64,000 nt of DNA, taken from Martelella alba (GTDB lineage Bacteria > Pseudomonadota > Alphaproteobacteria > Rhizobiales > Rhizobiaceae). A program made the translations under genes and the position numbers. Numbering within the stretch: the stretch's first letter is position 1; every line of letters begins with the position of its first letter. The notes beneath the pieces were generated by a model. That model ran no database searches. It saw nothing but the letters and a program-made list of their open reading frames with translations, and had not been told where the DNA came from. The stretch is taken from positions 62,001-126,000 of the forward strand of contig NZ_VHLG01000001.1 of NCBI RefSeq assembly GCF_006516955.1, given 5' to 3'. Below are positions 1 through 64,000 of the stretch, in pieces.

Positions 1-1437
1 AATTTCAGTGAATATCACTCCATGGAAAAGGGGCGTCTGTCGTTGCAGATCGCCTTTGCCGTTCTTTATCTGGGCTTTGCGCTGATCGTGCTGCTGGCTG
101 CGATCTGGACCGGCATTGCCGTCGCTGATCGTATCGTATTGCCGATCCGGCTGCTGATCGGGGCTGCTGACCAGGTGGCTTCCGGTGATCTGCGGGTGGT
201 GGTGCCGGCACGCACGATTGACGGCGATGTCGGCCGGCTTTCGCGGACGTTCAACAAGATGGTTGCCGAAATTCGCGGGCAGCAGCGCGAGGTGCTTCTG
301 GCCAAGGACGAGATCGATGACCGGCGCCGTTTCATTGAAGCCGTGCTTTCTGGTGTGACTGCAGGGGTTATCGGCGTTGACGAAAACCGCGTTGTCACGA
401 TTGTGAACCGGTCTGCCGAAGATATGCTGGCTTTCAGCGAAGGCGAGTTGTCAGGGAGGAAGCTCAAGGACGTTGCGCCCGAGATTGATATCGTCATGAC
501 CGCAGCGATGCGCAGAAGGCGCAAGAATTTCCTGCGGCAGGTCAATCTCATGCGGCACGGCAATGAACGGACGCTGTCGGTTCAGGTGACGCGGGAGGAG
601 GCCAATGATGTCGAGAGTTCCTATGTCATCACGCTTGACGACATTACCGATCTCATTATCGCTCAGCGTTCTTCCGCCTGGGCGGATGTCGCGCGGCGTA
701 TCGCCCATGAGATAAAAAATCCGCTGACCCCGATCCAGCTTTCGGCCGAACGGCTGAAGCGGCGCTTTGGCCGGCAGGTTGAAAGCGATGATGACCGTAA
801 GGTTTTCGATCAGTGTACCGATACGATCGTCCGGCAGGTGGAGGATATCGGCCGCATGGTCGATGAGTTCTCGGCCTTTGCCCGCATGCCCAAGCCGTCG
901 AAATCACAGATTGACCTGCGGGAGATCCTTGTGGATGCCGTTTTCCTCCGGGAAATGGCGCAAAGCGACGTAAGCTTTGTCCGCGAACTCGGCGACAAGC
1001 CGCTGCGTGGCTATTTCGACGGCCGCATGCTGGGGCAGGCTTTCGCCAATATTATCAAAAATGCTGTCGAGGCAATCGAGGCGGTTCCCGCTGAAGATAT
1101 TGACGGTGAAAAGAAAGTGCTGGTGCGCGCCGGTTATGACGAGGCAAGGGATCGTTTCGTTGTCGACATCATCGATAACGGAAAGGGCCTGCCCGTCGAA
1201 AACCGGCATCTCATACTCGAGCCATATATAACCATGCGCGAGAAGGGGACGGGGCTGGGGCTGGCCATCGTCCGCAAGATTATCGAAGAGCATGGTGGCA
1301 CGCTTGGCCTGCATGATGCGCCAGACGATTTTGCCAATGGCCGGGGAGCCATGATCCGCGTGGAACTGCCACACATCCAGGATGTGGAAGGCGGACGCGA
1401 AGAAAAAGACAAGGAAGTAAAACAAGATGGCGTCTGA
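1..1437 (+). CDS. ntrY: NtrY sensor histidine kinase (5' end cut by window edge)
   Basis: C-terminal part of the membrane sensor kinase that phosphorylates NtrX in the alphaproteobacterial NtrYX system (nitrogen metabolism and redox/oxygen response). The reading frame is open from base 1, so the start lies outside the window; the ATG at position 22 is internal. Seen in order: the last transmembrane helix (roughly codons 8-35 after that ATG), a HAMP segment, a PAS domain, the phospho-acceptor box RRIAHEIKNPLTP with its His codon at 706-708, and the ATPase boxes NAVEAI, DNGKGLP and GTGLGLAIV. The lysine-rich tail overlaps the ntrX start by 11 bases, indicating translational coupling. Identity rests on domain order plus the adjacent ntrX-trkA-hfq-hflX. 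Confidence 0.95.
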   Translation, partial: NFSEYHSMEKGRLSLQIAFAVLYLGFALIVLLAAIWTGIAVADRIVLPIRLLIGAADQVASGDLRVVVPARTIDGDVGRLSRTFNKMVAEIRGQQREVLLAKDEIDDRRRFIEAVLSGVTAGVIGVDENRVVTIVNRSAEDMLAFSEGELSGRKLKDVAPEIDIVMTAAMRRRRKNFLRQVNLMRHGNERTLSVQVTREEANDVESSYVITLDDITDLIIAQRSSAWADVARRIAHEIKNPLTPIQLSAERLKRRFGRQVESDDDRKVFDQCTDTIVRQVEDIGRMVDEFSAFARMPKPSKSQIDLREILVDAVFLREMAQSDVSFVRELGDKPLRGYFDGRMLGQAFANIIKNAVEAIEAVPAEDIDGEKKVLVRAGYDEARDRFVVDIIDNGKGLPVENRHLILEPYITMREKGTGLGLAIVRKIIEEHGGTLGLHDAPDDFANGRGAMIRVELPHIQDVEGGREEKDKEVKQDGV

Positions 1438-2791
1438 TATTCTTGTCGTTGACGACGAAGCAGATATACGAGACATCGTGTCAGGCATTTTGTCTGATGA
1501 AGGCCACGAAACCCGTGTCGCCCACGACAGCGACAGCGCATTGGCAGCGATTGCAGATCGCGTTCCACGCCTCATATTTCTCGATATATGGATGCAGGGA
1601 AGCCGGCTCGATGGGCTTGGCCTTCTGGATGAGATCAAGGTCCGCCACCCGGATCTGCCGGTCGTGATGATTTCCGGCCACGGTAATATTGAGACGGCTG
1701 TATCGGCGATCAAGCGCGGTGCTTTTGATTTCATCGAAAAGCCATTCAAGGCCGACCGGCTGGTGCTGATCGCTGAACGGGCGCTGGAAAATTCACGGCT
1801 GAAGCGCGAAGTCTCGGAGCTGAAACGAAAGAGTGGCGACCCGGAAGAGCTGGTCGGATCGTCGCTCTTGATTTCACAACTGCGCCAGACGATTGAAAAG
1901 CTCGGTCCGACCAATAGCCGGGTGATGATTTTTGGTGGTTCGGGCAGCGGCAAGGAAGTCGCTGCACGCCTTCTGCACAGCCGCTCACTGCGCGCCGAAG
2001 GGCCGTTTGTCGCTGTGAATGCAGCCGCCATCACGCCGGAGAACATGGAGATCGAACTGTTCGGCGTCGAAGGTGGCGGCGGCAATACGCGCAGGACCGG
2101 CGCTCTTGAACAGGCCCATCGCGGCACGCTTTATCTTGATGAAGTCGGGGAGATGCCGCGCGAGACCCAGAAGAAAATTCTCAGGGTGCTTGTTGACCAG
2201 CAATTCGAGCGTGTCGGCGGCAGCCGGCGGGTGAAGGTGGATGTCCGCATCATTTCCTCCACCGCACTCAATCTGCAGCAGCGCATAGATGACGGTCTGT
2301 TCCGCCAGGATCTCTATCACCGGTTGGCCGTGGTTCCGGTGCGCATACCAAGCCTTGCCGAGCGCCGCGAGGATATTCCCTTTCTTGTCGATCTGATCCT
2401 GCGCCAGCTTTGTGATCAGGCGGGTATTCGCCAGCGGCGGATCGGCGATGATGCTATGGCGATCCTGCAGGCCCATGACTGGCCGGGCAATATCCGGCAA
2501 TTGCGCAACAATCTGGAGCGGCTGATGATTCTGGCGCGTGACGAGGACGCGCAGACCCCGATCTCGGCTGATCTTCTGCCTGCGGATTTGTCCGACGTGC
2601 TGCCGCAGATCCAGGGCTCTGGCGATGCGCATATCATGACGCTGCCGTTGCGCGAGGCGCGCGAGCGCTTCGAGCGCGATTATCTGATGGCGCAGATCAA
2701 CCGCTTTGGCGGGAATATTTCCCGTACGGCAGAATTTGTCGGCATGGAACGCTCTGCTTTGCATCGCAAATTGAAATCGCTTGGCATATAG
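1427..2791 (+). CDS. ntrX: NtrX response regulator, sigma-54 activator family
   Basis: 454-residue response regulator partner of NtrY. Receiver domain: acidic pocket near Asp9/Asp10 and phospho-acceptor Asp53 in FLDIWMQG. AAA+ domain: Walker A GGSGSGKE around residues 170-177 and Walker B GTLYLDEV around 233-240. The C-terminal Fis-type helix-turn-helix ends SALHRKLKSLGI. Oddity: where sigma-54 activators carry GAFTGA (after ELFG), this protein reads VEGGGGNTRRTGALEQA, so the sigma-54 contact loop is absent. From family knowledge, rhizobial and Brucella NtrX proteins similarly depart from classical activators; it may act as a DNA-binding regulator with sigma-70 holoenzyme. Start ATG lies within the ntrY end. 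Confidence 0.96.
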   Translation: MASDILVVDDEADIRDIVSGILSDEGHETRVAHDSDSALAAIADRVPRLIFLDIWMQGSRLDGLGLLDEIKVRHPDLPVVMISGHGNIETAVSAIKRGAFDFIEKPFKADRLVLIAERALENSRLKREVSELKRKSGDPEELVGSSLLISQLRQTIEKLGPTNSRVMIFGGSGSGKEVAARLLHSRSLRAEGPFVAVNAAAITPENMEIELFGVEGGGGNTRRTGALEQAHRGTLYLDEVGEMPRETQKKILRVLVDQQFERVGGSRRVKVDVRIISSTALNLQQRIDDGLFRQDLYHRLAVVPVRIPSLAERREDIPFLVDLILRQLCDQAGIRQRRIGDDAMAILQAHDWPGNIRQLRNNLERLMILARDEDAQTPISADLLPADLSDVLPQIQGSGDAHIMTLPLREARERFERDYLMAQINRFGGNISRTAEFVGMERSALHRKLKSLGI

Positions 2792-2880
2792 ATATGCTCG
2801 CAAAACAGGGGGCCGGGAATGGCCCCTTGCGAGAAGCAAGCGATTGAACGCGAACATGGCCACGCGCCGGAACGGATGAC

Positions 2881-4257
2881 ATGAAGATCATAATCTGCGG
2901 GGCAGGGCAGGTCGGTTTCGGTATCGCCGAACGGCTTTCCCAAGAATATAACGATGTGTCGGTCATTGATACATCCGCTACGCTGATCAGTGCGATCACG
3001 GAACTGCTGGATGTTCGTGGTTATGTTGGCCATGGTGCGCATCCTGATGTTCTGGCCAGGGCTGGCGCCGATCAGGCCGACATGATCATCGCCGTGACGC
3101 TGCATGACGAGATCAACATGGTGGCCTGCCAGGTGGCACATTCGCTGTTCAACGTGCCGACCAAGATCGCCCGGATTCGCTCGCAGAGCTACCTTCAGGC
3201 ACATTATTCGGACCTGTTCTCGCGCGACCATATGCCGATTGATGTGACGATTTCGCCGGAAGTTGAGGTCGGTCGCATGGTTCTGCGGCGTATTTCATTC
3301 CCTGGTGCAACCGATATCGTGCGCTTCGGCGATGGCAATATCGCCATGCTGGCGGTGGAGTGCCACGAGGACTGCCCGGTGGTGAACACGCCGCTGCAGC
3401 AGCTGAGCCAGCTCTTCCCTGATCTCAGCGCAACGGTGACGGGCATCTACCGTCACGACAAGATCATCATTCCGCATTCCTCCGATCAGATTCTCGTCGG
3501 CGACATGGTTTATGTCGTCTGCGAACAGGATCAGATCCGGCGCACGCTGGCGCTGTTCGGTCATGAAGAGCAGGAAGCGAGGCGGATCGTCATTGCCGGT
3601 GGCGGCAATATTGGCTTCTTCGTTGCAAAATCGCTGGAAGAGCTGCAGCCCAAAACCAAGGTCAAGATTATCGAAAATGATCGTGAGCGGGCGATTGCCG
3701 TTTCCGATCAGCTGCACAATGTCATCGTGCTACAGGGCTCGGCGCTCGACCAGAATCTGATGATCCAGGCCGACGTGCCGGACGCGCATCTTATGGTATC
3801 GCTGACCAATAATGACCAGACCAATATTCTTGCCTCTGTGATTGCCAAGCAGCTTGGATGTGATTCCAATCTGGCGCTTCTGAATAACCCGTCTTTCCAC
3901 GACGTGACCAAGTCGCTCGGCATCGACGCCTATATCAATCCGCGCGCAGTGACGATCTCACGCGTGCTTCAGCATGTTCGCAAAGGGCGTATCCGCTCGG
4001 TCTATGCCGTGCAGAAGGGGGCAGCGGAAGTGGTGGAGGCCGAGGCGCTGGCAACATCGCCTCTGGTCGGAACGCCATTCCGCGATCTGGAACTGCCCGA
4101 AGGCATTAGAATTGGGGCGGTCTATCGCGGCGATTCGTTCCTGCGCCCGACGGGTGACATGAAGATCAAGACCGGTGACCGGGTGATTCTCTTCGCTGCT
4201 GCATCAGCGGTTCGCCATGTGGAACAGCTGTTTCGGGTGTCGATTCAGTATTTCTAA
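2881..4257 (+). CDS. trkA: Trk K+ uptake system NAD-binding regulatory protein TrkA
   Basis: 458-residue cytoplasmic peripheral protein that binds NAD(H) and gates the TrkH/TrkG potassium channel. Two tandem TrkA_N (RCK) units are visible: the first Rossmann motif GAGQVGFGIAERL near residue 7 and the second RIVIAGGGNIGFFVAKSL near residue 233, each followed by a TrkA_C region. The length matches full two-unit TrkA. It starts 89 bases after ntrX on the same strand, the usual alphaproteobacterial order ntrX-trkA-hfq, so it may be co-transcribed with ntrYX. No trkH or trkG gene lies in the window. Confidence 0.97.
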   Translation: MKIIICGAGQVGFGIAERLSQEYNDVSVIDTSATLISAITELLDVRGYVGHGAHPDVLARAGADQADMIIAVTLHDEINMVACQVAHSLFNVPTKIARIRSQSYLQAHYSDLFSRDHMPIDVTISPEVEVGRMVLRRISFPGATDIVRFGDGNIAMLAVECHEDCPVVNTPLQQLSQLFPDLSATVTGIYRHDKIIIPHSSDQILVGDMVYVVCEQDQIRRTLALFGHEEQEARRIVIAGGGNIGFFVAKSLEELQPKTKVKIIENDRERAIAVSDQLHNVIVLQGSALDQNLMIQADVPDAHLMVSLTNNDQTNILASVIAKQLGCDSNLALLNNPSFHDVTKSLGIDAYINPRAVTISRVLQHVRKGRIRSVYAVQKGAAEVVEAEALATSPLVGTPFRDLELPEGIRIGAVYRGDSFLRPTGDMKIKTGDRVILFAAASAVRHVEQLFRVSIQYF

Positions 4258-4434
4258 TGGAGGCTGCAACCGTTTGTGCGCTGCGACGTTGGCGGGTATC
4301 GATTTCACCGTTGCGGAAAGCATGACGATTTGATACGACCTCTCAAAGAGATTTCACTTGGTCAGTAGGACATGGCGAAATCAATGAGGTGGATACCGGC
4401 GAAATTCCGGCAAAAGTAAGAAAGAAGCGGCGCT

Positions 4435-4677
4435 ATGGCGGAACGTTCTCAAAATCTTCAAGATCTTTTTCTTAATACAGTTCGTAAGCAGAAAATTTCA
4501 TTGACGATTTTCCTCATAAATGGGGTTAAACTTACGGGTGTTGTGACATCCTTCGACAACTTCTGTGTTCTGTTGCGTCGCGATGGCCACTCGCAATTGG
4601 TCTATAAGCATGCAATCTCGACCATTATGCCCGGTCAACCGGTTCAGATGTTCGAGGGCGAAGACAGTTCGTCTTAA
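4435..4677 (+). CDS. hfq: RNA chaperone Hfq
   Basis: 80-residue Sm-like hexameric RNA chaperone that pairs small RNAs with mRNAs. Visible: the N-terminal [13 protein letters not shown] with the family's conserved Gln, the Sm1 region [20 protein letters not shown], and the Sm2 signature YKHAIST. The short acidic/serine tail is typical of alphaproteobacterial Hfq, which lacks the long enterobacterial C-terminus. It follows trkA after a 177-base gap that can hold its own promoter, and hflX follows closely, the widely conserved hfq-hflX pair. Confidence 0.98.
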
Positions 4678-4691
4678 TCGGGTGAACCCAC

Positions 4692-6041
4692 ATTTCTGAG
4701 CAGGACAAATCGAAATTTCCGGAAAGCGAATACGAGAACAGGGATTCCTCCCGTGCGATCGTTTTGGTTCCGGTTCTCAAAGCAGCGCGCGGCGGAGACG
4801 CCGCAGCGCCTTTAAGCACGCGGTCGGCAGAGAGCCGGCAGCAGGAAGCAGAAGGGCTGGCCCGCGCGATCGGGCTTGAGGTGGTCAAATCGATCATCGT
4901 GCAGGTCAACGACCCACGGCCGGCGACGCTGATCGGGCAGGGCAAGATCGAGGAGATCGATCAAACCCTTGATGACAATGATATCGGTCTTGTCATTGTA
5001 GATCATCCTCTGACCCCGGTGCAGCAGCGCAATCTGGAAAAAGCCTGGGTCGCGAAGGTCATTGACCGGACTGGTCTCATTCTCGAGATTTTCGGCGAAC
5101 GGGCTTCCACCAAGGAAGGCCGGCTTCAGGTCGAGTTGGCGCATCTGAACTATCAGCGCGGCCGTCTGGTGCGCAGCTGGACCCATCTTGAGCGTCAGCG
5201 CGGTGGCGGTGGCTTCATGGGCGGTCCGGGTGAAACGCAGATCGAGGCGGACCGTCGTCTGCTGCGTGAACGTATCGTCAAGCTGGAGCGCGAATTGGAA
5301 CAGGTGGTGCGCACACGCCAGCTGCATCGCTCAAAGCGCAAGAAGGTTCCGCATCCGATTGTTGCCCTGGTCGGCTATACCAATGCCGGAAAGTCAACGC
5401 TGTTCAACCGTATCACCGGCGCAGGCGTTCTGGCAGAGGATATGCTGTTTGCCACGCTGGATCCGACGCTCAGGCGGATGAAGCTGCCACATGGGCGTAC
5501 CGTCATCCTCTCCGATACGGTCGGTTTTATTTCCGATCTGCCGACACATCTTGTGGCCGCCTTCCGTGCGACGCTGGAAGAGGTGCTGGAAGCGGATATC
5601 ATCCTGCATGTACGGGATATGTCGGACCCGGATCGTGATGCGCAGGCGGAAGACGTACTGCGTATTCTCGGTGAGCTCGGGATTGACGAGGATGACCGTG
5701 CGGCGCGGATCCTGGAGATCTGGAACAAGCTCGATCTCTTGGAGCCGGAGGCGCATGATGCGCTGATGGAACGCGCCAGCGGTGACGAGGCGGTGATGGG
5801 CGTTTCAGCGATTACGGGCGAGGGCGTTGAGGCGCTGATCGACCGGATTGCCAAGCGGCTGGCCGGTGTGCTGACGGAAACGACGATTACGCTGGCGGTG
5901 ACGCAGCTACAGATCCTGCCGTGGCTCTATGAGCATGCGATCGTCGATGAACGCCGTGACCTTGAAGACGGTTCGGTCAGTCTTGATATCCGCCTACCGG
6001 CGAGCGAGGCCCAGCGATTGGAAAGCATGCTGGAAAGCTGA
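4692..6041 (+). CDS. hflX: GTPase HflX (ribosome rescue/splitting)
   Basis: Ribosome-associated GTPase, 425 residues if read from TTG at 4764. G motifs: G1 GYTNAGKSTLFN, G3 DTVGFI, G4 NKLD and G5 SAITGEG. The glycine-rich linker GGGGFMGGPGETQIE precedes the G domain. Start choice: TTG 4764 falls inside the first beta strand (VLVPVL). The frame stays open back to a stop at 4683 and contains no ATG, GTG or other TTG. An ATT at 4692 lies about 6 bases after GGGTGA and gives an N-terminus ending SSRAIVLVPVL, as I recall for rhizobial HflX. I therefore place the start at ATT 4692 as an inference; TTG 4764 is the conventional alternative. It begins 14 bases after hfq. Confidence 0.9.
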   Translation: MSEQDKSKFPESEYENRDSSRAIVLVPVLKAARGGDAAAPLSTRSAESRQQEAEGLARAIGLEVVKSIIVQVNDPRPATLIGQGKIEEIDQTLDDNDIGLVIVDHPLTPVQQRNLEKAWVAKVIDRTGLILEIFGERASTKEGRLQVELAHLNYQRGRLVRSWTHLERQRGGGGFMGGPGETQIEADRRLLRERIVKLERELEQVVRTRQLHRSKRKKVPHPIVALVGYTNAGKSTLFNRITGAGVLAEDMLFATLDPTLRRMKLPHGRTVILSDTVGFISDLPTHLVAAFRATLEEVLEADIILHVRDMSDPDRDAQAEDVLRILGELGIDEDDRAARILEIWNKLDLLEPEAHDALMERASGDEAVMGVSAITGEGVEALIDRIAKRLAGVLTETTITLAVTQLQILPWLYEHAIVDERRDLEDGSVSLDIRLPASEAQRLESMLES

Positions 6042-6080
6042 ACGTCTGACAGTTTTGCTGAGAACAGGACGGGCGCGAAC

Positions 6081-6914
6081 TCAGGCGAGTTTGCGCTCGA
6101 TCTTTTTGGCATCCTGCCAGAGCGCTTCCATACGTTCCAGCGTTGCGTCATCAAGGGTTTCACCTGAATTCTCAAGAGATTTTTCTATACAATTGAAACG
6201 ACGTCTAAATTTAGTATTCGTTCCACGCAGGGCCTGCTCGGGATCCGTGCCTGTATGGCGGCCGAGATTGACCGCAGCAAAGATCAGATCGCCAAGCTCG
6301 TCGGCGATTGCCGCCTTTTTGCCAGCGGCGAGAGCCTCGCGCAATTCGCCGATCTCTTCTTCGAACTTGTCGAGGATCGGTTCTGGCTCTGACCAGTCAA
6401 AGCCGACGCGGGCGGCATGTTCCTGCAGCTTCACAGCTTCGGTCAGCGCCGGGAAGGAGCGTTGCACACCACCGAGATGGCCGGCCTTGAAATCCTCCGT
6501 CAGTCCACGGGCGGCGCGGCGTTCGGCGCGGGTCTGCTTTTCCTTCCGTTTGACGTCATCCCAGATTGCCTTGACGGCTTCGGGCGTGTCGGCGTCGGAG
6601 CGGGCGAAGACATGCGGATGGCGGCGGATCATTTTCGACGTTACGGCATGGACCACATCGCCGAAGGAAAATTCACCCGCTTCTTCCGCCATTCGGGCGT
6701 GAAAGACGACCTGAAGCAGCAGGTCGCCCAGTTCGTCACAGAGGTCGTCGAGGTCGTTGCGCTCGATTGCATCAGCAACCTCGTAGGCCTCTTCGATCGT
6801 ATAGGGCTTGATGGTCTCGAAATTCTGCTTGATGTCCCAGGGGCAGCCGGTTTCTGGATCGCGCAGGGCGGCCATGATTTCGAGCAGGCGCGAAATATCG
6901 CGTGACGGTTCCAT
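6081..6914 (-). CDS. mazG: Nucleoside triphosphate pyrophosphohydrolase MazG
   Basis: 277-residue all-alpha NTP pyrophosphatase that hydrolyses NTPs and dNTPs to the monophosphate plus PPi, cleaning nucleotide pools. Two MazG repeats are visible. The N-terminal one has CPWD, EEAYEVADAI and DELGDLLLQVVFHARMAEE. The second has FEEEIGELREAL followed by DELGDLIFAAVNLGRH; these acidic pairs bind Mg2+. Start: ATG 6914 is preferred because GGAGAG lies about 7 bases upstream; a GTG one codon earlier (6917) is also in frame. Gene order hflX-mazG in convergent orientation is common in Brucella relatives. It is probably co-transcribed with the upstream deaminase gene, 29 bases away. Confidence 0.95.
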   Translation of the reverse strand: MEPSRDISRLLEIMAALRDPETGCPWDIKQNFETIKPYTIEEAYEVADAIERNDLDDLCDELGDLLLQVVFHARMAEEAGEFSFGDVVHAVTSKMIRRHPHVFARSDADTPEAVKAIWDDVKRKEKQTRAERRAARGLTEDFKAGHLGGVQRSFPALTEAVKLQEHAARVGFDWSEPEPILDKFEEEIGELREALAAGKKAAIADELGDLIFAAVNLGRHTGTDPEQALRGTNTKFRRRFNCIEKSLENSGETLDDATLERMEALWQDAKKIERKLA

Positions 6915-6943
6915 CACATCTCTCCGGGAATGAGGTCGAGCGT

Positions 6944-7531
6944 TCAGCTCAGGGGGATTTTCGTATCGCCCTTATGCGACTGATAGGTGGATGAGGCAAG
7001 CTGATAGGTCGCCTTGATCGTGGCAATGCGCTCCAGAAACGCACTGCGCTCCGGCTCGTCGGCGGCCTCAGCCATGTCGACGATGGAACGGGCAGTGAAG
7101 AAGGCATTGCTGCGCCGGTAGCCACCGGGTTCAAGCCCGTAGAGCTCCTTCATGATCTTCAGATCATGAGGAATGCCGAAGCTGTCACGCGAATCTTCAT
7201 GGCTGAAGAAATAGAAATAATTGTCAAAACCCGCCCATGTTATCGCTGACATGCACATGGTGCAGGGTTCGTGGGTCGACAGGAACAGGAGGTCTTTGGT
7301 GGAGGGCGCATCGGCCAGCGCGTAGAACTGCTTCAGCGTATTCACTTCGCCGTGCCAGAGTGGATTTTCTGTCTCGTCATTGGTGCCGGCAATGACAAGC
7401 GAAAGGTCGGATTTGCGCAGGATTGCCGCACCGAAAACCTTATTGCCCGTTTCAACGCCCTTCATGGTGAGGGGCAGGATGTCCTGTTCGATCACCGCGA
7501 GCAGGCGGTCGGTGAGGGCGCTGTCGTTCAT
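6944..7531 (-). CDS. Nucleoside/cytidine deaminase-family zinc hydrolase
   Basis: 195-residue protein of the cytidine/deoxycytidylate deaminase fold. The zinc-site residues are visible as HGE (His60, Glu62; HAE in most relatives) and EPCTMCMSAI (Cys90, Cys93). The first helix region reads MNDSALTDRLLAVIEQ. The start at 7531 is favoured over upstream in-frame starts because CCGGAGAAAT sits just before it and the upstream extension has no deaminase-like content. The substrate cannot be read from sequence; guanine or other nucleobase deaminases and tRNA adenosine deaminases share the motif, but this lacks a typical TadA pattern. It is upstream of mazG on the same strand and divergent from cysG. 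Confidence 0.85.
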   Translation of the reverse strand: MNDSALTDRLLAVIEQDILPLTMKGVETGNKVFGAAILRKSDLSLVIAGTNDETENPLWHGEVNTLKQFYALADAPSTKDLLFLSTHEPCTMCMSAITWAGFDNYFYFFSHEDSRDSFGIPHDLKIMKELYGLEPGGYRRSNAFFTARSIVDMAEAADEPERSAFLERIATIKATYQLASSTYQSHKGDTKIPLS

Positions 7532-7729
7532 ATATTTCTCCGGAAATGGTGTGGAATTTAAAATATCGTTTCGCAGGAACCAAGTAAATCGGGATGCGGG
7601 GTAAATTTGCCCTGTATTCAGCAAATTTGAGGAACGAAATGTCGCCGGCTCTTTAGCCGCGCATTTTCGTTTCTTCAATTTCAGCAACGAAACAACGATC
7701 ATCCGGACAAACAAAAAAGGTTTGTAGCG

Positions 7730-9181
7730 ATGACCGCAAAAGAAGAATTGCTGACGACATTTCCGGCATTTTTCCGTGTTGACGGCCGCAAGGTTGCAAT
7801 TTTCGGAAATGGTGACGAGGCCTATGCCAAGGCCCGGCTGATGGCCAAGACGTCAGCCGCTATTGTTGCCTATAGCGATGATCCAGAGCTTGATTATGCT
7901 GCCTTTCTGGCCGAGCACGGCTATCGGCGCATCGATGCACCCTTTGTTGCCGGGCAGTTGGAGAATGCGGCCATGGCTTTCGCTGCGACCGGCGATCAGG
8001 CGATGGACGCTCATATTGCCGCAACGGCACGGGCGCATTCGATCCCTGTCAATGCGGTTGATCAGCCTGAAGCCTGCGATTTCCTGACGCCGGCGCTGGT
8101 TGCCCGGCCGCCGGTGGCAATTGCGATCGGAACGGAAGGCGCCGGGCCTGTTCTGGGGCAGCTGATTCGCGCCCGCATCGACACCATGCTTCCGCCTTCG
8201 CTTGGGGCTCTGGCGCGCCTCGCGCAGTCGTTCCGTGGCAAGGTTGAGGCGCATGTGCCGCGCGGGACGGCGCGACGGGCCTACTGGTCGCGTTTCTTCA
8301 ACGGTTCGGTTGCCCGTGCATTGGAAAAGGGCCGCGCGATCGAGGCGGAGTGCCTGGCGGACGAAATGCTCTCCGATGCCCATCGCCAGAACGGTCATGT
8401 GGCACTGGTGGGCGCCGGTCCGGGGGCCGAGGATCTCTTGACCCTGCGTGCCCATCGCCTGCTGATGGAGGCCGATGTCATTGCCTATGATGCGCTTGTG
8501 CCGCAGGCGATCATTGATATGGGCCGGCGCGATGCCAAGCGGATCGCGGTTGGCAAGCGCAAGGGTTGCCACTCCAAGTCACAAAACGAAATCAATGATC
8601 TATTGGTTGATCTTGCAAAAGTAGGTCAGCGTATCGTCCGGCTGAAATCCGGTGACCCGCTGATTTTTGGCCGGGCAGGCGAGGAAATGGCGGCGCTGAG
8701 AGCTGCCGGTATTTCCTACGAGATCGTGCCAGGCATCACCTCGGCCGTTGCGGCGGCCGCCGATTTTGATCTGCCGCTGACATTGCGCGGTGTGGCGTCA
8801 TCGCTGGTTTTTACGACCGGCCACGACCTCAATGGTGAAACCCTGCCGGACTGGGCGCAGCTTGCTGCCCGAGGGGCGACCATTGCCGTCTATATGGGCC
8901 GTTCCGTTGCTGCCAAAACCGGTGCCAGACTTCAGGAGGCGGGTGTTCCTGCCGATACCACGATCGCCGTCGTTGAAAATGCAAGCCGCAAGAACAGACG
9001 TCTGTTTCATGGCGTGCTCGCCGAGCTTTCCCTGCTTGAGGATCGTGAAGATCTGACCGGTCCGGTCATGGTCATCATCGGTGATGCTGTTGCCGGCGCT
9101 GATTTCAGCCAGTCGAGCGCGCTTGCGCTCAACAATAATTCGACCGTTCTGCCGAAGAAGGAGATTTCCCATGTCCGCTAA
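7730..9181 (+). CDS. cysG: Siroheme synthase CysG (dehydrogenase plus methyltransferase)
   Basis: 483-residue fusion that makes siroheme for sulfite reductase. The N-terminal part (about 1-215) is the precorrin-2 dehydrogenase/ferrochelatase type (FPAFFRVDGRKVAIFG); its nucleotide loop GNGDEAYAKA departs from the usual glycine-rich form. The C-terminal part (about 225-470) is uroporphyrinogen-III C-methyltransferase, with VALVGAGPGAEDLLTLRA, RLKSGDPLIFGRAGEE and the GITSAVAAAA region. The start ATG 7730 gives the expected N-terminus. It overlaps the DUF2849 gene by 11 bases and leads an operon with cysI. The 198-base divergent gap to the deaminase gene presumably holds the operon promoter. 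Confidence 0.96.
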   Translation: MTAKEELLTTFPAFFRVDGRKVAIFGNGDEAYAKARLMAKTSAAIVAYSDDPELDYAAFLAEHGYRRIDAPFVAGQLENAAMAFAATGDQAMDAHIAATARAHSIPVNAVDQPEACDFLTPALVARPPVAIAIGTEGAGPVLGQLIRARIDTMLPPSLGALARLAQSFRGKVEAHVPRGTARRAYWSRFFNGSVARALEKGRAIEAECLADEMLSDAHRQNGHVALVGAGPGAEDLLTLRAHRLLMEADVIAYDALVPQAIIDMGRRDAKRIAVGKRKGCHSKSQNEINDLLVDLAKVGQRIVRLKSGDPLIFGRAGEEMAALRAAGISYEIVPGITSAVAAAADFDLPLTLRGVASSLVFTTGHDLNGETLPDWAQLAARGATIAVYMGRSVAAKTGARLQEAGVPADTTIAVVENASRKNRRLFHGVLAELSLLEDREDLTGPVMVIIGDAVAGADFSQSSALALNNNSTVLPKKEISHVR

Positions 9182-9488
9182 GGTTTTGACTGCCAATCGC
9201 CTGAGTGATGGCATTTCGGTCTGGCTCGACGTCAATGGCCGCTGGGTCACGGACCTTCAGGACGCGCTGATTGCCCGTCACGAGGTGGGGATTGCGACGC
9301 TGGAGGAGATCGGCAAGCGTGATTTCTCTGAAAATCGCGTTGTCGACGTCAATCTGATCGATGTCGAGGAAAAGCCGGACGGTTCGATCTGGCCGCTGAG
9401 GCTGCGCGAGCGCATTCGCGCCGAAGGCCCGACAATTTCCTATGCGCCGGGCTTTCCCGTGGCGCGAGCCGAGCGCGTGGAGGCCTAG
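9171..9488 (+). CDS. DUF2849 protein of the sulfite reductase operon
   Basis: 105-residue soluble protein matching the DUF2849 family by length, position and motif (MSAKVLTANRLSDGISVWLD at the start, then WVTDLQDALIA). In alphaproteobacteria this family lies between cysG and the sulfite/nitrite reductase gene, exactly as here, so a role in assembling or feeding the reductase is inferred; no biochemical function is known to me. No signal peptide, membrane segment or metal-binding cysteine is visible. The ATG at 9171 has AAGGAG upstream and lies inside the cysG end; the stop is 3 bases before cysI, implying tight co-expression. Confidence 0.85.
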   Translation: MSAKVLTANRLSDGISVWLDVNGRWVTDLQDALIARHEVGIATLEEIGKRDFSENRVVDVNLIDVEEKPDGSIWPLRLRERIRAEGPTISYAPGFPVARAERVEA

Positions 9489-9491
9489 AAC

Positions 9492-11147
9492 ATGTATCGC
9501 TACGATGAATTTGATCGCAGCTTTGTCGAACAGCGGGTTGCGCAATTTGCCGATCAGGTTGCGCGCCGGCTTTCGGGTGAGATCACCGAGGACGCCTTCA
9601 AGCCGCTGCGGCTGATGAATGGTGTCTATCTGCAGCTTCACGCTTATATGCTGCGTATCGCCGTTCCCTATGGCACGATGAACGGCCGGCAGATGCGTAT
9701 GCTCGCCCATATCGCGCGCAAATATGACCGGGGCTACGGCCATTTCACCACGCGTCAGAACATCCAGTTCAACTGGCCGCGGCTGGAAGATATTCCGGCG
9801 ATCCTGCGCGAACTGGCATCGGTTGAGATGCATGCGATCCAGACGTCTGGCAATTGCATCCGAAATGTCACGGCGGATCATTTTGCCGGGGCTGCCTATG
9901 ACGAGGCTGATGATCCGCGGCCCTATGCCGAGATCCTGCGCCAGTGGTCATCGCTGCATCCGGAGTTTTCTTTCCTGCCGCGCAAGTTCAAGATCGCCGT
10001 GACAGGGGCGGAGCATGACCGGGCGGCGATCCAGGTTCATGATATCGGCCTGCAACTGAAGCGCAATGAGAGCGGCGAACTCGGCTTTGCCGTCTATGTC
10101 GGCGGCGGGCAGGGGCGCACGCCGATGATCGCCAAGAAGGTGCGCGATTTCCTGCCGGAGCAGGATCTGCTGGCCTATGCGACGGCCATTTTGCGCGTCT
10201 ACAATCTCAGTGGGCGACGCGATAACAAGTATAAGGCGCGCATCAAGATCCTCGTTCATGAGACGGGAACGGAAGAACTGACGCGGCAGATCGAGCAGGA
10301 ATTTGATGCCCTGCGCAATGGTGAACTGCAATTGCCTGCGGCCGATATTGCCGCAATCCGCGCCTATTTCGCTGCTCCCGATCTGCCTGAGCGCGAGCGC
10401 GACCGGTACGACACGGCGGATGCCGACTATATCAACTGGCTCACGCGCAACACTGCCCGTCACAAGCGCGACGATTACGCCATGGTGACGATTTCGCTGA
10501 AGCCGATCGGCGGCATTCCGGGCGACGCGACTGACCAGCAGATGGATGCTGTGGCGGAGATCGCGGAAAGATACGGCTTCGACGAGATCCGTGTCAGCCA
10601 TGAGCAGAACCTGATCCTGCCGCATGTGGCGCGGGCAGATCTGCCGGCGGTCTATGCGGCGCTGAAGGCGGCAGGTCTGGCGACCGGCAATGCGGGGCTG
10701 GTGACCGACATGATTGCCTGTCCGGGGCTTGATTACTGCGCGCTTGCCAATGCGCGCTCCATTCCGCTGGCGCAGGAGATTTCGGCGCGTTTCGGCAATG
10801 CCCGGCGGCAGGAGGAGATCGGCGATCTGAAGATCAAGATTTCTGGCTGCATCAATGCCTGCGGTCACCACCATGTCGGTCATATCGGCCTTCTGGGCGT
10901 CGAGAAGAAGGGCGCTGAGCTCTACCAGATCACGCTTGGCGGCTCCGCCGACGAGAAGACTTCGATCGGTGAGATCGTTGGACGTGGCTTTGAACCGGAA
11001 AAGGTAACCGACGCAATCGAGACGATTGTCGATACCTATCTGGGACTGCGGCTCAGCCGCGATGAAGCCTTTATCGATGCCTATCGCAGGGTCGGCGCGC
11101 AGCCCTTCAAGGACGCGCTCTACGGCGACAATGCCAAGGCCGCCTGA
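9492..11147 (+). CDS. cysI: Assimilatory sulfite (or nitrite) reductase, siroheme/4Fe-4S protein
   Basis: 551-residue hemoprotein that reduces sulfite to sulfide with six electrons. Two ferredoxin-like half domains surround siroheme/4Fe-4S sites. The first half has the GYGHFTTRQNIQFNWP and QTSGNCIRNVT regions. The cluster cysteines appear as ACPGLDYC (C-x5-C) and SGCINACGHHHVGHIG (C-x3-C). The length fits the ferredoxin-dependent or single-subunit rhizobial type. Sulfite rather than nitrite is inferred from cysG and DUF934 in the same operon and the absence of nitrate or nitrite genes. It starts 3 bases after DUF2849 and DUF934 follows after 10 bases. No cysH is present, so APS/PAPS reduction must be encoded elsewhere. 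Confidence 0.93.
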   Translation: MYRYDEFDRSFVEQRVAQFADQVARRLSGEITEDAFKPLRLMNGVYLQLHAYMLRIAVPYGTMNGRQMRMLAHIARKYDRGYGHFTTRQNIQFNWPRLEDIPAILRELASVEMHAIQTSGNCIRNVTADHFAGAAYDEADDPRPYAEILRQWSSLHPEFSFLPRKFKIAVTGAEHDRAAIQVHDIGLQLKRNESGELGFAVYVGGGQGRTPMIAKKVRDFLPEQDLLAYATAILRVYNLSGRRDNKYKARIKILVHETGTEELTRQIEQEFDALRNGELQLPAADIAAIRAYFAAPDLPERERDRYDTADADYINWLTRNTARHKRDDYAMVTISLKPIGGIPGDATDQQMDAVAEIAERYGFDEIRVSHEQNLILPHVARADLPAVYAALKAAGLATGNAGLVTDMIACPGLDYCALANARSIPLAQEISARFGNARRQEEIGDLKIKISGCINACGHHHVGHIGLLGVEKKGAELYQITLGGSADEKTSIGEIVGRGFEPEKVTDAIETIVDTYLGLRLSRDEAFIDAYRRVGAQPFKDALYGDNAKAA

Positions 11148-11157
11148 GGAGAATGAG

Positions 11158-11655
11158 ATGACACGTATCTGGCGTCAAAGCGGATTTATCGAGAATGATC
11201 CATGGGTGGTGGAGACGGATGACCTGAAGGCGGGCGAGGGGCAGCGCCGGCTTGTGCCCTTCGACGAGGTGGTTGAAGGCCCCCTTGGTGGAAATGGTTC
11301 ATTCGGCGTAATCGTTAGTCCCTTCGACGATATCCGCCTGCTCGCACCGGTGCTGGACCGGATCGAAATCATTGCACTGACCTTTCCGGGATTTGGCGAC
11401 GGACGGGCTTTCAGCCAGGCAAGCCTGCTGCGTGACCGGCTTGGCTATCGTGGTGAATTGCGCGCCGTCGGCGACATCCTGATCGATCCGCTGGTGCATA
11501 TGCTGCGCTGCGGCTTTGACAGCTTTGCTGTGTCAAATCCGACGGCAATCCGGCGGCTGGAGGAGGGGCTGTTGCCCGAGGTTACGCTCTATTATCAGCC
11601 AGCAAGCCGTGACGCGAAAAGGGAAGGCGGCTATAATTGGCGACGGAGCCTCTAG
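11158..11655 (+). CDS. DUF934 protein of the sulfite reductase operon
   Basis: 165-residue protein of the DUF934 family, recognised by its place after cysI and the pattern ALTFPGFGDGRAFSQASLLR followed by LGYRGELRAVGDILIDPL. The family accompanies sulfite reductase genes in many proteobacteria and is often annotated as an oxidoreductase or sulfite-reduction accessory protein; its biochemical role is not known to me. The ATG at 11158 follows a strong GAGGAGAATGAG ribosome-binding region. An upstream in-frame extension into cysI was rejected as a shadow. It is the last gene of the cysG-DUF2849-cysI-DUF934 run. Confidence 0.88.
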   Translation: MTRIWRQSGFIENDPWVVETDDLKAGEGQRRLVPFDEVVEGPLGGNGSFGVIVSPFDDIRLLAPVLDRIEIIALTFPGFGDGRAFSQASLLRDRLGYRGELRAVGDILIDPLVHMLRCGFDSFAVSNPTAIRRLEEGLLPEVTLYYQPASRDAKREGGYNWRRSL

Positions 11656-11823
11656 GCCGGTCGGTGTTTCTGCCAATATAAAATATGATGCTGAAACGCA
11701 TGTTTTTCAGAGAATTCAGCAGACAGTTTTGCAATCGCCGGGCTTCGGTAGTATGGAGAGGTTAAAGACCTGCTGAGTTGAAGCGTGGCCGGACCGGAAC
11801 CAGAAAAATCTGACAGGATCCAC

Positions 11824-12636
11824 ATGAATGTTGAAGTGAAGACAGAAGACACGACAGCCGCCCTGCCGGCTGGTGTCTTTGCCGAAACCGTGCTGAGCGT
11901 CACCCATTATACGGATCGGCTGTTCCGTTTCTCGATGACCAGACCGGCGAGTTTCCGTTTCCGGTCGGGCGAGTTTGCCATGATTGGCCTGATGGTTGAT
12001 GGCAAGCCGCTTTATCGTGCCTATTCCGTTGCAAGCCCGGCCTGGGCGGAAGAGCTGGAATTCTTCTCCATCAAGGTGCCGGACGGACCGCTGACACAGC
12101 ACCTGCAGAAAATTCAGCCGGGTGATACCGTTTTGATGCGCAAGAAGCCGACCGGTACCCTGGTGCTTGACGCGCTGACGCCCGGTAAGCGGCTTTACAT
12201 GTTCTCGACGGGTACTGGCATTGCGCCGTTCGCCAGTCTGATCCGGGAACCGGAAACCTATGAGAAATTCGAGCAGGTCATTCTGACCCATACCTGCCGC
12301 GAAGTTGCAGAGTTGCAATATGGCTTCGATCTCGTCAACGAGATCCGCAATGACGAGATTCTGAGCGAGATTGTCGGCGACAAGCTGATCCATTATGCCA
12401 GCGTCACGCGCGAGCCATTTGATCGGCAGGGACGGATTACCGATCTGATGTCGAGCGGCCGGCTGTTTGAAGATCTTGGCGTACCGGCACTCAATCCGGA
12501 ATGTGATCGCGCGATGATCTGCGGTTCCACGGAGATGCTGAAGGATACCAAGCTGTTGCTGGAAGCCGCAGGCCTCACCGAGGGCGCCAACAACAAACCT
12601 TCGGAATTCGTGATCGAACGCGCTTTCGTCGGCTGA
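11824..12636 (+). CDS. fpr: Ferredoxin-NADP+ reductase
   Basis: 270-residue FAD enzyme that exchanges electrons between NADPH and ferredoxin or flavodoxin. Visible: FRSGEFAMIGL, the FAD-binding RAYSVAS, the pyrophosphate-binding GTGIAPFASLI, the late AMICGSTEM region, and the C-terminal FVIERAFVG typical of bacterial subclass Fpr. The start is taken at ATG 11824; a GTG at 11785 would add 13 residues without family support. It lies 168 bases after DUF934 on the same strand, so it may form a separate unit but could supply reductant to CysI. A strong terminator follows at 12668. Confidence 0.94.
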   Translation: MNVEVKTEDTTAALPAGVFAETVLSVTHYTDRLFRFSMTRPASFRFRSGEFAMIGLMVDGKPLYRAYSVASPAWAEELEFFSIKVPDGPLTQHLQKIQPGDTVLMRKKPTGTLVLDALTPGKRLYMFSTGTGIAPFASLIREPETYEKFEQVILTHTCREVAELQYGFDLVNEIRNDEILSEIVGDKLIHYASVTREPFDRQGRITDLMSSGRLFEDLGVPALNPECDRAMICGSTEMLKDTKLLLEAAGLTEGANNKPSEFVIERAFVG

Positions 12637-12667
12637 ACAGCCGCGACACAGAGCTGACAAGAAGAAA

Positions 12668-12700
12668 GCCGCCGGCGCCTTGTGGTGCCGGCGGCTTTTT
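12668..12700 (+). terminator. Rho-independent terminator after fpr
   Basis: A 12-bp stem (12668-12679 with 12684-12695, one G-T wobble) with a 4-base loop is followed by TTTTT. It lies 31 bases after the fpr stop and separates it from the convergent MacB-like gene. Confidence 0.9.
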
Positions 12701-12716
12701 CTGTTCTGTCTGGTTC

Positions 12717-13922
12717 CTATTCGTGGCGCAGGGCGTCAATCGGGCTGAGCCGGGCTGCACGGCGAGCTGGATAATAGCCGAATACGACGCCAATCAGAGC
12801 CGAGACGGCAAAGGCAATGGCGATGACCGGAAGGCTGATGACGAACGGTACCGCCAGATAATGCACCACGACGAAAGCGACGGCGAGGCCGATGACGATG
12901 CCGCCGATACCGCCAAAGATCGAAAGGGCGATCGCCTCAACGAGAAACTGGGTGAGCACCTGACGCTCAAGTGCGCCGATGGCAAGACGAACACCGATTT
13001 CACGGGTTCGTTCAGTGACGGAAACGAGCATGATATTCATGATGCCGATGCCGCCGACCAGCAGGGACACAGCCGCAACTGCGCCAAGTAGCCCGGTGAG
13101 TGTGCGGGTGGTACCGGTCATGGTTTCAGCCATCTGAACCATGTCGTTGACTTCGAAATCATTTGGCCGTCCGAAAGGCACATTCCGGCTTTCGCGCAGC
13201 AGAGAGGTCACATCGGCCTGAATCGTTGCAGTGGAGACACCATCGCGGGCGGAAAGAATGATGTTGTCGATATAGGCAGCGCCGCCAATTCGCCGCTGAA
13301 ACACGCCGATTGGCATCAACACGACATCATCGCGATCATTGCCCATGCCGCTGTCGCCCTTGGCGGCCAGAACACCGACGATGTTGCAGGCGACATTGCC
13401 GACACGCAGGCTGTCCCCAACCGGATCAGCGGCGCCGAACAGGGCGCTGCGTACCGTTTCGCCAATAATGCAGGCGGTCGCAGCGCCGCTGTTTTCCGCC
13501 GCGTTGAAATCACGCCCGCTGGTGATGGTCCAGTCCTGGGTGGAGAGGTAGTCGTTGGTGGTACCGATGATCGCAGTGCGACGGTTGGCGCCGCCAGCAA
13601 CGACTGTATCCGTGGTGACGTTATAGGGAGCGACAGCCCTGAGGCCCCGGATCTGATCACGGATGGCCGCCACATCGCGTTCGGTGAAGCCCTTGGCGCT
13701 TGCCGCCGGGCCGCCCGGTTCCTGCTGTCCTGGCCGGACATAAAGCACGTTGGTGCCGAGCTTGGTGAGTTCGGCCCTCACCTGCGCCGTGGTGCCGTTG
13801 CCGATGGTGACCATGGCGATAACAGCGGCAACGCCGATCACCACGCCGAGTACGGTCAGAAACGAGCGCAGAAGATTGCGGCGGATTGCCCTGAGCGCGA
13901 GTCGAAGCGTTTCAAGAAACAT
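12717..13922 (-). CDS. ABC transporter permease, MacB/FtsX family
   Basis: 401-residue inner-membrane permease of the MacB type. TM1 lies near residues 21-43 (LTVLGVVIGVAAVIAMVTIG); a large periplasmic MacB-PCD domain follows, then three C-terminal helices (for example VAAVSLLVGGIGIMNIMLVS) and the FtsX cytoplasmic motif RTREIGVRLAIGA. Unlike E. coli MacB, the ATPase is a separate gene, overlapping by 11 bases. The start at 13922 gives the standard short N-terminus MFLETLRLALRAIRRN; an upstream extension was rejected. With the ATPase and adaptor genes it forms a tripartite exporter for drugs, peptides or lipoproteins; the substrate is unknown and no outer-membrane TolC gene is adjacent. Confidence 0.92.
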   Translation of the reverse strand: MFLETLRLALRAIRRNLLRSFLTVLGVVIGVAAVIAMVTIGNGTTAQVRAELTKLGTNVLYVRPGQQEPGGPAASAKGFTERDVAAIRDQIRGLRAVAPYNVTTDTVVAGGANRRTAIIGTTNDYLSTQDWTITSGRDFNAAENSGAATACIIGETVRSALFGAADPVGDSLRVGNVACNIVGVLAAKGDSGMGNDRDDVVLMPIGVFQRRIGGAAYIDNIILSARDGVSTATIQADVTSLLRESRNVPFGRPNDFEVNDMVQMAETMTGTTRTLTGLLGAVAAVSLLVGGIGIMNIMLVSVTERTREIGVRLAIGALERQVLTQFLVEAIALSIFGGIGGIVIGLAVAFVVVHYLAVPFVISLPVIAIAFAVSALIGVVFGYYPARRAARLSPIDALRHE

Positions 13923-14631
13923 GTTCGCCCTCCTCGGCGCGCGAACCTGGCCCCGATACCAGATGACCGTCGAGAAAACGGATCCGGCGGGTCGCATGGC
14001 TCGCAATGGCATGGTCATGCGTCACCATGATTACCGTGATGCCACGCGTGCGATTGAGATCGGAAATCAGATCCATGATTTCGGAACTGGTTTTCGTGTC
14101 AAGGTTTCCCGTCGGCTCATCGGCCAGAAGCACTGCCGGATCGGTGACGATCGCGCGGGCAATGGCAACACGCTGCTGCTGACCGCCGGAAAGCTGCTGG
14201 GTAAAATGATGCATGCGGTCGCCCAGACCGACATTTTCCAGGGCTGCCTCTGCCATCAGACGCCGCTCCCGCCGGCCGATACCGCGATAGACCAGCGGCA
14301 GCTCCACATTTTCAAGCGCAGATGTGCGCGGGAGTAGATTGAAGCCCTGAAACACAAAGCCGAGCAAATAGCGGCGCAGCAGGGTGAGCTTGGAGGAGGG
14401 GAGGTCGGCAGTCGACACCCCCTGAAACAGATATTGGCCGCTTGTGGGGGCATCAAGCCAGCCGAGAATGTTCATCGCGGTTGATTTGCCCGAGCCGGAT
14501 GGCCCCATGATGGCAACGAACTCGCCTGCTTCAATCGAGAAACTGACACCGTTCAGAGCGGAAACCGTCGCCTCGTCCATGCCATATGACTTGTAGACGT
14601 TCCGGAATTCGATGAGCGCAGCTGTGCTCAT
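13912..14631 (-). CDS. ABC transporter ATP-binding protein, MacB/LolD type
   Basis: 239-residue ATPase. Visible: Walker A GPSGSGKST, Q-loop FVFQGFNLLP, signature LSGGQQQRVAIARA, Walker B VLLADEPTGNLD and switch His in VTHDHAIA. This is the LolD/MacB/FtsE class that energises mechanotransmission-type exporters. The start at 14631 (MSTAALIEFRN) is favoured over an in-frame upstream start by the family N-terminus. It overlaps the permease gene by 11 bases and lies 19 bases after the adaptor gene, so the three are one operon read adaptor-ATPase-permease. Confidence 0.94.
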   Translation of the reverse strand: MSTAALIEFRNVYKSYGMDEATVSALNGVSFSIEAGEFVAIMGPSGSGKSTAMNILGWLDAPTSGQYLFQGVSTADLPSSKLTLLRRYLLGFVFQGFNLLPRTSALENVELPLVYRGIGRRERRLMAEAALENVGLGDRMHHFTQQLSGGQQQRVAIARAIVTDPAVLLADEPTGNLDTKTSSEIMDLISDLNRTRGITVIMVTHDHAIASHATRRIRFLDGHLVSGPGSRAEEGEHVS

Positions 14632-14650
14632 GATTGTCCCCTCTCCAGCA

Positions 14651-16006
14651 TCATGGTTGTGAACCTGTGATAACCAGGTCACCGGTTCTCAGATCGCCGT
14701 CAAGCACCTGCGTCTGTGTGCCATCGGATGAGCCAATGGTGATATTGATCGGCATTGGCTCTCCGTTTCGAAGGATCCAGACGATACGGTGATTGCCACT
14801 TTGGGCAGGGCTGTCCGTCTGCGATGCCTGCGTGGCCGATTGTCCGGCCGGCAGGGGCGTTGATGGACGTAACAGGGCAAGGCCAACGCGCGGCTCAGAA
14901 CCGGCGGCCCCATTCTGGCTTTGCGGGACATAACGCAGCGCTGCATTGGGGACCAGCAGGACATCGTTCAGCTGATTTACCAGAATATTCGCTGTGGCTG
15001 TCATGCCCTGGCGCAGCAGCAGGTCAGAATTGTCGACACTGAGCACAGCTTGATAGGTCACAACATCATTCTGGATCGACGACGCATAATGGATCGAACG
15101 GATTTCGGCCGGAAAGCTCTTGCCAGGATAGGCGGCGACGGTGAAATCCGCCTTCTGTCCAACGCTAACCATGCCGACATCGGCTTCATCAATATCGACC
15201 TGCAATTCCATATTCTGCAGATCTCCGGCGATGACGAAAAGGGTCGGAGCTTCCAGTGAAGACGCGACCGTCTGGCCGACATCAACATCACGGTCGAGCA
15301 CGATGCCGTCGATGGGGCTGACAATATCAGCTTTGGACAGGCGCAGTTCTGCCAGTTCAACATCCGCCTGAGCAACAGCGACCTGCGCCTCGGCGCTCTG
15401 AAGCGCTGCGTCCGCTGCGTTGACTGCAAATTGTGCGTCTTCCAGATCCTGCCGCGGTGCGACATTGCGCTCGGCGAGCCTTTGTGTCCGCTCCAGAGTC
15501 GTTTTCTTGGCCTCAAGGTCTGACTGGTCACCGGCCACATCGGCATTGGCTGCGGCAAGCCGCGCCTTGGCCGCCAGAACGTCGGCATTCAGCTCGTCCG
15601 TATCGAGCCGCAGCAACACGTCGCCTTTCTTGATCGTATCGTTGTAATCGGCAAGCACTGCGCGCACCGTGCCGGATAGCTCACTGGAGATGTCGACCTG
15701 CTCCGTCGGTTCGACCGAGCCGGTGGCCGTCACTGTCACGGTGAGATCGCCATGTTTGACGTCGCTCGTCACATAATGGATCGCCGGGGCAGGGATGATC
15801 GAACCACCACGGGTAAGCGCCATATAGCCGCCGGCGCCAAGCGCCAGCACGATGACGATGGCAGTCGCGGATTTCCACGGGAAATGCCGTTTGCGGGAGG
15901 CTTTATTGTTGCCGAGAATGGCATTGATATCGGGCATTGCCGGCGTCGGACGGGAAACAGGCTGTTCGTCGGCAGGCTTGTTTTCGTCACCCGAAACTTC
16001 GGACAT
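14651..16006 (-). CDS. Periplasmic adaptor subunit, MacA-like membrane fusion protein
   Basis: 451-residue membrane fusion protein. A single N-terminal anchor (around residues 45-65, IVIVLALGAGGYMAL) is preceded by a proline-rich cytoplasmic stretch. A biotinyl-lipoyl half motif follows (VEPTEQVDISSELSGTV), then an alanine-rich coiled-coil hairpin (LAAANADVAGDQSDLEAKK), the second lipoyl half (SPIDGIVLDRDVDVGQTV) and a beta-barrel region. It would link the MacB-like pump to an outer-membrane channel. The start at 16006 avoids an implausible 81-residue extension. It is the first gene of the three-gene exporter operon; the promoter should lie in the 269-base divergent gap to the IalB-like gene. 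Confidence 0.9.
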   Translation of the reverse strand: MSEVSGDENKPADEQPVSRPTPAMPDINAILGNNKASRKRHFPWKSATAIVIVLALGAGGYMALTRGGSIIPAPAIHYVTSDVKHGDLTVTVTATGSVEPTEQVDISSELSGTVRAVLADYNDTIKKGDVLLRLDTDELNADVLAAKARLAAANADVAGDQSDLEAKKTTLERTQRLAERNVAPRQDLEDAQFAVNAADAALQSAEAQVAVAQADVELAELRLSKADIVSPIDGIVLDRDVDVGQTVASSLEAPTLFVIAGDLQNMELQVDIDEADVGMVSVGQKADFTVAAYPGKSFPAEIRSIHYASSIQNDVVTYQAVLSVDNSDLLLRQGMTATANILVNQLNDVLLVPNAALRYVPQSQNGAAGSEPRVGLALLRPSTPLPAGQSATQASQTDSPAQSGNHRIVWILRNGEPMPINITIGSSDGTQTQVLDGDLRTGDLVITGSQP

Positions 16007-16275
16007 GAATAGGCTCCACATTAACGCCGGGCAGGCGGGCCGCATGCTGGAAGAGCGCCCGATCCGCCCTGAGATCACTGCCCATGGTGGTCGCATAATT
16101 GCGGCCAAGATGGAAGCGCCGAGTTTTATCTTTTCGGTGATCACTTTTGTGCCGGGCCATTCCTGAACCTGGGTGCTCTGCGCTTGACACCGGACGTTGA
16201 GCCATGCACAAAAAGCCACCTGTAAATGCTGCCTTTGTTCGTTTTTCATTTTATTTCGGATATTTAGGGAAGACT

Positions 16276-16809
16276 ATGAAGAAACTCCGTATCACGTCCG
16301 GGCTGATAGGCCTTTCGCTTGCTTTCGCTTCGGCCGCACCTGCATTTGCCGAACTTCCCGGTGGAGCAAATTCCTTGAACGAGACCTATCAGGACTGGCA
16401 GGTCAACTGTGTCAGCGGCGACAATGGCGTGCAATGTGCGATGACGCAGAAGCAGCTCGACAAGGATTCCGGCCGTACGGTTCTGTCTCTGGAATTGATG
16501 TCGACGCAGGATGGTATTTTGCGCGGTGTTATCGTGATGCCGTTCGGGCTCGCCGTGACCCAGGGTGCAACGGTTTCGATCGATGACCAGACTACCGGCA
16601 AGAAATATGATTTTTCGACCTGCCTGCCGCAGGGTTGCCTCGTGCCGGTTTCACTCGACAAGGACATGATCGCGCAGATGAAGAGCGGCACCAAGCTCAA
16701 TGTCAGCGGCACGGTGGTGAACAACGGCAAGACCGTTACGATCGCGGCATCGCTGAGTGGCTTCACGGCTGCCATGAACCGGCTGGTCGCGTTGAAGGCG
16801 GCGAAATAG
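16276..16809 (+). CDS. Invasion-associated locus B (IalB) family periplasmic protein
   Basis: 177-residue exported protein of the IalB family (named from Bartonella, widespread in Hyphomicrobiales). A clear signal peptide, MKKLRITSGLIGLSLAFASA through AFA, is cleaved before ELPGG. The mature part has the family's WQVNC, a paired cysteine (CVSGDNGVQC) and CLPQGC, likely forming disulfides. Function in non-pathogens is unknown; the name alone does not show virulence. The start at 16276 follows AGGGA; an upstream in-frame ATG would place the signal peptide internally. It is monocistronic by spacing. Confidence 0.88.
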   Translation: MKKLRITSGLIGLSLAFASAAPAFAELPGGANSLNETYQDWQVNCVSGDNGVQCAMTQKQLDKDSGRTVLSLELMSTQDGILRGVIVMPFGLAVTQGATVSIDDQTTGKKYDFSTCLPQGCLVPVSLDKDMIAQMKSGTKLNVSGTVVNNGKTVTIAASLSGFTAAMNRLVALKAAK

Positions 16810-17200
16810 TCGCTGCCTGTTTCCGACCTTGGTGCATTGGGCGGGACACGAGCACATGGACGGCGCGAAATGGTTTCGACGCGCCGTCGACGATTTGATC
16901 GCATTTTGGAATTTGAATATCTGGTAAAGTTCCATAATCCGTCTTATGTGATTTCTCATATGACCTAGGGTACATTCCACTCCTACGAGCAAGAAACTGT
17001 CGTCGGAGATGGCAAACTGTCCCCCATAGATCGACCTCTCGCAGAGATCGGACACACCCATATGGCTAGACCAAGCTGCAAAGTGGGATTCGGCATGAAC
17101 TCGTACAGTCAGATGGGATCATTGACGCCTGTGACCGCATTGACATCTTTGCCAGACAGTCGCATTGCTTTCGCCCATCTCATTGGAGCGGTGTCGGATC
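16810..17200. other. 391-base intergenic stretch with a long hairpin; no gene seen
   Basis: No convincing reading frame was found on either strand. Just after the IalB-like gene, 16859-16888 forms a 9-bp perfect stem (GACGGCGCG with CGCGCCGTC) whose loop can extend the stem through CGAAA and TTTCG; there is no T tract. The remainder (16890-17200) has unremarkable composition and presumably carries the promoter of the P-loop gene. Confidence 0.6.
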
Positions 17201-17752
17201 ATGACCAGCCTCAAGTCTCTTGGCGAGCGCATTGTCATTCTCGGGCCTTCAAATGCTGGAAAGTCGACGCTGGCTGTCGCCCTGTCGCGAAAGCTCGACC
17301 TGCGTGTCATTCATCTCGATCAGCTCAGACATTTGCCGCATACGGACTGGCAGCAGCGATCCGATGATGAATTCGCGGCTCTCCATGATGCTGCCATTCT
17401 TGGAGATCGATGGATCATCGAGGGGAATTATACCCGCCTGATGCCGCAGCGGCTGGATCGCGCGACCGGCGCTATCCTTCTGACGTCAAGCCGCTGGCTG
17501 CGGCTCTGGCGCTATTTCAAGCGGACGCTGATCAATCGCGCCGATCGTGCCGGTCATCTCGATGGCGCGAAAGACAGCGTCAAATGGGCAATGATTGATT
17601 GGGTCATGGTGAAAAGCCGCAACAGCGACAAGCGCTATGCGGCCATTCTGCATGACAGCGGCATGCCGCTGGTGGAGTGCCGCTCGGCGCGGGCGCTGGC
17701 GGCACTTTACCGGGACTGGGATCTTTCCGGACCCCGCCTGCCCAAGCGGTGA
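17201..17752 (+). CDS. Small P-loop NTPase, adenylate kinase/FlaR-like
   Basis: 183-residue soluble protein. Walker A GPSNAGKST lies near residue 15, followed by LRVIHLDQL and WIIEGNYTRLMPQRLDRA, the layout of the family annotated as AAA ATPase, adenylate kinase or DNA topology modulation protein. The Arg-rich helix around RWLRLWRYFKRTL may act as a lid. The true substrate is unknown; it lacks the full lid and NMP domains of real adenylate kinase. The start at 17201 is chosen because the conserved fold begins at once; an upstream TTG-initiated extension is less likely. It is convergent with tgt, 15 bases apart. Confidence 0.8.
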   Translation: MTSLKSLGERIVILGPSNAGKSTLAVALSRKLDLRVIHLDQLRHLPHTDWQQRSDDEFAALHDAAILGDRWIIEGNYTRLMPQRLDRATGAILLTSSRWLRLWRYFKRTLINRADRAGHLDGAKDSVKWAMIDWVMVKSRNSDKRYAAILHDSGMPLVECRSARALAALYRDWDLSGPRLPKR

Positions 17753-17767
17753 GGCGGTTGGGTACAA

Positions 17768-18901
17768 TCAGACAGGGTCGATATCGCCCCTCGCCCACAT
17801 TTCCTGGGTTTCAGCCATGAAGTCCTCAAACCGGCCTTCAGCGATGGATTCGCGGATACCCTTCATAAGGTATTGATAATACGCCAGATTTGTCCATGTG
17901 AGCAGCATGCCGCCGAGCGATTCATTGGCGCGGATCAGGTGATGCAGATAGGCGCGGGAATAATCGCGCGTAGCCGGGCAATCGCTCTCCTCGTCCAGCG
18001 GGCGTAAATCCTCGGCATGACGGGCATTGCGAAGATTGACCTTGCCACGCCGCGTATAGGCAAGACCATGCCGCCCTGCCCGCGTCGGCATGACGCAATC
18101 GAACATGTCGATACCACGGGCTACCGACTTGATGATGTCGTCCGGCGTGCCGACGCCCATCAGATAACGCGGCTTGCTGGTCGGCAGAACCGGCAGGGTG
18201 ATGTCGAGCATCTCGAGCATGACGTGCTGGGGTTCGCCGACGGCCAGTCCACCGACGGCATAGCCCTTCAGATCGAGATCGGCGAGGCCCTGTGCCGAGC
18301 GGATGCGCAGCGCGCCGATATCACCGCCCTGAACGATGCCGAACATGGCCTTGCCTGGCTGCGTGCCGAAGGCAACGCGGCAGCGCTCGGCCCAGCGCAA
18401 CGACATTTCCATCGAATTCTCGATTTCCTTCGGGCCCGCCGGAAGGCGCACGCATTCATCAAGCTGCATCTGGATATCGGACCCGAGCAGCCCCTGAATC
18501 TCGATCGAGCGCTCCGGGCTCATCTGGTGAATGCTGCCATCGACATGGGAGCGGAAGGTGACGCCCTTTTTCTCGTCGATCTTGCGCAGATCAGACAGCG
18601 ACATGACCTGAAAACCGCCGGAATCGGTGAGGATTGGATGCGGCCAGCGGATCAGCGAATGCAGGCCGCCAAGCCTGGCCACCCGTTCGGCACCCGGCCT
18701 GAGCATCAGGTGATAGGTGTTGCCGAGAATGATATCCGCGCCAAGATCGCGCACCTGATCGAGATACATCGCCTTGACTGTACCGGCTGTGCCGACGGGC
18801 ATGAAAGCGGGGGTGCGGATCTCGCCGCGCGGCATGGTGATCTTGCCAAGACGCGCCTCGCCGTCTGTTGCCTTCAGGTGAAACTGGAATTCTTCGCTCA
18901 T
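17768..18901 (-). CDS. tgt: tRNA-guanine transglycosylase (queuine tRNA-ribosyltransferase)
   Basis: 377-residue enzyme that swaps guanine-34 for preQ1 in GUN-anticodon tRNAs. Visible: [13 protein letters not shown] with the general-base Asp, the substrate region VGGLAVGE, and [14 protein letters not shown] with the nucleophile Asp. Oddity: the zinc site (C-x-C-x2-C plus a later His in E. coli and Zymomonas) reads [18 protein letters not shown] and [10 protein letters not shown], so only one of four ligands remains. Catalytic residues are intact, so activity is expected, but the C-terminal subdomain must be stabilised differently. The ATG overlaps the queA stop by 4 bases (ATGA), the standard queA-tgt coupling. 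Confidence 0.95.
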
Positions 18902-19968
18902 CGGTCTTTCCGCATCAGGAGGCTGGAATCGCCATAGGAATAAAAACGATAGCCCGATGCGATGGCATGGGCATAGGCGGCCTGCATGGTTTCAAGGCCT
19001 GAAAAAGCCGAAACCAGCATGAAAAGCGTCGATTTCGGCAGATGGAAATTGGTCATCAGCGCATCCACCGCCTTGAAGCGGTAGCCGGGCTGAATGAAGA
19101 TGCCGGTTTCGCCATGCCATGACGGGATTGTGCCATCGTCGCGTGCGGCGCTTTCCAGCAGGCGCAGCGATGTCGTGCCAACGGAGACAATCCGTCCGCC
19201 GCGTGCCTTCACCGCGTTGAGTGCTGACGCCGTTTCGTCGGTGATATACCCACGTTCGAAGTGCATCTTGTGATCGTCCGTGTCATCGGCCTTGACCGGC
19301 AGGAACGTCCCCGCTCCGACATGCAGCGTGACGAAATGGCGCTCAATCCCGGCCTTATCCAGCGCTTCAAACAGCGACGGCGTGAAATGCAGCCCCGCCG
19401 TTGGTGCAGCAACGGCGCCGCGCTCACGGGCATAGATCGTCTGGTAATCGTCGCGGTCGCGGCCGTCTTCTGCACGCTTTGAAGCAATATAGGGCGGCAG
19501 CGGAATATGGCCGACGGCCATCAGCGCCTCGTCCAGCGCGCCACCGCGTTCTGAAAAGGTCAGGACAACTTCGCCGGCCTCGCGCTTTTCCGTCACCTCG
19601 GCTTCAAGCTGTGCGCCGTCCTTTTGGAACACGAGCCGGTCACCTTGCTTGATCCGCTTGCCCGGTTTGGCAAAGGCATGCCAGACATTGTCGGCGCTTC
19701 TGAGGTGAAGGGTCGCAGAGACGGGCGTTTCCTGAGCCCCTGCCCTGATCCGAAAGCCTTCCAGCTGAGCCGGGATGACCTTGGTGTCGTTGAACACCAG
19801 CGCATCGCCAGCCCGCAAGAACTTCGGCAGATCGAAGACCTGATGGTCGGAGAGCATCGGTTCACCGCCGGGTTCAACCAGCAGCAGCCGGGCGCTGTCT
19901 CGGGGATTGGCAGGGCGAAGTGCAATCCGCTCATCCGGAAGGTCGAAATCGAACAGATCGACGCGCAT
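18898..19968 (-). CDS. queA: S-adenosylmethionine:tRNA ribosyltransferase-isomerase
   Basis: 356-residue enzyme converting preQ1-tRNA to epoxyqueuosine-tRNA using the ribosyl part of SAM. Visible: the N-terminal [61 protein letters not shown], and the C-terminal YGDSSLLMR. Length and motifs are normal. The start at 19968 ([11 protein letters not shown]) matches the family; a start 7 codons upstream is possible but less typical. It lies 81 bases downstream of the cytosolic cyclophilin gene and overlaps tgt, so queuosine modification genes are translated together. Confidence 0.96.
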
Positions 19969-20049
19969 GGGTATGTCCTTCAAATTCAAAAACCCGCCGG
20001 CGCCGTTTCAAGCGCCGGTCGGGCCGTATTCAGGCGGTCAATACGCCAC

Positions 20050-20559
20050 TCAAAGGTCGGCTTCAACCTTGACCGAGATGATGTGGTCAGGGTTGCGGAC
20101 GGGTTCGCCGCGCTCGAACTTGTCGACGACATCCATGCCTTCGACAACCTTGCCCCAGACGGTATACTGCTTGTCGAGCCAGGGAGCATCGGTGAAGCAG
20201 ATGAAGAACTGGGAGTTGGCCGAGTTCGGGTTCTGTGAGCGGGCCATCGAACATGTGCCACGCACATGGCGTTCGGCGGAGAATTCTGCAGCGAGATCCG
20301 GCTTGTCCGAACCGCCCATGCCGGCGCGGCCGGGATGGTAGCTTGAGGATTCCTTGTTGCCGAACTGTACATCGCCGCCCTGGGCCATGAAATCGGAAAT
20401 CACGCGGTGAAACACGACACCGTCATAGGCGCCTTCGCGGGTCAGTTCCTTGACGCGGGCGACGTGCAGCGGCGCGACGCCGGGCAGGGTCTCGATGATG
20501 ATCTTGCCCTTTGAGGTTTCCATGATCAGGGTGTTTTCGGGGTCTCTGGTCTCAGCCAT
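20050..20559 (-). CDS. ppiB: Cytosolic cyclophilin-type peptidyl-prolyl isomerase
   Basis: 169-residue cyclophilin catalysing cis-trans isomerisation of X-Pro bonds. The catalytic FHRVISDFMAQGGD and the QFFICFTDAPWLDKQYTVWG region are visible. There is no signal peptide, so it should act in the cytosol. The start at 20559 (MAETRDPENTLIMETSKGKI) follows a GGAGAGG-type ribosome-binding site; a long upstream extension was rejected. It is one of two adjacent cyclophilin genes, 40 bases after the exported one, in the conserved coaD-ppi-ppi-queA-tgt order. Confidence 0.93.
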   Translation of the reverse strand: MAETRDPENTLIMETSKGKIIIETLPGVAPLHVARVKELTREGAYDGVVFHRVISDFMAQGGDVQFGNKESSSYHPGRAGMGGSDKPDLAAEFSAERHVRGTCSMARSQNPNSANSQFFICFTDAPWLDKQYTVWGKVVEGMDVVDKFERGEPVRNPDHIISVKVEADL

Positions 20560-20599
20560 TGTCCTCTCCTTGTGGCGTTTCCTGTTTTTCAGGATTCTA

Positions 20600-21172
20600 T
20601 CAGTTGCTCTCAACCGTCGCAGTGACGATACGATCGGGGTCCTCGACCTTGCCGTTATCGGCCTGGCTGCCCTTCTTGATCTTGTCGACATTGTCCATGC
20701 CGTCGATGACCTTGCCGATCACCGTATACTGGTTGTCCAGGAAGGGCGCATCCGCAAACATGATGAAGAACTGCGAATTTGCCGAATCCGGGTCCTGTGC
20801 GCGGGCCATACCGACGATACCCCGTTCATAATGAATGTCGGAGAATTCAGCAGGAAGGTCCGGCTGTTTGGAGCCGCCCATGCCAACGCGGGTATCATCG
20901 AAACCCTTGTCCATATTGCCGTATTCAACGTCGCCGGTCTGGGCCATGAAGCCATCGATCACGCGGTGAAAGGCAACGCCATTGTAGGCACCCTCTTCCG
21001 CCAGTTCCTTGACGCGTGCGACATTCTTCGGTGCAACATTATCGTAGAGCTCGATCGTGACCGGGCCCTGGCTGGTCTGGAGCTTCAACAGGTCCTTGGC
21101 GTCCTGAGCGAAGGCGGAACCGGCCATGGCCAACATCAGGCCGGCAGCGGCAAGGCTTGCAAATTTCTTCAT
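20600..21172 (-). CDS. ppiA: Periplasmic cyclophilin-type peptidyl-prolyl isomerase
   Basis: 190-residue exported cyclophilin. The signal peptide MKKFASLAAAGLMLAMAGSA ends at AFA before QDAKD. The cyclophilin core has FHRVIDGFMAQTGD and QFFIMFADAPFLDNQYTVIG. The start at 21172 is preferred because GGAGAA lies just upstream and it gives a standard signal peptide; an ATG five codons earlier is in frame. It is a paralogue of the adjacent cytosolic enzyme, suggesting a tandem duplication with one copy gaining export. It lies 43 bases after coaD. Confidence 0.92.
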   Translation of the reverse strand: MKKFASLAAAGLMLAMAGSAFAQDAKDLLKLQTSQGPVTIELYDNVAPKNVARVKELAEEGAYNGVAFHRVIDGFMAQTGDVEYGNMDKGFDDTRVGMGGSKQPDLPAEFSDIHYERGIVGMARAQDPDSANSQFFIMFADAPFLDNQYTVIGKVIDGMDNVDKIKKGSQADNGKVEDPDRIVTATVESN

Positions 21173-21215
21173 TGCATTCTTCTCCATTTGAGGGTGACTG
21201 TCGCGCTCAAGCAAT

Positions 21216-21710
21216 CTAGCGGCTGAACCGCTCGGTCAGCGCTTCGGCGACATAATGCGGGACGAAACGGGAGACATCGCCGCCCATGGCTGCGACCTGC
21301 CTTACCAATGTGGCCGATATCGGACGAGACAGGGCCATTGCCGGCAGAAATACGGTCTGAATATCAGGCGCCATCGTCTGGTTCATGCCGGCAAGCTGCA
21401 TTTCATAGGCGAAATCAGTAGAATCGCGCAAACCGCGCAGCATCATGCTGGCAGTATTTTCGCGCGCCGCATCAATGGCCAGTCCGCTGAAGGCAACGAC
21501 CTGCACGTCCGCGCTGCGGGCGGGCAGATGTTCGGCAACGGCCCGGGTGATGAAGGCCGCTCGCGCTTCAAACGAGAATAGCGGCGATTTGCCGGCATTG
21601 ATGCCGATGCCGACGATCAGCCTGTCCGCAATGTTGAGCGCCTGCAGGACGACATCCAGATGGCCGTTGGTCATCGGGTCGAAGGAGCCGGGGTAAAACG
21701 CTGTCGCCAT
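21216..21710 (-). CDS. coaD: Phosphopantetheine adenylyltransferase
   Basis: 164-residue nucleotidyltransferase for the penultimate step of coenzyme A synthesis (4'-phosphopantetheine plus ATP to dephospho-CoA). Visible: [14 protein letters not shown] with the T/HxGH motif, the [15 protein letters not shown] region and the [17 protein letters not shown] segment. Length and motifs are those of bacterial hexameric PPAT. It is the first gene of the minus-strand run that continues with the two cyclophilins, queA and tgt. Confidence 0.96.
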
Positions 21711-22022
21711 GAAAAGAGCCCGTTTCTATTTATGCGCCTTTTGTCACGGAACCAGGCAATCTGCAAGATCAACACCCGGCTTTGATGGCCATGTCTGCCC
21801 GCCAGTCGCTTTTCCGGGCGGTCATCAAGGCTGATGCTTTGGCAATATTGTCCAATGTCGCACTATTCTTTGCGCTTTTCGCATCCTGTTCCGACGGGGT
21901 GGTTGAAAGATGGGTGGTGGTCTGTCAGCCTGAGTGTACTGACATATCCGCCGTCGGGGCTGAAGCCCTGGCAATATGAGTTGCGGCCTCACAAGGCGCA
22001 GCCCGGTAAGGAGAATATTGTC
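21711..22022. other. 312-base divergent intergenic region
   Basis: This lies between coaD (minus) and the sulfurtransferase gene (plus). No gene is supported; an open frame upstream of the sulfurtransferase start has no recognisable content. It should hold both promoters. No strong hairpin or repeat was found. Confidence 0.6.
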
Positions 22023-22847
22023 ATGAGCGCGCTCGTTGAAACAGAATGGCTGGCAGAGCGGATTTTTGACCCGCAGATCCGTATTGTCGAGATCAATTGG
22101 GATGGTCTTAACGACTATGCAGAGGGGCATTTACCCGGTGCTGTCGGATGGAACTGGAAATCTGTGCTGTGGGATCCCTATCAGCGGGAATTTCCGGCTG
22201 ATGCGGACTTTGCGGCCCGGCTTGGCGAAAACGGTATAACGCGGAACACGACTGTTGTGATCTATGGCGCGCCCGTGCAGTTTGGCACTTATGCATGGTG
22301 GGTGCTGAAATTTTTTGGACATGACGATGTCCGCATCCTGAACGGCGGTAAGGAAAAGTGGCGCCGCGAAGGGCGGGAGATCGCACTGGATGCTCCTGTC
22401 TTCGATCAGCAGGACTATGGCAGGCCAGCGCGGATGCCGGATATGCGCGCCAGTCGCGAGGATGTTCTTGGCGCGATAGATAACCCGGAAACGGTGATCC
22501 TCGATCACCGGTCGCATGAAGAATATTCCGGTCAGCGGGTTGGTCTGCCGGGCAAGGCAGACGTGGGAGCAGAGCGCTATGGGCGCATCCCCCGGGCAGG
22601 TCATCTGCCCTTTGATGCGCTTCTCAATGAAGACACGACCTTCAAAACACCCGCGGAAATCGCCGATCTGGTGAAACCGCATGTCGGTGATCGTGAAACT
22701 CCGGTCATTTCCTATTGCCGGTTGGCCCACCGGGCGACACTTGCCAGCTTCGCCATGACCGAATTGCTCGGCTTCAAAAATGTACGCGTCTATGATGGAT
22801 CTTGGACCGAATGGGGAAGCATGGTCGGCATGCCGATTGAAAGATAG
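22023..22847 (+). CDS. Two-domain rhodanese-type sulfurtransferase
   Basis: 274-residue thiosulfate or 3-mercaptopyruvate sulfurtransferase. Two rhodanese domains are visible. The N-terminal domain (about 1-130) keeps GHLPGAVGWNW but has no Cys at its active loop (VVIYGAPVQFGTYA), as usual. The C-terminal domain has the catalytic Cys in VISYCRLAHRAT. The CR-loop alone does not decide between donors. The start at 22023 follows AAGGAGAATATT; an upstream in-frame ATG has no family support. It is a single gene with a bidirectional terminator shared with gyrA. Confidence 0.9.
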   Translation: MSALVETEWLAERIFDPQIRIVEINWDGLNDYAEGHLPGAVGWNWKSVLWDPYQREFPADADFAARLGENGITRNTTVVIYGAPVQFGTYAWWVLKFFGHDDVRILNGGKEKWRREGREIALDAPVFDQQDYGRPARMPDMRASREDVLGAIDNPETVILDHRSHEEYSGQRVGLPGKADVGAERYGRIPRAGHLPFDALLNEDTTFKTPAEIADLVKPHVGDRETPVISYCRLAHRATLASFAMTELLGFKNVRVYDGSWTEWGSMVGMPIER

Positions 22848-22929
22848 GCACTTTCTCCTGTCCACCGCGCGCGCGGAAATTTCGATCGCCCGGGCGACCG
22901 TGTCCAAACGATCAATTGGTAAAAGACAA

Positions 22930-22958
22930 AGGCCCGGCGAAAAGCACCGGGCCTTTTA
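22930..22958. terminator. Bidirectional terminator between sulfurtransferase and gyrA
   Basis: The 8-bp stem AGGCCCGG/CCGGGCCT (22930-22937 with 22947-22954) has a 9-base loop, with TTTT on the plus strand and a T-rich run on the minus strand. It serves two convergent genes. Confidence 0.88.
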
Positions 22959-22981
22959 TTTCAATGCATTGAAGATTTTTC

Positions 22982-25771
22982 TTAATCTTCTGTATCAGCG
23001 ATATCGTCACCGGCTTCTGGTGGAGCCTCGCCCTCGGGAAGGTCTTCACCCTCCCCCTCGACTTCATCGGGTTCACTAATGCCCTCGACCGAGACGACCT
23101 TTTCGTCTGCACCGGTCTTGAACACTGTCACACCCTTGGTGGCGCGGCTGGCGATGCGGATCTGGTCAACCGGTACGCGGATCAGCTGGCCACCATCGGT
23201 AACGAGCATGATCTGATCGGTATCGAGAACCGGGAAGGCGGCAACCAGTTCGCCGATTTCGGCAACCTTGGCCGTGTCGGTGGCACGGATACCCTTGCCG
23301 CCGCGGCCCGATATACGAAAATCATAGGAAGACGAACGTTTGCCAAAGCCCTTTTCGGAGACGGTCAGCACGAATTGCTCACGCGCCTTCAGCTCTTCAT
23401 AGCGCTCGTCGACAAGCGTGCCTTCTTCTACTACCTCTTCGCCGACCAGTGCGATTTCTTCCGCCTCGCCCGTTTCCGAGCGGCGCTCAAGTGCGGATCG
23501 CTTGAGATAGGCGGCGCGTTCCCAGGGCTGGGCATCGACATGGCTGACGATCGACATGGAGATCACGCGATCGTCTTCGGCCAGCGCGATACCGCGCACA
23601 CCGATCGAATTCCGGCCAGCAAAAACACGCACGCTCGGAACGGGGAAACGGATTGCCTGGCCAAGCGCCGTCGTCATCAGCACGTCGTCATCCGGCGTAC
23701 AGGTCCAGACCGAGAGAATGCGGTCATTCTCATCGTCCAGCTTCATGGCGATCTTGCCGTTGCGGTTGACCTGGACAAAATCCGACAGCTTGTTGCGGCG
23801 GACCGTGCCACGGGTCGTTGCGAACATCACGTCGAGTTCGCCCCAGCTTTCCTCATCCTCCGGCAGCGACAGGATGGAGGTGATGGTTTCACCCTGTTCC
23901 AGCGGCAGCATGTTGATCAGGGCCTTGCCACGCGATTGCGGCGTTCCGAGCGGCAGACGCCAGACCTTCTCCTTGTAGACAATGCCACGCGAGGAGAAGA
24001 ACAGAACCGGCGTATGGGTGCTGGCAACGAAGAGGCGGGTGACGAAATCATCGTCGCGCATCGACATGCCTGCCCTGCCCTTGCCGCCGCGGCGCTGGGC
24101 CCGGTAGGTGGTCAGCGGCACACGCTTGATATAGCCGAAGCGCGATACGGTGACGACCATTTCCTCACGGGCGATCAGGTCTTCATCGTCCATATCCGGG
24201 CCACCATCGAGGATCTCGGTGCGGCGCGGCGTGCCGAATTCGTCGCGCACGGCGGCGAATTCTTCCTTGATGATTTCCTGAATGCGCAGGCGCGAGGAGA
24301 GGATTTCCAGATAGTTGCGGATCTCCTCGCCGATCTTGTTCAGTTCATCGCCAATTTCGTCGCGGCCAAGCGCCGTCAGACGGGCAAGACGCAGTTCGAG
24401 GATGGCGCGCGCCTGTTCTTCCGACAGCTGATAGGTGCCGTCTTCGCCGATCTTGTGGCGCGGATCGTCGATCAGCAGGATCAGCGATTCCACGTCCTGG
24501 GCCGGCCAATGGCGCTCCATCAGCTGTTCGCGGGCGGTACCCGGATCAGGCGCACGACGGATCAGGCTGATGATCTCATCGATATTGGCAACGGCAATGG
24601 CGAGGCCGACCAGGACATGAGCGCGATCACGGGCCTTGCGCAGCAGATATTTGGTGCGGCGGCTGACGACATTTTCGCGGAAGGCGACAAAGGCCTTCAA
24701 AATGTCAAGCAGCGTCATCTGTTCCGGCTTGCCGCCATTCAGTGCCACCATGTTGCAGCCAAACGAGGTCTGCAGCGGCGTGTAACGGTAGAGCTGGTTC
24801 AGCACGACTTCGGCATTGGCGTCGCGCTTCAGTTCGACGACGACGCGATAGCCCTCGCGGTCGGACTCGTCGCGCAGATCCGAAATGCCTTCGATCCGCT
24901 TGTCGCGGACCAGCTCGGCCATCTTCTCGATCATCGTCGCCTTGTTCACCTGATAGGGAATTTCGGTGATGATGATCTGTTCGCGGTCACCGCGCATCGG
25001 CTGGATCGAGGCCTTGCCGCGCATGACGACGGAGCCGCGTCCGGTCTCATAGGCCGACTTGATGCCGGCCCGGCCGAGGATCTGTGCACCGGTCGGGAAA
25101 TCGGGGCCCGGAATGATCTGCATCAGTTCCGGCAGTTCAATACCCGGATTGTCCATGATGGCGATACAGCCGTCGATGACCTCACCCAAATTGTGGGTCG
25201 GGATATTGGTGGCCATGCCGACCGCGATGCCGCCGGCGCCATTGACCAGAAGATTCGGGAATTTCGCCGGGAGCACAACGGGCTCGGAGAGCGTGCCGTC
25301 ATAGTTCTCACGGAAATCGACCGTATCCTTGTCGAGGTCGTCGAGCAGCGTATGCGCGGCCTTTTCAAGCCGGCATTCGGTATAACGTTCAGCTGCCGGC
25401 GGGTCGCCGTCAACCGAGCCGAAATTGCCCTGACCGTCGATCAAGGGCAGCCTGAGCGACCAGTCCTGTGCCATACGGGCAAGCGCGTCATAGATGGCGG
25501 CATTGCCGTGCGGATGGAACTTACCCATGACGTCACCCGTGACACGGGCGCATTTCATGTATTTCTTGTTCCAGTCGACGCCGAGCTCGGACATGCCGTA
25601 GAGGATACGGCGGTGAACCGGTTTCAGACCGTCGCGGACGTCAGGCAGCGCGCGCGCCACGATCACGCTCATGGCGTAATCGAGATAGGAGCGCTGCATT
25701 TCCTCCGTAATGGATATGGGCTCGATGCCCGGCGGGAGCCCCCCGCCCGAAGATGTCGTTTGTTCAGTCAA
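22982..25771 (-). CDS. gyrA: DNA gyrase subunit A
   Basis: 929-residue DNA breakage-rejoining subunit. Visible: SYLDYAMSVIVARALPDVRD, catalytic Tyr130 in AAERYTECRL, the quinolone region HPHGNAAIYDA (residues 86-96), the GyrA box QRRGGKG and six-bladed beta-pinwheel repeats, ending in a long acidic tail (from about SEPDEVEGEGED). The position of E. coli Ser83 is Ala91 here, while the Asp87 equivalent is Asp95. Start: the only possible initiator is TTG 25771, since a stop lies three codons upstream and the next Met is inside conserved sequence. It is divergent from marC; the 219-base gap should hold both promoters. Confidence 0.96.
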   Translation of the reverse strand: MTEQTTSSGGGLPPGIEPISITEEMQRSYLDYAMSVIVARALPDVRDGLKPVHRRILYGMSELGVDWNKKYMKCARVTGDVMGKFHPHGNAAIYDALARMAQDWSLRLPLIDGQGNFGSVDGDPPAAERYTECRLEKAAHTLLDDLDKDTVDFRENYDGTLSEPVVLPAKFPNLLVNGAGGIAVGMATNIPTHNLGEVIDGCIAIMDNPGIELPELMQIIPGPDFPTGAQILGRAGIKSAYETGRGSVVMRGKASIQPMRGDREQIIITEIPYQVNKATMIEKMAELVRDKRIEGISDLRDESDREGYRVVVELKRDANAEVVLNQLYRYTPLQTSFGCNMVALNGGKPEQMTLLDILKAFVAFRENVVSRRTKYLLRKARDRAHVLVGLAIAVANIDEIISLIRRAPDPGTAREQLMERHWPAQDVESLILLIDDPRHKIGEDGTYQLSEEQARAILELRLARLTALGRDEIGDELNKIGEEIRNYLEILSSRLRIQEIIKEEFAAVRDEFGTPRRTEILDGGPDMDDEDLIAREEMVVTVSRFGYIKRVPLTTYRAQRRGGKGRAGMSMRDDDFVTRLFVASTHTPVLFFSSRGIVYKEKVWRLPLGTPQSRGKALINMLPLEQGETITSILSLPEDEESWGELDVMFATTRGTVRRNKLSDFVQVNRNGKIAMKLDDENDRILSVWTCTPDDDVLMTTALGQAIRFPVPSVRVFAGRNSIGVRGIALAEDDRVISMSIVSHVDAQPWERAAYLKRSALERRSETGEAEEIALVGEEVVEEGTLVDERYEELKAREQFVLTVSEKGFGKRSSSYDFRISGRGGKGIRATDTAKVAEIGELVAAFPVLDTDQIMLVTDGGQLIRVPVDQIRIASRATKGVTVFKTGADEKVVSVEGISEPDEVEGEGEDLPEGEAPPEAGDDIADTED

Positions 25772-25990
25772 ATCGAATCACGATCTCAAGCTAGAATCAC
25801 TGGCGTTTTTATAGCCGAAACGGGCGTCAGACGCCAATTTGGCGACGGGATTGACCGTGGATATCGGCAAAAGAGTCTCGCCGAAAAAACGCTGCATTCA
25901 TCGGTTGTGCTGTGCCATAATGGCGTAACCACTGTATGTGATTTAAATCGTTCGAAATCAAGCGCGTTTTTCGCTGAAACGAGGGGCTTT

Positions 25991-26635
25991 ATGGCAACGC
26001 TTTCGACCCTGGCAAATGGCTTCACCACATTGATGGTGACGATTGATCCGCCCGGTCTGATCCCGCTCTTTATCGGCCTGACGACTGGCATGAACCGGCT
26101 TCAGCGCCGCCAGGTGGCGTTTCGCGCCTCGGTGATCTCGTTCCTGCTTCTGGTGGTCTTTGCCGTCTTTGGTGAAAGCGTGCTGAATGCGCTCGGCATT
26201 TCCATGAGCGCTTTTCGCATCGCAGGCGGCATCTTGCTGTTCTGGATCGGTGTCGAAATGATTTTCGAGAAGCGGCAGGAGCGCAAGGAAAAGGTCAGCG
26301 AAGTCGCGATCACCAAGGATCATATCGCCAATATCGCCGTCTTTCCGCTGGCCATGCCGCTGATCGCCGGCCCCGGTTCGATCTCTGCTACCATCCTGCT
26401 TGGATCGCGCATGCATGGCTTCGTTGCCAACCTGCAGCTGATCGCGGTCCTGTTCCTTGCCGCCGCGATCACCTTCGCTTCGCTTCTGCTGGCCGGTCTG
26501 ATTGATCGCGCCCTTGGCCAGACGGGCCGCAACATCCTGACGCGGATCCTCGGCATGGTGCTGACGGCGCTCGCCGTTCAGTTTGTGATTGACGGTATCG
26601 TCACTGCCTTCGGCCTCCATCTCGTCCGGGGCTAA
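25991..26635 (+). CDS. MarC family membrane protein
   Basis: 214-residue inner-membrane protein of the MarC family. About six hydrophobic helices are visible, with the family motifs TIDPPGLIPLFIGLT near the N-terminus and AVFPLAMPLIAGPGSISATI in the middle. Function is unknown; the historical link with antibiotic resistance was not upheld for E. coli MarC. The start at 25991 gives a short N-terminus before TM1. It is single, divergent from gyrA. A GCCGCC/GGCGGC hairpin (26651-26670) and the first copy of the palindromic element follow. Confidence 0.92.
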   Translation: MATLSTLANGFTTLMVTIDPPGLIPLFIGLTTGMNRLQRRQVAFRASVISFLLLVVFAVFGESVLNALGISMSAFRIAGGILLFWIGVEMIFEKRQERKEKVSEVAITKDHIANIAVFPLAMPLIAGPGSISATILLGSRMHGFVANLQLIAVLFLAAAITFASLLLAGLIDRALGQTGRNILTRILGMVLTALAVQFVIDGIVTAFGLHLVRG

Positions 26636-26669
26636 GGGTGAAACAGAAGAGCCGCCTCAGCGCGGCGGC

Positions 26670-26874
26670 TCAGATTGCTGACGAACCCTATCCCCTTCTC
26701 TTACGTCATGCCTGTGCTGGTCACAGGCATCCAGCCGACGCGCGGAGGCGGAGAAAGAGAAAACTTATTCAATATCTTATGAAACTGGATCCCCGTGACA
26801 AGCACGGGGATGACGACGGAGGGGGGGATTGTCCCTCAAAACAGAAAAGCTGAATGACTTTGTCAGCAATCTGA
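26670..26874 (+). repeat. MITE-like palindromic element, copy 1
   Basis: A 205-bp intergenic element. The left end TCAGATTGCTGAC (26670-26682) is inverted at the right end GTCAGCAATCTGA (26862-26874). Inside are two hairpins: ATGCCTGTG/CACAGGCAT (26708-26730) and ATCCCCGTG/CACGGGGAT (26789-26811). It lies between the convergent genes marC and ssb, right after a GC hairpin. Orientation is set by the CCTGTG hairpin coming first. See the other copies at 31454 and 43249. Confidence 0.85.
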
Positions 26875-26909
26875 CGACCCTTGGCGGCCGGTTCTTCTGT
26901 GCCGATGGC

Positions 26910-27443
26910 TCAAAACGGAATGTCGTCGTCAAGATCCGGCGAGAAACCACCGCCGCCACCGCCGCCGCTGCGCCCGCCGCCGGAGGGCTGAGAGCCATAA
27001 TCATCATAGCCACCGCCGGAAGAACCGCCGCCGAAATTGCCACCGGAAGAGCCGCCGCCATAAGACGAACCGCCGCCGCCGCCGCCTTCGCCGCGGCCGT
27101 CGAGCATGGTCAATGTTGCGTTGAAGCCCTGCAGAACAACTTCGGTCGAATAGCGTTCCTGCCCGCTCTGATCGGTCCATTTGCGGGTCTGCAGCTGGCC
27201 TTCCAGATAGACCTTGGAGCCCTTGCGCAGATATTGTTCCGCAAGCTTGCACAGTCCCTCACTGAAGATCACGACGCGGTGCCACTCGGTGCGTTCCTTG
27301 CGTTCACCGCTATTGCGGTCGCGCCAGCTCTCCGACGTGGCAATGCGCAGATTGGCAATCGGCCGGCCGTCCTGCGTTCTGCGGATTTCCGGGTCAGCTC
27401 CGAGATTGCCGATCAGAATGACCTTGTTTACACTACCTGCCAT
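26910..27443 (-). CDS. ssb: Single-stranded DNA-binding protein
   Basis: 177-residue SSB that coats single-stranded DNA in replication, repair and recombination. An N-terminal OB fold ([20 protein letters not shown], then [35 protein letters not shown]) is followed by a very glycine-rich flexible tail and the conserved partner-binding tip [10 protein letters not shown]. The start at 27443 is the family Met; a start 3 codons upstream is possible. It is divergent from uvrA, with a LexA-type box in the shared 242-base gap, so SOS induction of one or both is likely. Confidence 0.97.
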
Positions 27444-27563
27444 ATTCACCACCTGCTATACCGCTTGCGCGGCGCTTCAAATCAATCTCAGCAACTGTAG
27501 ATGATCCCGCGCCAGAGGGTGAAGCCGTGTGCGAAGACTGGCAGCGAAATCCACAAATAAAAT

Positions 27564-27578
27564 GTTCTTTATTTGTTC
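27564..27578. promoter_or_regulatory. LexA (SOS) box, GTTC-N7-GTTC
   Basis: Direct repeat GTTC (27564-27567), a 7-base spacer, then GTTC (27575-27578): the alphaproteobacterial LexA consensus. It lies between ssb and uvrA, 107 bases before the uvrA start, where an SOS box is expected. Confidence 0.85.
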
Positions 27579-27685
27579 TAGGATGCTGTTAGGATGGAGT
27601 CAAGAGTCGTGCAGACGCCCCTCGACTCCTTACATTGACGAACTACATAGAGACCCGAGTTTCCGAACGTCTTTTTCGAGATATC

Positions 27686-30607
27686 ATGAGCGAACTGAAA
27701 ACCATTTCCATCCGTGGTGCGCGCCAGCACAACCTCAAGGGTGTCGACGTCGACCTGCCACGCAATTCTCTGATCGTGATGACGGGTCTGTCCGGCTCCG
27801 GCAAATCGTCGCTTGCCTTCGACACGATCTATGCCGAGGGGCAGCGGCGCTATGTCGAAAGCCTGTCGGCCTATGCACGGCAGTTTCTCGAAATGATGGA
27901 GAAGCCTGATGTCGACCGCATAGAAGGTCTGTCGCCAGCCATTTCCATAGAGCAGAAAACCACCTCGAAGAACCCGCGTTCCACCGTTGGTACGGTGACC
28001 GAGATCTACGACTATATGCGCCTGCTCTTCGCTCGCACCGGCGTTCCCTATTCGCCGGCGACCGGTCTGCCGATCGAGAGCCAGACGGTGACACAGATGG
28101 TCGACCGTATTCTGGCGCTTGAAGAACGAACCCGGCTTTATCTGCTGGCACCGATCGTGCGCGGTCGCAAGGGCGAGTTTCGCAAGGAGCTGGCGGAGCT
28201 TCAGAAGAAGGGTTTTCAGCGGGTCAAGATCGATGGCACCTTTTATGAAATTGCCGATGCGCCCAAGCTGGACAAGAAATACAAGCATGACATTGACGTC
28301 GTGGTGGACCGCATCGCCGTGCGCGCAGATCTGGCAACACGTCTGGCCGACAGTCTTGAGACCTGCCTGCAGCTTGCAGAGGGGTTGGCCGTCGCTGAAT
28401 TTGCCGACAAGCCGCTGCCCGAATCCGAAACCGCGGCGGGCGGCGCGGCAAACAAATCTCTGAACGAAACGCATGAACATATTCTTTTCTCAGAGAAATT
28501 TGCCTGTCCTGTGTCCGGCTTCACCATTCCCGAAATCGAGCCGCGGCTGTTCTCCTTCAACAATCCGGTCGGCGCCTGCCCCACCTGTGACGGTCTCGGA
28601 TTCCAGCAGAAAATCGATGAAGGGCTGGTCGTGCCGGACAGCACGGCCAAGCTCTCCGATGGGGCGATTGCGCCCTGGGCCAAGTCGAGTTCACCCTATT
28701 ACAAGCAGACGCTGGAAGCGCTTGGTGGCCATTTTGGTTTCAAGCTGACGGCACGCTGGAATGCGCTTGCGCAGGAGGCGCGTGAGGCGATCCTCTACGG
28801 CACCAGGGAAAAGATTGAATTCAACTATTCTGACGGTGCCCGCAGCTACAAGACAACCAAGACCTTTGAGGGCATTGTCCCCAATCTCGAGCGGCGCTGG
28901 AAAGAGACCGACAGCGCCTGGGCGCGCGAGGAGATCGAGCGCTACATGTCGGCGGCCCCCTGCCCGGCCTGCAACGGCTTCCGCCTGAAGCCCGAGGCGC
29001 TGGCGGTCAAGATCAACGGTCAGCATATCGGTCAGGTGACGCAGATGTCGATCCGTCACGCGGCCAGCTGGTTCGAGACCCTGCCGTCGCATTTTTCGCA
29101 GAAGCAGAATGATATTGCCGTGCGTATCCTCAAGGAGATCCGCGAGCGTTTGCGGTTCCTCAACGATGTCGGGCTGGAATATCTGACGCTGTCTCGCAAT
29201 TCCGGAACGCTTTCGGGCGGCGAGAGCCAGCGTATCCGCCTTGCATCGCAGATCGGTTCCGGCCTGACGGGCGTCCTCTATGTGCTCGATGAGCCCTCGA
29301 TCGGCCTGCATCAGCGCGATAACACGCGTCTGCTCGATACGCTGAAACATTTGCGCGATATCGGCAATACCGTGATTGTCGTCGAACATGATGAAGACGC
29401 CATTCTGGCCGCTGATTACGTGCTGGATATCGGCCCGGCCGCGGGCATCCATGGCGGCGAGATTGTTGCTGAGGGCACGCCGCCGGAGATTATGGCCAAT
29501 CCGAAATCGCTGACCGGGCAATATCTGTCCGGCACCCGTTTTGTTGCCATTCCCGGTGAACGGCGCAAGGCGAAGAAGGGCAAGGAAATCAAGATTGTCG
29601 GCGCGACCGGCAATAATCTTAAAAATGTCACGGCATCGATCCCGCTTGGCGTTTTCACCGCCGTGACCGGGGTTTCCGGTGGTGGCAAGTCGACCTTCCT
29701 GATCGAGACGCTCTACAAGGCTGCCGCGCGCCGGGTCATGGGTGCGCGCGAGAACCCTGCCCCGCATGAGCGGATTGACGGGCTCGAATTCGTCGACAAG
29801 GTGATTGATATCGACCAGTCGCCGATCGGCCGTACGCCGCGCTCCAACCCGGCGACCTATATCGGCGCGTTCACGCCGATCCGCGAATGGTTCGCCGGCC
29901 TGCCGGAGGCAAAGGCGCGCGGCTATCAGCCGGGCCGTTTCTCCTTCAATATCAAGGGCGGGCGCTGCGAGGCCTGTCAGGGCGACGGTCTGATCAAGAT
30001 CGAGATGCACTTTCTGCCGGATGTCTATGTCACCTGCGATGTCTGCCATGGCAAACGCTATAACCGCGAGACGCTGGAGGTGAAGTTCAAGGAAAAGTCG
30101 ATTTCCGACATTCTCGACATGACCGTCGAGGAAGGCGTGGGATTCTTTTCCGCCGTGCCGGCAGTGCGCGACAAGCTGCAGACGCTTTCCGATGTCGGCC
30201 TTGGCTATATCAAGATCGGCCAGCAGGCCAATACGCTGTCAGGCGGTGAGGCACAACGCGTCAAGCTGGCCAAGGAACTGTCACGCCGTTCGACCGGACG
30301 AACGCTCTACATCCTTGATGAACCGACCACGGGGCTTCACTTTCATGACGTTGCCAAATTGCTAGACGTGCTGCAGAAGCTCGTCGATCAGGGCAATTCG
30401 GTCGTTGTCATCGAGCACAATCTCGAAGTCATCAAAACGGCTGATCACATCATCGATATCGGGCCGGAGGGCGGTGACGGCGGTGGCGAGGTCGTTGCCA
30501 CGGGCACGCCGGAGCAGATTGTCGCTGTCGAGCGTTCCTATACCGGTCACTATCTGAAGGAACTTCTGGAGCGTCGGCCGACCAAACGGTTAAGCGCGGC
30601 CGAATAG
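27686..30607 (+). CDS. uvrA: Excinuclease ABC subunit A
   Basis: 973-residue damage-recognition ATPase of nucleotide excision repair. Two ABC modules: Walker [11 protein letters not shown] near residue 34 with signature [14 protein letters not shown], and Walker [11 protein letters not shown] with signature [15 protein letters not shown]. Zinc-module cysteine pairs [25 protein letters not shown] and CDVCHGKRY are present. The start at 27686 ([18 protein letters not shown]) matches the family; an upstream in-frame start at 27635 adds 17 unlikely residues. An SOS box lies 107 bases before the start. The DUF72 gene follows after 10 bases. Confidence 0.97.
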
Positions 30608-30617
30608 GAGACGGATA

Positions 30618-31415
30618 ATGGCTGGTATTGTACGGGTCGGGATTGGCGGCTGGAATTTCGAAGCCTGGGAAGCCTCTTTTTACCCGGAAAAACTGGCAAA
30701 GGCGCGGCAGCTGGAATTTGCCAGCCGCCAGCTTTCCGTCATTGAGGTCAATTCCACCTATTATTCATCACAAAAGCCGGCCACATTCGCCAAATGGTCG
30801 AGTGCCGTACCGGATGGTTTTGTCTTTTCGCTGAAGGCGAGCCGCTTTTGCACCAATCGCAAGAAGCTTGCGGAATCGGCGGAATCTGTTGGGAAATTTC
30901 TCAATCAGGGGATTGTCGAGCTTGGCGACCGGCTGGGACCAATCCTCTGGCAATTCATGCCGACGAAGAAATTCGAAGCCGAGGATTTTGAAGCCTTCCT
31001 TCAGCTTCTGCCGGAAAAGCAGGATGGCCTGCCGCTCAGACATGCTGTTGAAGTGCGACACATATCCTTTCTGACGCCGACCTTTGTTGCGCTGGCCCGC
31101 CAATATGGTGTTGCCATTGTCCTTGCCGACCACGCGGATTATCCGCTGATTGCCGATGTCACAGGTGATTTCGTCTATCTGCGCCTGCAAAAGGGTGAGG
31201 ATAGCAATCCGAAATGCTACCCTGAAACCGAATTGCCGGTCTGGGGGAAGCGGATCTCAGCGCTTGCTTCGGGTGGCACTGCCCCCGGCCTGCCGCGTCT
31301 TGACGATGAGATCGCGCCAGATGTGCCGCGCGATGCCTATGTCTTTTTCATTACCGGCGGAAAGGTCAACGCACCGTCGGGTGCCATGGCGCTGCAGGCG
31401 ATGCTGTTACCCTGA
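30618..31415 (+). CDS. DUF72 family protein (TIM-barrel)
   Basis: 265-residue cytosolic protein of the DUF72/YecE family. Visible: VRVGIGGWNFEAWEASFYPE at the start, IEVNSTYYSSQKPATFAKWS, PDGFVFSLKASRF, GPILWQFMP and DFVYLRLQKGED. Function is unknown; the fold is thought to be a TIM barrel. It begins 10 bases after uvrA with AGGAG in the gap and is probably co-transcribed, which would place it under the same SOS-type control. Second copy of the palindromic element follows. Confidence 0.92.
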   Translation: MAGIVRVGIGGWNFEAWEASFYPEKLAKARQLEFASRQLSVIEVNSTYYSSQKPATFAKWSSAVPDGFVFSLKASRFCTNRKKLAESAESVGKFLNQGIVELGDRLGPILWQFMPTKKFEAEDFEAFLQLLPEKQDGLPLRHAVEVRHISFLTPTFVALARQYGVAIVLADHADYPLIADVTGDFVYLRLQKGEDSNPKCYPETELPVWGKRISALASGGTAPGLPRLDDEIAPDVPRDAYVFFITGGKVNAPSGAMALQAMLLP

Positions 31416-31453
31416 CCTTTTAGCTGACATGAAAAAAGCGGCCCGAAGGCGGC

Positions 31454-31663
31454 TCAATTTGCTGACAAACCGCGCCTCTTTTTCTGTCGTCATGCCTGTG
31501 CTTGGTCCACAGGCATCTAGCCGCTATGCGTCTGTAGGGCGAAAAACTATTATAATCCAATGCCTTGAAGAGCCTGGATTCCCGTGACGAGCACGGGGAT
31601 GACGACGGACGGGGCGGTTCCCCCCCCACGCAGGCAATCTGAATGACTTTGGCAGCGATCTGA
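31454..31663 (+). repeat. MITE-like palindromic element, copy 2
   Basis: A 210-bp element in the same orientation as copy 1. Ends are TCAATTTGCTGAC (31454-31466) and GGCAGCGATCTGA (31651-31663). Hairpins are ATGCCTGTG/CACAGGCAT (31492-31516) and ATTCCCGTG/CACGGGGAT (31578-31600), with an inner inverted pair GTCGTCAT/ATGACGAC. It lies between the convergent DUF72 gene and lipA and is bracketed by two near-identical GC hairpins. Confidence 0.85.
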
Positions 31664-31685
31664 AGCCGCCCGAAGGCGGCTTTTT
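31663..31685 (+). terminator. Terminator hairpin at the right edge of element copy 2
   Basis: AAGCCGCC, a CGAA tetraloop, GGCGGCTT and TTT form a compact terminator read on the plus strand, 248 bases after the DUF72 gene. An almost identical hairpin sequence lacking the T tract (31436-31454) lies on the left side of the element. Confidence 0.8.
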
Positions 31686-31703
31686 CAGGTCGACAAGCGC
31701 GGC

Positions 31704-32678
31704 TTATTCGGCGGCCTGTGCCAGTTTTCGGGCGCGGTTTTCGCGAAGGCGGGCAAAATCCTCACCGGCATGATGCGATGAACGGGTCAGCGGGCTGGCC
31801 GATACCATCAGAAAGCCCTTGGTATAGGCAACCGTCTCATAGGATTTGAACTCGTCAGGCGTGACGAAGCTGACGACGCGGTGATGCTTGCGGGTTGGCT
31901 GGAGATACTGGCCGATGGTCAGGAAATCCACGTCAGCCGTTCTCAGATCATCCATCAGCTGCAGCACTTCGTTGCGCTCTTCGCCGAGGCCGACCATGAT
32001 GCCGGACTTGGTGAACATGTTGGGATCAAGTTCCTTGACCCGCTGCAACAGGCGCACCGAATGGAAATAGCGGGCGCCGGGACGAACCGTCAGATAGTTT
32101 GACGGAACGGTTTCCATATTATGATTGAAAACATCCGGCCGCGCGGCAACGACGGTCTCGAGCGCACCGGGCTTGCGCAGAAAATCAGGCGTCAGCACCT
32201 CGATCGTCGTCGATGGCGAAGCGGCACGGATGGCGCGGATCACTTTGGCAAAATGCTCGGCGCCGCCATCGTCCAGGTCATCGCGGTCAACTGAGGTGAT
32301 CACGACATGTGACAGGCCCATCTGGCTGACGGCATTGCCGATATTTTCAGGCTCGTCTTCATCAAGTGCGCCGGGCTTGCCGGTCGCGACATTGCAGAAG
32401 GCACAGGCACGGGTACAGATCTCGCCCATGATCATGAAGGAGGCGTGCTTCTTGTCCCAGCACTCGCCGACATTGGGACAGCCGGCCTCTTCGCAGACGG
32501 TGACGAGCTTATTGGTGCGCACAATACCGCGGGTTTCGTGGTAACCCTTCGATGTCGGCGCCTTGACGCGGATCCAGTCCGGCTTCTTCATCACCTCGGT
32601 ATCGGGTTTATGCGCCTTTTCCGGATGACGGATGCGCTTCTGCTCGCCGGTCTTGGTGGTGTCGAGAAGTGTGACCAT
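31704..32678 (-). CDS. lipA: Lipoyl synthase
   Basis: 324-residue radical-SAM enzyme that inserts two sulfurs into octanoyl groups on E2 and GcvH proteins. Auxiliary-cluster cysteines are Cys62, Cys67 and Cys73 ([14 protein letters not shown]); the radical-SAM cluster is Cys88, Cys92 and Cys95 ([10 protein letters not shown]). The C-terminal [11 protein letters not shown] is the conserved RSSYHA-type end. The length is normal. It lies downstream of the pyruvate dehydrogenase genes whose E2 and E1-beta lipoyl domains it modifies, with only the GlsB-like gene between it and lpdA. Confidence 0.97.
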
Positions 32679-32697
32679 GATATCTAGAACCTGCTAT

Positions 32698-32720
32698 GGA
32701 CCGGAGGCAGGCTCCGGTCC
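32698..32720 (-). terminator. Perfect 9-bp hairpin between GlsB-like gene and lipA
   Basis: GGACCGGAG and CTCCGGTCC pair around a 5-base loop, 23 bases after the GlsB-like stop and 20 bases before the lipA start. No T tract follows, so it may be a weak terminator, attenuator or processing signal. Confidence 0.5.
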
Positions 32721-32742
32721 CGTTGCGATCTGAAAAGCGAAT

Positions 32743-32988
32743 TCAGCGACGGATAATCCGTCCGAGGAAAATCAGAATGACGGCGCCGATAAAGCCCGTG
32801 ATCAGATAGGCAAACCAGCCGCCTTCAACAGCAACGCCGAAGACATTCAAAATTGCATTGGCGACGATCGAGCCGACGATGCCAAGAATGATGTTCATGA
32901 TGATGCCCATGTCGGACTTCATCACTTTTTCCGCCAGCCAGCCGGCAATGCCGCCGATGATAATTGCTGTAATCCAGCCTACACCCAT
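32743..32988 (-). CDS. GlsB/YeaQ/YmgE family small membrane protein
   Basis: 81-residue hydrophobic protein with three glycine-rich helices (IIIGGIAGWLAEKVM, IMNIILGIVGSIVANAIL, WFAYLITGFIGAVILIFLG), the transglycosylase-associated/GlsB family. These are stress-induced inner-membrane proteins of unclear role. The start at 32988 gives helix 1 at once. It is flanked by two hairpins lacking T tracts and lies between lpdA and lipA, so it is probably part of that transcript. Confidence 0.9.
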   Translation of the reverse strand: MGVGWITAIIIGGIAGWLAEKVMKSDMGIIMNIILGIVGSIVANAILNVFGVAVEGGWFAYLITGFIGAVILIFLGRIIRR

Positions 32989-33007
32989 AAAACTGTCTCC
33001 CTCAGGT

Positions 33008-33034
33008 CAATCGCGGGCAATCCACCCGCGATTG
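33008..33034 (-). terminator. Perfect 10-bp hairpin after lpdA
   Basis: CAATCGCGGG and CCCGCGATTG pair around a 7-base loop, 15 bases after the lpdA stop on the minus strand. No T tract follows; it could reduce read-through or protect the upstream mRNA 3' end. Confidence 0.5.
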
Positions 33035-33049
33035 CCACCTTAGCAGATA

Positions 33050-34492
33050 TCAGGCGTTGAGCGCACGCCCGTAAGCATCAAGCACGCTTTCCTTCATCAT
33101 TTCCGACAGTGTCGGATGTGGGAAGATGGTGTGCATCAGTTCTTCTTCGGTGGTCTCGAGGTTCATGGCGACGACGAAGCCCTCAATCAGTTCGGTGACT
33201 TCCGCACCAACCATATGGGCACCGAGCAGCTCACCGGTCTTCTTGTCGAAGACGGTCTTGACCATGCCCTGGTCTTCGCCGAGTGCGACGGCCTTGCCAT
33301 TGGCGACGAAGGAGAAACGGCCGACGCGCACGTCGTAGCCCGCATCCTTGGCCTTGGCTTCGGTAAGGCCGACAGAGGCAACCTGCGGGTGGCAATAGGT
33401 GCAGCCCGGGATCTTGCGCTTGTCGAGCGGATGGACGTGAAGACCGGCGATCTTCTCAACGCAGATGACGGCTTCGTGCTCTGCCTTGTGGGCGAGCATC
33501 GGCGGACCGGCAACATCGCCGATCGCATAAATACCGGCAACATTGGTGCGGCAATAATCGTCGATGACGATGCAGCCGCGATCCGTCTTGATGCCAAGGG
33601 CTTCAAGGCCGATATTCTCGATATTGCCCTGGACGCCGACCGCTGAAATCATCCGGTCAGCCGTGATCTGCTGCACCTTGCCATCCTTGGTCTCGACCGA
33701 GGCGGTCACCGAATTGGCGCCTTTTTCGACCTTGGCAACCTTGGCTTCGAGCAGGATCTTGATGCCGCGCTTTTCCAGACGCTTGCGGGCGAATTCCGAA
33801 ATTTCAACGTCCTCGACCGGCATGATCTGCTTCATCACCTCGACTACCGTCACGTCGACGCCGAGCGAGCGGTAGAAAGACGCAAACTCAATGCCGATCG
33901 CGCCAGAGCCCATCACCAGAAGCGATTTCGGCAGGGTTTCCGGCTTCAGCGCTTCAAAATAGGTCCAGATCAGCTTGCCGTCGGGTTCGATCCCCGGCAG
34001 CGAACGCGGACGTGCACCGGTGGCAACGATGATATGCTTTGCGGTATAGGTGCCAGCGCCGAGCGTGTTCTTCGGCTTCGGTGCCTGCGGCTCCACGACC
34101 TTCTTCTTGGTATCGGTGACGATCAGTTCGCCGGGCTTGGAAAGCGTCGCCTCACCCCAGATGATATCGACCTTGTTCTTTTTCATCAGGAAGCCGACAC
34201 CGGCATTCATCCGGCCGGCAATGCCGCGCGAACGGGCAACAACGGCTTTCAGGTCAGCCTTGACATGGCCCTCGACGACAAGGCCGTAATCCTTGGCGTT
34301 TTCAGCGAAATCGAGGATTTCGGCCGAACGCAGCAATGCCTTGGTCGGAATGCAGCCCCAGTTGGAGCAGATGCCGGCCATGTGTTCACGCTCGACAATG
34401 GCGGTCTTCAGGCCAAGCTGCGCTGCGCGGATTGCTGCGATATAGCCGCCAGGACCGGCACCTACGACGATGACATCATAATTCTGAGACAT
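33050..34492 (-). CDS. lpdA: Dihydrolipoyl dehydrogenase (E3)
   Basis: 480-residue flavoprotein that reoxidises dihydrolipoyl groups of the pyruvate dehydrogenase complex. FAD site VVGAGPGGYIAAIRAAQLG; redox disulfide CSNWGC (Cys-x4-Cys) in ICSNWGCIPTKALLR; NAD site VMGSGAIGIEFASFYRSLG; C-terminal catalytic HTIFPHPTLSE. A proline/lysine insert around PQAPKPKNTLGAGTY precedes the NAD domain, as in rhizobial E3 enzymes. The start at 34492 is the family Met. It is downstream of pdhABC on the same strand, separated by the SGNH hydrolase and DUF465 genes. Confidence 0.96.
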   Translation of the reverse strand: MSQNYDVIVVGAGPGGYIAAIRAAQLGLKTAIVEREHMAGICSNWGCIPTKALLRSAEILDFAENAKDYGLVVEGHVKADLKAVVARSRGIAGRMNAGVGFLMKKNKVDIIWGEATLSKPGELIVTDTKKKVVEPQAPKPKNTLGAGTYTAKHIIVATGARPRSLPGIEPDGKLIWTYFEALKPETLPKSLLVMGSGAIGIEFASFYRSLGVDVTVVEVMKQIMPVEDVEISEFARKRLEKRGIKILLEAKVAKVEKGANSVTASVETKDGKVQQITADRMISAVGVQGNIENIGLEALGIKTDRGCIVIDDYCRTNVAGIYAIGDVAGPPMLAHKAEHEAVICVEKIAGLHVHPLDKRKIPGCTYCHPQVASVGLTEAKAKDAGYDVRVGRFSFVANGKAVALGEDQGMVKTVFDKKTGELLGAHMVGAEVTELIEGFVVAMNLETTEEELMHTIFPHPTLSEMMKESVLDAYGRALNA

Positions 34493-34569
34493 GGGCTTTC
34501 CATCTCCTTCGATCGGACCGGTCCTCACCTTCCGGCGGCTCAATCCAGTGTCAGGGATGTCGCAACCGG

Positions 34570-34806
34570 TCAGGCCTCAAGCATCCCGTAAATTTCATCC
34601 TTGAGAGCCATCCGTCGCCTGCGCATGAAGATCATGTGCATGTCATCGGCCGGCTCGATTTTTGTCTCCGCGCGAAAAATTGCGCGGTTCATGCTGTGAT
34701 AGGCCTGAAAAAGCCTGTCAAAACGGCTATCCTGCTGTCTCAGTTCGCGCATGCGCTGTCTGAAACCTGGCAGTTCTTCCGTCAGGTCATGGGGCACTTT
34801 CGGCAT
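34570..34806 (-). CDS. DUF465 (YdcH-like) small protein
   Basis: 78-residue charged helical protein with the DUF465 layout: FRQRMRELRQQDSRFDRLFQ, then YHSMNRAIFRAET and the basic FMRRRRMALKDEIYGML. The family is small, coiled-coil-like and of unknown function. It is preceded by GGAGG-type sequence on the minus strand. It lies between the SGNH hydrolase gene and lpdA with 77-89 base gaps. Confidence 0.82.
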   Translation of the reverse strand: MPKVPHDLTEELPGFRQRMRELRQQDSRFDRLFQAYHSMNRAIFRAETKIEPADDMHMIFMRRRRMALKDEIYGMLEA

Positions 34807-34895
34807 CGGGAACCTCCTCTTAAAAGGGTGTTTTTCCCGCGCCTAAACTTAAAGTGTGTCCACTCCTTGACCGTCATCTAATTCGAACACTCGCC

Positions 34896-35534
34896 CTAAA
34901 GGCCGAGCATCATACGTGTAATCGGTTCCAGACCGCGTCCGAGTGCCCTTGTATTCTCGACGTCCATATGCACACCGTCGAGCGGGCTTGCCTTGGCGAC
35001 CGAGGCTGCATCGAAGAAGCCGCAACCGCTGTTGTCAGCGAGATCGCGATAGAGTGTCGACAGCATTTGCGACTGGGCAATCAGCCCAGGCATGATCGCC
35101 ATGCTGGTATCATTGGCCGTTTCGACGATATGAGGCGGCGAAACGATCAACATCTCCGGCACCTCGCCATTCATCGGAATGACGCGCTGGCGGACCAGTT
35201 CGATCAGTCGGCTCATGCCGCGTGCAGCGCCAAGTGCACCCACCCCAGTCCATGGCTTCAGATCATTGGTGCCGAGCATGATGATCACGAGATCAAGCGG
35301 AGCGTGACTTGCCAGAAGCGTTGGCAGAACGCGCGCACCGTTGCGATCCGCATCGGTGCAGTGGTCGTCAAACATCGTCGTTCTGCCGCTAAGGCCTTCG
35401 GGAATGACATAGACGTCATTCCCGAGCCTTTCCTGCAGAACCAGTGGCCAGCGATCCTTGTGGGCATGGGCGCCGTTGCCGGCGGGATCATGCCCGAAAG
35501 TCAGAGAATCGCCGAAGCACAGCACCGTCTTCAT
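34896..35534 (-). CDS. SGNH/GDSL hydrolase (arylesterase-type)
   Basis: 212-residue esterase of the SGNH fold. Block I CFGDSLTFG carries the nucleophile Ser near residue 9, block III is MLGTNDLK, and block V DGVHMD carries the catalytic Asp and His. No signal peptide is visible, so a cytosolic esterase or arylesterase acting on small acyl esters is likely; the true substrate is unknown. It lies 18 bases after pdhC, and the family is a regular companion of pdh operons in rhizobia, hinting at a function in acyl metabolism. Confidence 0.88.
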   Translation of the reverse strand: MKTVLCFGDSLTFGHDPAGNGAHAHKDRWPLVLQERLGNDVYVIPEGLSGRTTMFDDHCTDADRNGARVLPTLLASHAPLDLVIIMLGTNDLKPWTGVGALGAARGMSRLIELVRQRVIPMNGEVPEMLIVSPPHIVETANDTSMAIMPGLIAQSQMLSTLYRDLADNSGCGFFDAASVAKASPLDGVHMDVENTRALGRGLEPITRMMLGL

Positions 35535-35552
35535 GATCGGCTCCGTTCAGCC

Positions 35553-36881
35553 TCAGACCAGCATCGACATCGGGCTTTCGATATAGCCCTTGAAGGCACC
35601 CAGAACCTGGGCGGCAAGAGCGCCATCGACGCAACGATGATCGGTGGACAGCGTGACGGTCATGACCGTGGCGATGGTGAGCTCATCATTCTTGACGACA
35701 GCCCGCTTCTCGCCCGCGCCAACCGCAAGGATCGATGCATGCGGCGGGTTCACCACGGCGGCAAAGTCCTTCACACCCATCATGCCCATGTTGGAAACAG
35801 CTGTCGTACCGCCCTGATATTCGGCGGGCTTCAGCTTCTTTTCCTTGGCACGGCGGCCCATGTCCTTCATCTCGTTGGAGATGACCGACAGCGGCTTTTC
35901 CTCGGCCTTGCGAATGATCGGGGTGATCAGGCCACCGGGGATCGAGACGGCGACGCCAACATCGACATGTTTGTGCACGACCATGTTATTGTCGGTCCAG
36001 GACACGTTGGCATCCGGCACATCGCGCAGCGCCAGCGCCATGGCCTTGATGACCATGTCATTGACGGAAAGCTTGTAGGCAGGCTTTTCGCCCTTCATTG
36101 GCGCGGCCTTGTTCAGCTGGCTGCGCAGCGCCAGAAGCGCGTCGAGCTCGCAATCGACCGAGACGTAGAAGTGTGGGATATTCTGCTTCGATTCCTGCAG
36201 CCGCTTGGCAATCGTCTTGCGCATATTGTCATGCGGGACGAGCTCGTAGGAGCCTTCCTCGAACAGCTTGAGAACAGCGTCGTCGGATGCGGGCTTGGCA
36301 GCAGCAGGTGCCGGTGCGGCAGCTTCGGCGACCGTTGCTGCGGCGGGCTTGGCAGCGCCACCGGCCTGGGCTTTCTCGATGTCCGACTTGACGATCCGGC
36401 CATGCGGGCCGGAACCGGCAACCGCTGCGAGATCGAGACCGGCTTCTTTGGCCAGACGACGCGCCAGCGGCGAGGCAAAGACACGCTCGCCCGAAGCCAT
36501 TGCCGGAGCGGCCGGAGCGGCCGCCTGCGGAACCGGAGCATCAGCAACCGGCGTTGCGGCCTTGGGGGCCTCAGCAGCCGGAGCGGCTGCAGCTGCCGGT
36601 GCATCTCCACCGGAAGCCGCTGCGGCCGCGACGTCTTCACCTTCACCGGCAAGGATGGCGATCAGGGCATTCACCTTGACACCTTCGGTTCCGGCAGGAA
36701 CGACGATCTTGGCAACCGTGCCCTCATCGACGGCTTCGACTTCCATCGTTGCCTTGTCGGTTTCGATCTCGGCAATCACATCGCCGGAAGCGACAGTGTC
36801 GCCTTCCTTGACAAGCCACTTGGCCAGATTGCCCTCTTCCATGGTCGGCGAAAGCGCCGGCATCGTGATCTTGATCGGCAT
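35553..36881 (-). CDS. pdhC: Pyruvate dehydrogenase E2, dihydrolipoyl acetyltransferase
   Basis: 442-residue E2 core subunit. An N-terminal lipoyl domain (residues 1-78) carries the lipoylated Lys in [13 protein letters not shown]; a long Ala/Pro linker follows, then the peripheral subunit-binding domain ([17 protein letters not shown]) and the catalytic acetyltransferase domain with [14 protein letters not shown] (DHRxxDG). There is one lipoyl domain here; a second lies on PdhB. It is 12 bases downstream of pdhB in the pdhA-pdhB-pdhC operon. Confidence 0.96.
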
Positions 36882-36893
36882 GGAACGCCTCCA

Positions 36894-38270
36894 TTACTTG
36901 TAGCAAACAGCCTTGACCGCATCGATGACTTCACCGACGTTGGGCAGGGCCAGCTTTTCGAGGTTCGCGGCGTAGGGCATGGGTACGTCCTTGCCGGCAA
37001 TCGTCAGGATCGGCGCATCGAGATAATCGAAGGCCTGCTGCATGACGCGCGTGGCGATTTCGGTTCCGACGGAAGACTGCGGGAAGCCTTCTTCGACGGT
37101 GACCAGGCGACCGGTCTTCTTGACCGATTCGATGATCGCCGGCAGATCCATCGGGCGGATTGTGCGCAGATCGATCAACTCGACGTCGATACCCATTTCC
37201 GCAAGCTTTTCAGTTGCTTCAATGGCGTATGTCATGCCTATGCCGAAGGACACCACAGTGACATCCTTACCCGGCTTGTGAATGCGGGCCTTGCCGATCG
37301 GCAGCACGAAATCATCAAGCTTCGGCACATCGAATTTGTGGCCGTAGAGAATTTCGTTTTCCAGGAAGATGATCGGGTTCGGATCGCGGATCGCGGCCTT
37401 CAGCAGGCCCTTGGCGTCAGCAGCCGTATAGGGCATGACGACCTTGAGGCCCGGAATGTGGCTGTACCATGCGGCATAGCACTGCGAGTGCTGGGCTGCA
37501 ACGCGGGCAGCAGCACCATTCGGACCGCGGAACACGATCGGCGATTCCATCTGGCCGCCGGACATGTAGTGAGTCTTGGCCGCCGAATTGACGATCTGGT
37601 CAATCGCCTGCATGGCGAAGTTGAAGGTCATGAACTCGACGATCGGGCGCAGGCCGCCAAGAGCTGCACCAACGGCGATACCGGCAAAGCCATGTTCTGT
37701 GATCGGCGTGTCGACGACACGCTTGGCGCCGAATTCCTGCAGCAGGCCCTGGGTTACCTTGTAGGCGCCCTGATATTCAGCGACTTCCTCACCCATGACG
37801 AAAACGTCCGGGTTGGCGCGCATTTCTTCGGCCATGGCGTCGCGCAGCGCTTCACGAACGGTCATGTTGACCATTTCGGTGCCAGCCGGAATATCGGGGT
37901 CGGAGGCAACCTCAACGGCGATCGGCTGGGCCGGAACCGGTGCGGGCGCTTCTGCCGGGGCGGCAGCAGGTGCTGCGGCTTCAGGCGCCGGTGCGGCGGC
38001 TGCGGCCGAAATATCGTCAGCGCTTTCGCCCTCTTCGAGCAGAATGGCGATCGGTGTGTTGACCTTTACGCCTTCAGTGCCTTCGGCGATCAGGATCTTG
38101 CCGATAACGCCTTCGTCAACGGCTTCGACTTCCATCGTGGCCTTGTCGGTTTCGATTTCAGCAATCACGTCACCGGAAGAAACGCTGTCGCCTTCCTTCT
38201 TGAGCCATTTGGAAAGGTTGCCCTCTTCCATCGTCGGAGAGAGCGCAGGCATAAGGATATTGGTGGGCAT
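36894..38270 (-). CDS. pdhB: Pyruvate dehydrogenase E1 beta with N-terminal lipoyl domain
   Basis: 458-residue E1 beta. Residues 1-80 are a lipoyl domain nearly matching that of PdhC ([31 protein letters not shown]); an Ala/Pro linker to about 130 follows, then the E1 beta core ([45 protein letters not shown]). Ordinary E1 beta lacks the lipoyl part; this fusion is known from alphaproteobacterial complexes such as that of Sinorhizobium. It lies 20 bases after pdhA. LipA downstream would modify its lysine. Confidence 0.96.
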
Positions 38271-38290
38271 TGTTCTTGTCCCTCCCCGTC

Positions 38291-39322
38291 TTAACGCAGA
38301 ATATCGGTGTAGAGCTCGGATACATCGGGCTCGGGATCGGTCTGGGCGAAATCGGCAGCGTCGGCGACGATACCGCGAACGTCCTTGTCAATATTCTTCA
38401 GCTCTTCTTCGCTTGCCCAGTCCTTGTCGAGAAGACGGGCCTTGACCTGTTCGATCGGGTCATGCTCCGAGCGCATCTTCTGCACTTCGTCCTTGCTGCG
38501 ATATTTCGCCGGGTCGGACATGGAGTGGCCACGGTAACGATAGGTATTCATTTCAAGGATGATCGGACCCTTGCCAGCGCGGCAATGGGCTTCGGCCTCA
38601 TCAGCGGCAGCCTTGACGGCGCGGACATCCATGCCATCCACGGCAAGGCCGGGAATGTTGAAGGACGAGCCCCGCTTGGAGAAATCACCCAGCGCTGACG
38701 AACGCGCAACCGAGGTGCCCATGGCATAGCGGTTGTTTTCGATCACATAGATGACCGGCAGATCCCAGATCTTGGCCATGTTGTAGCTTTCGTAGACCTG
38801 GCCCTGGTTCGATGCGCCATCGCCGAAATAGACAACCGATACATTGTCATTGTCGCGGTAATGATTTGCGAATGCGAGACCGGTCCCGATCGGAACCTGG
38901 GCGCCGACGATGCCGTGTCCACCGTAGAAATTCTTTTCCTTGGAGAACATGTGCATCGAGCCGCCCTTGCCCTTGGAATAACCCGAGCGGCGGCCGGTCA
39001 GTTCGGCCATGACACCGCGGGCATTCATGCCGGTAGCAAGCATGTGGCCGTGGTCACGATAGCTGGTAATGATCTGGTCGCCGTCCTTCAGGGACATCTG
39101 CATGCCGACGACAACGGCCTCCTGGCCGATATAGAGATGGCAGAAACCACCGATGAAACCCATGCCGTAAAGCTGGCCGGCCTTCTCCTCGAAACGGCGG
39201 ATCAGCAGCATTTCGCGATAGGCATGCATTTCCTGATCGCGGTCGAAATCCACGATCGGTGCGCCATTGTCTTTTTTGGATGATTTACGAGATGTGCCGG
39301 ACGCTGAATTCTGGGGCGCCAT
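38291..39322 (-). CDS. pdhA: Pyruvate dehydrogenase E1 alpha
   Basis: 343-residue thiamine-diphosphate subunit that decarboxylates pyruvate. Visible: [20 protein letters not shown], the TPP-binding [17 protein letters not shown] and ending [12 protein letters not shown], and the phosphorylation-loop-like [15 protein letters not shown]. The N-terminus is rich in Ser and Lys. The start at 39322 follows AAGGGAGG; an upstream in-frame start is weaker. It heads the pdhABC operon; the AT-rich 152-base gap to the ftsB-like gene should contain its promoter. Confidence 0.96.
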
Positions 39323-39474
39323 GCGAACCTCCCTTTTTGAAGGATACACTTATAATGTGACGCTCAACATAGGGAGTTTTATGTGCGACGGCAATGCTAG
39401 ATTTATGGCAATAAATATTGCTTTATCTATATGTTAAATAACAATAAAATCTATATTAACTCAATTTCAGTTAA

Positions 39475-39792
39475 TTAGAGATCCCTGTCAAAAATCACGA
39501 TTTCATCCGGTCTCGACATATTGAGTGCGTAGCGGGCGCGTTCGTCAAGCGCATCTTTCATAAGAGAGCCGTCAGACAGGGTTTTTACCTGTTGCTGAAG
39601 GGATTCACGCTCGGCCACCAGCTTGTCGAGTCGGCGCTGGTTCAGCTCCTTGTGTTCCTCGAACTGTTTGGCGGCAATCATGCCGAAATCGCCATGGATG
39701 CTATGATAGATGAAGTAGCCCATGAAGCAGGCGGCGATTGCCGGGACGACAAGGCGTCCATAGATACGGGCTTTATGATGACGGGTCCACAT
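39475..39792 (-). CDS. FtsB/DivIC-type septum formation initiator protein
   Basis: 105-residue bitopic membrane protein. A short basic N-terminus precedes one TM helix (LVVPAIAACFMGYFIYHSI, about residues 14-32) and a periplasmic coiled coil (EEHKELNQRRLDKLVAERES), then the conserved DERARYALNMSRPDEIV block. It is expected to join FtsL and FtsQ in the divisome. The start at 39792 (ATG) is preferred to a TTG 8 codons upstream. It lies between eno and pdhA, the standard rhizobial position. Confidence 0.88.
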   Translation of the reverse strand: MWTRHHKARIYGRLVVPAIAACFMGYFIYHSIHGDFGMIAAKQFEEHKELNQRRLDKLVAERESLQQQVKTLSDGSLMKDALDERARYALNMSRPDEIVIFDRDL

Positions 39793-39866
39793 GAGGCCTA
39801 CCGGTAACCAACGCAATACAATATGCAGACACGTTATTCGGATAAGCTTAACAAGGCTTGAATGAC

Positions 39867-39898
39867 AAAGCCCGCGACGTCAGAAAGTCGCGGGCTTT
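39867..39898 (-). terminator. Terminator after eno
   Basis: A 12-bp perfect stem AAAGCCCGCGAC/GTCGCGGGCTTT (39867-39878 with 39887-39898), about 50 bases after the eno stop on the minus strand. The AAA/TTT edges give a short U run in the transcript. Confidence 0.85.
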
Positions 39899-39947
39899 GC
39901 TTTGAATTTTATACAACCATAACAGGTTGTTGTGCCTCGTGTTTCGC

Positions 39948-41228
<1,281 letters not shown>

Positions 41229-41257
41229 TTACCTGTCGACTTTGCTTTTAAACCAAT

Positions 41258-41319
41258 GTGAGCCGCTTGGGAGGCGGCGGGAGCATTCCCCGCAGATGCG
41301 GGCCGTCGGCCCGGCTCAC
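41258..41319 (-). promoter_or_regulatory. Branched structured leader upstream of eno
   Basis: On the minus strand, 36-97 bases before the eno ATG, an 8-bp closing stem GTGAGCCG/CGGCTCAC encloses a hairpin GGGCC-GAC-GGCCC and a hairpin GCGGG-7 nt-CCCGC. A single-stranded pyrimidine-rich CGCCTCCC follows that could pair with a ribosome-binding site. No T tract follows, so it is not a simple terminator. Function is not known; a regulatory leader or a small RNA is possible. Confidence 0.5.
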
Positions 41320-41429
41320 TGCGACAAAACGCATAATGCAGTTTCTCCGCCAGTACTATGACGATTGAAAAATTTCGATCGATTGAATGCGAAAAATCGC
41401 TGGTGGAACCTTTGCATGCATGCGTGACA

Positions 41430-42269
41430 TTACCCTGCCTTTGCCAGCGCGTCAAAAGCCATGAGCTTGTCGATCAGACGTGGCATTTCGGCGAGGGGAA
41501 CCATGTTTGGACCATCGGATGGCGCGTTGTCCGGGTCCTCGTGTGTCTCGATGAAAACACCCGCGACGCCGACGGCAACAGCTGCGCGCGCAAGGGTTTC
41601 CACGAATTCGCGCTGCCCGCCGGTGGAGCCGCCCTGCCCGCCCGGCTGTTGCACGGAATGGGTGGCGTCAAAGATCACCGGCGCGCCGGTTGCCGCCATG
41701 ATCGGCAGCGAGCGCATATCGGAGACGAGCGTATTGTAGCCGAAGGATGCGCCGCGCTCACAGAGCAGGACATTGGGATTGCCACTATCGACGATCTTGG
41801 CAAGCACGTTCTTCATGTCCCAGGGCGCGAGAAACTGCCCCTTCTTGACGTTGATGACACGGCCGGTCTTTGCGGCGGCAATCAGAAGATCGGTCTGGCG
41901 GGACAGAAAGGCCGGGATCTGAAGCACATCAACGACGGGAGCGACTTCGGCGCATTGCTCTTCAGTGTGAATATCCGTCAGAACCGGAAAGCCGAATTCC
42001 TTTTTCAGATCGGCAAAGATCTCCAGCGCCTTGTCGAGGCCGATGCCACGTGCCGCGCTGAGCGAAGTGCGGTTGGCCTTGTCGAAGGAGGATTTGTAGA
42101 CTAGGCCGATTCCCGCCTTGGCGCAGATCTCGGAAAGCCTCCCAGCCATCATGAAGGCATGCTCGCGGCTTTCCATCTGGCACGGCCCGGCGATCAGCGA
42201 AAGCGGAGTGCTGCTGGAAAAGGCCACAGCCTTGTCGCCGCTGCCTGCAATTACGGTAGAATTCGTCAT
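41430..42269 (-). CDS. kdsA: 3-deoxy-8-phosphooctulonate synthase
   Basis: 279-residue enzyme condensing arabinose-5-phosphate with phosphoenolpyruvate to KDO-8-phosphate for lipopolysaccharide. The N-terminal [13 protein letters not shown] has Cys30 at the metal position, pointing to the metal-dependent class rather than the E. coli Asn type. Other conserved segments: [36 protein letters not shown] and [10 protein letters not shown]. It uses PEP, the product of the adjacent enolase. It starts 1 base after the VOC gene stop, so the two are co-transcribed. Confidence 0.96.
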
Positions 42270-42270
42270 G

Positions 42271-43152
42271 TCATGCTTCCCTGAACGCGAAGGTGACGCC
42301 CTGACCGGGCGCCGGCGGAACGATGATCAGTCCGTCCCCTGCATGGTGATTTACGCCATTGGCGTCAAGCAAATTGTCGCAGGCCGCCAGATCGGTGATG
42401 TCGAAAACGATACCGCGTGCAACAAGGCCGCGCTCGCCGGAGGCCGGGGCAAGGCCCAGCATCGTCTCGGCGTAGCCGTGTTCGCAAACCGAAATAGTGG
42501 CTGTGCCTGTCGAAAAACAGACACCATGCGGGTGAAGCGTCACATCGTGACTAAAGGATGCCGAATGCACGAAAGGTTCGAAATCCATCGGCCGGACTTC
42601 CGCCAATATGATTTCAGCCATGCCGGTGACCCCATTGGGGTGCGATAGCAATTCACCGGGAACGGCAAGCGGCGCAGTGCGCTGGCAGGTGAAGAAAAAC
42701 AGATCAGGCGCGCGCAGATCGGCCGCGAAGGCGAGCGAAAAGCTGGCCATACCCTCAAGCCCGTCAGCATCGCGATAGGGCCGCGAGAAGCGCAAGGAAC
42801 CCGCCGCGATGGCCTTATCCTGAAACAGGGCTTCATCCGCTTCACTATCTTCACTGGTTAAAACAACTGCCGACAGACCGTCTTCACCCTGGCGAAAGCG
42901 ATAGGCTGCATCGCGTTGGACAAAGGGATTTCCGTTGAGTGCGGATTGCCGGTAGAGCTTCAGGTCAGCAATGGCCAGCGGTTCGAGATAGGTCGAATCG
43001 GTGAAATAGACGCAGGCATTTTCTGTGCCGAAGGGATGTCGCGCCTCTGGTGCCACGGCGAAACCGAGTGCGGAAAGACGCAATCTCGCGGTTGCCAGGT
43101 CGACAACTGGCAAAACCAGATGATCGACCGATCGATGGCTTGTAGATGCCAT
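42271..43152 (-). CDS. VOC family (glyoxalase-like) protein
   Basis: 293-residue protein with the vicinal-oxygen-chelate layout: [20 protein letters not shown] at the start, [13 protein letters not shown], then a second module ([19 protein letters not shown]). It resembles the Glyoxalase-like-domain group of 280-300 residues common in rhizobia; substrate and metal use are unknown. It is immediately upstream of kdsA with a 1-base gap. Its promoter should lie just upstream, before copy 3 of the palindromic element. Confidence 0.85.
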
Positions 43153-43248
43153 GATTTCCTCCCTTTACGAAAAGCCGATGCGGGAGCATGGGCGCGCTTG
43201 ACGGGATTTGCAAGTATCGAAAGGGTAAGCGGCGAAAACATGGCTGCG

Positions 43249-43459
43249 CAGACTGCTGACGAAGCCGTTCATATTGCAGGCTTGAGATGGATTAACCGCC
43301 CCTCCCTCATCATCCCCGTGCTTGGTCCACGGGGATCCAGATTCATAAGGCCTTGAATTGAGATGTTCTTTCGCCGCGCCGACGCGCGTCAACCTCATGC
43401 CTGTGGGCCAGGCACAGGCCTGACGTCAGAATATGGGGCGAGGTTTGTCCGCAGTCTGA
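43249..43459 (-). repeat. MITE-like palindromic element, copy 3 (inverted)
   Basis: A 211-bp element in reverse orientation relative to copies 1 and 2: the CCCCGTG hairpin (43312-43336) comes first and the CCTGTG hairpin (43397-43421) second. Ends CAGACTGCTGAC (43249-43260) and GTCCGCAGTCTGA (43447-43459) carry matched T-to-C and A-to-G changes against copy 1. The reverse complement aligns end to end with copies 1 and 2. It occupies most of the 355-base gap between the VOC gene and the autotransporter. Confidence 0.85.
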
Positions 43460-43507
43460 ACGCCCAGAACACGGCCGCCATCGCTCCTCGGCCTGATATT
43501 ACCCGCC

Positions 43508-46500
43508 TTACCAGATATAGCGCAGCTTGGCCGAGGCGATCAGCGTCGAATAGTCGGGAGACCATTCACCATAGGCGGTGAAGGAAATATCGGTCTGCGT
43601 GGAGATGCGGATTGTCGCGCCCAGATTGGCAGCCACGGCGCTGCCTGTCGGGGCGTTGCTGGCAATCGTAAAGCCATAGCCCGGCAGCGCGATGAAGCTT
43701 GCCGTCGCGCCACTGGCATTACCATAGCGATAGACATAGGCTGCCCGGCCATTGATAGAGAAGCTGCGCGGAACGCGTCCGGCGGCGGTATCAAAGCCGA
43801 TCCCCGCCTCGACCGTGCCGCGCAGAATGTCACTGCTGCCATAGGCGAGTGCTGATGTGCCTGTGCCGGAAGTGACCTTTTCATGATAGCCGGGGGCGCT
43901 GGTATAGGCGATGCTGGCCGCGGCAAAGGGGATGACTGCAAAATCGTTGGCTGCGATGCGGAATCCGCCCTCCGCGCGTCCGCCGACACTGGTGGCATTA
44001 TAGCTGCCGCGCAGCTTGTCCGTCACGCCGTTGAGCGAGACGGTGCGATTGGTGTCAACACCGTCGACGCCGACGGCAAGCGCAGCTGTACCATAGGCGC
44101 CCTCTTCCGTCTGGCCCATCGCCACGAGCGCTGCGTGGAAGTTGGTGTCGTTGGCATAGCCATCCTGGTCATTCTGGTCGTAGCGGCTGTTGCCGCCGCC
44201 AATCACCACGCCAATCTGGCTGCCGGGAGTGAGTGAGGCCATAAAGCCGCCCTCAAAGATATTGCCGTTGATATCAGCAGCGGAATTGCCCGCCTGCCTG
44301 TCGCCGCCGACGCTGCTTGCCTGATGGCTGTATTCGAACCAGCCTGAATGGCTCGGCGCAAAGTCCCGATAAATCGATCCACGGCCGGTATAGGCCCAGT
44401 CCCATTGCGGCTGCGCCCGTGTCTCAGTCGTCCAGTAGCCGGCAGCAACGGTCGGCAGCGTATCGTTGTCAGACGTATCGCTTTCATCTGTCATAGGCCG
44501 CCAGGCATTCGTCATGCGCGAGGGATTGGTGGTCCGGGCAAGGAGGCTCTGCATGCCGAAACTGGCGGCTGTCGTCGCATTGACACCAAGCTCGCCGCCC
44601 AGTGTCGTCATGGCATTTTCATAGTCGCTGCCGTCCAGAAGCATGGCGGCGGACAGTGCTCCCGACAGCGCCTTGCCGTCATTGAAGGCGCTGACGAGAA
44701 CGTTGTTCACGCCCTGGCCAAGTGTGGAGAAACTATAGTCGCCGCCAACATAGACCAGTGACAAATCAAGCTCGCTGCCGTCATCGGTCACAGTCCCCTT
44801 GAAATGGCTCGGCAGATCGCTGACCGTTGCGCCGTAGTCACCGGAAATGCTGCCGGCCTGAAGCAGGGTATAGCTCTGTTTAAGAGTTCCGCCGGGCGCG
44901 AAAGTAACAGCAACTTCGGTGCTGTCAAAGCTGACGTCACCGCTGACGGTCGCCATGTAAGAGCCGTCAGCGATATAGGCGACATAGGTCGCGTCGGTCG
45001 AAAAGGTCAGGTCGCCATCGACGCTGATCGCGCCATTTTCATCACCGGACTGAAAAGTGCCGCCCGTCGCAACCGCCACATCGCCGACCGTGCCGGAACC
45101 GCCAAGCGTCGCGCCTGAGGCAACGTTGAACAGTGATGAAGACAGCGTGCCATCCACCAGAAGCGTGCCGCTGGTGACGCTGGTTGTGCCGGAAAAATCA
45201 CTGTCGGCCGTCAGTGTCAGCGTGCCCGCACCATCTTTCACCAGCGTTCCGTCGCCGGAGATAGTTCCCGCAAAGCTGATCGCGTCGGAGCGGTCAAAGG
45301 TCAGCGTTCCGCCATCGGCAATGCTAACATTGCCGCCAAGTGAACCGGTTGTTCCGCCATTGCCGATCTGAAGGGTCGCCCCGTCATAAATTGCCGTGGT
45401 GCCTTCATTGGTGTTTTCGGCGGTGAGAATGGTTGTGCCGCTCTCCACCAGAATGGAGCCCGTGCCGGACACAACCGTGTCAAAGACATAGTCGCTGTCG
45501 GTGTGGTTGAATACAAGCGTTCCCGTCCCGCTGCCGAAACTGACCGTGTCAACGTCCAGCGAGCCAGCTGCCGCGGCCGTTTCGCCATCAGCTGCGCCGA
45601 TATTGAGCGAACCGGTAGAACCGCTTTCGGAAGCGATGGTCAGGCTGTCGGTGGTCACCGTGGCGCCATCGGCAACAGTCAGGCTGCCGGTGCCCGAGGC
45701 GCCGACGGTGATGCCGCCTGTCACCGTCCATGTGCTGGACGCGCCGCTGACGCTGACGCTGCCGGTTGAGCCGCTGGCAGAACCGATCACGGTCTGGGTG
45801 CTGGTGACCGTTCCGCCATCTTCGACAGATAGCGAGCCTGTGCCGCTATCCGCCACGGTGAGGTCGCCATTGACCGTCCAGGTCGAGCCCGTGCCGGTCA
45901 CGGTCACGCTGCCCTCACCTGTGGCATCTGCGCCGATCGTCGTTGTCGTGTTGGTCGCTGTTGCACCATTTTCGACAGTCAGCGATCCCGTGCCGGACTG
46001 GCCAACGACAAGGGTCGAACTATTTGTCCAGCTGGCGCCGTCGCCGGATAGGGTGACCGAACCATCGGCGCCGGAATTTTCGCCTATGACTGCGCCATTG
46101 GTCGAAAGCGTTGCACCGTCGCTGACCGTCACAGTGCCCGTGCCGGAGCTTGCGACGGTTATTGCATTGGTGGTTGTCAGGCTGCTGTCACTGTCAGAAA
46201 GGGTAATGGATCCGGTTCCGGTTGCCGCGTTGCCGACGACGGCTGAATCGGCTGTCACTTCGGCACCATTGCTGATATTGACTTCGCCCGTACCGGCGTC
46301 GCCGACCGAAAGCGTGCCGCGCAGCGCCCATTGCGAGCCGCTGCCATCGACATTCACGGTTCCGCTGGAGCTTGTGGCCGATCCGACTGTGGCGTTGGTG
46401 GCAGACATGACGGCGCCGTCCATGACGGAAAGCGTTCCGGTGCCCGCCGTGCCGGTGCCATCGACATTGCCGCCAAGGACAATGTCATTGTAGACGGTCC

Positions 46501-47353
46501 AGGTCGTATCGCTGCCGGTAACGGTCGCCGTTCCGACGCCACCTGTAAAAAGGCCGATGCTGACATTGTCGCTGATGGTGGCAGCGCCATCGGAAATGGT
46601 CAGCGTGCCGGTACCGCCGCGGCCGATTTCGAGATCTCCATAGCCTTCCCAGACCGTATCGCTGCCGGTCACCGTCATGGTACCGTTTCCGGTGGAGTAT
46701 AGGCCGATGGTCGTGTCGTTGGTCTGGAGATAGGCACCGTCCGAAACTGTCAGTGTGCCCGTTCCCGAATTGCCGACACGGAGGCCAACCTCACTCAGCG
46801 AGCCGTAAATATTGAGGGACGAACCGCTCCCGCTGAGCGTTACTGTTCCCGAACCTGTCGAAGCGTTGCCGATAACGAGGCCCTGACTATTGCCGTCAGC
46901 ATCATCGGTGATGCTGAGCGTGCCCGTGCCGCCATCGCCGACATAGATTGCGCCCGTATTGGAGAAATAACCGCCAGATGTTGATATCGAGAGTGTGCCG
47001 GTGCTGCCCGCGTCCTGGCCGATTGTGATCGACTGGGTCTGGAGAGCGGCGACCGACGTCATCGAGCCTGTGCCGGTGGTGCCTATCACCAGTGTTCCGA
47101 CATTGACGCCGCCATCAGTTGCAAGAGACGGATAGACGCTCGTATCATTGATGTTAGCGGTATCGTCATAGCCCGGATAGGTGTTTGTGGTCGTGTCCGA
47201 CGTCGTCCAGTTATCAGCGTCATACCAGGATGTATTGGTGCCAAGCCAATCGAAAGTGGCGGCGAAACTCTGGGCAGGCAGAAGAAGCGACAATGCTGAC
47301 GAACACAGAAAGAGCCCCTTCAGGGTCGTGCTCGCTGTCTTGCGTTTCGTCAT
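43508..47353 (-). CDS. Type Va autotransporter with repetitive beta-helix passenger
   Basis: 1281-residue self-secreted surface protein. The signal peptide (residues 1-31) ends at SFA before ATFDW. The passenger is Ser/Thr/Gly-rich, free of Cys, with ten units of about 50 residues (94-603), then an autotransporter-associated strand repeat near 700-735 (DGTLVKDGAGTLTLTADSDF). The C-terminal beta-barrel (about 1010-1281) ends with LRYIW, the aromatic end recognised by BAM. It is an adhesin by analogy with pertactin/AidA-like proteins of Brucella and Bartonella; the ligand is unknown. The start at 47353 follows GGGGAGA. It is divergent from ppiD. Confidence 0.92.
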   Translation of the reverse strand: MTKRKTASTTLKGLFLCSSALSLLLPAQSFAATFDWLGTNTSWYDADNWTTSDTTTNTYPGYDDTANINDTSVYPSLATDGGVNVGTLVIGTTGTGSMTSVAALQTQSITIGQDAGSTGTLSISTSGGYFSNTGAIYVGDGGTGTLSITDDADGNSQGLVIGNASTGSGTVTLSGSGSSLNIYGSLSEVGLRVGNSGTGTLTVSDGAYLQTNDTTIGLYSTGNGTMTVTGSDTVWEGYGDLEIGRGGTGTLTISDGAATISDNVSIGLFTGGVGTATVTGSDTTWTVYNDIVLGGNVDGTGTAGTGTLSVMDGAVMSATNATVGSATSSSGTVNVDGSGSQWALRGTLSVGDAGTGEVNISNGAEVTADSAVVGNAATGTGSITLSDSDSSLTTTNAITVASSGTGTVTVSDGATLSTNGAVIGENSGADGSVTLSGDGASWTNSSTLVVGQSGTGSLTVENGATATNTTTTIGADATGEGSVTVTGTGSTWTVNGDLTVADSGTGSLSVEDGGTVTSTQTVIGSASGSTGSVSVSGASSTWTVTGGITVGASGTGSLTVADGATVTTDSLTIASESGSTGSLNIGAADGETAAAAGSLDVDTVSFGSGTGTLVFNHTDSDYVFDTVVSGTGSILVESGTTILTAENTNEGTTAIYDGATLQIGNGGTTGSLGGNVSIADGGTLTFDRSDAISFAGTISGDGTLVKDGAGTLTLTADSDFSGTTSVTSGTLLVDGTLSSSLFNVASGATLGGSGTVGDVAVATGGTFQSGDENGAISVDGDLTFSTDATYVAYIADGSYMATVSGDVSFDSTEVAVTFAPGGTLKQSYTLLQAGSISGDYGATVSDLPSHFKGTVTDDGSELDLSLVYVGGDYSFSTLGQGVNNVLVSAFNDGKALSGALSAAMLLDGSDYENAMTTLGGELGVNATTAASFGMQSLLARTTNPSRMTNAWRPMTDESDTSDNDTLPTVAAGYWTTETRAQPQWDWAYTGRGSIYRDFAPSHSGWFEYSHQASSVGGDRQAGNSAADINGNIFEGGFMASLTPGSQIGVVIGGGNSRYDQNDQDGYANDTNFHAALVAMGQTEEGAYGTAALAVGVDGVDTNRTVSLNGVTDKLRGSYNATSVGGRAEGGFRIAANDFAVIPFAAASIAYTSAPGYHEKVTSGTGTSALAYGSSDILRGTVEAGIGFDTAAGRVPRSFSINGRAAYVYRYGNASGATASFIALPGYGFTIASNAPTGSAVAANLGATIRISTQTDISFTAYGEWSPDYSTLIASAKLRYIW
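45545..47074 (-). repeat. Ten coding repeats of about 150 bp in the autotransporter
   Basis: Units start with GTG-T/S-L at residues 94, 142, 197, 247, 304, 354, 404, 454, 504 and 554. From 304 the period is exactly 50 residues; earlier spacings are 48, 55, 50 and 57. The unit pattern is GTGTLTVSDGA, then IG, then G-S-VTVSG, then TW and LTVG. The conservation is at protein level, as expected for rungs of a beta-helix. Confidence 0.85.
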
Positions 47354-47670
47354 GCTGATTCTCCCCGCTCGCCTGCAGTCAGTCGTCTTTTGTTGAGTGA
47401 AACCCCGTTCATGCGACTCAACATTGCTCGGAACAGTTTTCTTTTTGACAGCGAAGCCTTAAAAAGCTCTTGCATCAGGGGCTGCCATGGTGCTCCCCAT
47501 GATTATGGTTAACAAAGACTTTCCCCTTGCCCGGGCGGCTGCGGGTCGAACTGACCGCATTTCGGCTACATTGGCCTTTCAATGATTGGCCCTGCGGCTT
47601 CAATTCCGTTCCGTCTTGGTCTAAGAAGCTTGCTCAATAACGAAAGACTGCGAACAGGAACCGCTTAAGA
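47354..47670. other. 317-base divergent intergenic region
   Basis: This lies between the autotransporter and ppiD, both starting outward. No gene is supported. It must hold both promoters. No recognised operator was found. Confidence 0.6.
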
Positions 47671-49563
47671 ATGCTCGATGTCATGCGAAAAGGCGCCCAG
47701 ACCTGGGTGGCGAAACTTCTGCTGATTGTCCTTGTTGTCTCGTTCGGCATCTGGGGTGTTTCAAGCTCGCTGCTGTCGGGCAGCTCGGATGTGGTGATCA
47801 AGGTCGGTGACCAGGAAGTTTCCACGAATGAATTCCGGCTTGCCTATCAGCGCCAGCTCAACAGCCTGTCGCAGCAATATGGCCGGCAGCTGACCAGTGA
47901 ACAGGCGCGCATGCTTGGTGTCGACCAGCAGGTCTATGCCCAGCTGATCGCCGGTGCCGCGCTTGATCAGATCGCTTCAGAAATGAAACTGGGCCTGTCG
48001 GAAGACCGGCTTGCGCAGATCATTGCCGAAGACAAGGCCTTCCAGGGGGCAAATGGTCAGTTCAGCCGCCAGCAATTTACCGCGCTTCTGCGCAATGCCG
48101 GGTTGAACGAGGATGATTATGTTGCCGCGACCAGCAAGATCGCCGTGCGCAGCCAGATCGTCGATGCGCTTGCTGATGGCTTTGCCCCGCCGAAGACGCT
48201 GGTTGATGCAATCCGTGAGTTTCGCACCCAGTCGCGCGTCGTTGACTATCTGGTTCTGACGAATGCTTTCATTGACCCGATCAAGTCGCCGGGCGATGAC
48301 GTCCTCAAGCCGTGGTTCGAAGCGCGCAAGCCGATCTACAAGGCACCGGAATATCGCGCCATTTCCTATGTCGAATTGCAGCCGGCCGATATTGCAGATC
48401 CGGGCGCTGTCTCCGACGCTGACGTGAAGGCTGACTACGAGTCGCGGATCGGCAATTATACGACGCCGGAAAAGCGTACGATCGAGCAGCTGACCTTCGC
48501 CAATCAGGCTGATGCAGAAGCTGCGGCTGAAGCGCTGAAGGACGGTTCGAAGACCTTCGATCAGCTGGTCAAGGATCAGGGCGCGACCATTGACGACGTG
48601 TCACTCGGGACCTTTGCAAAGGGTGAACTTCCCAATGCCGCCGTTGATGAGGCCGCCTTTTCCATCCAGAAGTCTGGCGGCACCAGCGGTGTGGTTCAGG
48701 GCGCTTTTGGTCCGGTCATCGTCCGTGTCAGCAATATCACGCCCGAATCTGTTGCGAGTTTCGATAGCGTCAAGGCTCAGATCCGCCAGGATCTGGCAAT
48801 CCAGCAGGCCTCGGATGACATCCTGAATGTCGAAAATCAGTATGATGACCTGCGTGCCTCCGGCAAGACGCTGGCAGAAGCTGCCGAAGCACTCAACCTG
48901 AAGCCGAAGACGATCGACAATGTCGACAGCAGCGGTCTTGATCCGAGCGGCGATGAGGTTGCCGATGTGCCGCTCGGAACGCAGCTGATTTCTGCAGCCT
49001 TCGCGGCTGAACAGGGAACCGAAAACCTGCCGCTTCGCCTCAGTGACGGTGGTTATGTCTGGTATGAAGTCACCGGTGTAACCCCTTCTCGTGACAGAAC
49101 TTTCGATGAAGTTCGCAGCAAGGTTGAAGCCGACTGGGCTGCCGCTGAACAGAAGAAGGAACTGGAAGCCAAGGCCAAGGAATTGCAGGCCGAAGTCGAA
49201 GCCGGCACCAGTCTTGAGGATATTGCCAGTGATCTGGCGATCTCGGTTCAGCAGAGCAAGCCGATCCGCCGCAACAGCCAGGATCCGGATCTTGGTCCCG
49301 ATGCGATTACCGCTGCATTTTCCGGGCAGCTTTCAACGGTGGCCACAGCGCCGCGTGACAATGGCAATGAGCAGATCCTGCTGAAGGTGACGGCGATTGT
49401 CGACACCGGCGATGCCATTGCCTCCAATGCCGACGAGCAATCGATCAATCAGGTTGCGACGGCCGCCGGGGACGATATCCTTGACGAAATGGTCAACAAG
49501 CTGAGAAGCGAATATGGTGTCAACATCAACCAGACGCTGGCTCAGCAGATCACCAATATGTAG
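47671..49563 (+). CDS. ppiD: SurA/PpiD-type periplasmic peptidyl-prolyl isomerase
   Basis: 630-residue membrane-anchored chaperone. A single N-terminal anchor (residues 14-32, AKLLLIVLVVSFGIWGVSS) is followed by a SurA-N-like chaperone region (QEVSTNEFRLAYQRQL; QFSRQQFTALLRNAGLNED) and a parvulin-like domain (about 270-380). It assists folding of proteins emerging from Sec. The start gives the short cytoplasmic N-terminus LDVMRKGAQTW. trpD follows after 15 bases, so read-through is likely. It is divergent from the autotransporter gene, a potential client. Confidence 0.92.
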   Translation: MLDVMRKGAQTWVAKLLLIVLVVSFGIWGVSSSLLSGSSDVVIKVGDQEVSTNEFRLAYQRQLNSLSQQYGRQLTSEQARMLGVDQQVYAQLIAGAALDQIASEMKLGLSEDRLAQIIAEDKAFQGANGQFSRQQFTALLRNAGLNEDDYVAATSKIAVRSQIVDALADGFAPPKTLVDAIREFRTQSRVVDYLVLTNAFIDPIKSPGDDVLKPWFEARKPIYKAPEYRAISYVELQPADIADPGAVSDADVKADYESRIGNYTTPEKRTIEQLTFANQADAEAAAEALKDGSKTFDQLVKDQGATIDDVSLGTFAKGELPNAAVDEAAFSIQKSGGTSGVVQGAFGPVIVRVSNITPESVASFDSVKAQIRQDLAIQQASDDILNVENQYDDLRASGKTLAEAAEALNLKPKTIDNVDSSGLDPSGDEVADVPLGTQLISAAFAAEQGTENLPLRLSDGGYVWYEVTGVTPSRDRTFDEVRSKVEADWAAAEQKKELEAKAKELQAEVEAGTSLEDIASDLAISVQQSKPIRRNSQDPDLGPDAITAAFSGQLSTVATAPRDNGNEQILLKVTAIVDTGDAIASNADEQSINQVATAAGDDILDEMVNKLRSEYGVNINQTLAQQITNM

Positions 49564-49578
49564 TCGACTGGAAAGAAA

Positions 49579-50604
49579 ATGTCTGAACTCAAGCCCTTCA
49601 TCGCCAAGGTCGCAGCGCGCCAGTCTCTGACTGGCGCAGAGGCCGAACGCGCCTTCGATATCATCATGTCTGGAGAGGCAACGCCGTCGCAGATCGGCGG
49701 CTTTCTCATGGCACTTAGGGTGAAGGGTGAAACGGTTGACGAGATTGTTGGCGCGGTGACCACCATGCGCGCCAAAATGCTCAAGGTTGCCGCGCCTGAG
49801 GGCGCGGTTGACATCGTCGGCACGGGCGGAGACGGAACCGGAACCTACAATATTTCAACCCTCGCCGCCATCATTGCGGCAGGAGCCGGGACCCCGGTCG
49901 CCAAGCATGGCAACCGTGCCCTGTCATCAAAATCGGGAGCGGCTGACAGCCTGTCGGAGCTTGGCGTCAAGCTAGACATCGGCCCCCAGCTTATCAGCCG
50001 CTGTATTGCCGAGGCGGGTATTGGCTTTATGTTTGCCCAGACCCATCATGCGGCAATGCGCCATGTCGGCCCGTCCCGCGTGGAACTTGGCACCCGCACG
50101 ATCTTCAATCTTCTCGGGCCGCTGTCCAGCCCGGCCGGCGTCAAGCACCAGTTGCTCGGCGTCTATTCAGACGAATGGGTGGAGCCGCTGGCTGAAGTGC
50201 TGCGCGACCTCGGCTCTGAGCGCGTGTGGATCGTTTATGGTTCAGGCATGGACGAAATCACCACGACAGGCCGGACCAATGTCGCCGAACTGAGCGATGG
50301 CAAGATCAGGACCTATGAATTGACGCCTGCCGATTTTGGCGTTCCCACGGTTGGGCTGTCTGCCCTTCAGGGCGGGGATGGCAAGGTCAATGCCCGGGCT
50401 TTGCGTGATGTTCTGTCCGGCGCGCAAAATGCCTATCGCGATGTCGCGCTTTGCAATGCCGCTGCGGCCCTGCTGATTGCGGGCAAGGGCGAAACCATTG
50501 CCGATGCCATGGCCATTGCAGCCGATGCTCTCGACAGCGGAAATGCGGCGGCAGCGCTGGATCGACTTGTTGCCGTTTCCAATGAGGAAGAGGAGGCCGC
50601 CTAG
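49579..50604 (+). CDS. trpD: Anthranilate phosphoribosyltransferase
   Basis: 341-residue enzyme joining anthranilate with PRPP, the second step of tryptophan synthesis. The PRPP-binding [15 protein letters not shown], the anthranilate-site [20 protein letters not shown], and [20 protein letters not shown] are present. It is not fused to trpG. It lies 15 bases after ppiD and 2 bases before trpC, the ppiD-trpD-trpC-moaC-moeA order of rhizobia. Confidence 0.97.
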
Positions 50605-50606
50605 CC

Positions 50607-51422
50607 ATGACCGATATTCTGAAGAAGATCGAGGTCTATAAGCGCGCGGAAATTGCTGCTGCCAAGGCCGTCTGCCCGCTTGACGAGATCAAGGCGAAAG
50701 CCGCTGATCAGGATGCGCCCCGCGGTTTCTACAAGGCGTTGCGGGCCAAACAGGACGCCGGACTTTTTGGCCTGATTGCCGAAATCAAGAAGGCGAGCCC
50801 GTCCAAAGGCCTGATTCGGGCCGATTTCGATCCGCCGGCCTTCGCCAAAGCCTATGAAGACGGTGGGGCCGCCTGTCTTTCTGTCCTGACCGATGCGCCG
50901 AGCTTTCAGGGCGCGCCGGAATTTCTCGTCGCAGCGCGGGCTGCCTGCAGTCTGCCGGCCTTGCGCAAGGATTTTCTGTTTGAGCCCTATCAGGTTTATG
51001 AGGCGCGCGCTTGGGGTGCCGACTGTATCCTGATCATCATGGCGAGCCTTTCCGATGATGACGCCGAGCGTCTCCAGGACACCGCGTTTGAACTTGGCAT
51101 GGACGCACTGATCGAGGTTCATAATGCCGAGGAATGCGAGCGGGCGCTGAAGCTTTCCTCGCCGATGATCGGCATCAACAACCGCAATCTGCGCAATTTC
51201 GAAGTATCGCTGGAGACCAGCGAGCGGCTGTCGCGGATGATTCCGGATGACCGCTTCATGGTCGGTGAAAGCGGGATCTTCACGCATGATGATTGCCTGA
51301 AGCTTGAAAAGTCCGGCATTTCAACCTTCCTCGTCGGCGAAAGTCTGATGCGCCAGAGCGATATCGCAGCGGCGACCCGCGGTCTGCTGTTCGGCCGTGC
51401 CGAGGATGTTGCAGCCCAATGA
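50607..51422 (+). CDS. trpC: Indole-3-glycerol phosphate synthase
   Basis: 271-residue TIM-barrel enzyme closing the indole ring. Visible: [17 protein letters not shown], the catalytic Lys in [44 protein letters not shown] and [11 protein letters not shown]. It is a single-function enzyme not fused to TrpF. The stop overlaps the moaC start (ATGA at 51419-51422), so translation is coupled. Confidence 0.97.
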
Positions 51423-51913
51423 GTGAAGACGCTCCTCGCCTGACGCATCTTTCCGAAACCGGCAAGGCGGATATGGTCGATGTCGGCCAGAAAGCCGTGA
51501 CAGAGCGCCGGGCGACGGCTGAAGGTTCAGTCCGCATGAAACCGGAGACGCTGGCGCTGATCCTCAGCGGCAATGCGAAAAAGGGTGATGTCATTGCCAC
51601 GGCGCGGCTCGCCGGCATCATGGCGGCAAAGAAGACCGCCGATCTTATTCCGCTGTGCCACCCGCTGATGCTGACCAGGATCGCCGTCGATATTGAGCCA
51701 ATGGAGGATCTGCCTGGCCTTCATGTGACTGCAACCGTCGGGCTGGCCGGTCAGACCGGGGTTGAAATGGAGGCACTGACCGCTGTTTCCGTCGCCTGTC
51801 TCACCATTTACGACATGGCCAAGGCTGTTGATCGTGCCATGGAAATCGGCGCGGTCCGCCTTGTTGCGAAAAGTGGTGGCAAAAGCGGTGATTTCCAGCG
51901 CAAGGCCGTGTGA
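51419..51913 (+). CDS. moaC: Cyclic pyranopterin monophosphate synthase
   Basis: 164-residue enzyme of molybdenum cofactor synthesis, acting after MoaA. Visible: [39 protein letters not shown] with [24 protein letters not shown] and the catalytic-end KSGGKSGDF. It begins inside the trpC stop codon and ends 3 bases before moeA. Confidence 0.97.
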
Positions 51914-51916
51914 GCC

Positions 51917-53137
51917 ATGAAAGCACCCCTCCTCCCCGTGGAAGATGCCTTGCAGCGGCTCCTGGCAATGGCCTCACCGGTGAGCGTTCATGAGAGCGTG
52001 TCGCTTGGCGAGGCTGATGGGCGTGTGCTTGCGCATGGCCTGTCTGCCCGGCTGACCCATCCTCCCTTTGCCGCATCTGCCATGGATGGCTATGCCGTTG
52101 CCGCGCCACAGGGTGTTTCCGCTTCAAGCGTTTTCAGCGTGATTGGCGAGACGGCCGCCGGAGATCCGCCGGCATCAGACCTTCGTTCCGGTGAAGCCAT
52201 GCGCATTTTTACCGGTGCGCCCATGCCCGCAAATGCCGATACGGTCGTTATTCAGGAGGATACTGAACGCCTTGAAGATGGCACGATCATCGTGACAGAG
52301 GGCGTCGCGGGCGGCGCGAATGTGCGTTCCGCCGGGCTCGATTTTTCCGTTGGCCAACCGATCCTTGGCGCTGGCCGCAAACTCGATTTTCGCGCGATCT
52401 CTCTTGCCGCCGCCGCCGGGCATGACCGGCTTGATGTTTATCGCAAGCCGAAACTCGCCATTCTTGCCACGGGCAACGAGCTGGTGCCACCGGGAACCAC
52501 ACCCGGAACCGGCCAGATCGTCGCCTCAAGCGGAACGGGCATTTCAGCCCTGATGCGAGCCAGCGGTGCTGAGGTCTTCGATTGTGGTATCGCCGGTGAC
52601 AGTGAAACGGCGACGCGAGCGGCGATTGCTGCAGCATTGGAGAAGGCGCCAGATGTGCTGGTCACCATTGGCGGTGCGTCTGTCGGCGACCATGATCTGG
52701 TGCGACCCGTGCTGCAATCCATGGGCATGACGCTGGACTTCTGGCGCATCGCCATGCGCCCAGGAAAACCGTTGATGGTTGGAAAACTGGATGGCACCAT
52801 CATCGTCGGCCTGCCCGGTAATCCGGTCTCCAGCTTTGTCTGTGCGCTGGTCTTCCTTGAACCGTTGATGCGCATGATGGCTGGCTTGCCGCCAGCGAAG
52901 CGCTTGCTGAGGGCGCGGCTTTCCGGAAAGCTGCCGCCGAACGGTCCCCGTCAAGCTTATCTCCGGGCGCGGATTGTCCAGAATGCAACGGGCGTGGTTG
53001 TGGCGGAGCCGCTGCTTCAGCAGGATTCTTCCCTGCTCAGCGTTCTGGCGCTGGCTGACGCTTTGCTGATCCGGGCAACGCATGCGCCAGAGGCAAAAGA
53101 TGGCGACCCGGTAGACGTGCTTATGCTCGACTCGTGA
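51917..53137 (+). CDS. moeA: Molybdopterin molybdenumtransferase MoeA
   Basis: 406-residue enzyme that inserts molybdate into adenylylated molybdopterin. Visible: the N-terminal PPFAASAMDGYAV, GEAMRIFTGAPMPANADTVV, ILATGNELVPPGTTPG, and the MoCF-binding GGASVGDHDLV followed by RPGKPLMVGKL and GLPGNPVSSFV. It is the last gene of the run starting at ppiD; no lexA follows, unlike the order I recall for Brucella. It is convergent with the zeta-subunit gene. Confidence 0.96.
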   Translation: MKAPLLPVEDALQRLLAMASPVSVHESVSLGEADGRVLAHGLSARLTHPPFAASAMDGYAVAAPQGVSASSVFSVIGETAAGDPPASDLRSGEAMRIFTGAPMPANADTVVIQEDTERLEDGTIIVTEGVAGGANVRSAGLDFSVGQPILGAGRKLDFRAISLAAAAGHDRLDVYRKPKLAILATGNELVPPGTTPGTGQIVASSGTGISALMRASGAEVFDCGIAGDSETATRAAIAAALEKAPDVLVTIGGASVGDHDLVRPVLQSMGMTLDFWRIAMRPGKPLMVGKLDGTIIVGLPGNPVSSFVCALVFLEPLMRMMAGLPPAKRLLRARLSGKLPPNGPRQAYLRARIVQNATGVVVAEPLLQQDSSLLSVLALADALLIRATHAPEAKDGDPVDVLMLDS

Positions 53138-53193
53138 ATATATAAAAACAATGGTTTATTGAGGCTGGCTGATTAATCACCTTAATTTCCGGT

Positions 53194-53511
53194 TTAGACC
53201 CATTCGGCCTGCTGGCGCGCTGCGTTGGCAAAGGCGAGCATCTTGATCCGCAGCACTTCCTCTTCCATGGCAATGCCGGCCTCGGCAAAATCCCGCATGA
53301 GCTTGCGCAGTACATCCTCGTCACCAAGACGGGTGAAGTCGGCAGCGATGACTTCGCTTGCATAGACTTCAAGATCTTCGCGGCCGAGCAGTTGCGCCGC
53401 CCATGCGGCAAGCATGCGATTGCGGCGTGCGGTATTGCGGAAGCGCATGGCCTCCTGATGGGCAAAGGCAGCCTCGAAGGCCTGTTCACGGTCGTAAAGC
53501 AGATTGGCCAT
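53194..53511 (-). CDS. DUF1476 protein, likely F1-ATPase inhibitor zeta subunit
   Basis: 105-residue helical protein. The N-terminal NLLYDREQAFEAAFAHQEAM and FRNTARRNRMLAAWAAQLLG match the DUF1476 family. From established knowledge, the Paracoccus member is the zeta subunit, whose N-terminal helix blocks reverse rotation of F1F0-ATP synthase. Inference here: the same role, conditional on the N-terminal charged pattern, which is present. The start at 53511 is chosen over an upstream extension of no family likeness. It is far from any atp genes, divergent from purC and convergent with moeA. Confidence 0.82.
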   Translation of the reverse strand: MANLLYDREQAFEAAFAHQEAMRFRNTARRNRMLAAWAAQLLGREDLEVYASEVIAADFTRLGDEDVLRKLMRDFAEAGIAMEEEVLRIKMLAFANAARQQAEWV

Positions 53512-53797
53512 ATCACGTCTCCCTTGTCCTTGATGTCGCAACCCGAAGCGGCGCGATTTCTTTGGAATTGTCAAAAGGATGACGCTAAAACTGACGATTG
53601 AAAAGCACCCTGTTGAAGCTAATTCGATTGAAATTCTTTAGCTTAATCGATTTTTATGACTCGGCTTCTCGCCACAATGCGCGATTAGGGTTGGAAATAT
53701 GTGCGCCCGCATTGAGTATGAATTGCATTTTCGCTATTGCGGCGCTTAATAAAAGAACTGCGCAGACATTCTGCTGCGCCAACGAAGCGAGTTCATC

Positions 53798-54562
53798 ATG
53801 AATCGTCGCCGCCGCGTCTATGAGGGCAAGGGCAAGATCCTCTATGAGGGGCCTGAGCCCGGAACATTGATCCAGTTTTTCAAGGACGACGCCATAACCG
53901 TGCCGGAAGCCCGGGCCGAGACCATTGATGGCAAGGGCGTATTGAACAACCGCATTTCCGAATATGTCTTCACCCATCTCAACCAGATGGGTATTCCGAC
54001 CCATTTCATCCGCCGGCTGAACATGCGCGAGCAGCTGATCAAGGAAGTCGAGATGATCCCGCTCGTCGTTGCCGTGCGCAATGTCGCCGCCGGTTCCTTT
54101 TCGCGCCGCCTCGGCCTTGAAGAGGGGACTATTCTGCCGCGCTCGATCATCGAGTTCAATCTGAAGTCCGATGAGCTTAACAACCCGCTGGTCTCGGAAG
54201 AACACATCACCGCGTTTGGCTGGGCAAGCCCGCCCGAGCTTGATGACATGATGGCGCTGGCGATCCGGATCAATGATTTCCTCTCGGGGCTCTTTCTTGG
54301 CGCCGGTATCCAGCTTATCGACTTCAAGATCGAATGTGGCCGCTATTATGAAGGCGATACGATGCGCATCATTCTGGCCGATGAGATTTCGCCCGATTCC
54401 TGCCGCCTGTGGGATATTTCCAGCCGGGAAAGGCTGGATCGTGACCGGATGCGACTGGACAAGAGCGGCGTCTTGAGTGCTTATTCCGAAGTCGCCCGCC
54501 GACTTGGCATCATCAATGAGAACGAACCTGCCCGCGCCAGCGGACCGGTTCTGGTTAAATAG
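53798..54562 (+). CDS. purC: Phosphoribosylaminoimidazole-succinocarboxamide synthase
   Basis: 254-residue SAICAR synthetase (CAIR plus aspartate plus ATP). The start [40 protein letters not shown], and the catalytic C-terminal [12 protein letters not shown] and [15 protein letters not shown] are present. It is the first of purC-purS-purQ. The 286-base gap upstream, shared with the zeta gene, holds two 13-base near-repeats (53617-53629 and 53640-53652). purL is not in the window. Confidence 0.97.
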
Positions 54563-54578
54563 TGTTGGGGAAATAGCA

Positions 54579-54821
54579 GTGATTAAAGCACGCGTAATCG
54601 TCACCCTGAAGAACGGCGTTCTCGATCCGCAGGGAAAGGCTATCGAAGGAGCGCTTGGCACGCTCGGATTCGGCGGCGTCAGTGAAGCGCGTCAGGGCAA
54701 GGTTTTCGAACTGTCTCTCGACACCTCCGATGCGGACGCCGCCCGCACCGAAGTCGCCGCGATGTGCGAAAAGCTGCTGGCCAATACGGTCATCGAGAAT
54801 TACGCAATCGAGATCGCCTGA
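54579..54821 (+). CDS. purS: Phosphoribosylformylglycinamidine synthase subunit PurS
   Basis: 80-residue small subunit of the three-part FGAM synthase (PurS-PurQ-PurL). It has the beta-rich pattern [20 protein letters not shown] and the end [13 protein letters not shown]. The start is GTG 54579, 11 bases after GGGG and 16 bases after the purC stop; longer upstream extensions are shadows of purC. The length is typical. Confidence 0.95.
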
Positions 54822-54843
54822 GCGACGCCGAAGGACTTCTGCC

Positions 54844-55518
54844 ATGAAAACCGCCCTGATCCAGCTTCCCGGCCTCAACCGCGACCGTGATATGATGGCC
54901 GCCATCACCAAGATTTCCGGTGTTCCTCCGGTGACGGTCTGGCAGACGGAAACGGAATTGCCTGATGTCGATCTGATCGTCATTCCTGGCGGCTTTTCTT
55001 ATGGTGACTATCTGCGTTGCGGCGCCATTGCGGCACGCATGCCAGCGCTGCAGGCTGTGGCTGAGAAGGCGCGTCAGGGCGTGCGCGTCATTGGCGTATG
55101 CAATGGCTTCCAGATCCTTGTCGAGGCGGGGCTCCTGCCCGGTGCACTCATGCGCAATGCCTCGCTGAAATTCGTCTGCCGCGAGGTCAAGCTTGAGGTC
55201 GCCAATAACAAGACGGCTTTTACCAGTAACTACGCCGAAGGCCAGATCATCCGTTGCCCGGTTGCCCATCATGACGGCAATTATTTCGCTGAGCCGGAGA
55301 CGCTCGCAGCGATGGAAGACAAGGGCCAGGTTGTCTTCCGCTACGCAGACGGCACCAACCCCAACGGTTCGGTTCACGATATTGCCGGCATCGTCAACGA
55401 GGCCGGCAATGTTCTCGGCATGATGCCGCATCCCGAGAACCTGATCGAAGCCGCCCATGGCGGCAGTGATGGCCGTGCCTTGTTCGAGGCGGCGCTTGGC
55501 ATCGTAGAGCCCGCCTGA
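54844..55518 (+). CDS. purQ: Phosphoribosylformylglycinamidine synthase subunit PurQ
   Basis: 224-residue glutaminase subunit. The class I amidotransferase triad is visible: nucleophile Cys in [19 protein letters not shown], and the C-terminal His/Glu in [11 protein letters not shown]. It supplies ammonia to PurL. The start at 54844 gives the family N-terminus [14 protein letters not shown]. It is the last gene of the pur run, followed by a bidirectional terminator shared with clpA. Confidence 0.97.
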
Positions 55519-55547
55519 TCACCGTTTCTTTCGGAAACTGAAATGCA

Positions 55548-55578
55548 AAAAGACGCCGGGCAAAACCCGGCGTCTTTT
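55548..55578. terminator. Bidirectional terminator between purQ and clpA
   Basis: A 13-bp perfect stem, AAAGACGCCGGG extended by one A and its complement, with a CAAAA loop; each end has an A or T tract so it works on both strands. It lies between two convergent genes. Confidence 0.92.
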
Positions 55579-55602
55579 GGTTCATCTTTCGTCGCCGAAA
55601 GC

Positions 55603-58005
55603 TCAGGAACTGGCCTCAGACTTGCGGCTGCGGCTGCTCCGCTTCGACTTGCCTTCACCCTTTGGCGCATCAGCCTTGAGTTCCGACGGCTTGACCGGTG
55701 TCGAATCCGGAATGGCTTCCAGGACCAACTCGCTGGCAGCGCCTTCCGTTTTCTTGACGGTAACGCGAACGATCCCGCCCTTCTTCAGCTTGCCGAACAG
55801 GATCTCATTGGCCAGAGGCTTCTTGATGTGTTCCTGAATGACGCGCGACAGCGGCCGTGCGCCCATCTTCTCATCATAGCCACGCTCGGCCAGCCATTCG
55901 ATTGCCGCATCTTCCAGTTCGAAGGTGACGTTGCGATCGGAAAGCTGCGTTTCCAGCTGCATGATGAACTTCTGCACGACCTGGTGGATGACCTCGGTGG
56001 GCAGCGGCGCGAAGGGAATGATCGCGTCGAGACGGTTGCGGAATTCCGGCGTGAACATACGGTTCAGCGCTTCTTCATCATCACCCGTCCGCTTTGATGA
56101 GCCAAAGCCGATCGCGGATTTCGACATTTCTGTCGCACCGGCATTGGTGGTCATGATCAAGATCACATTGCGGAAGTCGATCTTCTTGCCGTTGTGATCG
56201 GTCAGCGTGCCATGATCCATGACCTGCAGCAGGATATTGTAGATATCCGGATGCGCTTTCTCGATCTCGTCAAGCAGCACGACACAATGCGGGTGCTGGT
56301 CGACGCCATCGGTCAGCAGGCCACCCTGATCGAAGCCGACATAGCCGGGAGGTGCGCCAAGCAGACGGGACACCGTATGGCGCTCGCCATATTCGGACAT
56401 GTCGAAGCGGAGCAGTTCCACGCCAAGCGAGGAGGCCAGCTGCTTCGAGACTTCCGTCTTGCCGACACCGGTCGGGCCGGAGAAGATATAGGAGCCGATC
56501 GGCTTGTTGGGTTCGCGCAGGCCCGCACGGGCGAGCTTGATCGCGGTCGCAAGCGCATCGATCGCCGCATCCTGCCCGTAAACGACAGAGCGCAGTTCCT
56601 TTTCCAGATTGGCAAGCACCTGCTCGTCATCCTTGGACACTGTCTTCGGCGGGATCCGGGCCATCGTCGCAATCGTCGCCTCGATCTCCTTTTCGGTGAT
56701 CATCTTGCGGCGCCGCGATGCAGGCAGCAGCATCTGTGCCGCACCGCTTTCATCAATCACGTCAATGGCCTTGTCCGGCAGCTTGCGGTCAGTGATGTAA
56801 CGGGCCGACAGCTCGACAGCCGCCTTGATCGCCTCATTCGTGTAGCGCAGGTTGTGATATTCCTCGAAATAGGGCTTCAGCCCCTTCATGATCTCGATGG
56901 CATCATCAACGCTTGGTTCATTGACGTCGATCTTCTGGAAGCGGCGCACCAGCGCCCTGTCCTTCTCAAAGAACTGGCGGTATTCCTTGTAGGTGGTCGA
57001 ACCGATGCAGCGGATCGTTCCGGAGGAAAGCGCAGGCTTCAGCAGGTTGGACGCATCCATCGCCCCACCCGAGGTCGCACCTGCACCGATGACGGTGTGG
57101 ATCTCGTCAATGAACAGCACCGCGCCGTCATATTCTTCGAGTTCCTTGACCACCTGCTTCAGACGCTCCTCGAAGTCACCGCGATAACGCGTTCCCGCCA
57201 GAAGCGTGCCCATGTCGAGCGAAAAGATCGTCGCATCAAGCAGCGCTTCAGGGACCTTGCCCTCGACAATGCGCTTGGCCAGACCTTCGGCAATCGCCGT
57301 CTTGCCGACGCCGGGGTCACCGACATAAAGCGGATTGTTCTTGGAGCGGCGGCACAGAACCTGAATGGTCCTATTGACTTCCGATTCTCGGCCGATCAGT
57401 GGATCGATCTTGCCGCTCATCGCCTTCTCATTGAGATTGACGCAATAGGCCTTCAGCGCATCCGGCTGCTTGCGGCCGGTTTCCTCGCTGTCGCGCGGCT
57501 GGCTGGCCTCGCTTTCTTCCGACGCGCCGGAAATACCGCGTGGCGGCCGGCTCTCCGATGTACCCGGCTTCTTGCCGATACCGTGGGAGATGAAGTTGAC
57601 GGCGTCGTAGCGCGTCATCTCCTGCTGCTGCAGGAAGAAGGCAGCATGGCTTTCACGTTCCGCGAAAATCGCCACCAGCACATTGGCGCCGGTCACTTCT
57701 TCGCGGCCGGACGACTGGACATGAATGACAGCACGCTGGATCACGCGCTGAAAGCCCGAGGTCGGTTTGGAATCCTCATCATAACCGGTGACCAGATTGG
57801 CCAGTTCGGTATCGACATATTCGGTTACGTTCTTACGCAGGACGTCGAGGTCTACACTGCAGGCGCTCATGACGGCAGCGGCATCCGAATCATCGATCAG
57901 CGCCAGGAGAAGATGTTCCAGCGTTGCATATTCGTGATGCCGTTCATTTGCATAGGTCAGAGCCTGATGCAGCGCCTTTTCAAGACTGGGAGAAAATGTT
58001 GGCAC
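55603..58005 (-). CDS. clpA: ATP-dependent Clp protease ATP-binding subunit ClpA
   Basis: 800-residue AAA+ unfoldase of the ClpAP protease. An N domain (SLEKALHQALTYANERHHEY) is followed by D1 Walker A GDPGVGKTAIAEGLA and D2 Walker A GPTGVGKTEVSKQLA; the ClpP-binding loop IGFGSS lies in D2. The Ser/Lys-rich tail ends the protein. The start is GTG 58005, giving the family N-terminus PTFSPSLEKALH, with GAGG upstream; earlier in-frame starts would add 43 unlikely residues. It lies 10 bases after clpS. Confidence 0.96.
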   Translation of the reverse strand: MPTFSPSLEKALHQALTYANERHHEYATLEHLLLALIDDSDAAAVMSACSVDLDVLRKNVTEYVDTELANLVTGYDEDSKPTSGFQRVIQRAVIHVQSSGREEVTGANVLVAIFAERESHAAFFLQQQEMTRYDAVNFISHGIGKKPGTSESRPPRGISGASEESEASQPRDSEETGRKQPDALKAYCVNLNEKAMSGKIDPLIGRESEVNRTIQVLCRRSKNNPLYVGDPGVGKTAIAEGLAKRIVEGKVPEALLDATIFSLDMGTLLAGTRYRGDFEERLKQVVKELEEYDGAVLFIDEIHTVIGAGATSGGAMDASNLLKPALSSGTIRCIGSTTYKEYRQFFEKDRALVRRFQKIDVNEPSVDDAIEIMKGLKPYFEEYHNLRYTNEAIKAAVELSARYITDRKLPDKAIDVIDESGAAQMLLPASRRRKMITEKEIEATIATMARIPPKTVSKDDEQVLANLEKELRSVVYGQDAAIDALATAIKLARAGLREPNKPIGSYIFSGPTGVGKTEVSKQLASSLGVELLRFDMSEYGERHTVSRLLGAPPGYVGFDQGGLLTDGVDQHPHCVVLLDEIEKAHPDIYNILLQVMDHGTLTDHNGKKIDFRNVILIMTTNAGATEMSKSAIGFGSSKRTGDDEEALNRMFTPEFRNRLDAIIPFAPLPTEVIHQVVQKFIMQLETQLSDRNVTFELEDAAIEWLAERGYDEKMGARPLSRVIQEHIKKPLANEILFGKLKKGGIVRVTVKKTEGAASELVLEAIPDSTPVKPSELKADAPKGEGKSKRSSRSRKSEASS

Positions 58006-58015
58006 GATCAGAACC

Positions 58016-58369
58016 TCACTTCTTTTCCATGACACATTGCAATGGATGCTGATGCTGGCGGGCGAAATCCATGACCTGACTGACCTTGGTTTCAGCCACT
58101 TCATAGGTATAAACACCGCATTCACCGACGCCATTATTGTGGACGTTCAACATGATGCGGGTCGCCGCCTCGCGATCCTTCTGGAAAAAGCGCTCCAGAA
58201 TGTGAACCACGAATTCCATTGGCGTATAGTCATCGTTCAACAGGAGAACCCGGTAGAGGCTGGGTTTTTTAGCCTTGGGCTTTGTGCGCGCGATCACCGC
58301 TGTTCCGCGGTTCGGATTGCCCCCTTTTTCGGGTGGATCATCTTGCATCCGGATCGGCATCGCGATCAT
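58016..58369 (-). CDS. clpS: ATP-dependent Clp protease adaptor ClpS
   Basis: 117-residue adaptor delivering N-end rule substrates to ClpA. Core motifs: [40 protein letters not shown] and [11 protein letters not shown], with the N-degron pocket acidic pair in NDDYT. The basic, disordered N-terminal extension is typical. The start at 58369 is used; ATGs at codons 4 and 8 are alternatives. It is the first gene of clpS-clpA. Confidence 0.95.
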
Positions 58370-58832
58370 TTCATCTGGCTCCGTTTATCCTTTCGGGTCT
58401 CAACGAAGATATCATCAGGCCCATGCTTCTTATCTCTATCTGTTCGTTCCGAGTTCGTTTTCAAGCTCCCTTCGACAAATACGATCTTAATGCTCATCGC
58501 GCGACGTTGTCATTAAGAAAATATGTCCGACCTGCCGGACGTCAGTTCTGTCCAACCGGAATTTGACGGGCCGAAATCAAAGCAACATTACGCGGTCTGA
58601 AGAGATCTCTTCAGTCTGGTCGCTTCCGATCTCATCTAAGGCTGTGGAAGTGAGGTTGAGGCGAATAGAACGATGACAGGCACGCCGTCAGTCGAAACCT
58701 CCGGACGCGCCTTTTCTCGCAAATGGTATCGATCAATGGATGTTTCAATGCATCGCGTTGATGAAGCCAGGCCGATAAAAATAATTTATCGGTGGCGGCA
58801 GCAGTTCGGTTGGAGTGGAAATACCCCCACCC
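58370..58832. other. 463-base intergenic region with palindromes; no gene seen
   Basis: Upstream of clpS and downstream of the extensin-like gene. It holds a perfect 18-bp palindrome CTGAAGAGATCTCTTCAG (58597-58614) and a hairpin CCGATAAA/TTTATCGG (58772-58792) that may end the extensin-like transcript. No reading frame is convincing. Confidence 0.6.
58442..58456. promoter_or_regulatory. SOS-like GTTC-N7-GTTC box upstream of clpS
   Basis: GTTC (58442-58445), 7 bases, GTTC (58453-58456) fits the LexA consensus 72 bases before the clpS start. About two matches are expected by chance in 64 kb, and clpS is not a classical SOS gene, so this may be accidental. Confidence 0.3.
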
Positions 58833-59906
58833 CTATTCACAATAGTGCTTGCCGGAGTTGCGCTGCATCAGATCGAGGTGCAGATGGTCGTCGTGCTCAG
58901 GATAGCCGGGGCCGAGCACGGTATTGAAATAGGAGCAGCTGTCTTTGCGGATGGCCGTCAGCAATCCCCTCTCCCGAAAGGCAAAGATGCTCTTTTTTGA
59001 GACCTCGATGGTCTTGCCGTTTTTCAGAGTCAGGCCGCCAATATCAATTGCGTTGCCGGTTGCATGTTCCGACCAGTCGGTGTTTTTCTTGCCATTATTC
59101 ATGCGGCGGCATGAATAGCCCCCCATTGTGTTGATGGAGGCAATGCCGGTGAGGTAGCGCACGCGCACGGCCGGTGCGACGTCATTTTGCACCCATTCGG
59201 CAAGCGACAGTGCCGTTTCGCAATTGATCGTGACCGCAGGCGAAACCTTGATGTCACCCGAAAGTCCCCTGAGTTTGATCGGATAAGGCACGTCGCAGTG
59301 AACGCCGTTGGCAATGGCTTCCATTTCGGCAAACGTCACGCCCATTTTGGCAAGTTCGCTGCGGCACTGGCGCTCGGCAAGCGGCATGATCTGCGGCAGC
59401 TTGCTCTGTGAAGGGGATTGCGACGCGGGCGGCATCTGCGACATGTCAGGGCGCGACACAGGCGCGATTGACGCGGTTTCAATCGGGTCGACGTTCGGAT
59501 TGCTTTCGGCAATGACCGCTGCGACTGCATCCTGCGTTGAACCGGTGGTGCTGATCTCTGCCCTTGTTACTGTCACAGACGGTTGCTCGGCGGCAAAGCC
59601 GAGATAGCCATCAATAGAAGTGCCCTGCCCCGCTGATGTCTGTGCAACGACCTGATCTGCAGATGGTGTTGCGACGGTCTTGGCTGTCGAGCGAGCGGGG
59701 GTTGCTGTCGCGGTCTGACCGGGTGCCGGCGTCGGGATCGGTGCCTGCTGCGGTGTTGCTGTTGCGACCCTGGTTTGCGGCGGTGGAGACGTGTCCTTCG
59801 TGTCGATCGAAAATGAAGTCATCAGCCCCGAGACTGAACACGACGTCAGGGCAGCCGTAAGGGCGGCTATAGAAGCCGTCCGCCGAAGGAGCGAGGGATA
59901 CGCCAT
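58833..59906 (-). CDS. Extensin-family lipoprotein, predicted zinc D,D-peptidase fold
   Basis: 357-residue envelope protein. A signal peptide with lipobox LTSC (Cys23) suggests lipidation. A Pro/Thr/Ala-rich linker (about 35-95) is followed by the extensin-like C-terminal domain (about 175-357) with CRSELAKMGVTF, CDVPYPIKLRGL, SEHATGNAIDIGGL and HDDHLHLDLM; the His and Asp residues resemble the zinc site of VanY/LAS peptidases. Cys residues likely form disulfides. Peptidoglycan hydrolysis is an inference. It is divergent from yciA and stands alone. Confidence 0.85.
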   Translation of the reverse strand: MAYPSLLRRTASIAALTAALTSCSVSGLMTSFSIDTKDTSPPPQTRVATATPQQAPIPTPAPGQTATATPARSTAKTVATPSADQVVAQTSAGQGTSIDGYLGFAAEQPSVTVTRAEISTTGSTQDAVAAVIAESNPNVDPIETASIAPVSRPDMSQMPPASQSPSQSKLPQIMPLAERQCRSELAKMGVTFAEMEAIANGVHCDVPYPIKLRGLSGDIKVSPAVTINCETALSLAEWVQNDVAPAVRVRYLTGIASINTMGGYSCRRMNNGKKNTDWSEHATGNAIDIGGLTLKNGKTIEVSKKSIFAFRERGLLTAIRKDSCSYFNTVLGPGYPEHDDHLHLDLMQRNSGKHYCE

Positions 59907-60098
59907 ACTATTCCGCTCTTTTTTCTCAAACCGATAGAGGGATTAAAGCAGAGAAGCGTAAACAAATGCTTTGTTCTCGGCGCTTTTGCATGGCTGGCTT
60001 GCGCTTTGTCATCTTGTATCGGCAGGACGGATTTCTCATGTTCCGCACAGTTGCCTCACACAGGCTGAGGGCGAAAACGACCAATTCAGGAGTTGGAG

Positions 60099-60488
60099 AT
60101 GATTGATACTGGGTCGCCGAAGGGCGAACTGACCATGCGGACAGTCGCGATGCCGGCAAATGCCAATCCGGCAGGTGATATTTTTGGCGGCTGGGTGATG
60201 TCGCAGATGGACCTTGCGGCCTTTGTTCGCGCTTCGGAGCGGGCTGCCAACCGTACTGTCACGGCCGCGGTCAACTCCATGTCTTTCAAGCTTCCGGTCA
60301 AGATTGGCGATACGCTCTGCGTCTATACCCATTTTGATCGGGTCGGACGCACCTCCATGACTGTCGATGTTGAGGCCTGGGTGCATCGCCATGACAAGCC
60401 GAAGCGTGAAAAGGTGACGGAAGCGCAGTTTGTCATGGTCGCGGTCGACAAGGACGGTCAACCGACACCGGTGCCACCGCAGCACTGA
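60099..60488 (+). CDS. Acyl-CoA thioesterase, YciA/hotdog type
   Basis: 129-residue hotdog-fold enzyme hydrolysing acyl-CoA. Visible: MPANANPAGDIFGGWVMSQMD with the catalytic Asp, FKLPVKIGDTLCVYT and RTSMTVDVEAWVHR. It matches the YciA/BfiT group. The start at ATG 60099 has AGGAG 6 bases upstream; a TTG two codons earlier is too close to that site. An RDD membrane protein gene follows after 85 bases. It is probably for acyl-CoA housekeeping; the chain-length preference cannot be read. Confidence 0.92.
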   Translation: MIDTGSPKGELTMRTVAMPANANPAGDIFGGWVMSQMDLAAFVRASERAANRTVTAAVNSMSFKLPVKIGDTLCVYTHFDRVGRTSMTVDVEAWVHRHDKPKREKVTEAQFVMVAVDKDGQPTPVPPQH

Positions 60489-60573
60489 CAGAGGCACCTT
60501 CAGCGTTGAAGGCAGGGGCAATCTCGCGTTACAGCTTGTAAATACAGCCAATGTGACGAATCGGAACGACCTG

Positions 60574-61422
60574 ATGCCTGCCACAACGCCGCCAAAATCC
60601 GGCCTGCCCCGCTTTTTCCTGCGTCGGACGGGGGCTTTCATCATCGACAGCCTGATCTATTCGGTGCTGTTCACCTTTCTGGTGGGGGCCGTGGGCTTTC
60701 TGCTGCCCGCGCTGCAGCCGGCGCTTGGGACGTCATTTCTGAACAGCCGAACCTGTTCCAGTACCGATGTGCCAGCCATTGCCGGCGATATTGAATCGCT
60801 CTGGCCTGATGCCGGCGGCGATGGCCTCAAAGCACAACGCTGTATTGTCGACAGTGTTTTCATGGCGAAGAAATATTATGTCGTGGTCACCGAAACCCGG
60901 AAGGGTGGCGATGGAACCGATGAGACGCGCTCGGTTTCGATCCAGACCGATGCCGCCGGGACGCCGATTTTTCCACCTCCCTTTGCAGACCGCCTGACCA
61001 GCCTGCTCGATATCGCTTTTCTGCCGCTCTATTTTGCTGTTGCCACGGGGCTGTTCGGCTGGACGCCGGGTAAGCGTGTTCTCTCCCTCATCGTCACCCG
61101 CCAGCCCTATGAAAAGCATCCGGAATCCATTGGTTTTGCTGTTTCCGTGAAGCGTGAATATCTGAAATTCTGGCCAATCTGCGTCTTTGCTGTCATTCAG
61201 TTCGTCCTGTCGGGAGCTGCGCCGGAGATCCATTCGATTGCCGAGGCTGTGGCAATGCTGGACGTGATTGCCACGCCGAGCCGCGCCCTTGGCCTCTCGT
61301 TGCTATCCGGTTCGGCTACCATTCTGGTTCTGTTCGTCTGGTGGGTCTTCCCGCTGACATTGTGGCGCGGCCGCATGTATCACGATGCCATGTGCGGCAG
61401 TTTTGTCGTGGCGCGCAACTGA
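60574..61422 (+). CDS. RDD family membrane protein
   Basis: 282-residue inner-membrane protein. An RDD-type start, FFLRRTGAFIIDSLIYSVL, leads into TM1; then a soluble loop with two cysteines (about 60-125, RTCSSTDVP, AQRCIVDSV) is inserted between TM1 and TM2, followed by TM2 (FLPLYFAVATGLFGWTPGKR) and two more helices (FWPICVFAVIQFVL; SATILVLFVWWVFPL). The large inserted loop is unusual in this family. Function is unknown; RDD proteins have been tied to transport. It is convergent with the DUF1501 gene. Confidence 0.85.
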   Translation: MPATTPPKSGLPRFFLRRTGAFIIDSLIYSVLFTFLVGAVGFLLPALQPALGTSFLNSRTCSSTDVPAIAGDIESLWPDAGGDGLKAQRCIVDSVFMAKKYYVVVTETRKGGDGTDETRSVSIQTDAAGTPIFPPPFADRLTSLLDIAFLPLYFAVATGLFGWTPGKRVLSLIVTRQPYEKHPESIGFAVSVKREYLKFWPICVFAVIQFVLSGAAPEIHSIAEAVAMLDVIATPSRALGLSLLSGSATILVLFVWWVFPLTLWRGRMYHDAMCGSFVVARN

Positions 61423-61430
61423 AGCTGAAC

Positions 61431-62600
61431 TTAACCGTTCAACTGCGTTTCCATGGCGGAATAGCTGAGTCCGGGAAACACGGTGTTGGCCAGCGTGCTG
61501 CGGGAGATCCCGAACTGGCGGGCGAGCATCAGCGCAAAGATTTCGCGGACGTCGGCAGTCGGCTTCAGGTCGCGATCATCGAGAAGGTCACCATCCTTCA
61601 GTCCGGGCCAGTTGGTGATAATGCGGCCGCCGGGGATCGCGCCGCCCGCCAGAATGGCACAGCTGCCGGTTCCGTGATCCGTGCCGCCCGTCCCGTTCTG
61701 GCGGGCCGTGCGGCCGAATTCGGTTGTTGCGATCACGGCAGTGTGGCGCCATGCCGCTTCTCCCATCGTCAGCTTCAATGTCACAATGGCGTTCGCCAGC
61801 GTGTCCGTGGCGCTGTCGAATTGCTGCTTCTGGTTGACATGCGTATCCCATCCCAGCACCGAGAAGGCTGCCATGCGATATTCATCCTTCAAGAAGCTGC
61901 CGGCCATGCGGGCAAGGCCAATTGTCGAAGCGCCGGGCTTGCCCTTGCCGAAAATGGAACGGGTGTTCTGATCGGCGTCCAGTGCCTGACGGAAGGCGGC
62001 AGCAAAGTCCCGGTCGCTGGAAAACAGGTGCTGCAGCATGGCAATCTCGTCACCCGACATGCCGATGCCGTCGCGCGGCGACCAGATTTCCGCGGGGCTA
62101 TTGCCCTGAAGGATGAGGTCAGCGCCGGTCGCAACATCAATTGCGCGAATATCACCGCCACGCACCAGGCCAACCGCACGGTTCAGCCAGCCGCTGCTTT
62201 CGGCATGGCTGCTGCCGCCGGTTTCAAGAATGTCCTGACCATCGAAATGGCTGCGCTGATTGCGATAGGGGGTCGAAACAGCATGTACGAAGCTCAGTTC
62301 CTGTGACCGGAACAGTGGATAAAGCTCTTTTGCGGCCGGATGCAGACCGAAGCGTCCATCGAGGTCCAGCAAACCTTTATCGGGTGTCAGCGCCAGTTCT
62401 GGCCGAAGGGAAATCAGCCGCGGATCACTATAGGGCTGAACCAGATCAAGCCCGTCCATCGCGCCGCGCAGAACAATGGCGACGAAGCGATTTTCGCCCT
62501 CCCCCTTCGCCAGCGCGAACCGGCTGGTGAGCGGCAGGGCAGCGAGAGAGCAGGCACCGGTGAGAAAGGCGCGGCGGCTGCTATTCGTAACAACATCCAT
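61431..62600 (-). CDS. DUF1501 protein, Tat-exported
   Basis: 389-residue protein with a twin-arginine signal (SSRRAFLTG, residues 7-15, then ACSLAALPLTSRFALA). DUF1501 features: FVAIVLRGAMDGLDLVQPYSD, LHPAAKELYPLF and VIATTEFGRTARQNGTGGTDHG, reminiscent of sulfatase/alkaline phosphatase relatives. It is thought to be exported folded, perhaps with a metal. It lies 10 bases after the DUF1800 gene; this pair recurs across bacteria. Function is unknown. Confidence 0.9.
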   Translation of the reverse strand: MDVVTNSSRRAFLTGACSLAALPLTSRFALAKGEGENRFVAIVLRGAMDGLDLVQPYSDPRLISLRPELALTPDKGLLDLDGRFGLHPAAKELYPLFRSQELSFVHAVSTPYRNQRSHFDGQDILETGGSSHAESSGWLNRAVGLVRGGDIRAIDVATGADLILQGNSPAEIWSPRDGIGMSGDEIAMLQHLFSSDRDFAAAFRQALDADQNTRSIFGKGKPGASTIGLARMAGSFLKDEYRMAAFSVLGWDTHVNQKQQFDSATDTLANAIVTLKLTMGEAAWRHTAVIATTEFGRTARQNGTGGTDHGTGSCAILAGGAIPGGRIITNWPGLKDGDLLDDRDLKPTADVREIFALMLARQFGISRSTLANTVFPGLSYSAMETQLNG

Positions 62601-62610
62601 TGATCATCCT

Positions 62611-63981
62611 TCATCGCTGATTGAATTGCGGGGATGCCAGAATGGCGAGCCGTGCAGCCTCACGGCTTGGTGCACGAGCGATAACGTTCTCAAGTGTCGC
62701 TGATGTCAGCGGTCCCAGCGCATTGTCAGCCAGCTGAGCAGGCTCGATTTGTGAATTGATATGCCGTGTCAGTTGTTGTGCGAGCTGCAGCCGCGCCGCC
62801 AGCTGATGTGCGGTAATCCAGCTCTCGCGGTCCTCGTCAAATCCCCTTGGACTTGGCGGATCCCATATGTCCTGCCCCATTGATGGAAGCGCTTCGTTGA
62901 ATAATTGGTCAATATCGCTGCCGGCAAGTGTCCTGCGACTGACCGTCAGGGCACGCAGCGATGATATGAGATAGTCGCAGGGCTGTTTTGCCTTGCCAAA
63001 TTCGGGTGACCACGCAGATGGATGACACAGCATCACCCAATAGACCTGATCCAGCGCGCCGCCGCTTTCGACCCAGGTCTGCGTCATGGCGGAAACCAGT
63101 TGCTCATCCGGCTGGTCGGATATGAAATGAACGGCCAGCTTGCGGCTAATGGTTTCGGCGGTTTGCGGCGCGACCGAAAGATCGGTGAGAAAGCGATCAA
63201 TATCGGAAAGATTGTGCCCGTCGGCCGCGTAGCGACGCCCCATTATGGTAAATGGCCCCGCTGCACTGCGTGACGGATCGAAAACAGCGCGCATTTTCGG
63301 GCGCTCGACTGTCAGTCCGGCAAGCAGATAAGCCGCCTGGCGCACATCATCCTGCGTGTAGCCGCTGCCAGCCCCAAGCGTATGGAGTTCCAGAAGCTCT
63401 CGCCCGAGATTTTCGTTGATGCCCCGGTCCTGTTTTTGCCCAGCGCGGGAATCTGGATCCATGGATGTCGTCTGATCGAGATAGATCAGCATGGCCGGGT
63501 CAAGTATGGCGGCGCGCAGAAGCATGGCGAAGGACCCGGCGATATTCGGCCTGATGCGCTCAGCCTCGAATAATGGAACCATCAGACGGAGCTCCGGCGC
63601 CTTGCTGCTGGCTATACTGAAGTGATCCGACCAGAAGCGAACAAGTCGCTGGCCAAAGCCATCGGATGACATGACTGCATCACGCAGCATCATCACGCGG
63701 TCCTGTTCCATTGTGCGCGAAGCGGTGACGCGGAGCTGACGAAGCGCCTCCCTGTTGCTTTCGTCCTGCAATTGGTGCTGGCGGCGGGCCGTAAATTGCC
63801 CGACATAGCTATTCAACTCCCGCTTGCGCTTATCAATGCCGCCAACGGGATATGACGCCCGGGTGCGCGCAACGGTATGTGCCATTTGCAAGATAGACTG
63901 GGGGCTGCCGAACTTGCCATGATCTGCTGGCAACCCGTAGCCGAAGCGAATGGCGGCGATGGTGACTTGACTATCATGCAT
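62611..63981 (-). CDS. DUF1800 family protein
   Basis: 456-residue protein. DUF1800 pattern: AAIRFGYG at the start, RLVRFWSDHFSIAS, GSFAMLLRAAILDPAMLIYLDQTTS, NENLGRELLELHTLGAGSGYTQDDVRQAAYLLAGLTV, and a late PSAWSPEFGKAKQPCDYL. Most relatives have a signal peptide; none is obvious here. It is probably the partner of the Tat-exported DUF1501 protein, 10 bases downstream. Function is unknown. The start at 63981 lies 19 bases from the window end. Confidence 0.88.
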   Translation of the reverse strand: MHDSQVTIAAIRFGYGLPADHGKFGSPQSILQMAHTVARTRASYPVGGIDKRKRELNSYVGQFTARRQHQLQDESNREALRQLRVTASRTMEQDRVMMLRDAVMSSDGFGQRLVRFWSDHFSIASSKAPELRLMVPLFEAERIRPNIAGSFAMLLRAAILDPAMLIYLDQTTSMDPDSRAGQKQDRGINENLGRELLELHTLGAGSGYTQDDVRQAAYLLAGLTVERPKMRAVFDPSRSAAGPFTIMGRRYAADGHNLSDIDRFLTDLSVAPQTAETISRKLAVHFISDQPDEQLVSAMTQTWVESGGALDQVYWVMLCHPSAWSPEFGKAKQPCDYLISSLRALTVSRRTLAGSDIDQLFNEALPSMGQDIWDPPSPRGFDEDRESWITAHQLAARLQLAQQLTRHINSQIEPAQLADNALGPLTSATLENVIARAPSREAARLAILASPQFNQR

Positions 63982-64000
63982 CTGCTTTGAAATCCGGCCC

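Follow-up and report, generated by a model that had tools for sequence, protein, structure and literature searches.

The tgt gene of Martelella alba raises the question of whether a bacterial tRNA guanosine(34) transglycosylase (Tgt) can remain an ordinary enzyme after losing its structural zinc site. A zinc domain has been named as one of two hallmarks of TGTs (PMC6165067), and it has been stated that "TGT require zinc for activity" (PMC9508795). We analyzed the gene within a window of 64,000 nucleotides of the M. alba genome (Table 1). Its product scored 470.8 bits against TIGR00430, the NCBIfam equivalog model of Tgt (curated cut-off 306.75), and 502.7 bits against PF01702. It gave the single PF01702 match in the whole genome; the gene is single-copy, and this search revealed no second, zinc-type copy. 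The query retrieved at least 590 loci, of which the best 80 were kept; the nearest of those fetched was tgt of Martelella radicis, with 88% identity. The queA and tgt frames share 4 bases, the last of queA and the first of tgt. The gene encodes an intact bacterial Tgt.

Upstream of queA-tgt and on the same strand are a cytidylyltransferase-like gene and, just upstream of the pair, two cyclophilin-type isomerase genes whose listed frames overlap. A gene for a small P-loop protein is convergent with tgt; its product resembles "DNA topology modulation protein" models, with 90.9 bits, well under the cut-off of 215.

Table 1. Features of the tgt region, in coordinates of the window
Feature	Position	Strand	Remarks
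tgt, tRNA guanosine(34) transglycosylase, without zinc ligand set	17768-18901	minus	377 aa, open frame
queA, next step of queuosine pathway	18898-19989	minus	TIGR00113 and NF001140
Ser306 codon	17984-17986	minus	Place of zinc ligand Cys318 (Z. mobilis Tgt)
Cys308 codon	17978-17980	minus	Place of Cys320; sole ligand kept
Thr311 codon	17969-17971	minus	Place of zinc ligand Cys323
Thr337 codon	17891-17893	minus	Place of zinc ligand His349
His278 codon	18068-18070	minus	Z. mobilis Asn290; fixed in main zinc-less clade
Two adjacent cyclophilin-type isomerase genes	20050-21214	minus	
Small P-loop protein	17165-17752	plus	

Zinc-type Tgt enzymes carry C-x-C-x2-C and a later His, a pattern that the Martelella gene lacks. 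In a HMMER alignment to the Zymomonas mobilis enzyme, S306, C308, T311, and T337 stood opposite C318, C320, C323, and H349 (query number plus 12). The initial annotation had read Ser, Cys, Thr, and Thr at these places and had reported two intact catalytic Asp motifs. Both readings were confirmed: the four codons fall inside its interval 17875-17990, the two peptide strings that it quoted (of 14 and 10 letters) occur in the Tgt translation, and D93 and D268 are present. Its count of three lost ligands out of four is true of the Martelella gene, and relatives keep zero, one, or two.

We then asked how far the loss extends, using three sets of loci, all from Pseudomonadota. The first comprised 80 named-genome loci found with query-derived patterns (the best 80 mentioned above), a choice that favors close relatives. 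The second comprised the 30 loci of the phylum that scored highest against the family, a choice that favors zinc-type genes. For the third, a family search located tgt in 131 genomes, of which 128 main matches and 2 weak ones were fetched. The 128 genes were chosen from 383 genomes with a family match; 75 of the 133 matched alphaproteobacterial genomes were taken, and the others mostly at one or two per family. Kept out of the counts were the two weak family matches (L240 and L241, with no match to the query), a broken gene with an unreadable zinc site (L239, from G050, where tgt is split into two frames), and two genomes with the gene in pieces (G215 and G077); the gene of G178 was already in the set as L010. 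The 112 zinc-less rows include the window gene (L001) and its genome copy, and L001 is absent from the 111 distinct zinc-less genes.

The zinc-ligand set was missing from all 13 genomes of the window's family and all 20 of its order in the family search (33/33 together), and from 64 of the 80 query-found loci, the remaining 16 being C,C,C,H. Since the same loss recurs in these two sets, neither chance nor sequencing error accounts for it. With the order assigned by record title, none of 58 Hyphomicrobiales loci had C,C,C,H. The zinc-less fractions in other orders among the query-found loci were 1/1 for Geminicoccales (a metagenome-assembled genome, MAG), 0/3 for Acetobacterales, 0/6 for Rhodospirillales, 0/1 each for Rhodobacterales and Puniceispirillales, and 5/10 for titles without an order. 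The initial annotation had supposed that related rhizobial proteins are alike and that the feature could be clade-wide; this was right and too narrow. When the alignment across Alphaproteobacteria that it had proposed was run, the loss also appeared in 13 of 42 family-search genomes from other alphaproteobacterial families, with 5/5 in group f12, 3/3 in f18, 2/2 in f24, 1/1 each in f31 and f33, and 1/3 in f15. The rest of the phylum contained no zinc-less gene among 52 readable family-search genomes (the 53rd has the broken gene) or among 82 readable genes overall. All 30 top-scoring loci of the second set were C,C,C,H, and C,C,C,H genes numbered 127 in total. Judged from these alignments, the loss of the zinc-ligand set is real, heritable, and clade-wide, and it appears in an otherwise normal enzyme.

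The losses followed a restricted pattern. Fifteen of the 111 distinct zinc-less genes kept no ligand, 78 kept one, and 18 kept two; none of the 111 kept three. The replacements at the zinc places were of few kinds and recurrent: among the 112 zinc-less rows, position 306 was Ser in 101, position 308 was Cys in 93, position 311 was Ala, Ser, or Thr in 107, and position 337 was Asn in 57 and His in 22. Five Bradyrhizobium rows had Trp at 308 and Ile at 337. A partly reduced site, S-x-C-x2-S...H, was present in groups outside Hyphomicrobiales and in some Rhizobiaceae. Because this form is still seen in several families, it suggests that the outer cysteines were lost first. The loss would then have been stepwise, with the two outer cysteines going first, then the His in Hyphomicrobiales, and in some lines finally the middle Cys.

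To trace the history, trees were built without the four zinc columns. The 126-row tree grouped 73 zinc-less rows with one C,C,C,H row (L140; support 98), and in the 89-row tree 47 zinc-less rows formed one side of a branch, with L140 outside (SH-aLRT 98.7). A single loss is improbable, as the trees need five (126 rows) or four (89 rows) changes of zinc label. Nearly all zinc-less genes were placed in one clade, with probably at least one separate loss besides. Such a loss is probably represented by L183 (G317, group f15), which has Glu-Ser-Asn-His at the zinc places and nests among C,C,C,H relatives. The S,C,A,N site of L095 comes from a MAG titled Geminicoccaceae, a genome outside Hyphomicrobiales. 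Joining L095 to the main clade was not rejected and gave the better tree of those compared (p-AU 0.596); L095 may reflect a mis-binned contig, a transfer, or a separate loss. L140 itself (G032, group f14) has a full C,C,C,H site, and its change of place between the two trees may reflect misplacement, transfer, or regain. The gene L146, from the 1.2-Mb genome G359, sits on a long branch with an uncertain position; its tgt has one in-frame TAA.

A varying number of kept ligands (zero to two) could mean that the zinc site is decaying in a Tgt no longer under selection, and decay of tgt has been reported for some Bartonella (PMC11570991). We consider this explanation most improbable in view of the conservation of the rest of the enzyme and the published function in Sinorhizobium meliloti (PMC3568095) and Bartonella henselae (PMC11570991). 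The window gene has an open tgt frame, as do the genes fetched from its order and family. Catalytic residues D93 and D268, which correspond to the Z. mobilis pair D102/D280, were fixed in all 108 rows of the main zinc-less clade. The preQ1-pocket residues D148, G218, and V221 were likewise found in 108/108 rows and C150 in 107, and K43, R274, and R277, which from Z. mobilis work we take to be tRNA contacts, were invariant in the same 108 rows. The Martelella enzyme thus has the preQ1-type pocket (C150, G218, and V221, with Cys at the place of Z. mobilis 158 and the GGLAVG motif); GGLAVG has been named as the preQ1-type site (PMC11570991).

The C-terminal part, which would hold the zinc, showed no sign of decay either in pairwise identity or in tree lengths. 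At matched divergence its identity was 0.684 among zinc-less rows versus 0.600 and 0.603, and the ratio of its tree length to that of the rest was 1.52 (73 rows) versus 1.42 (41 rows). A stronger constraint on this part, suggested by the pairwise identity, was unsupported by the tree lengths and was dropped.

Altered tRNA or dimer handling, which had been offered as another consequence of the loss, found little support, as the tRNA contacts were invariant and the dimer hot spot mostly kept. An aromatic hot spot has been described for the Z. mobilis dimer (PMC5395182). Within the main clade (108 rows) its residues Y330 and H333 were invariant, W326 was replaced by Tyr in 99 rows (Tyr is also found here in most Tgt sequences of the sample), and F92 was Phe in 79, Leu in 25, including the Martelella gene, and Met in 4. 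In addition, the tRNA-stem contacts K285 and K292 of E. coli Tgt (PMC13416341) are Asn and Ala in Martelella. Zinc-type alphaproteobacterial rows had Asn in 44/45 and Ala in 20/45 at these places, so, on this comparison, the two changes do not clearly track zinc.

Next, we considered whether zinc or another metal may still be bound through C308, the clade-specific H278, or the His320-His321 pair. Cys at 308 in 93 of the 112 zinc-less rows, His at 278 in all 108 main-clade rows, and a His at a former Cys place in three rows (L080, L091, and L157) are consistent with this idea. A scan for Cys or His newly conserved in the zinc-less group singled out H278 (97% against 4%); C174 (61% against 22%) and H88 (38% against 2%) were conserved in part, and there was no new Cys/His cluster. 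His at 278 occurred in only 2/45 zinc-type alphaproteobacterial rows and 1/82 other rows. At this position the three zinc-less rows that lie outside the main clade carry Thr, and H278 therefore seems better explained as a marker of the main clade than as a replacement ligand. Moreover, Cys is absent from all four places in 19 of the 112 rows, most of which still have H278, and His320-His321 is equally conserved in zinc-type rows and hence not new. Taken together, a metal bound in one of these ways is improbable.

We also looked for compensating changes. A swap of Trp between positions 308 and 336 was strongly associated when descent was ignored (Fisher p 5.7e-11); on the tree it came down to 5 independent pairs with a median sign-test p of 1, and it was rejected. 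Mutual-information lists, which likewise took no account of descent, were set aside. No compensating change was thus shown after correction for descent.

The predicted structure agrees with an intact fold. The AlphaFold2 model of the Martelella protein is a Tgt barrel with a C-terminal subdomain; its mean pLDDT was 91.3, with the blocks of residues 301-360 at 93-98. Its best fold matches were Z. mobilis Tgt structures, on which 370 residues superposed with an rmsd of 1.4. For a Bradyrhizobium form that keeps none of the ligands, the model had a pLDDT of 92.4. AlphaFold2 models no metals, and a confident model is no proof of metal-free stability. Zinc-ligand mutants of E. coli Tgt are reportedly impaired, which argues against a loss of the site without compensation; the E. 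coli enzyme is called a zinc metalloprotein in a paper title (Chong et al. 1995). Two observations count against an ordinary Tgt: complementation by the B. henselae enzyme was partial, and hot-spot residue F92 is Leu in the Martelella gene.

In our best reading, the Martelella protein is very probably an ordinary preQ1-inserting bacterial Tgt in which a metal-free core has replaced the structural zinc site, the metal-free state being inferred. The initial annotation had held that the C-terminal subdomain must fold without zinc. Here, the ligands are gone, no replacement cluster was found, and the fold is predicted to be intact; the zinc-free state is the best interpretation of these results rather than a necessity. 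Two helices, the short one that follows the former CxCxxC and the long C-terminal one (residues 328-354 in the model), would pack without zinc, the contacts being made by small polar or hydrophobic side chains at 306, 308, 311, and 337. The usual set at these positions is Ser, Cys, Ala/Ser/Thr, and Asn, and that of Bradyrhizobium is Ser, Trp, Ala/Thr, and Ile. Homodimer formation and base exchange would proceed as usual.

The genome also provides a pathway context for this enzyme. It encodes QueF, QueG, QueA, a PF02592 (QPTR-type) transporter, and one PTPS-family gene. QueC was not found: the best TIGR00364 match reached 27.5 bits (cut-off 150.3), and the sole PF06508 match, with 22.0 bits at a cut-off of 22, covers 59 positions inside a 563-residue frame that we read by eye as NAD synthetase and therefore rejected as QueC. 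No QueC exceeded the TIGR00364 cut-off in the 13 genomes of the genus (that of the window, G000, and G398-G409), versus 11 of 41 in the whole set. Because QueC is missing and QueF, QueA, QueG, Tgt, and the transporter are present, Martelella Tgt probably works on imported preQ0 or preQ1.

As to its cause, the loss of the ligands might be part of a general saving of zinc that freed the pathway of the metal since these bacteria often lack it. FolE1, QueD, QueC, and TGT are listed as zinc requiring, and some bacteria possess a queD2 under Zur control (PMC9508795); the absence of QueC from the Martelella genome fits as well. Yet S. meliloti keeps queC (PMC3568095), and RecR of the Martelella genome, the sole other zinc protein examined, retains the four cysteines of its zinc finger; therefore, zinc sites are not lost everywhere. 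Zinc saving is an unlikely cause in our estimation, and it is compatible with a metal-free Tgt, as it concerns only why the ligands were lost.

A metal-free Tgt could have a wider consequence, which we propose tentatively and hold to be doubtful: in much of the Alphaproteobacteria, the queuosine step may have been permanently uncoupled from zinc. Tgt would have become metal-free before Hyphomicrobiales and several families split, with at least one further loss, and queuosine (Q) would be kept under zinc starvation or thiol stress. If so, such stress should lower Q only in bacteria with a zinc-type Tgt. Whether metal supply is linked to queuosine in tRNA in this way could be tested by an exchange of alleles, and zinc-less enzymes offer natural controls for the role of zinc. 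The large clade without the ligands includes well-studied symbionts and pathogens, although Tgt is described as a zinc enzyme. Zinc should therefore be assigned to Tgt by homology only with caution, and we treat the zinc domain as the mark of a zinc-type subset and not of the whole family. Among open-access papers, searched by listings and passages, we found none that mentions the ligand loss, and the word "zinc" is absent from the main texts of PMC3568095 and PMC11570991.

Those two papers nevertheless describe function in genera with a zinc-less Tgt. In S. meliloti, preQ1 rescued mutants in queC and queF but not those in tgt and queA, and nitrogen fixation was defective when queF, queC, or tgt was mutated (PMC3568095). 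B. henselae Tgt partially complemented an E. coli queDF tgt mutant supplied with preQ1 (PMC11570991). We found S,C,A,N at the zinc places in Sinorhizobium kostiense (L048) and in three Bartonella (L068, L071, and L075), not B. henselae. As the published species are congeners of those aligned here, the comparison indicates by analogy that zinc-less Tgt enzymes function.

The enzymes of Bartonella and Sinorhizobium are among the closest known parallels to that of Martelella: those of the four species aligned here are zinc-less, and function has been published in both genera. The pathways differ in that B. henselae is described as lacking queA and queG (PMC11570991), and the M. alba genome has both. 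Z. mobilis Tgt (PDB 1pud, 1ozm, and others; the Martelella protein is 59% identical to 7apl) shares the fold, the catalytic Asp pair, the preQ1 pocket, and most of the dimer hot spot; it differs in its zinc ligands C318, C320, C323, and H349, a set that Martelella does not have, and in Asn290 and Phe92, which are His278 and Leu83 in Martelella. E. coli Tgt belongs to the same family, and its nucleophile D264 corresponds to Martelella D268 (PMC13416341). Human QTRT1 has the barrel and a homologous C-terminal domain, as Martelella Tgt does; it differs in that it inserts queuine as one partner of a heterodimer and has three Cys and one His as zinc ligands (PMC6165067).
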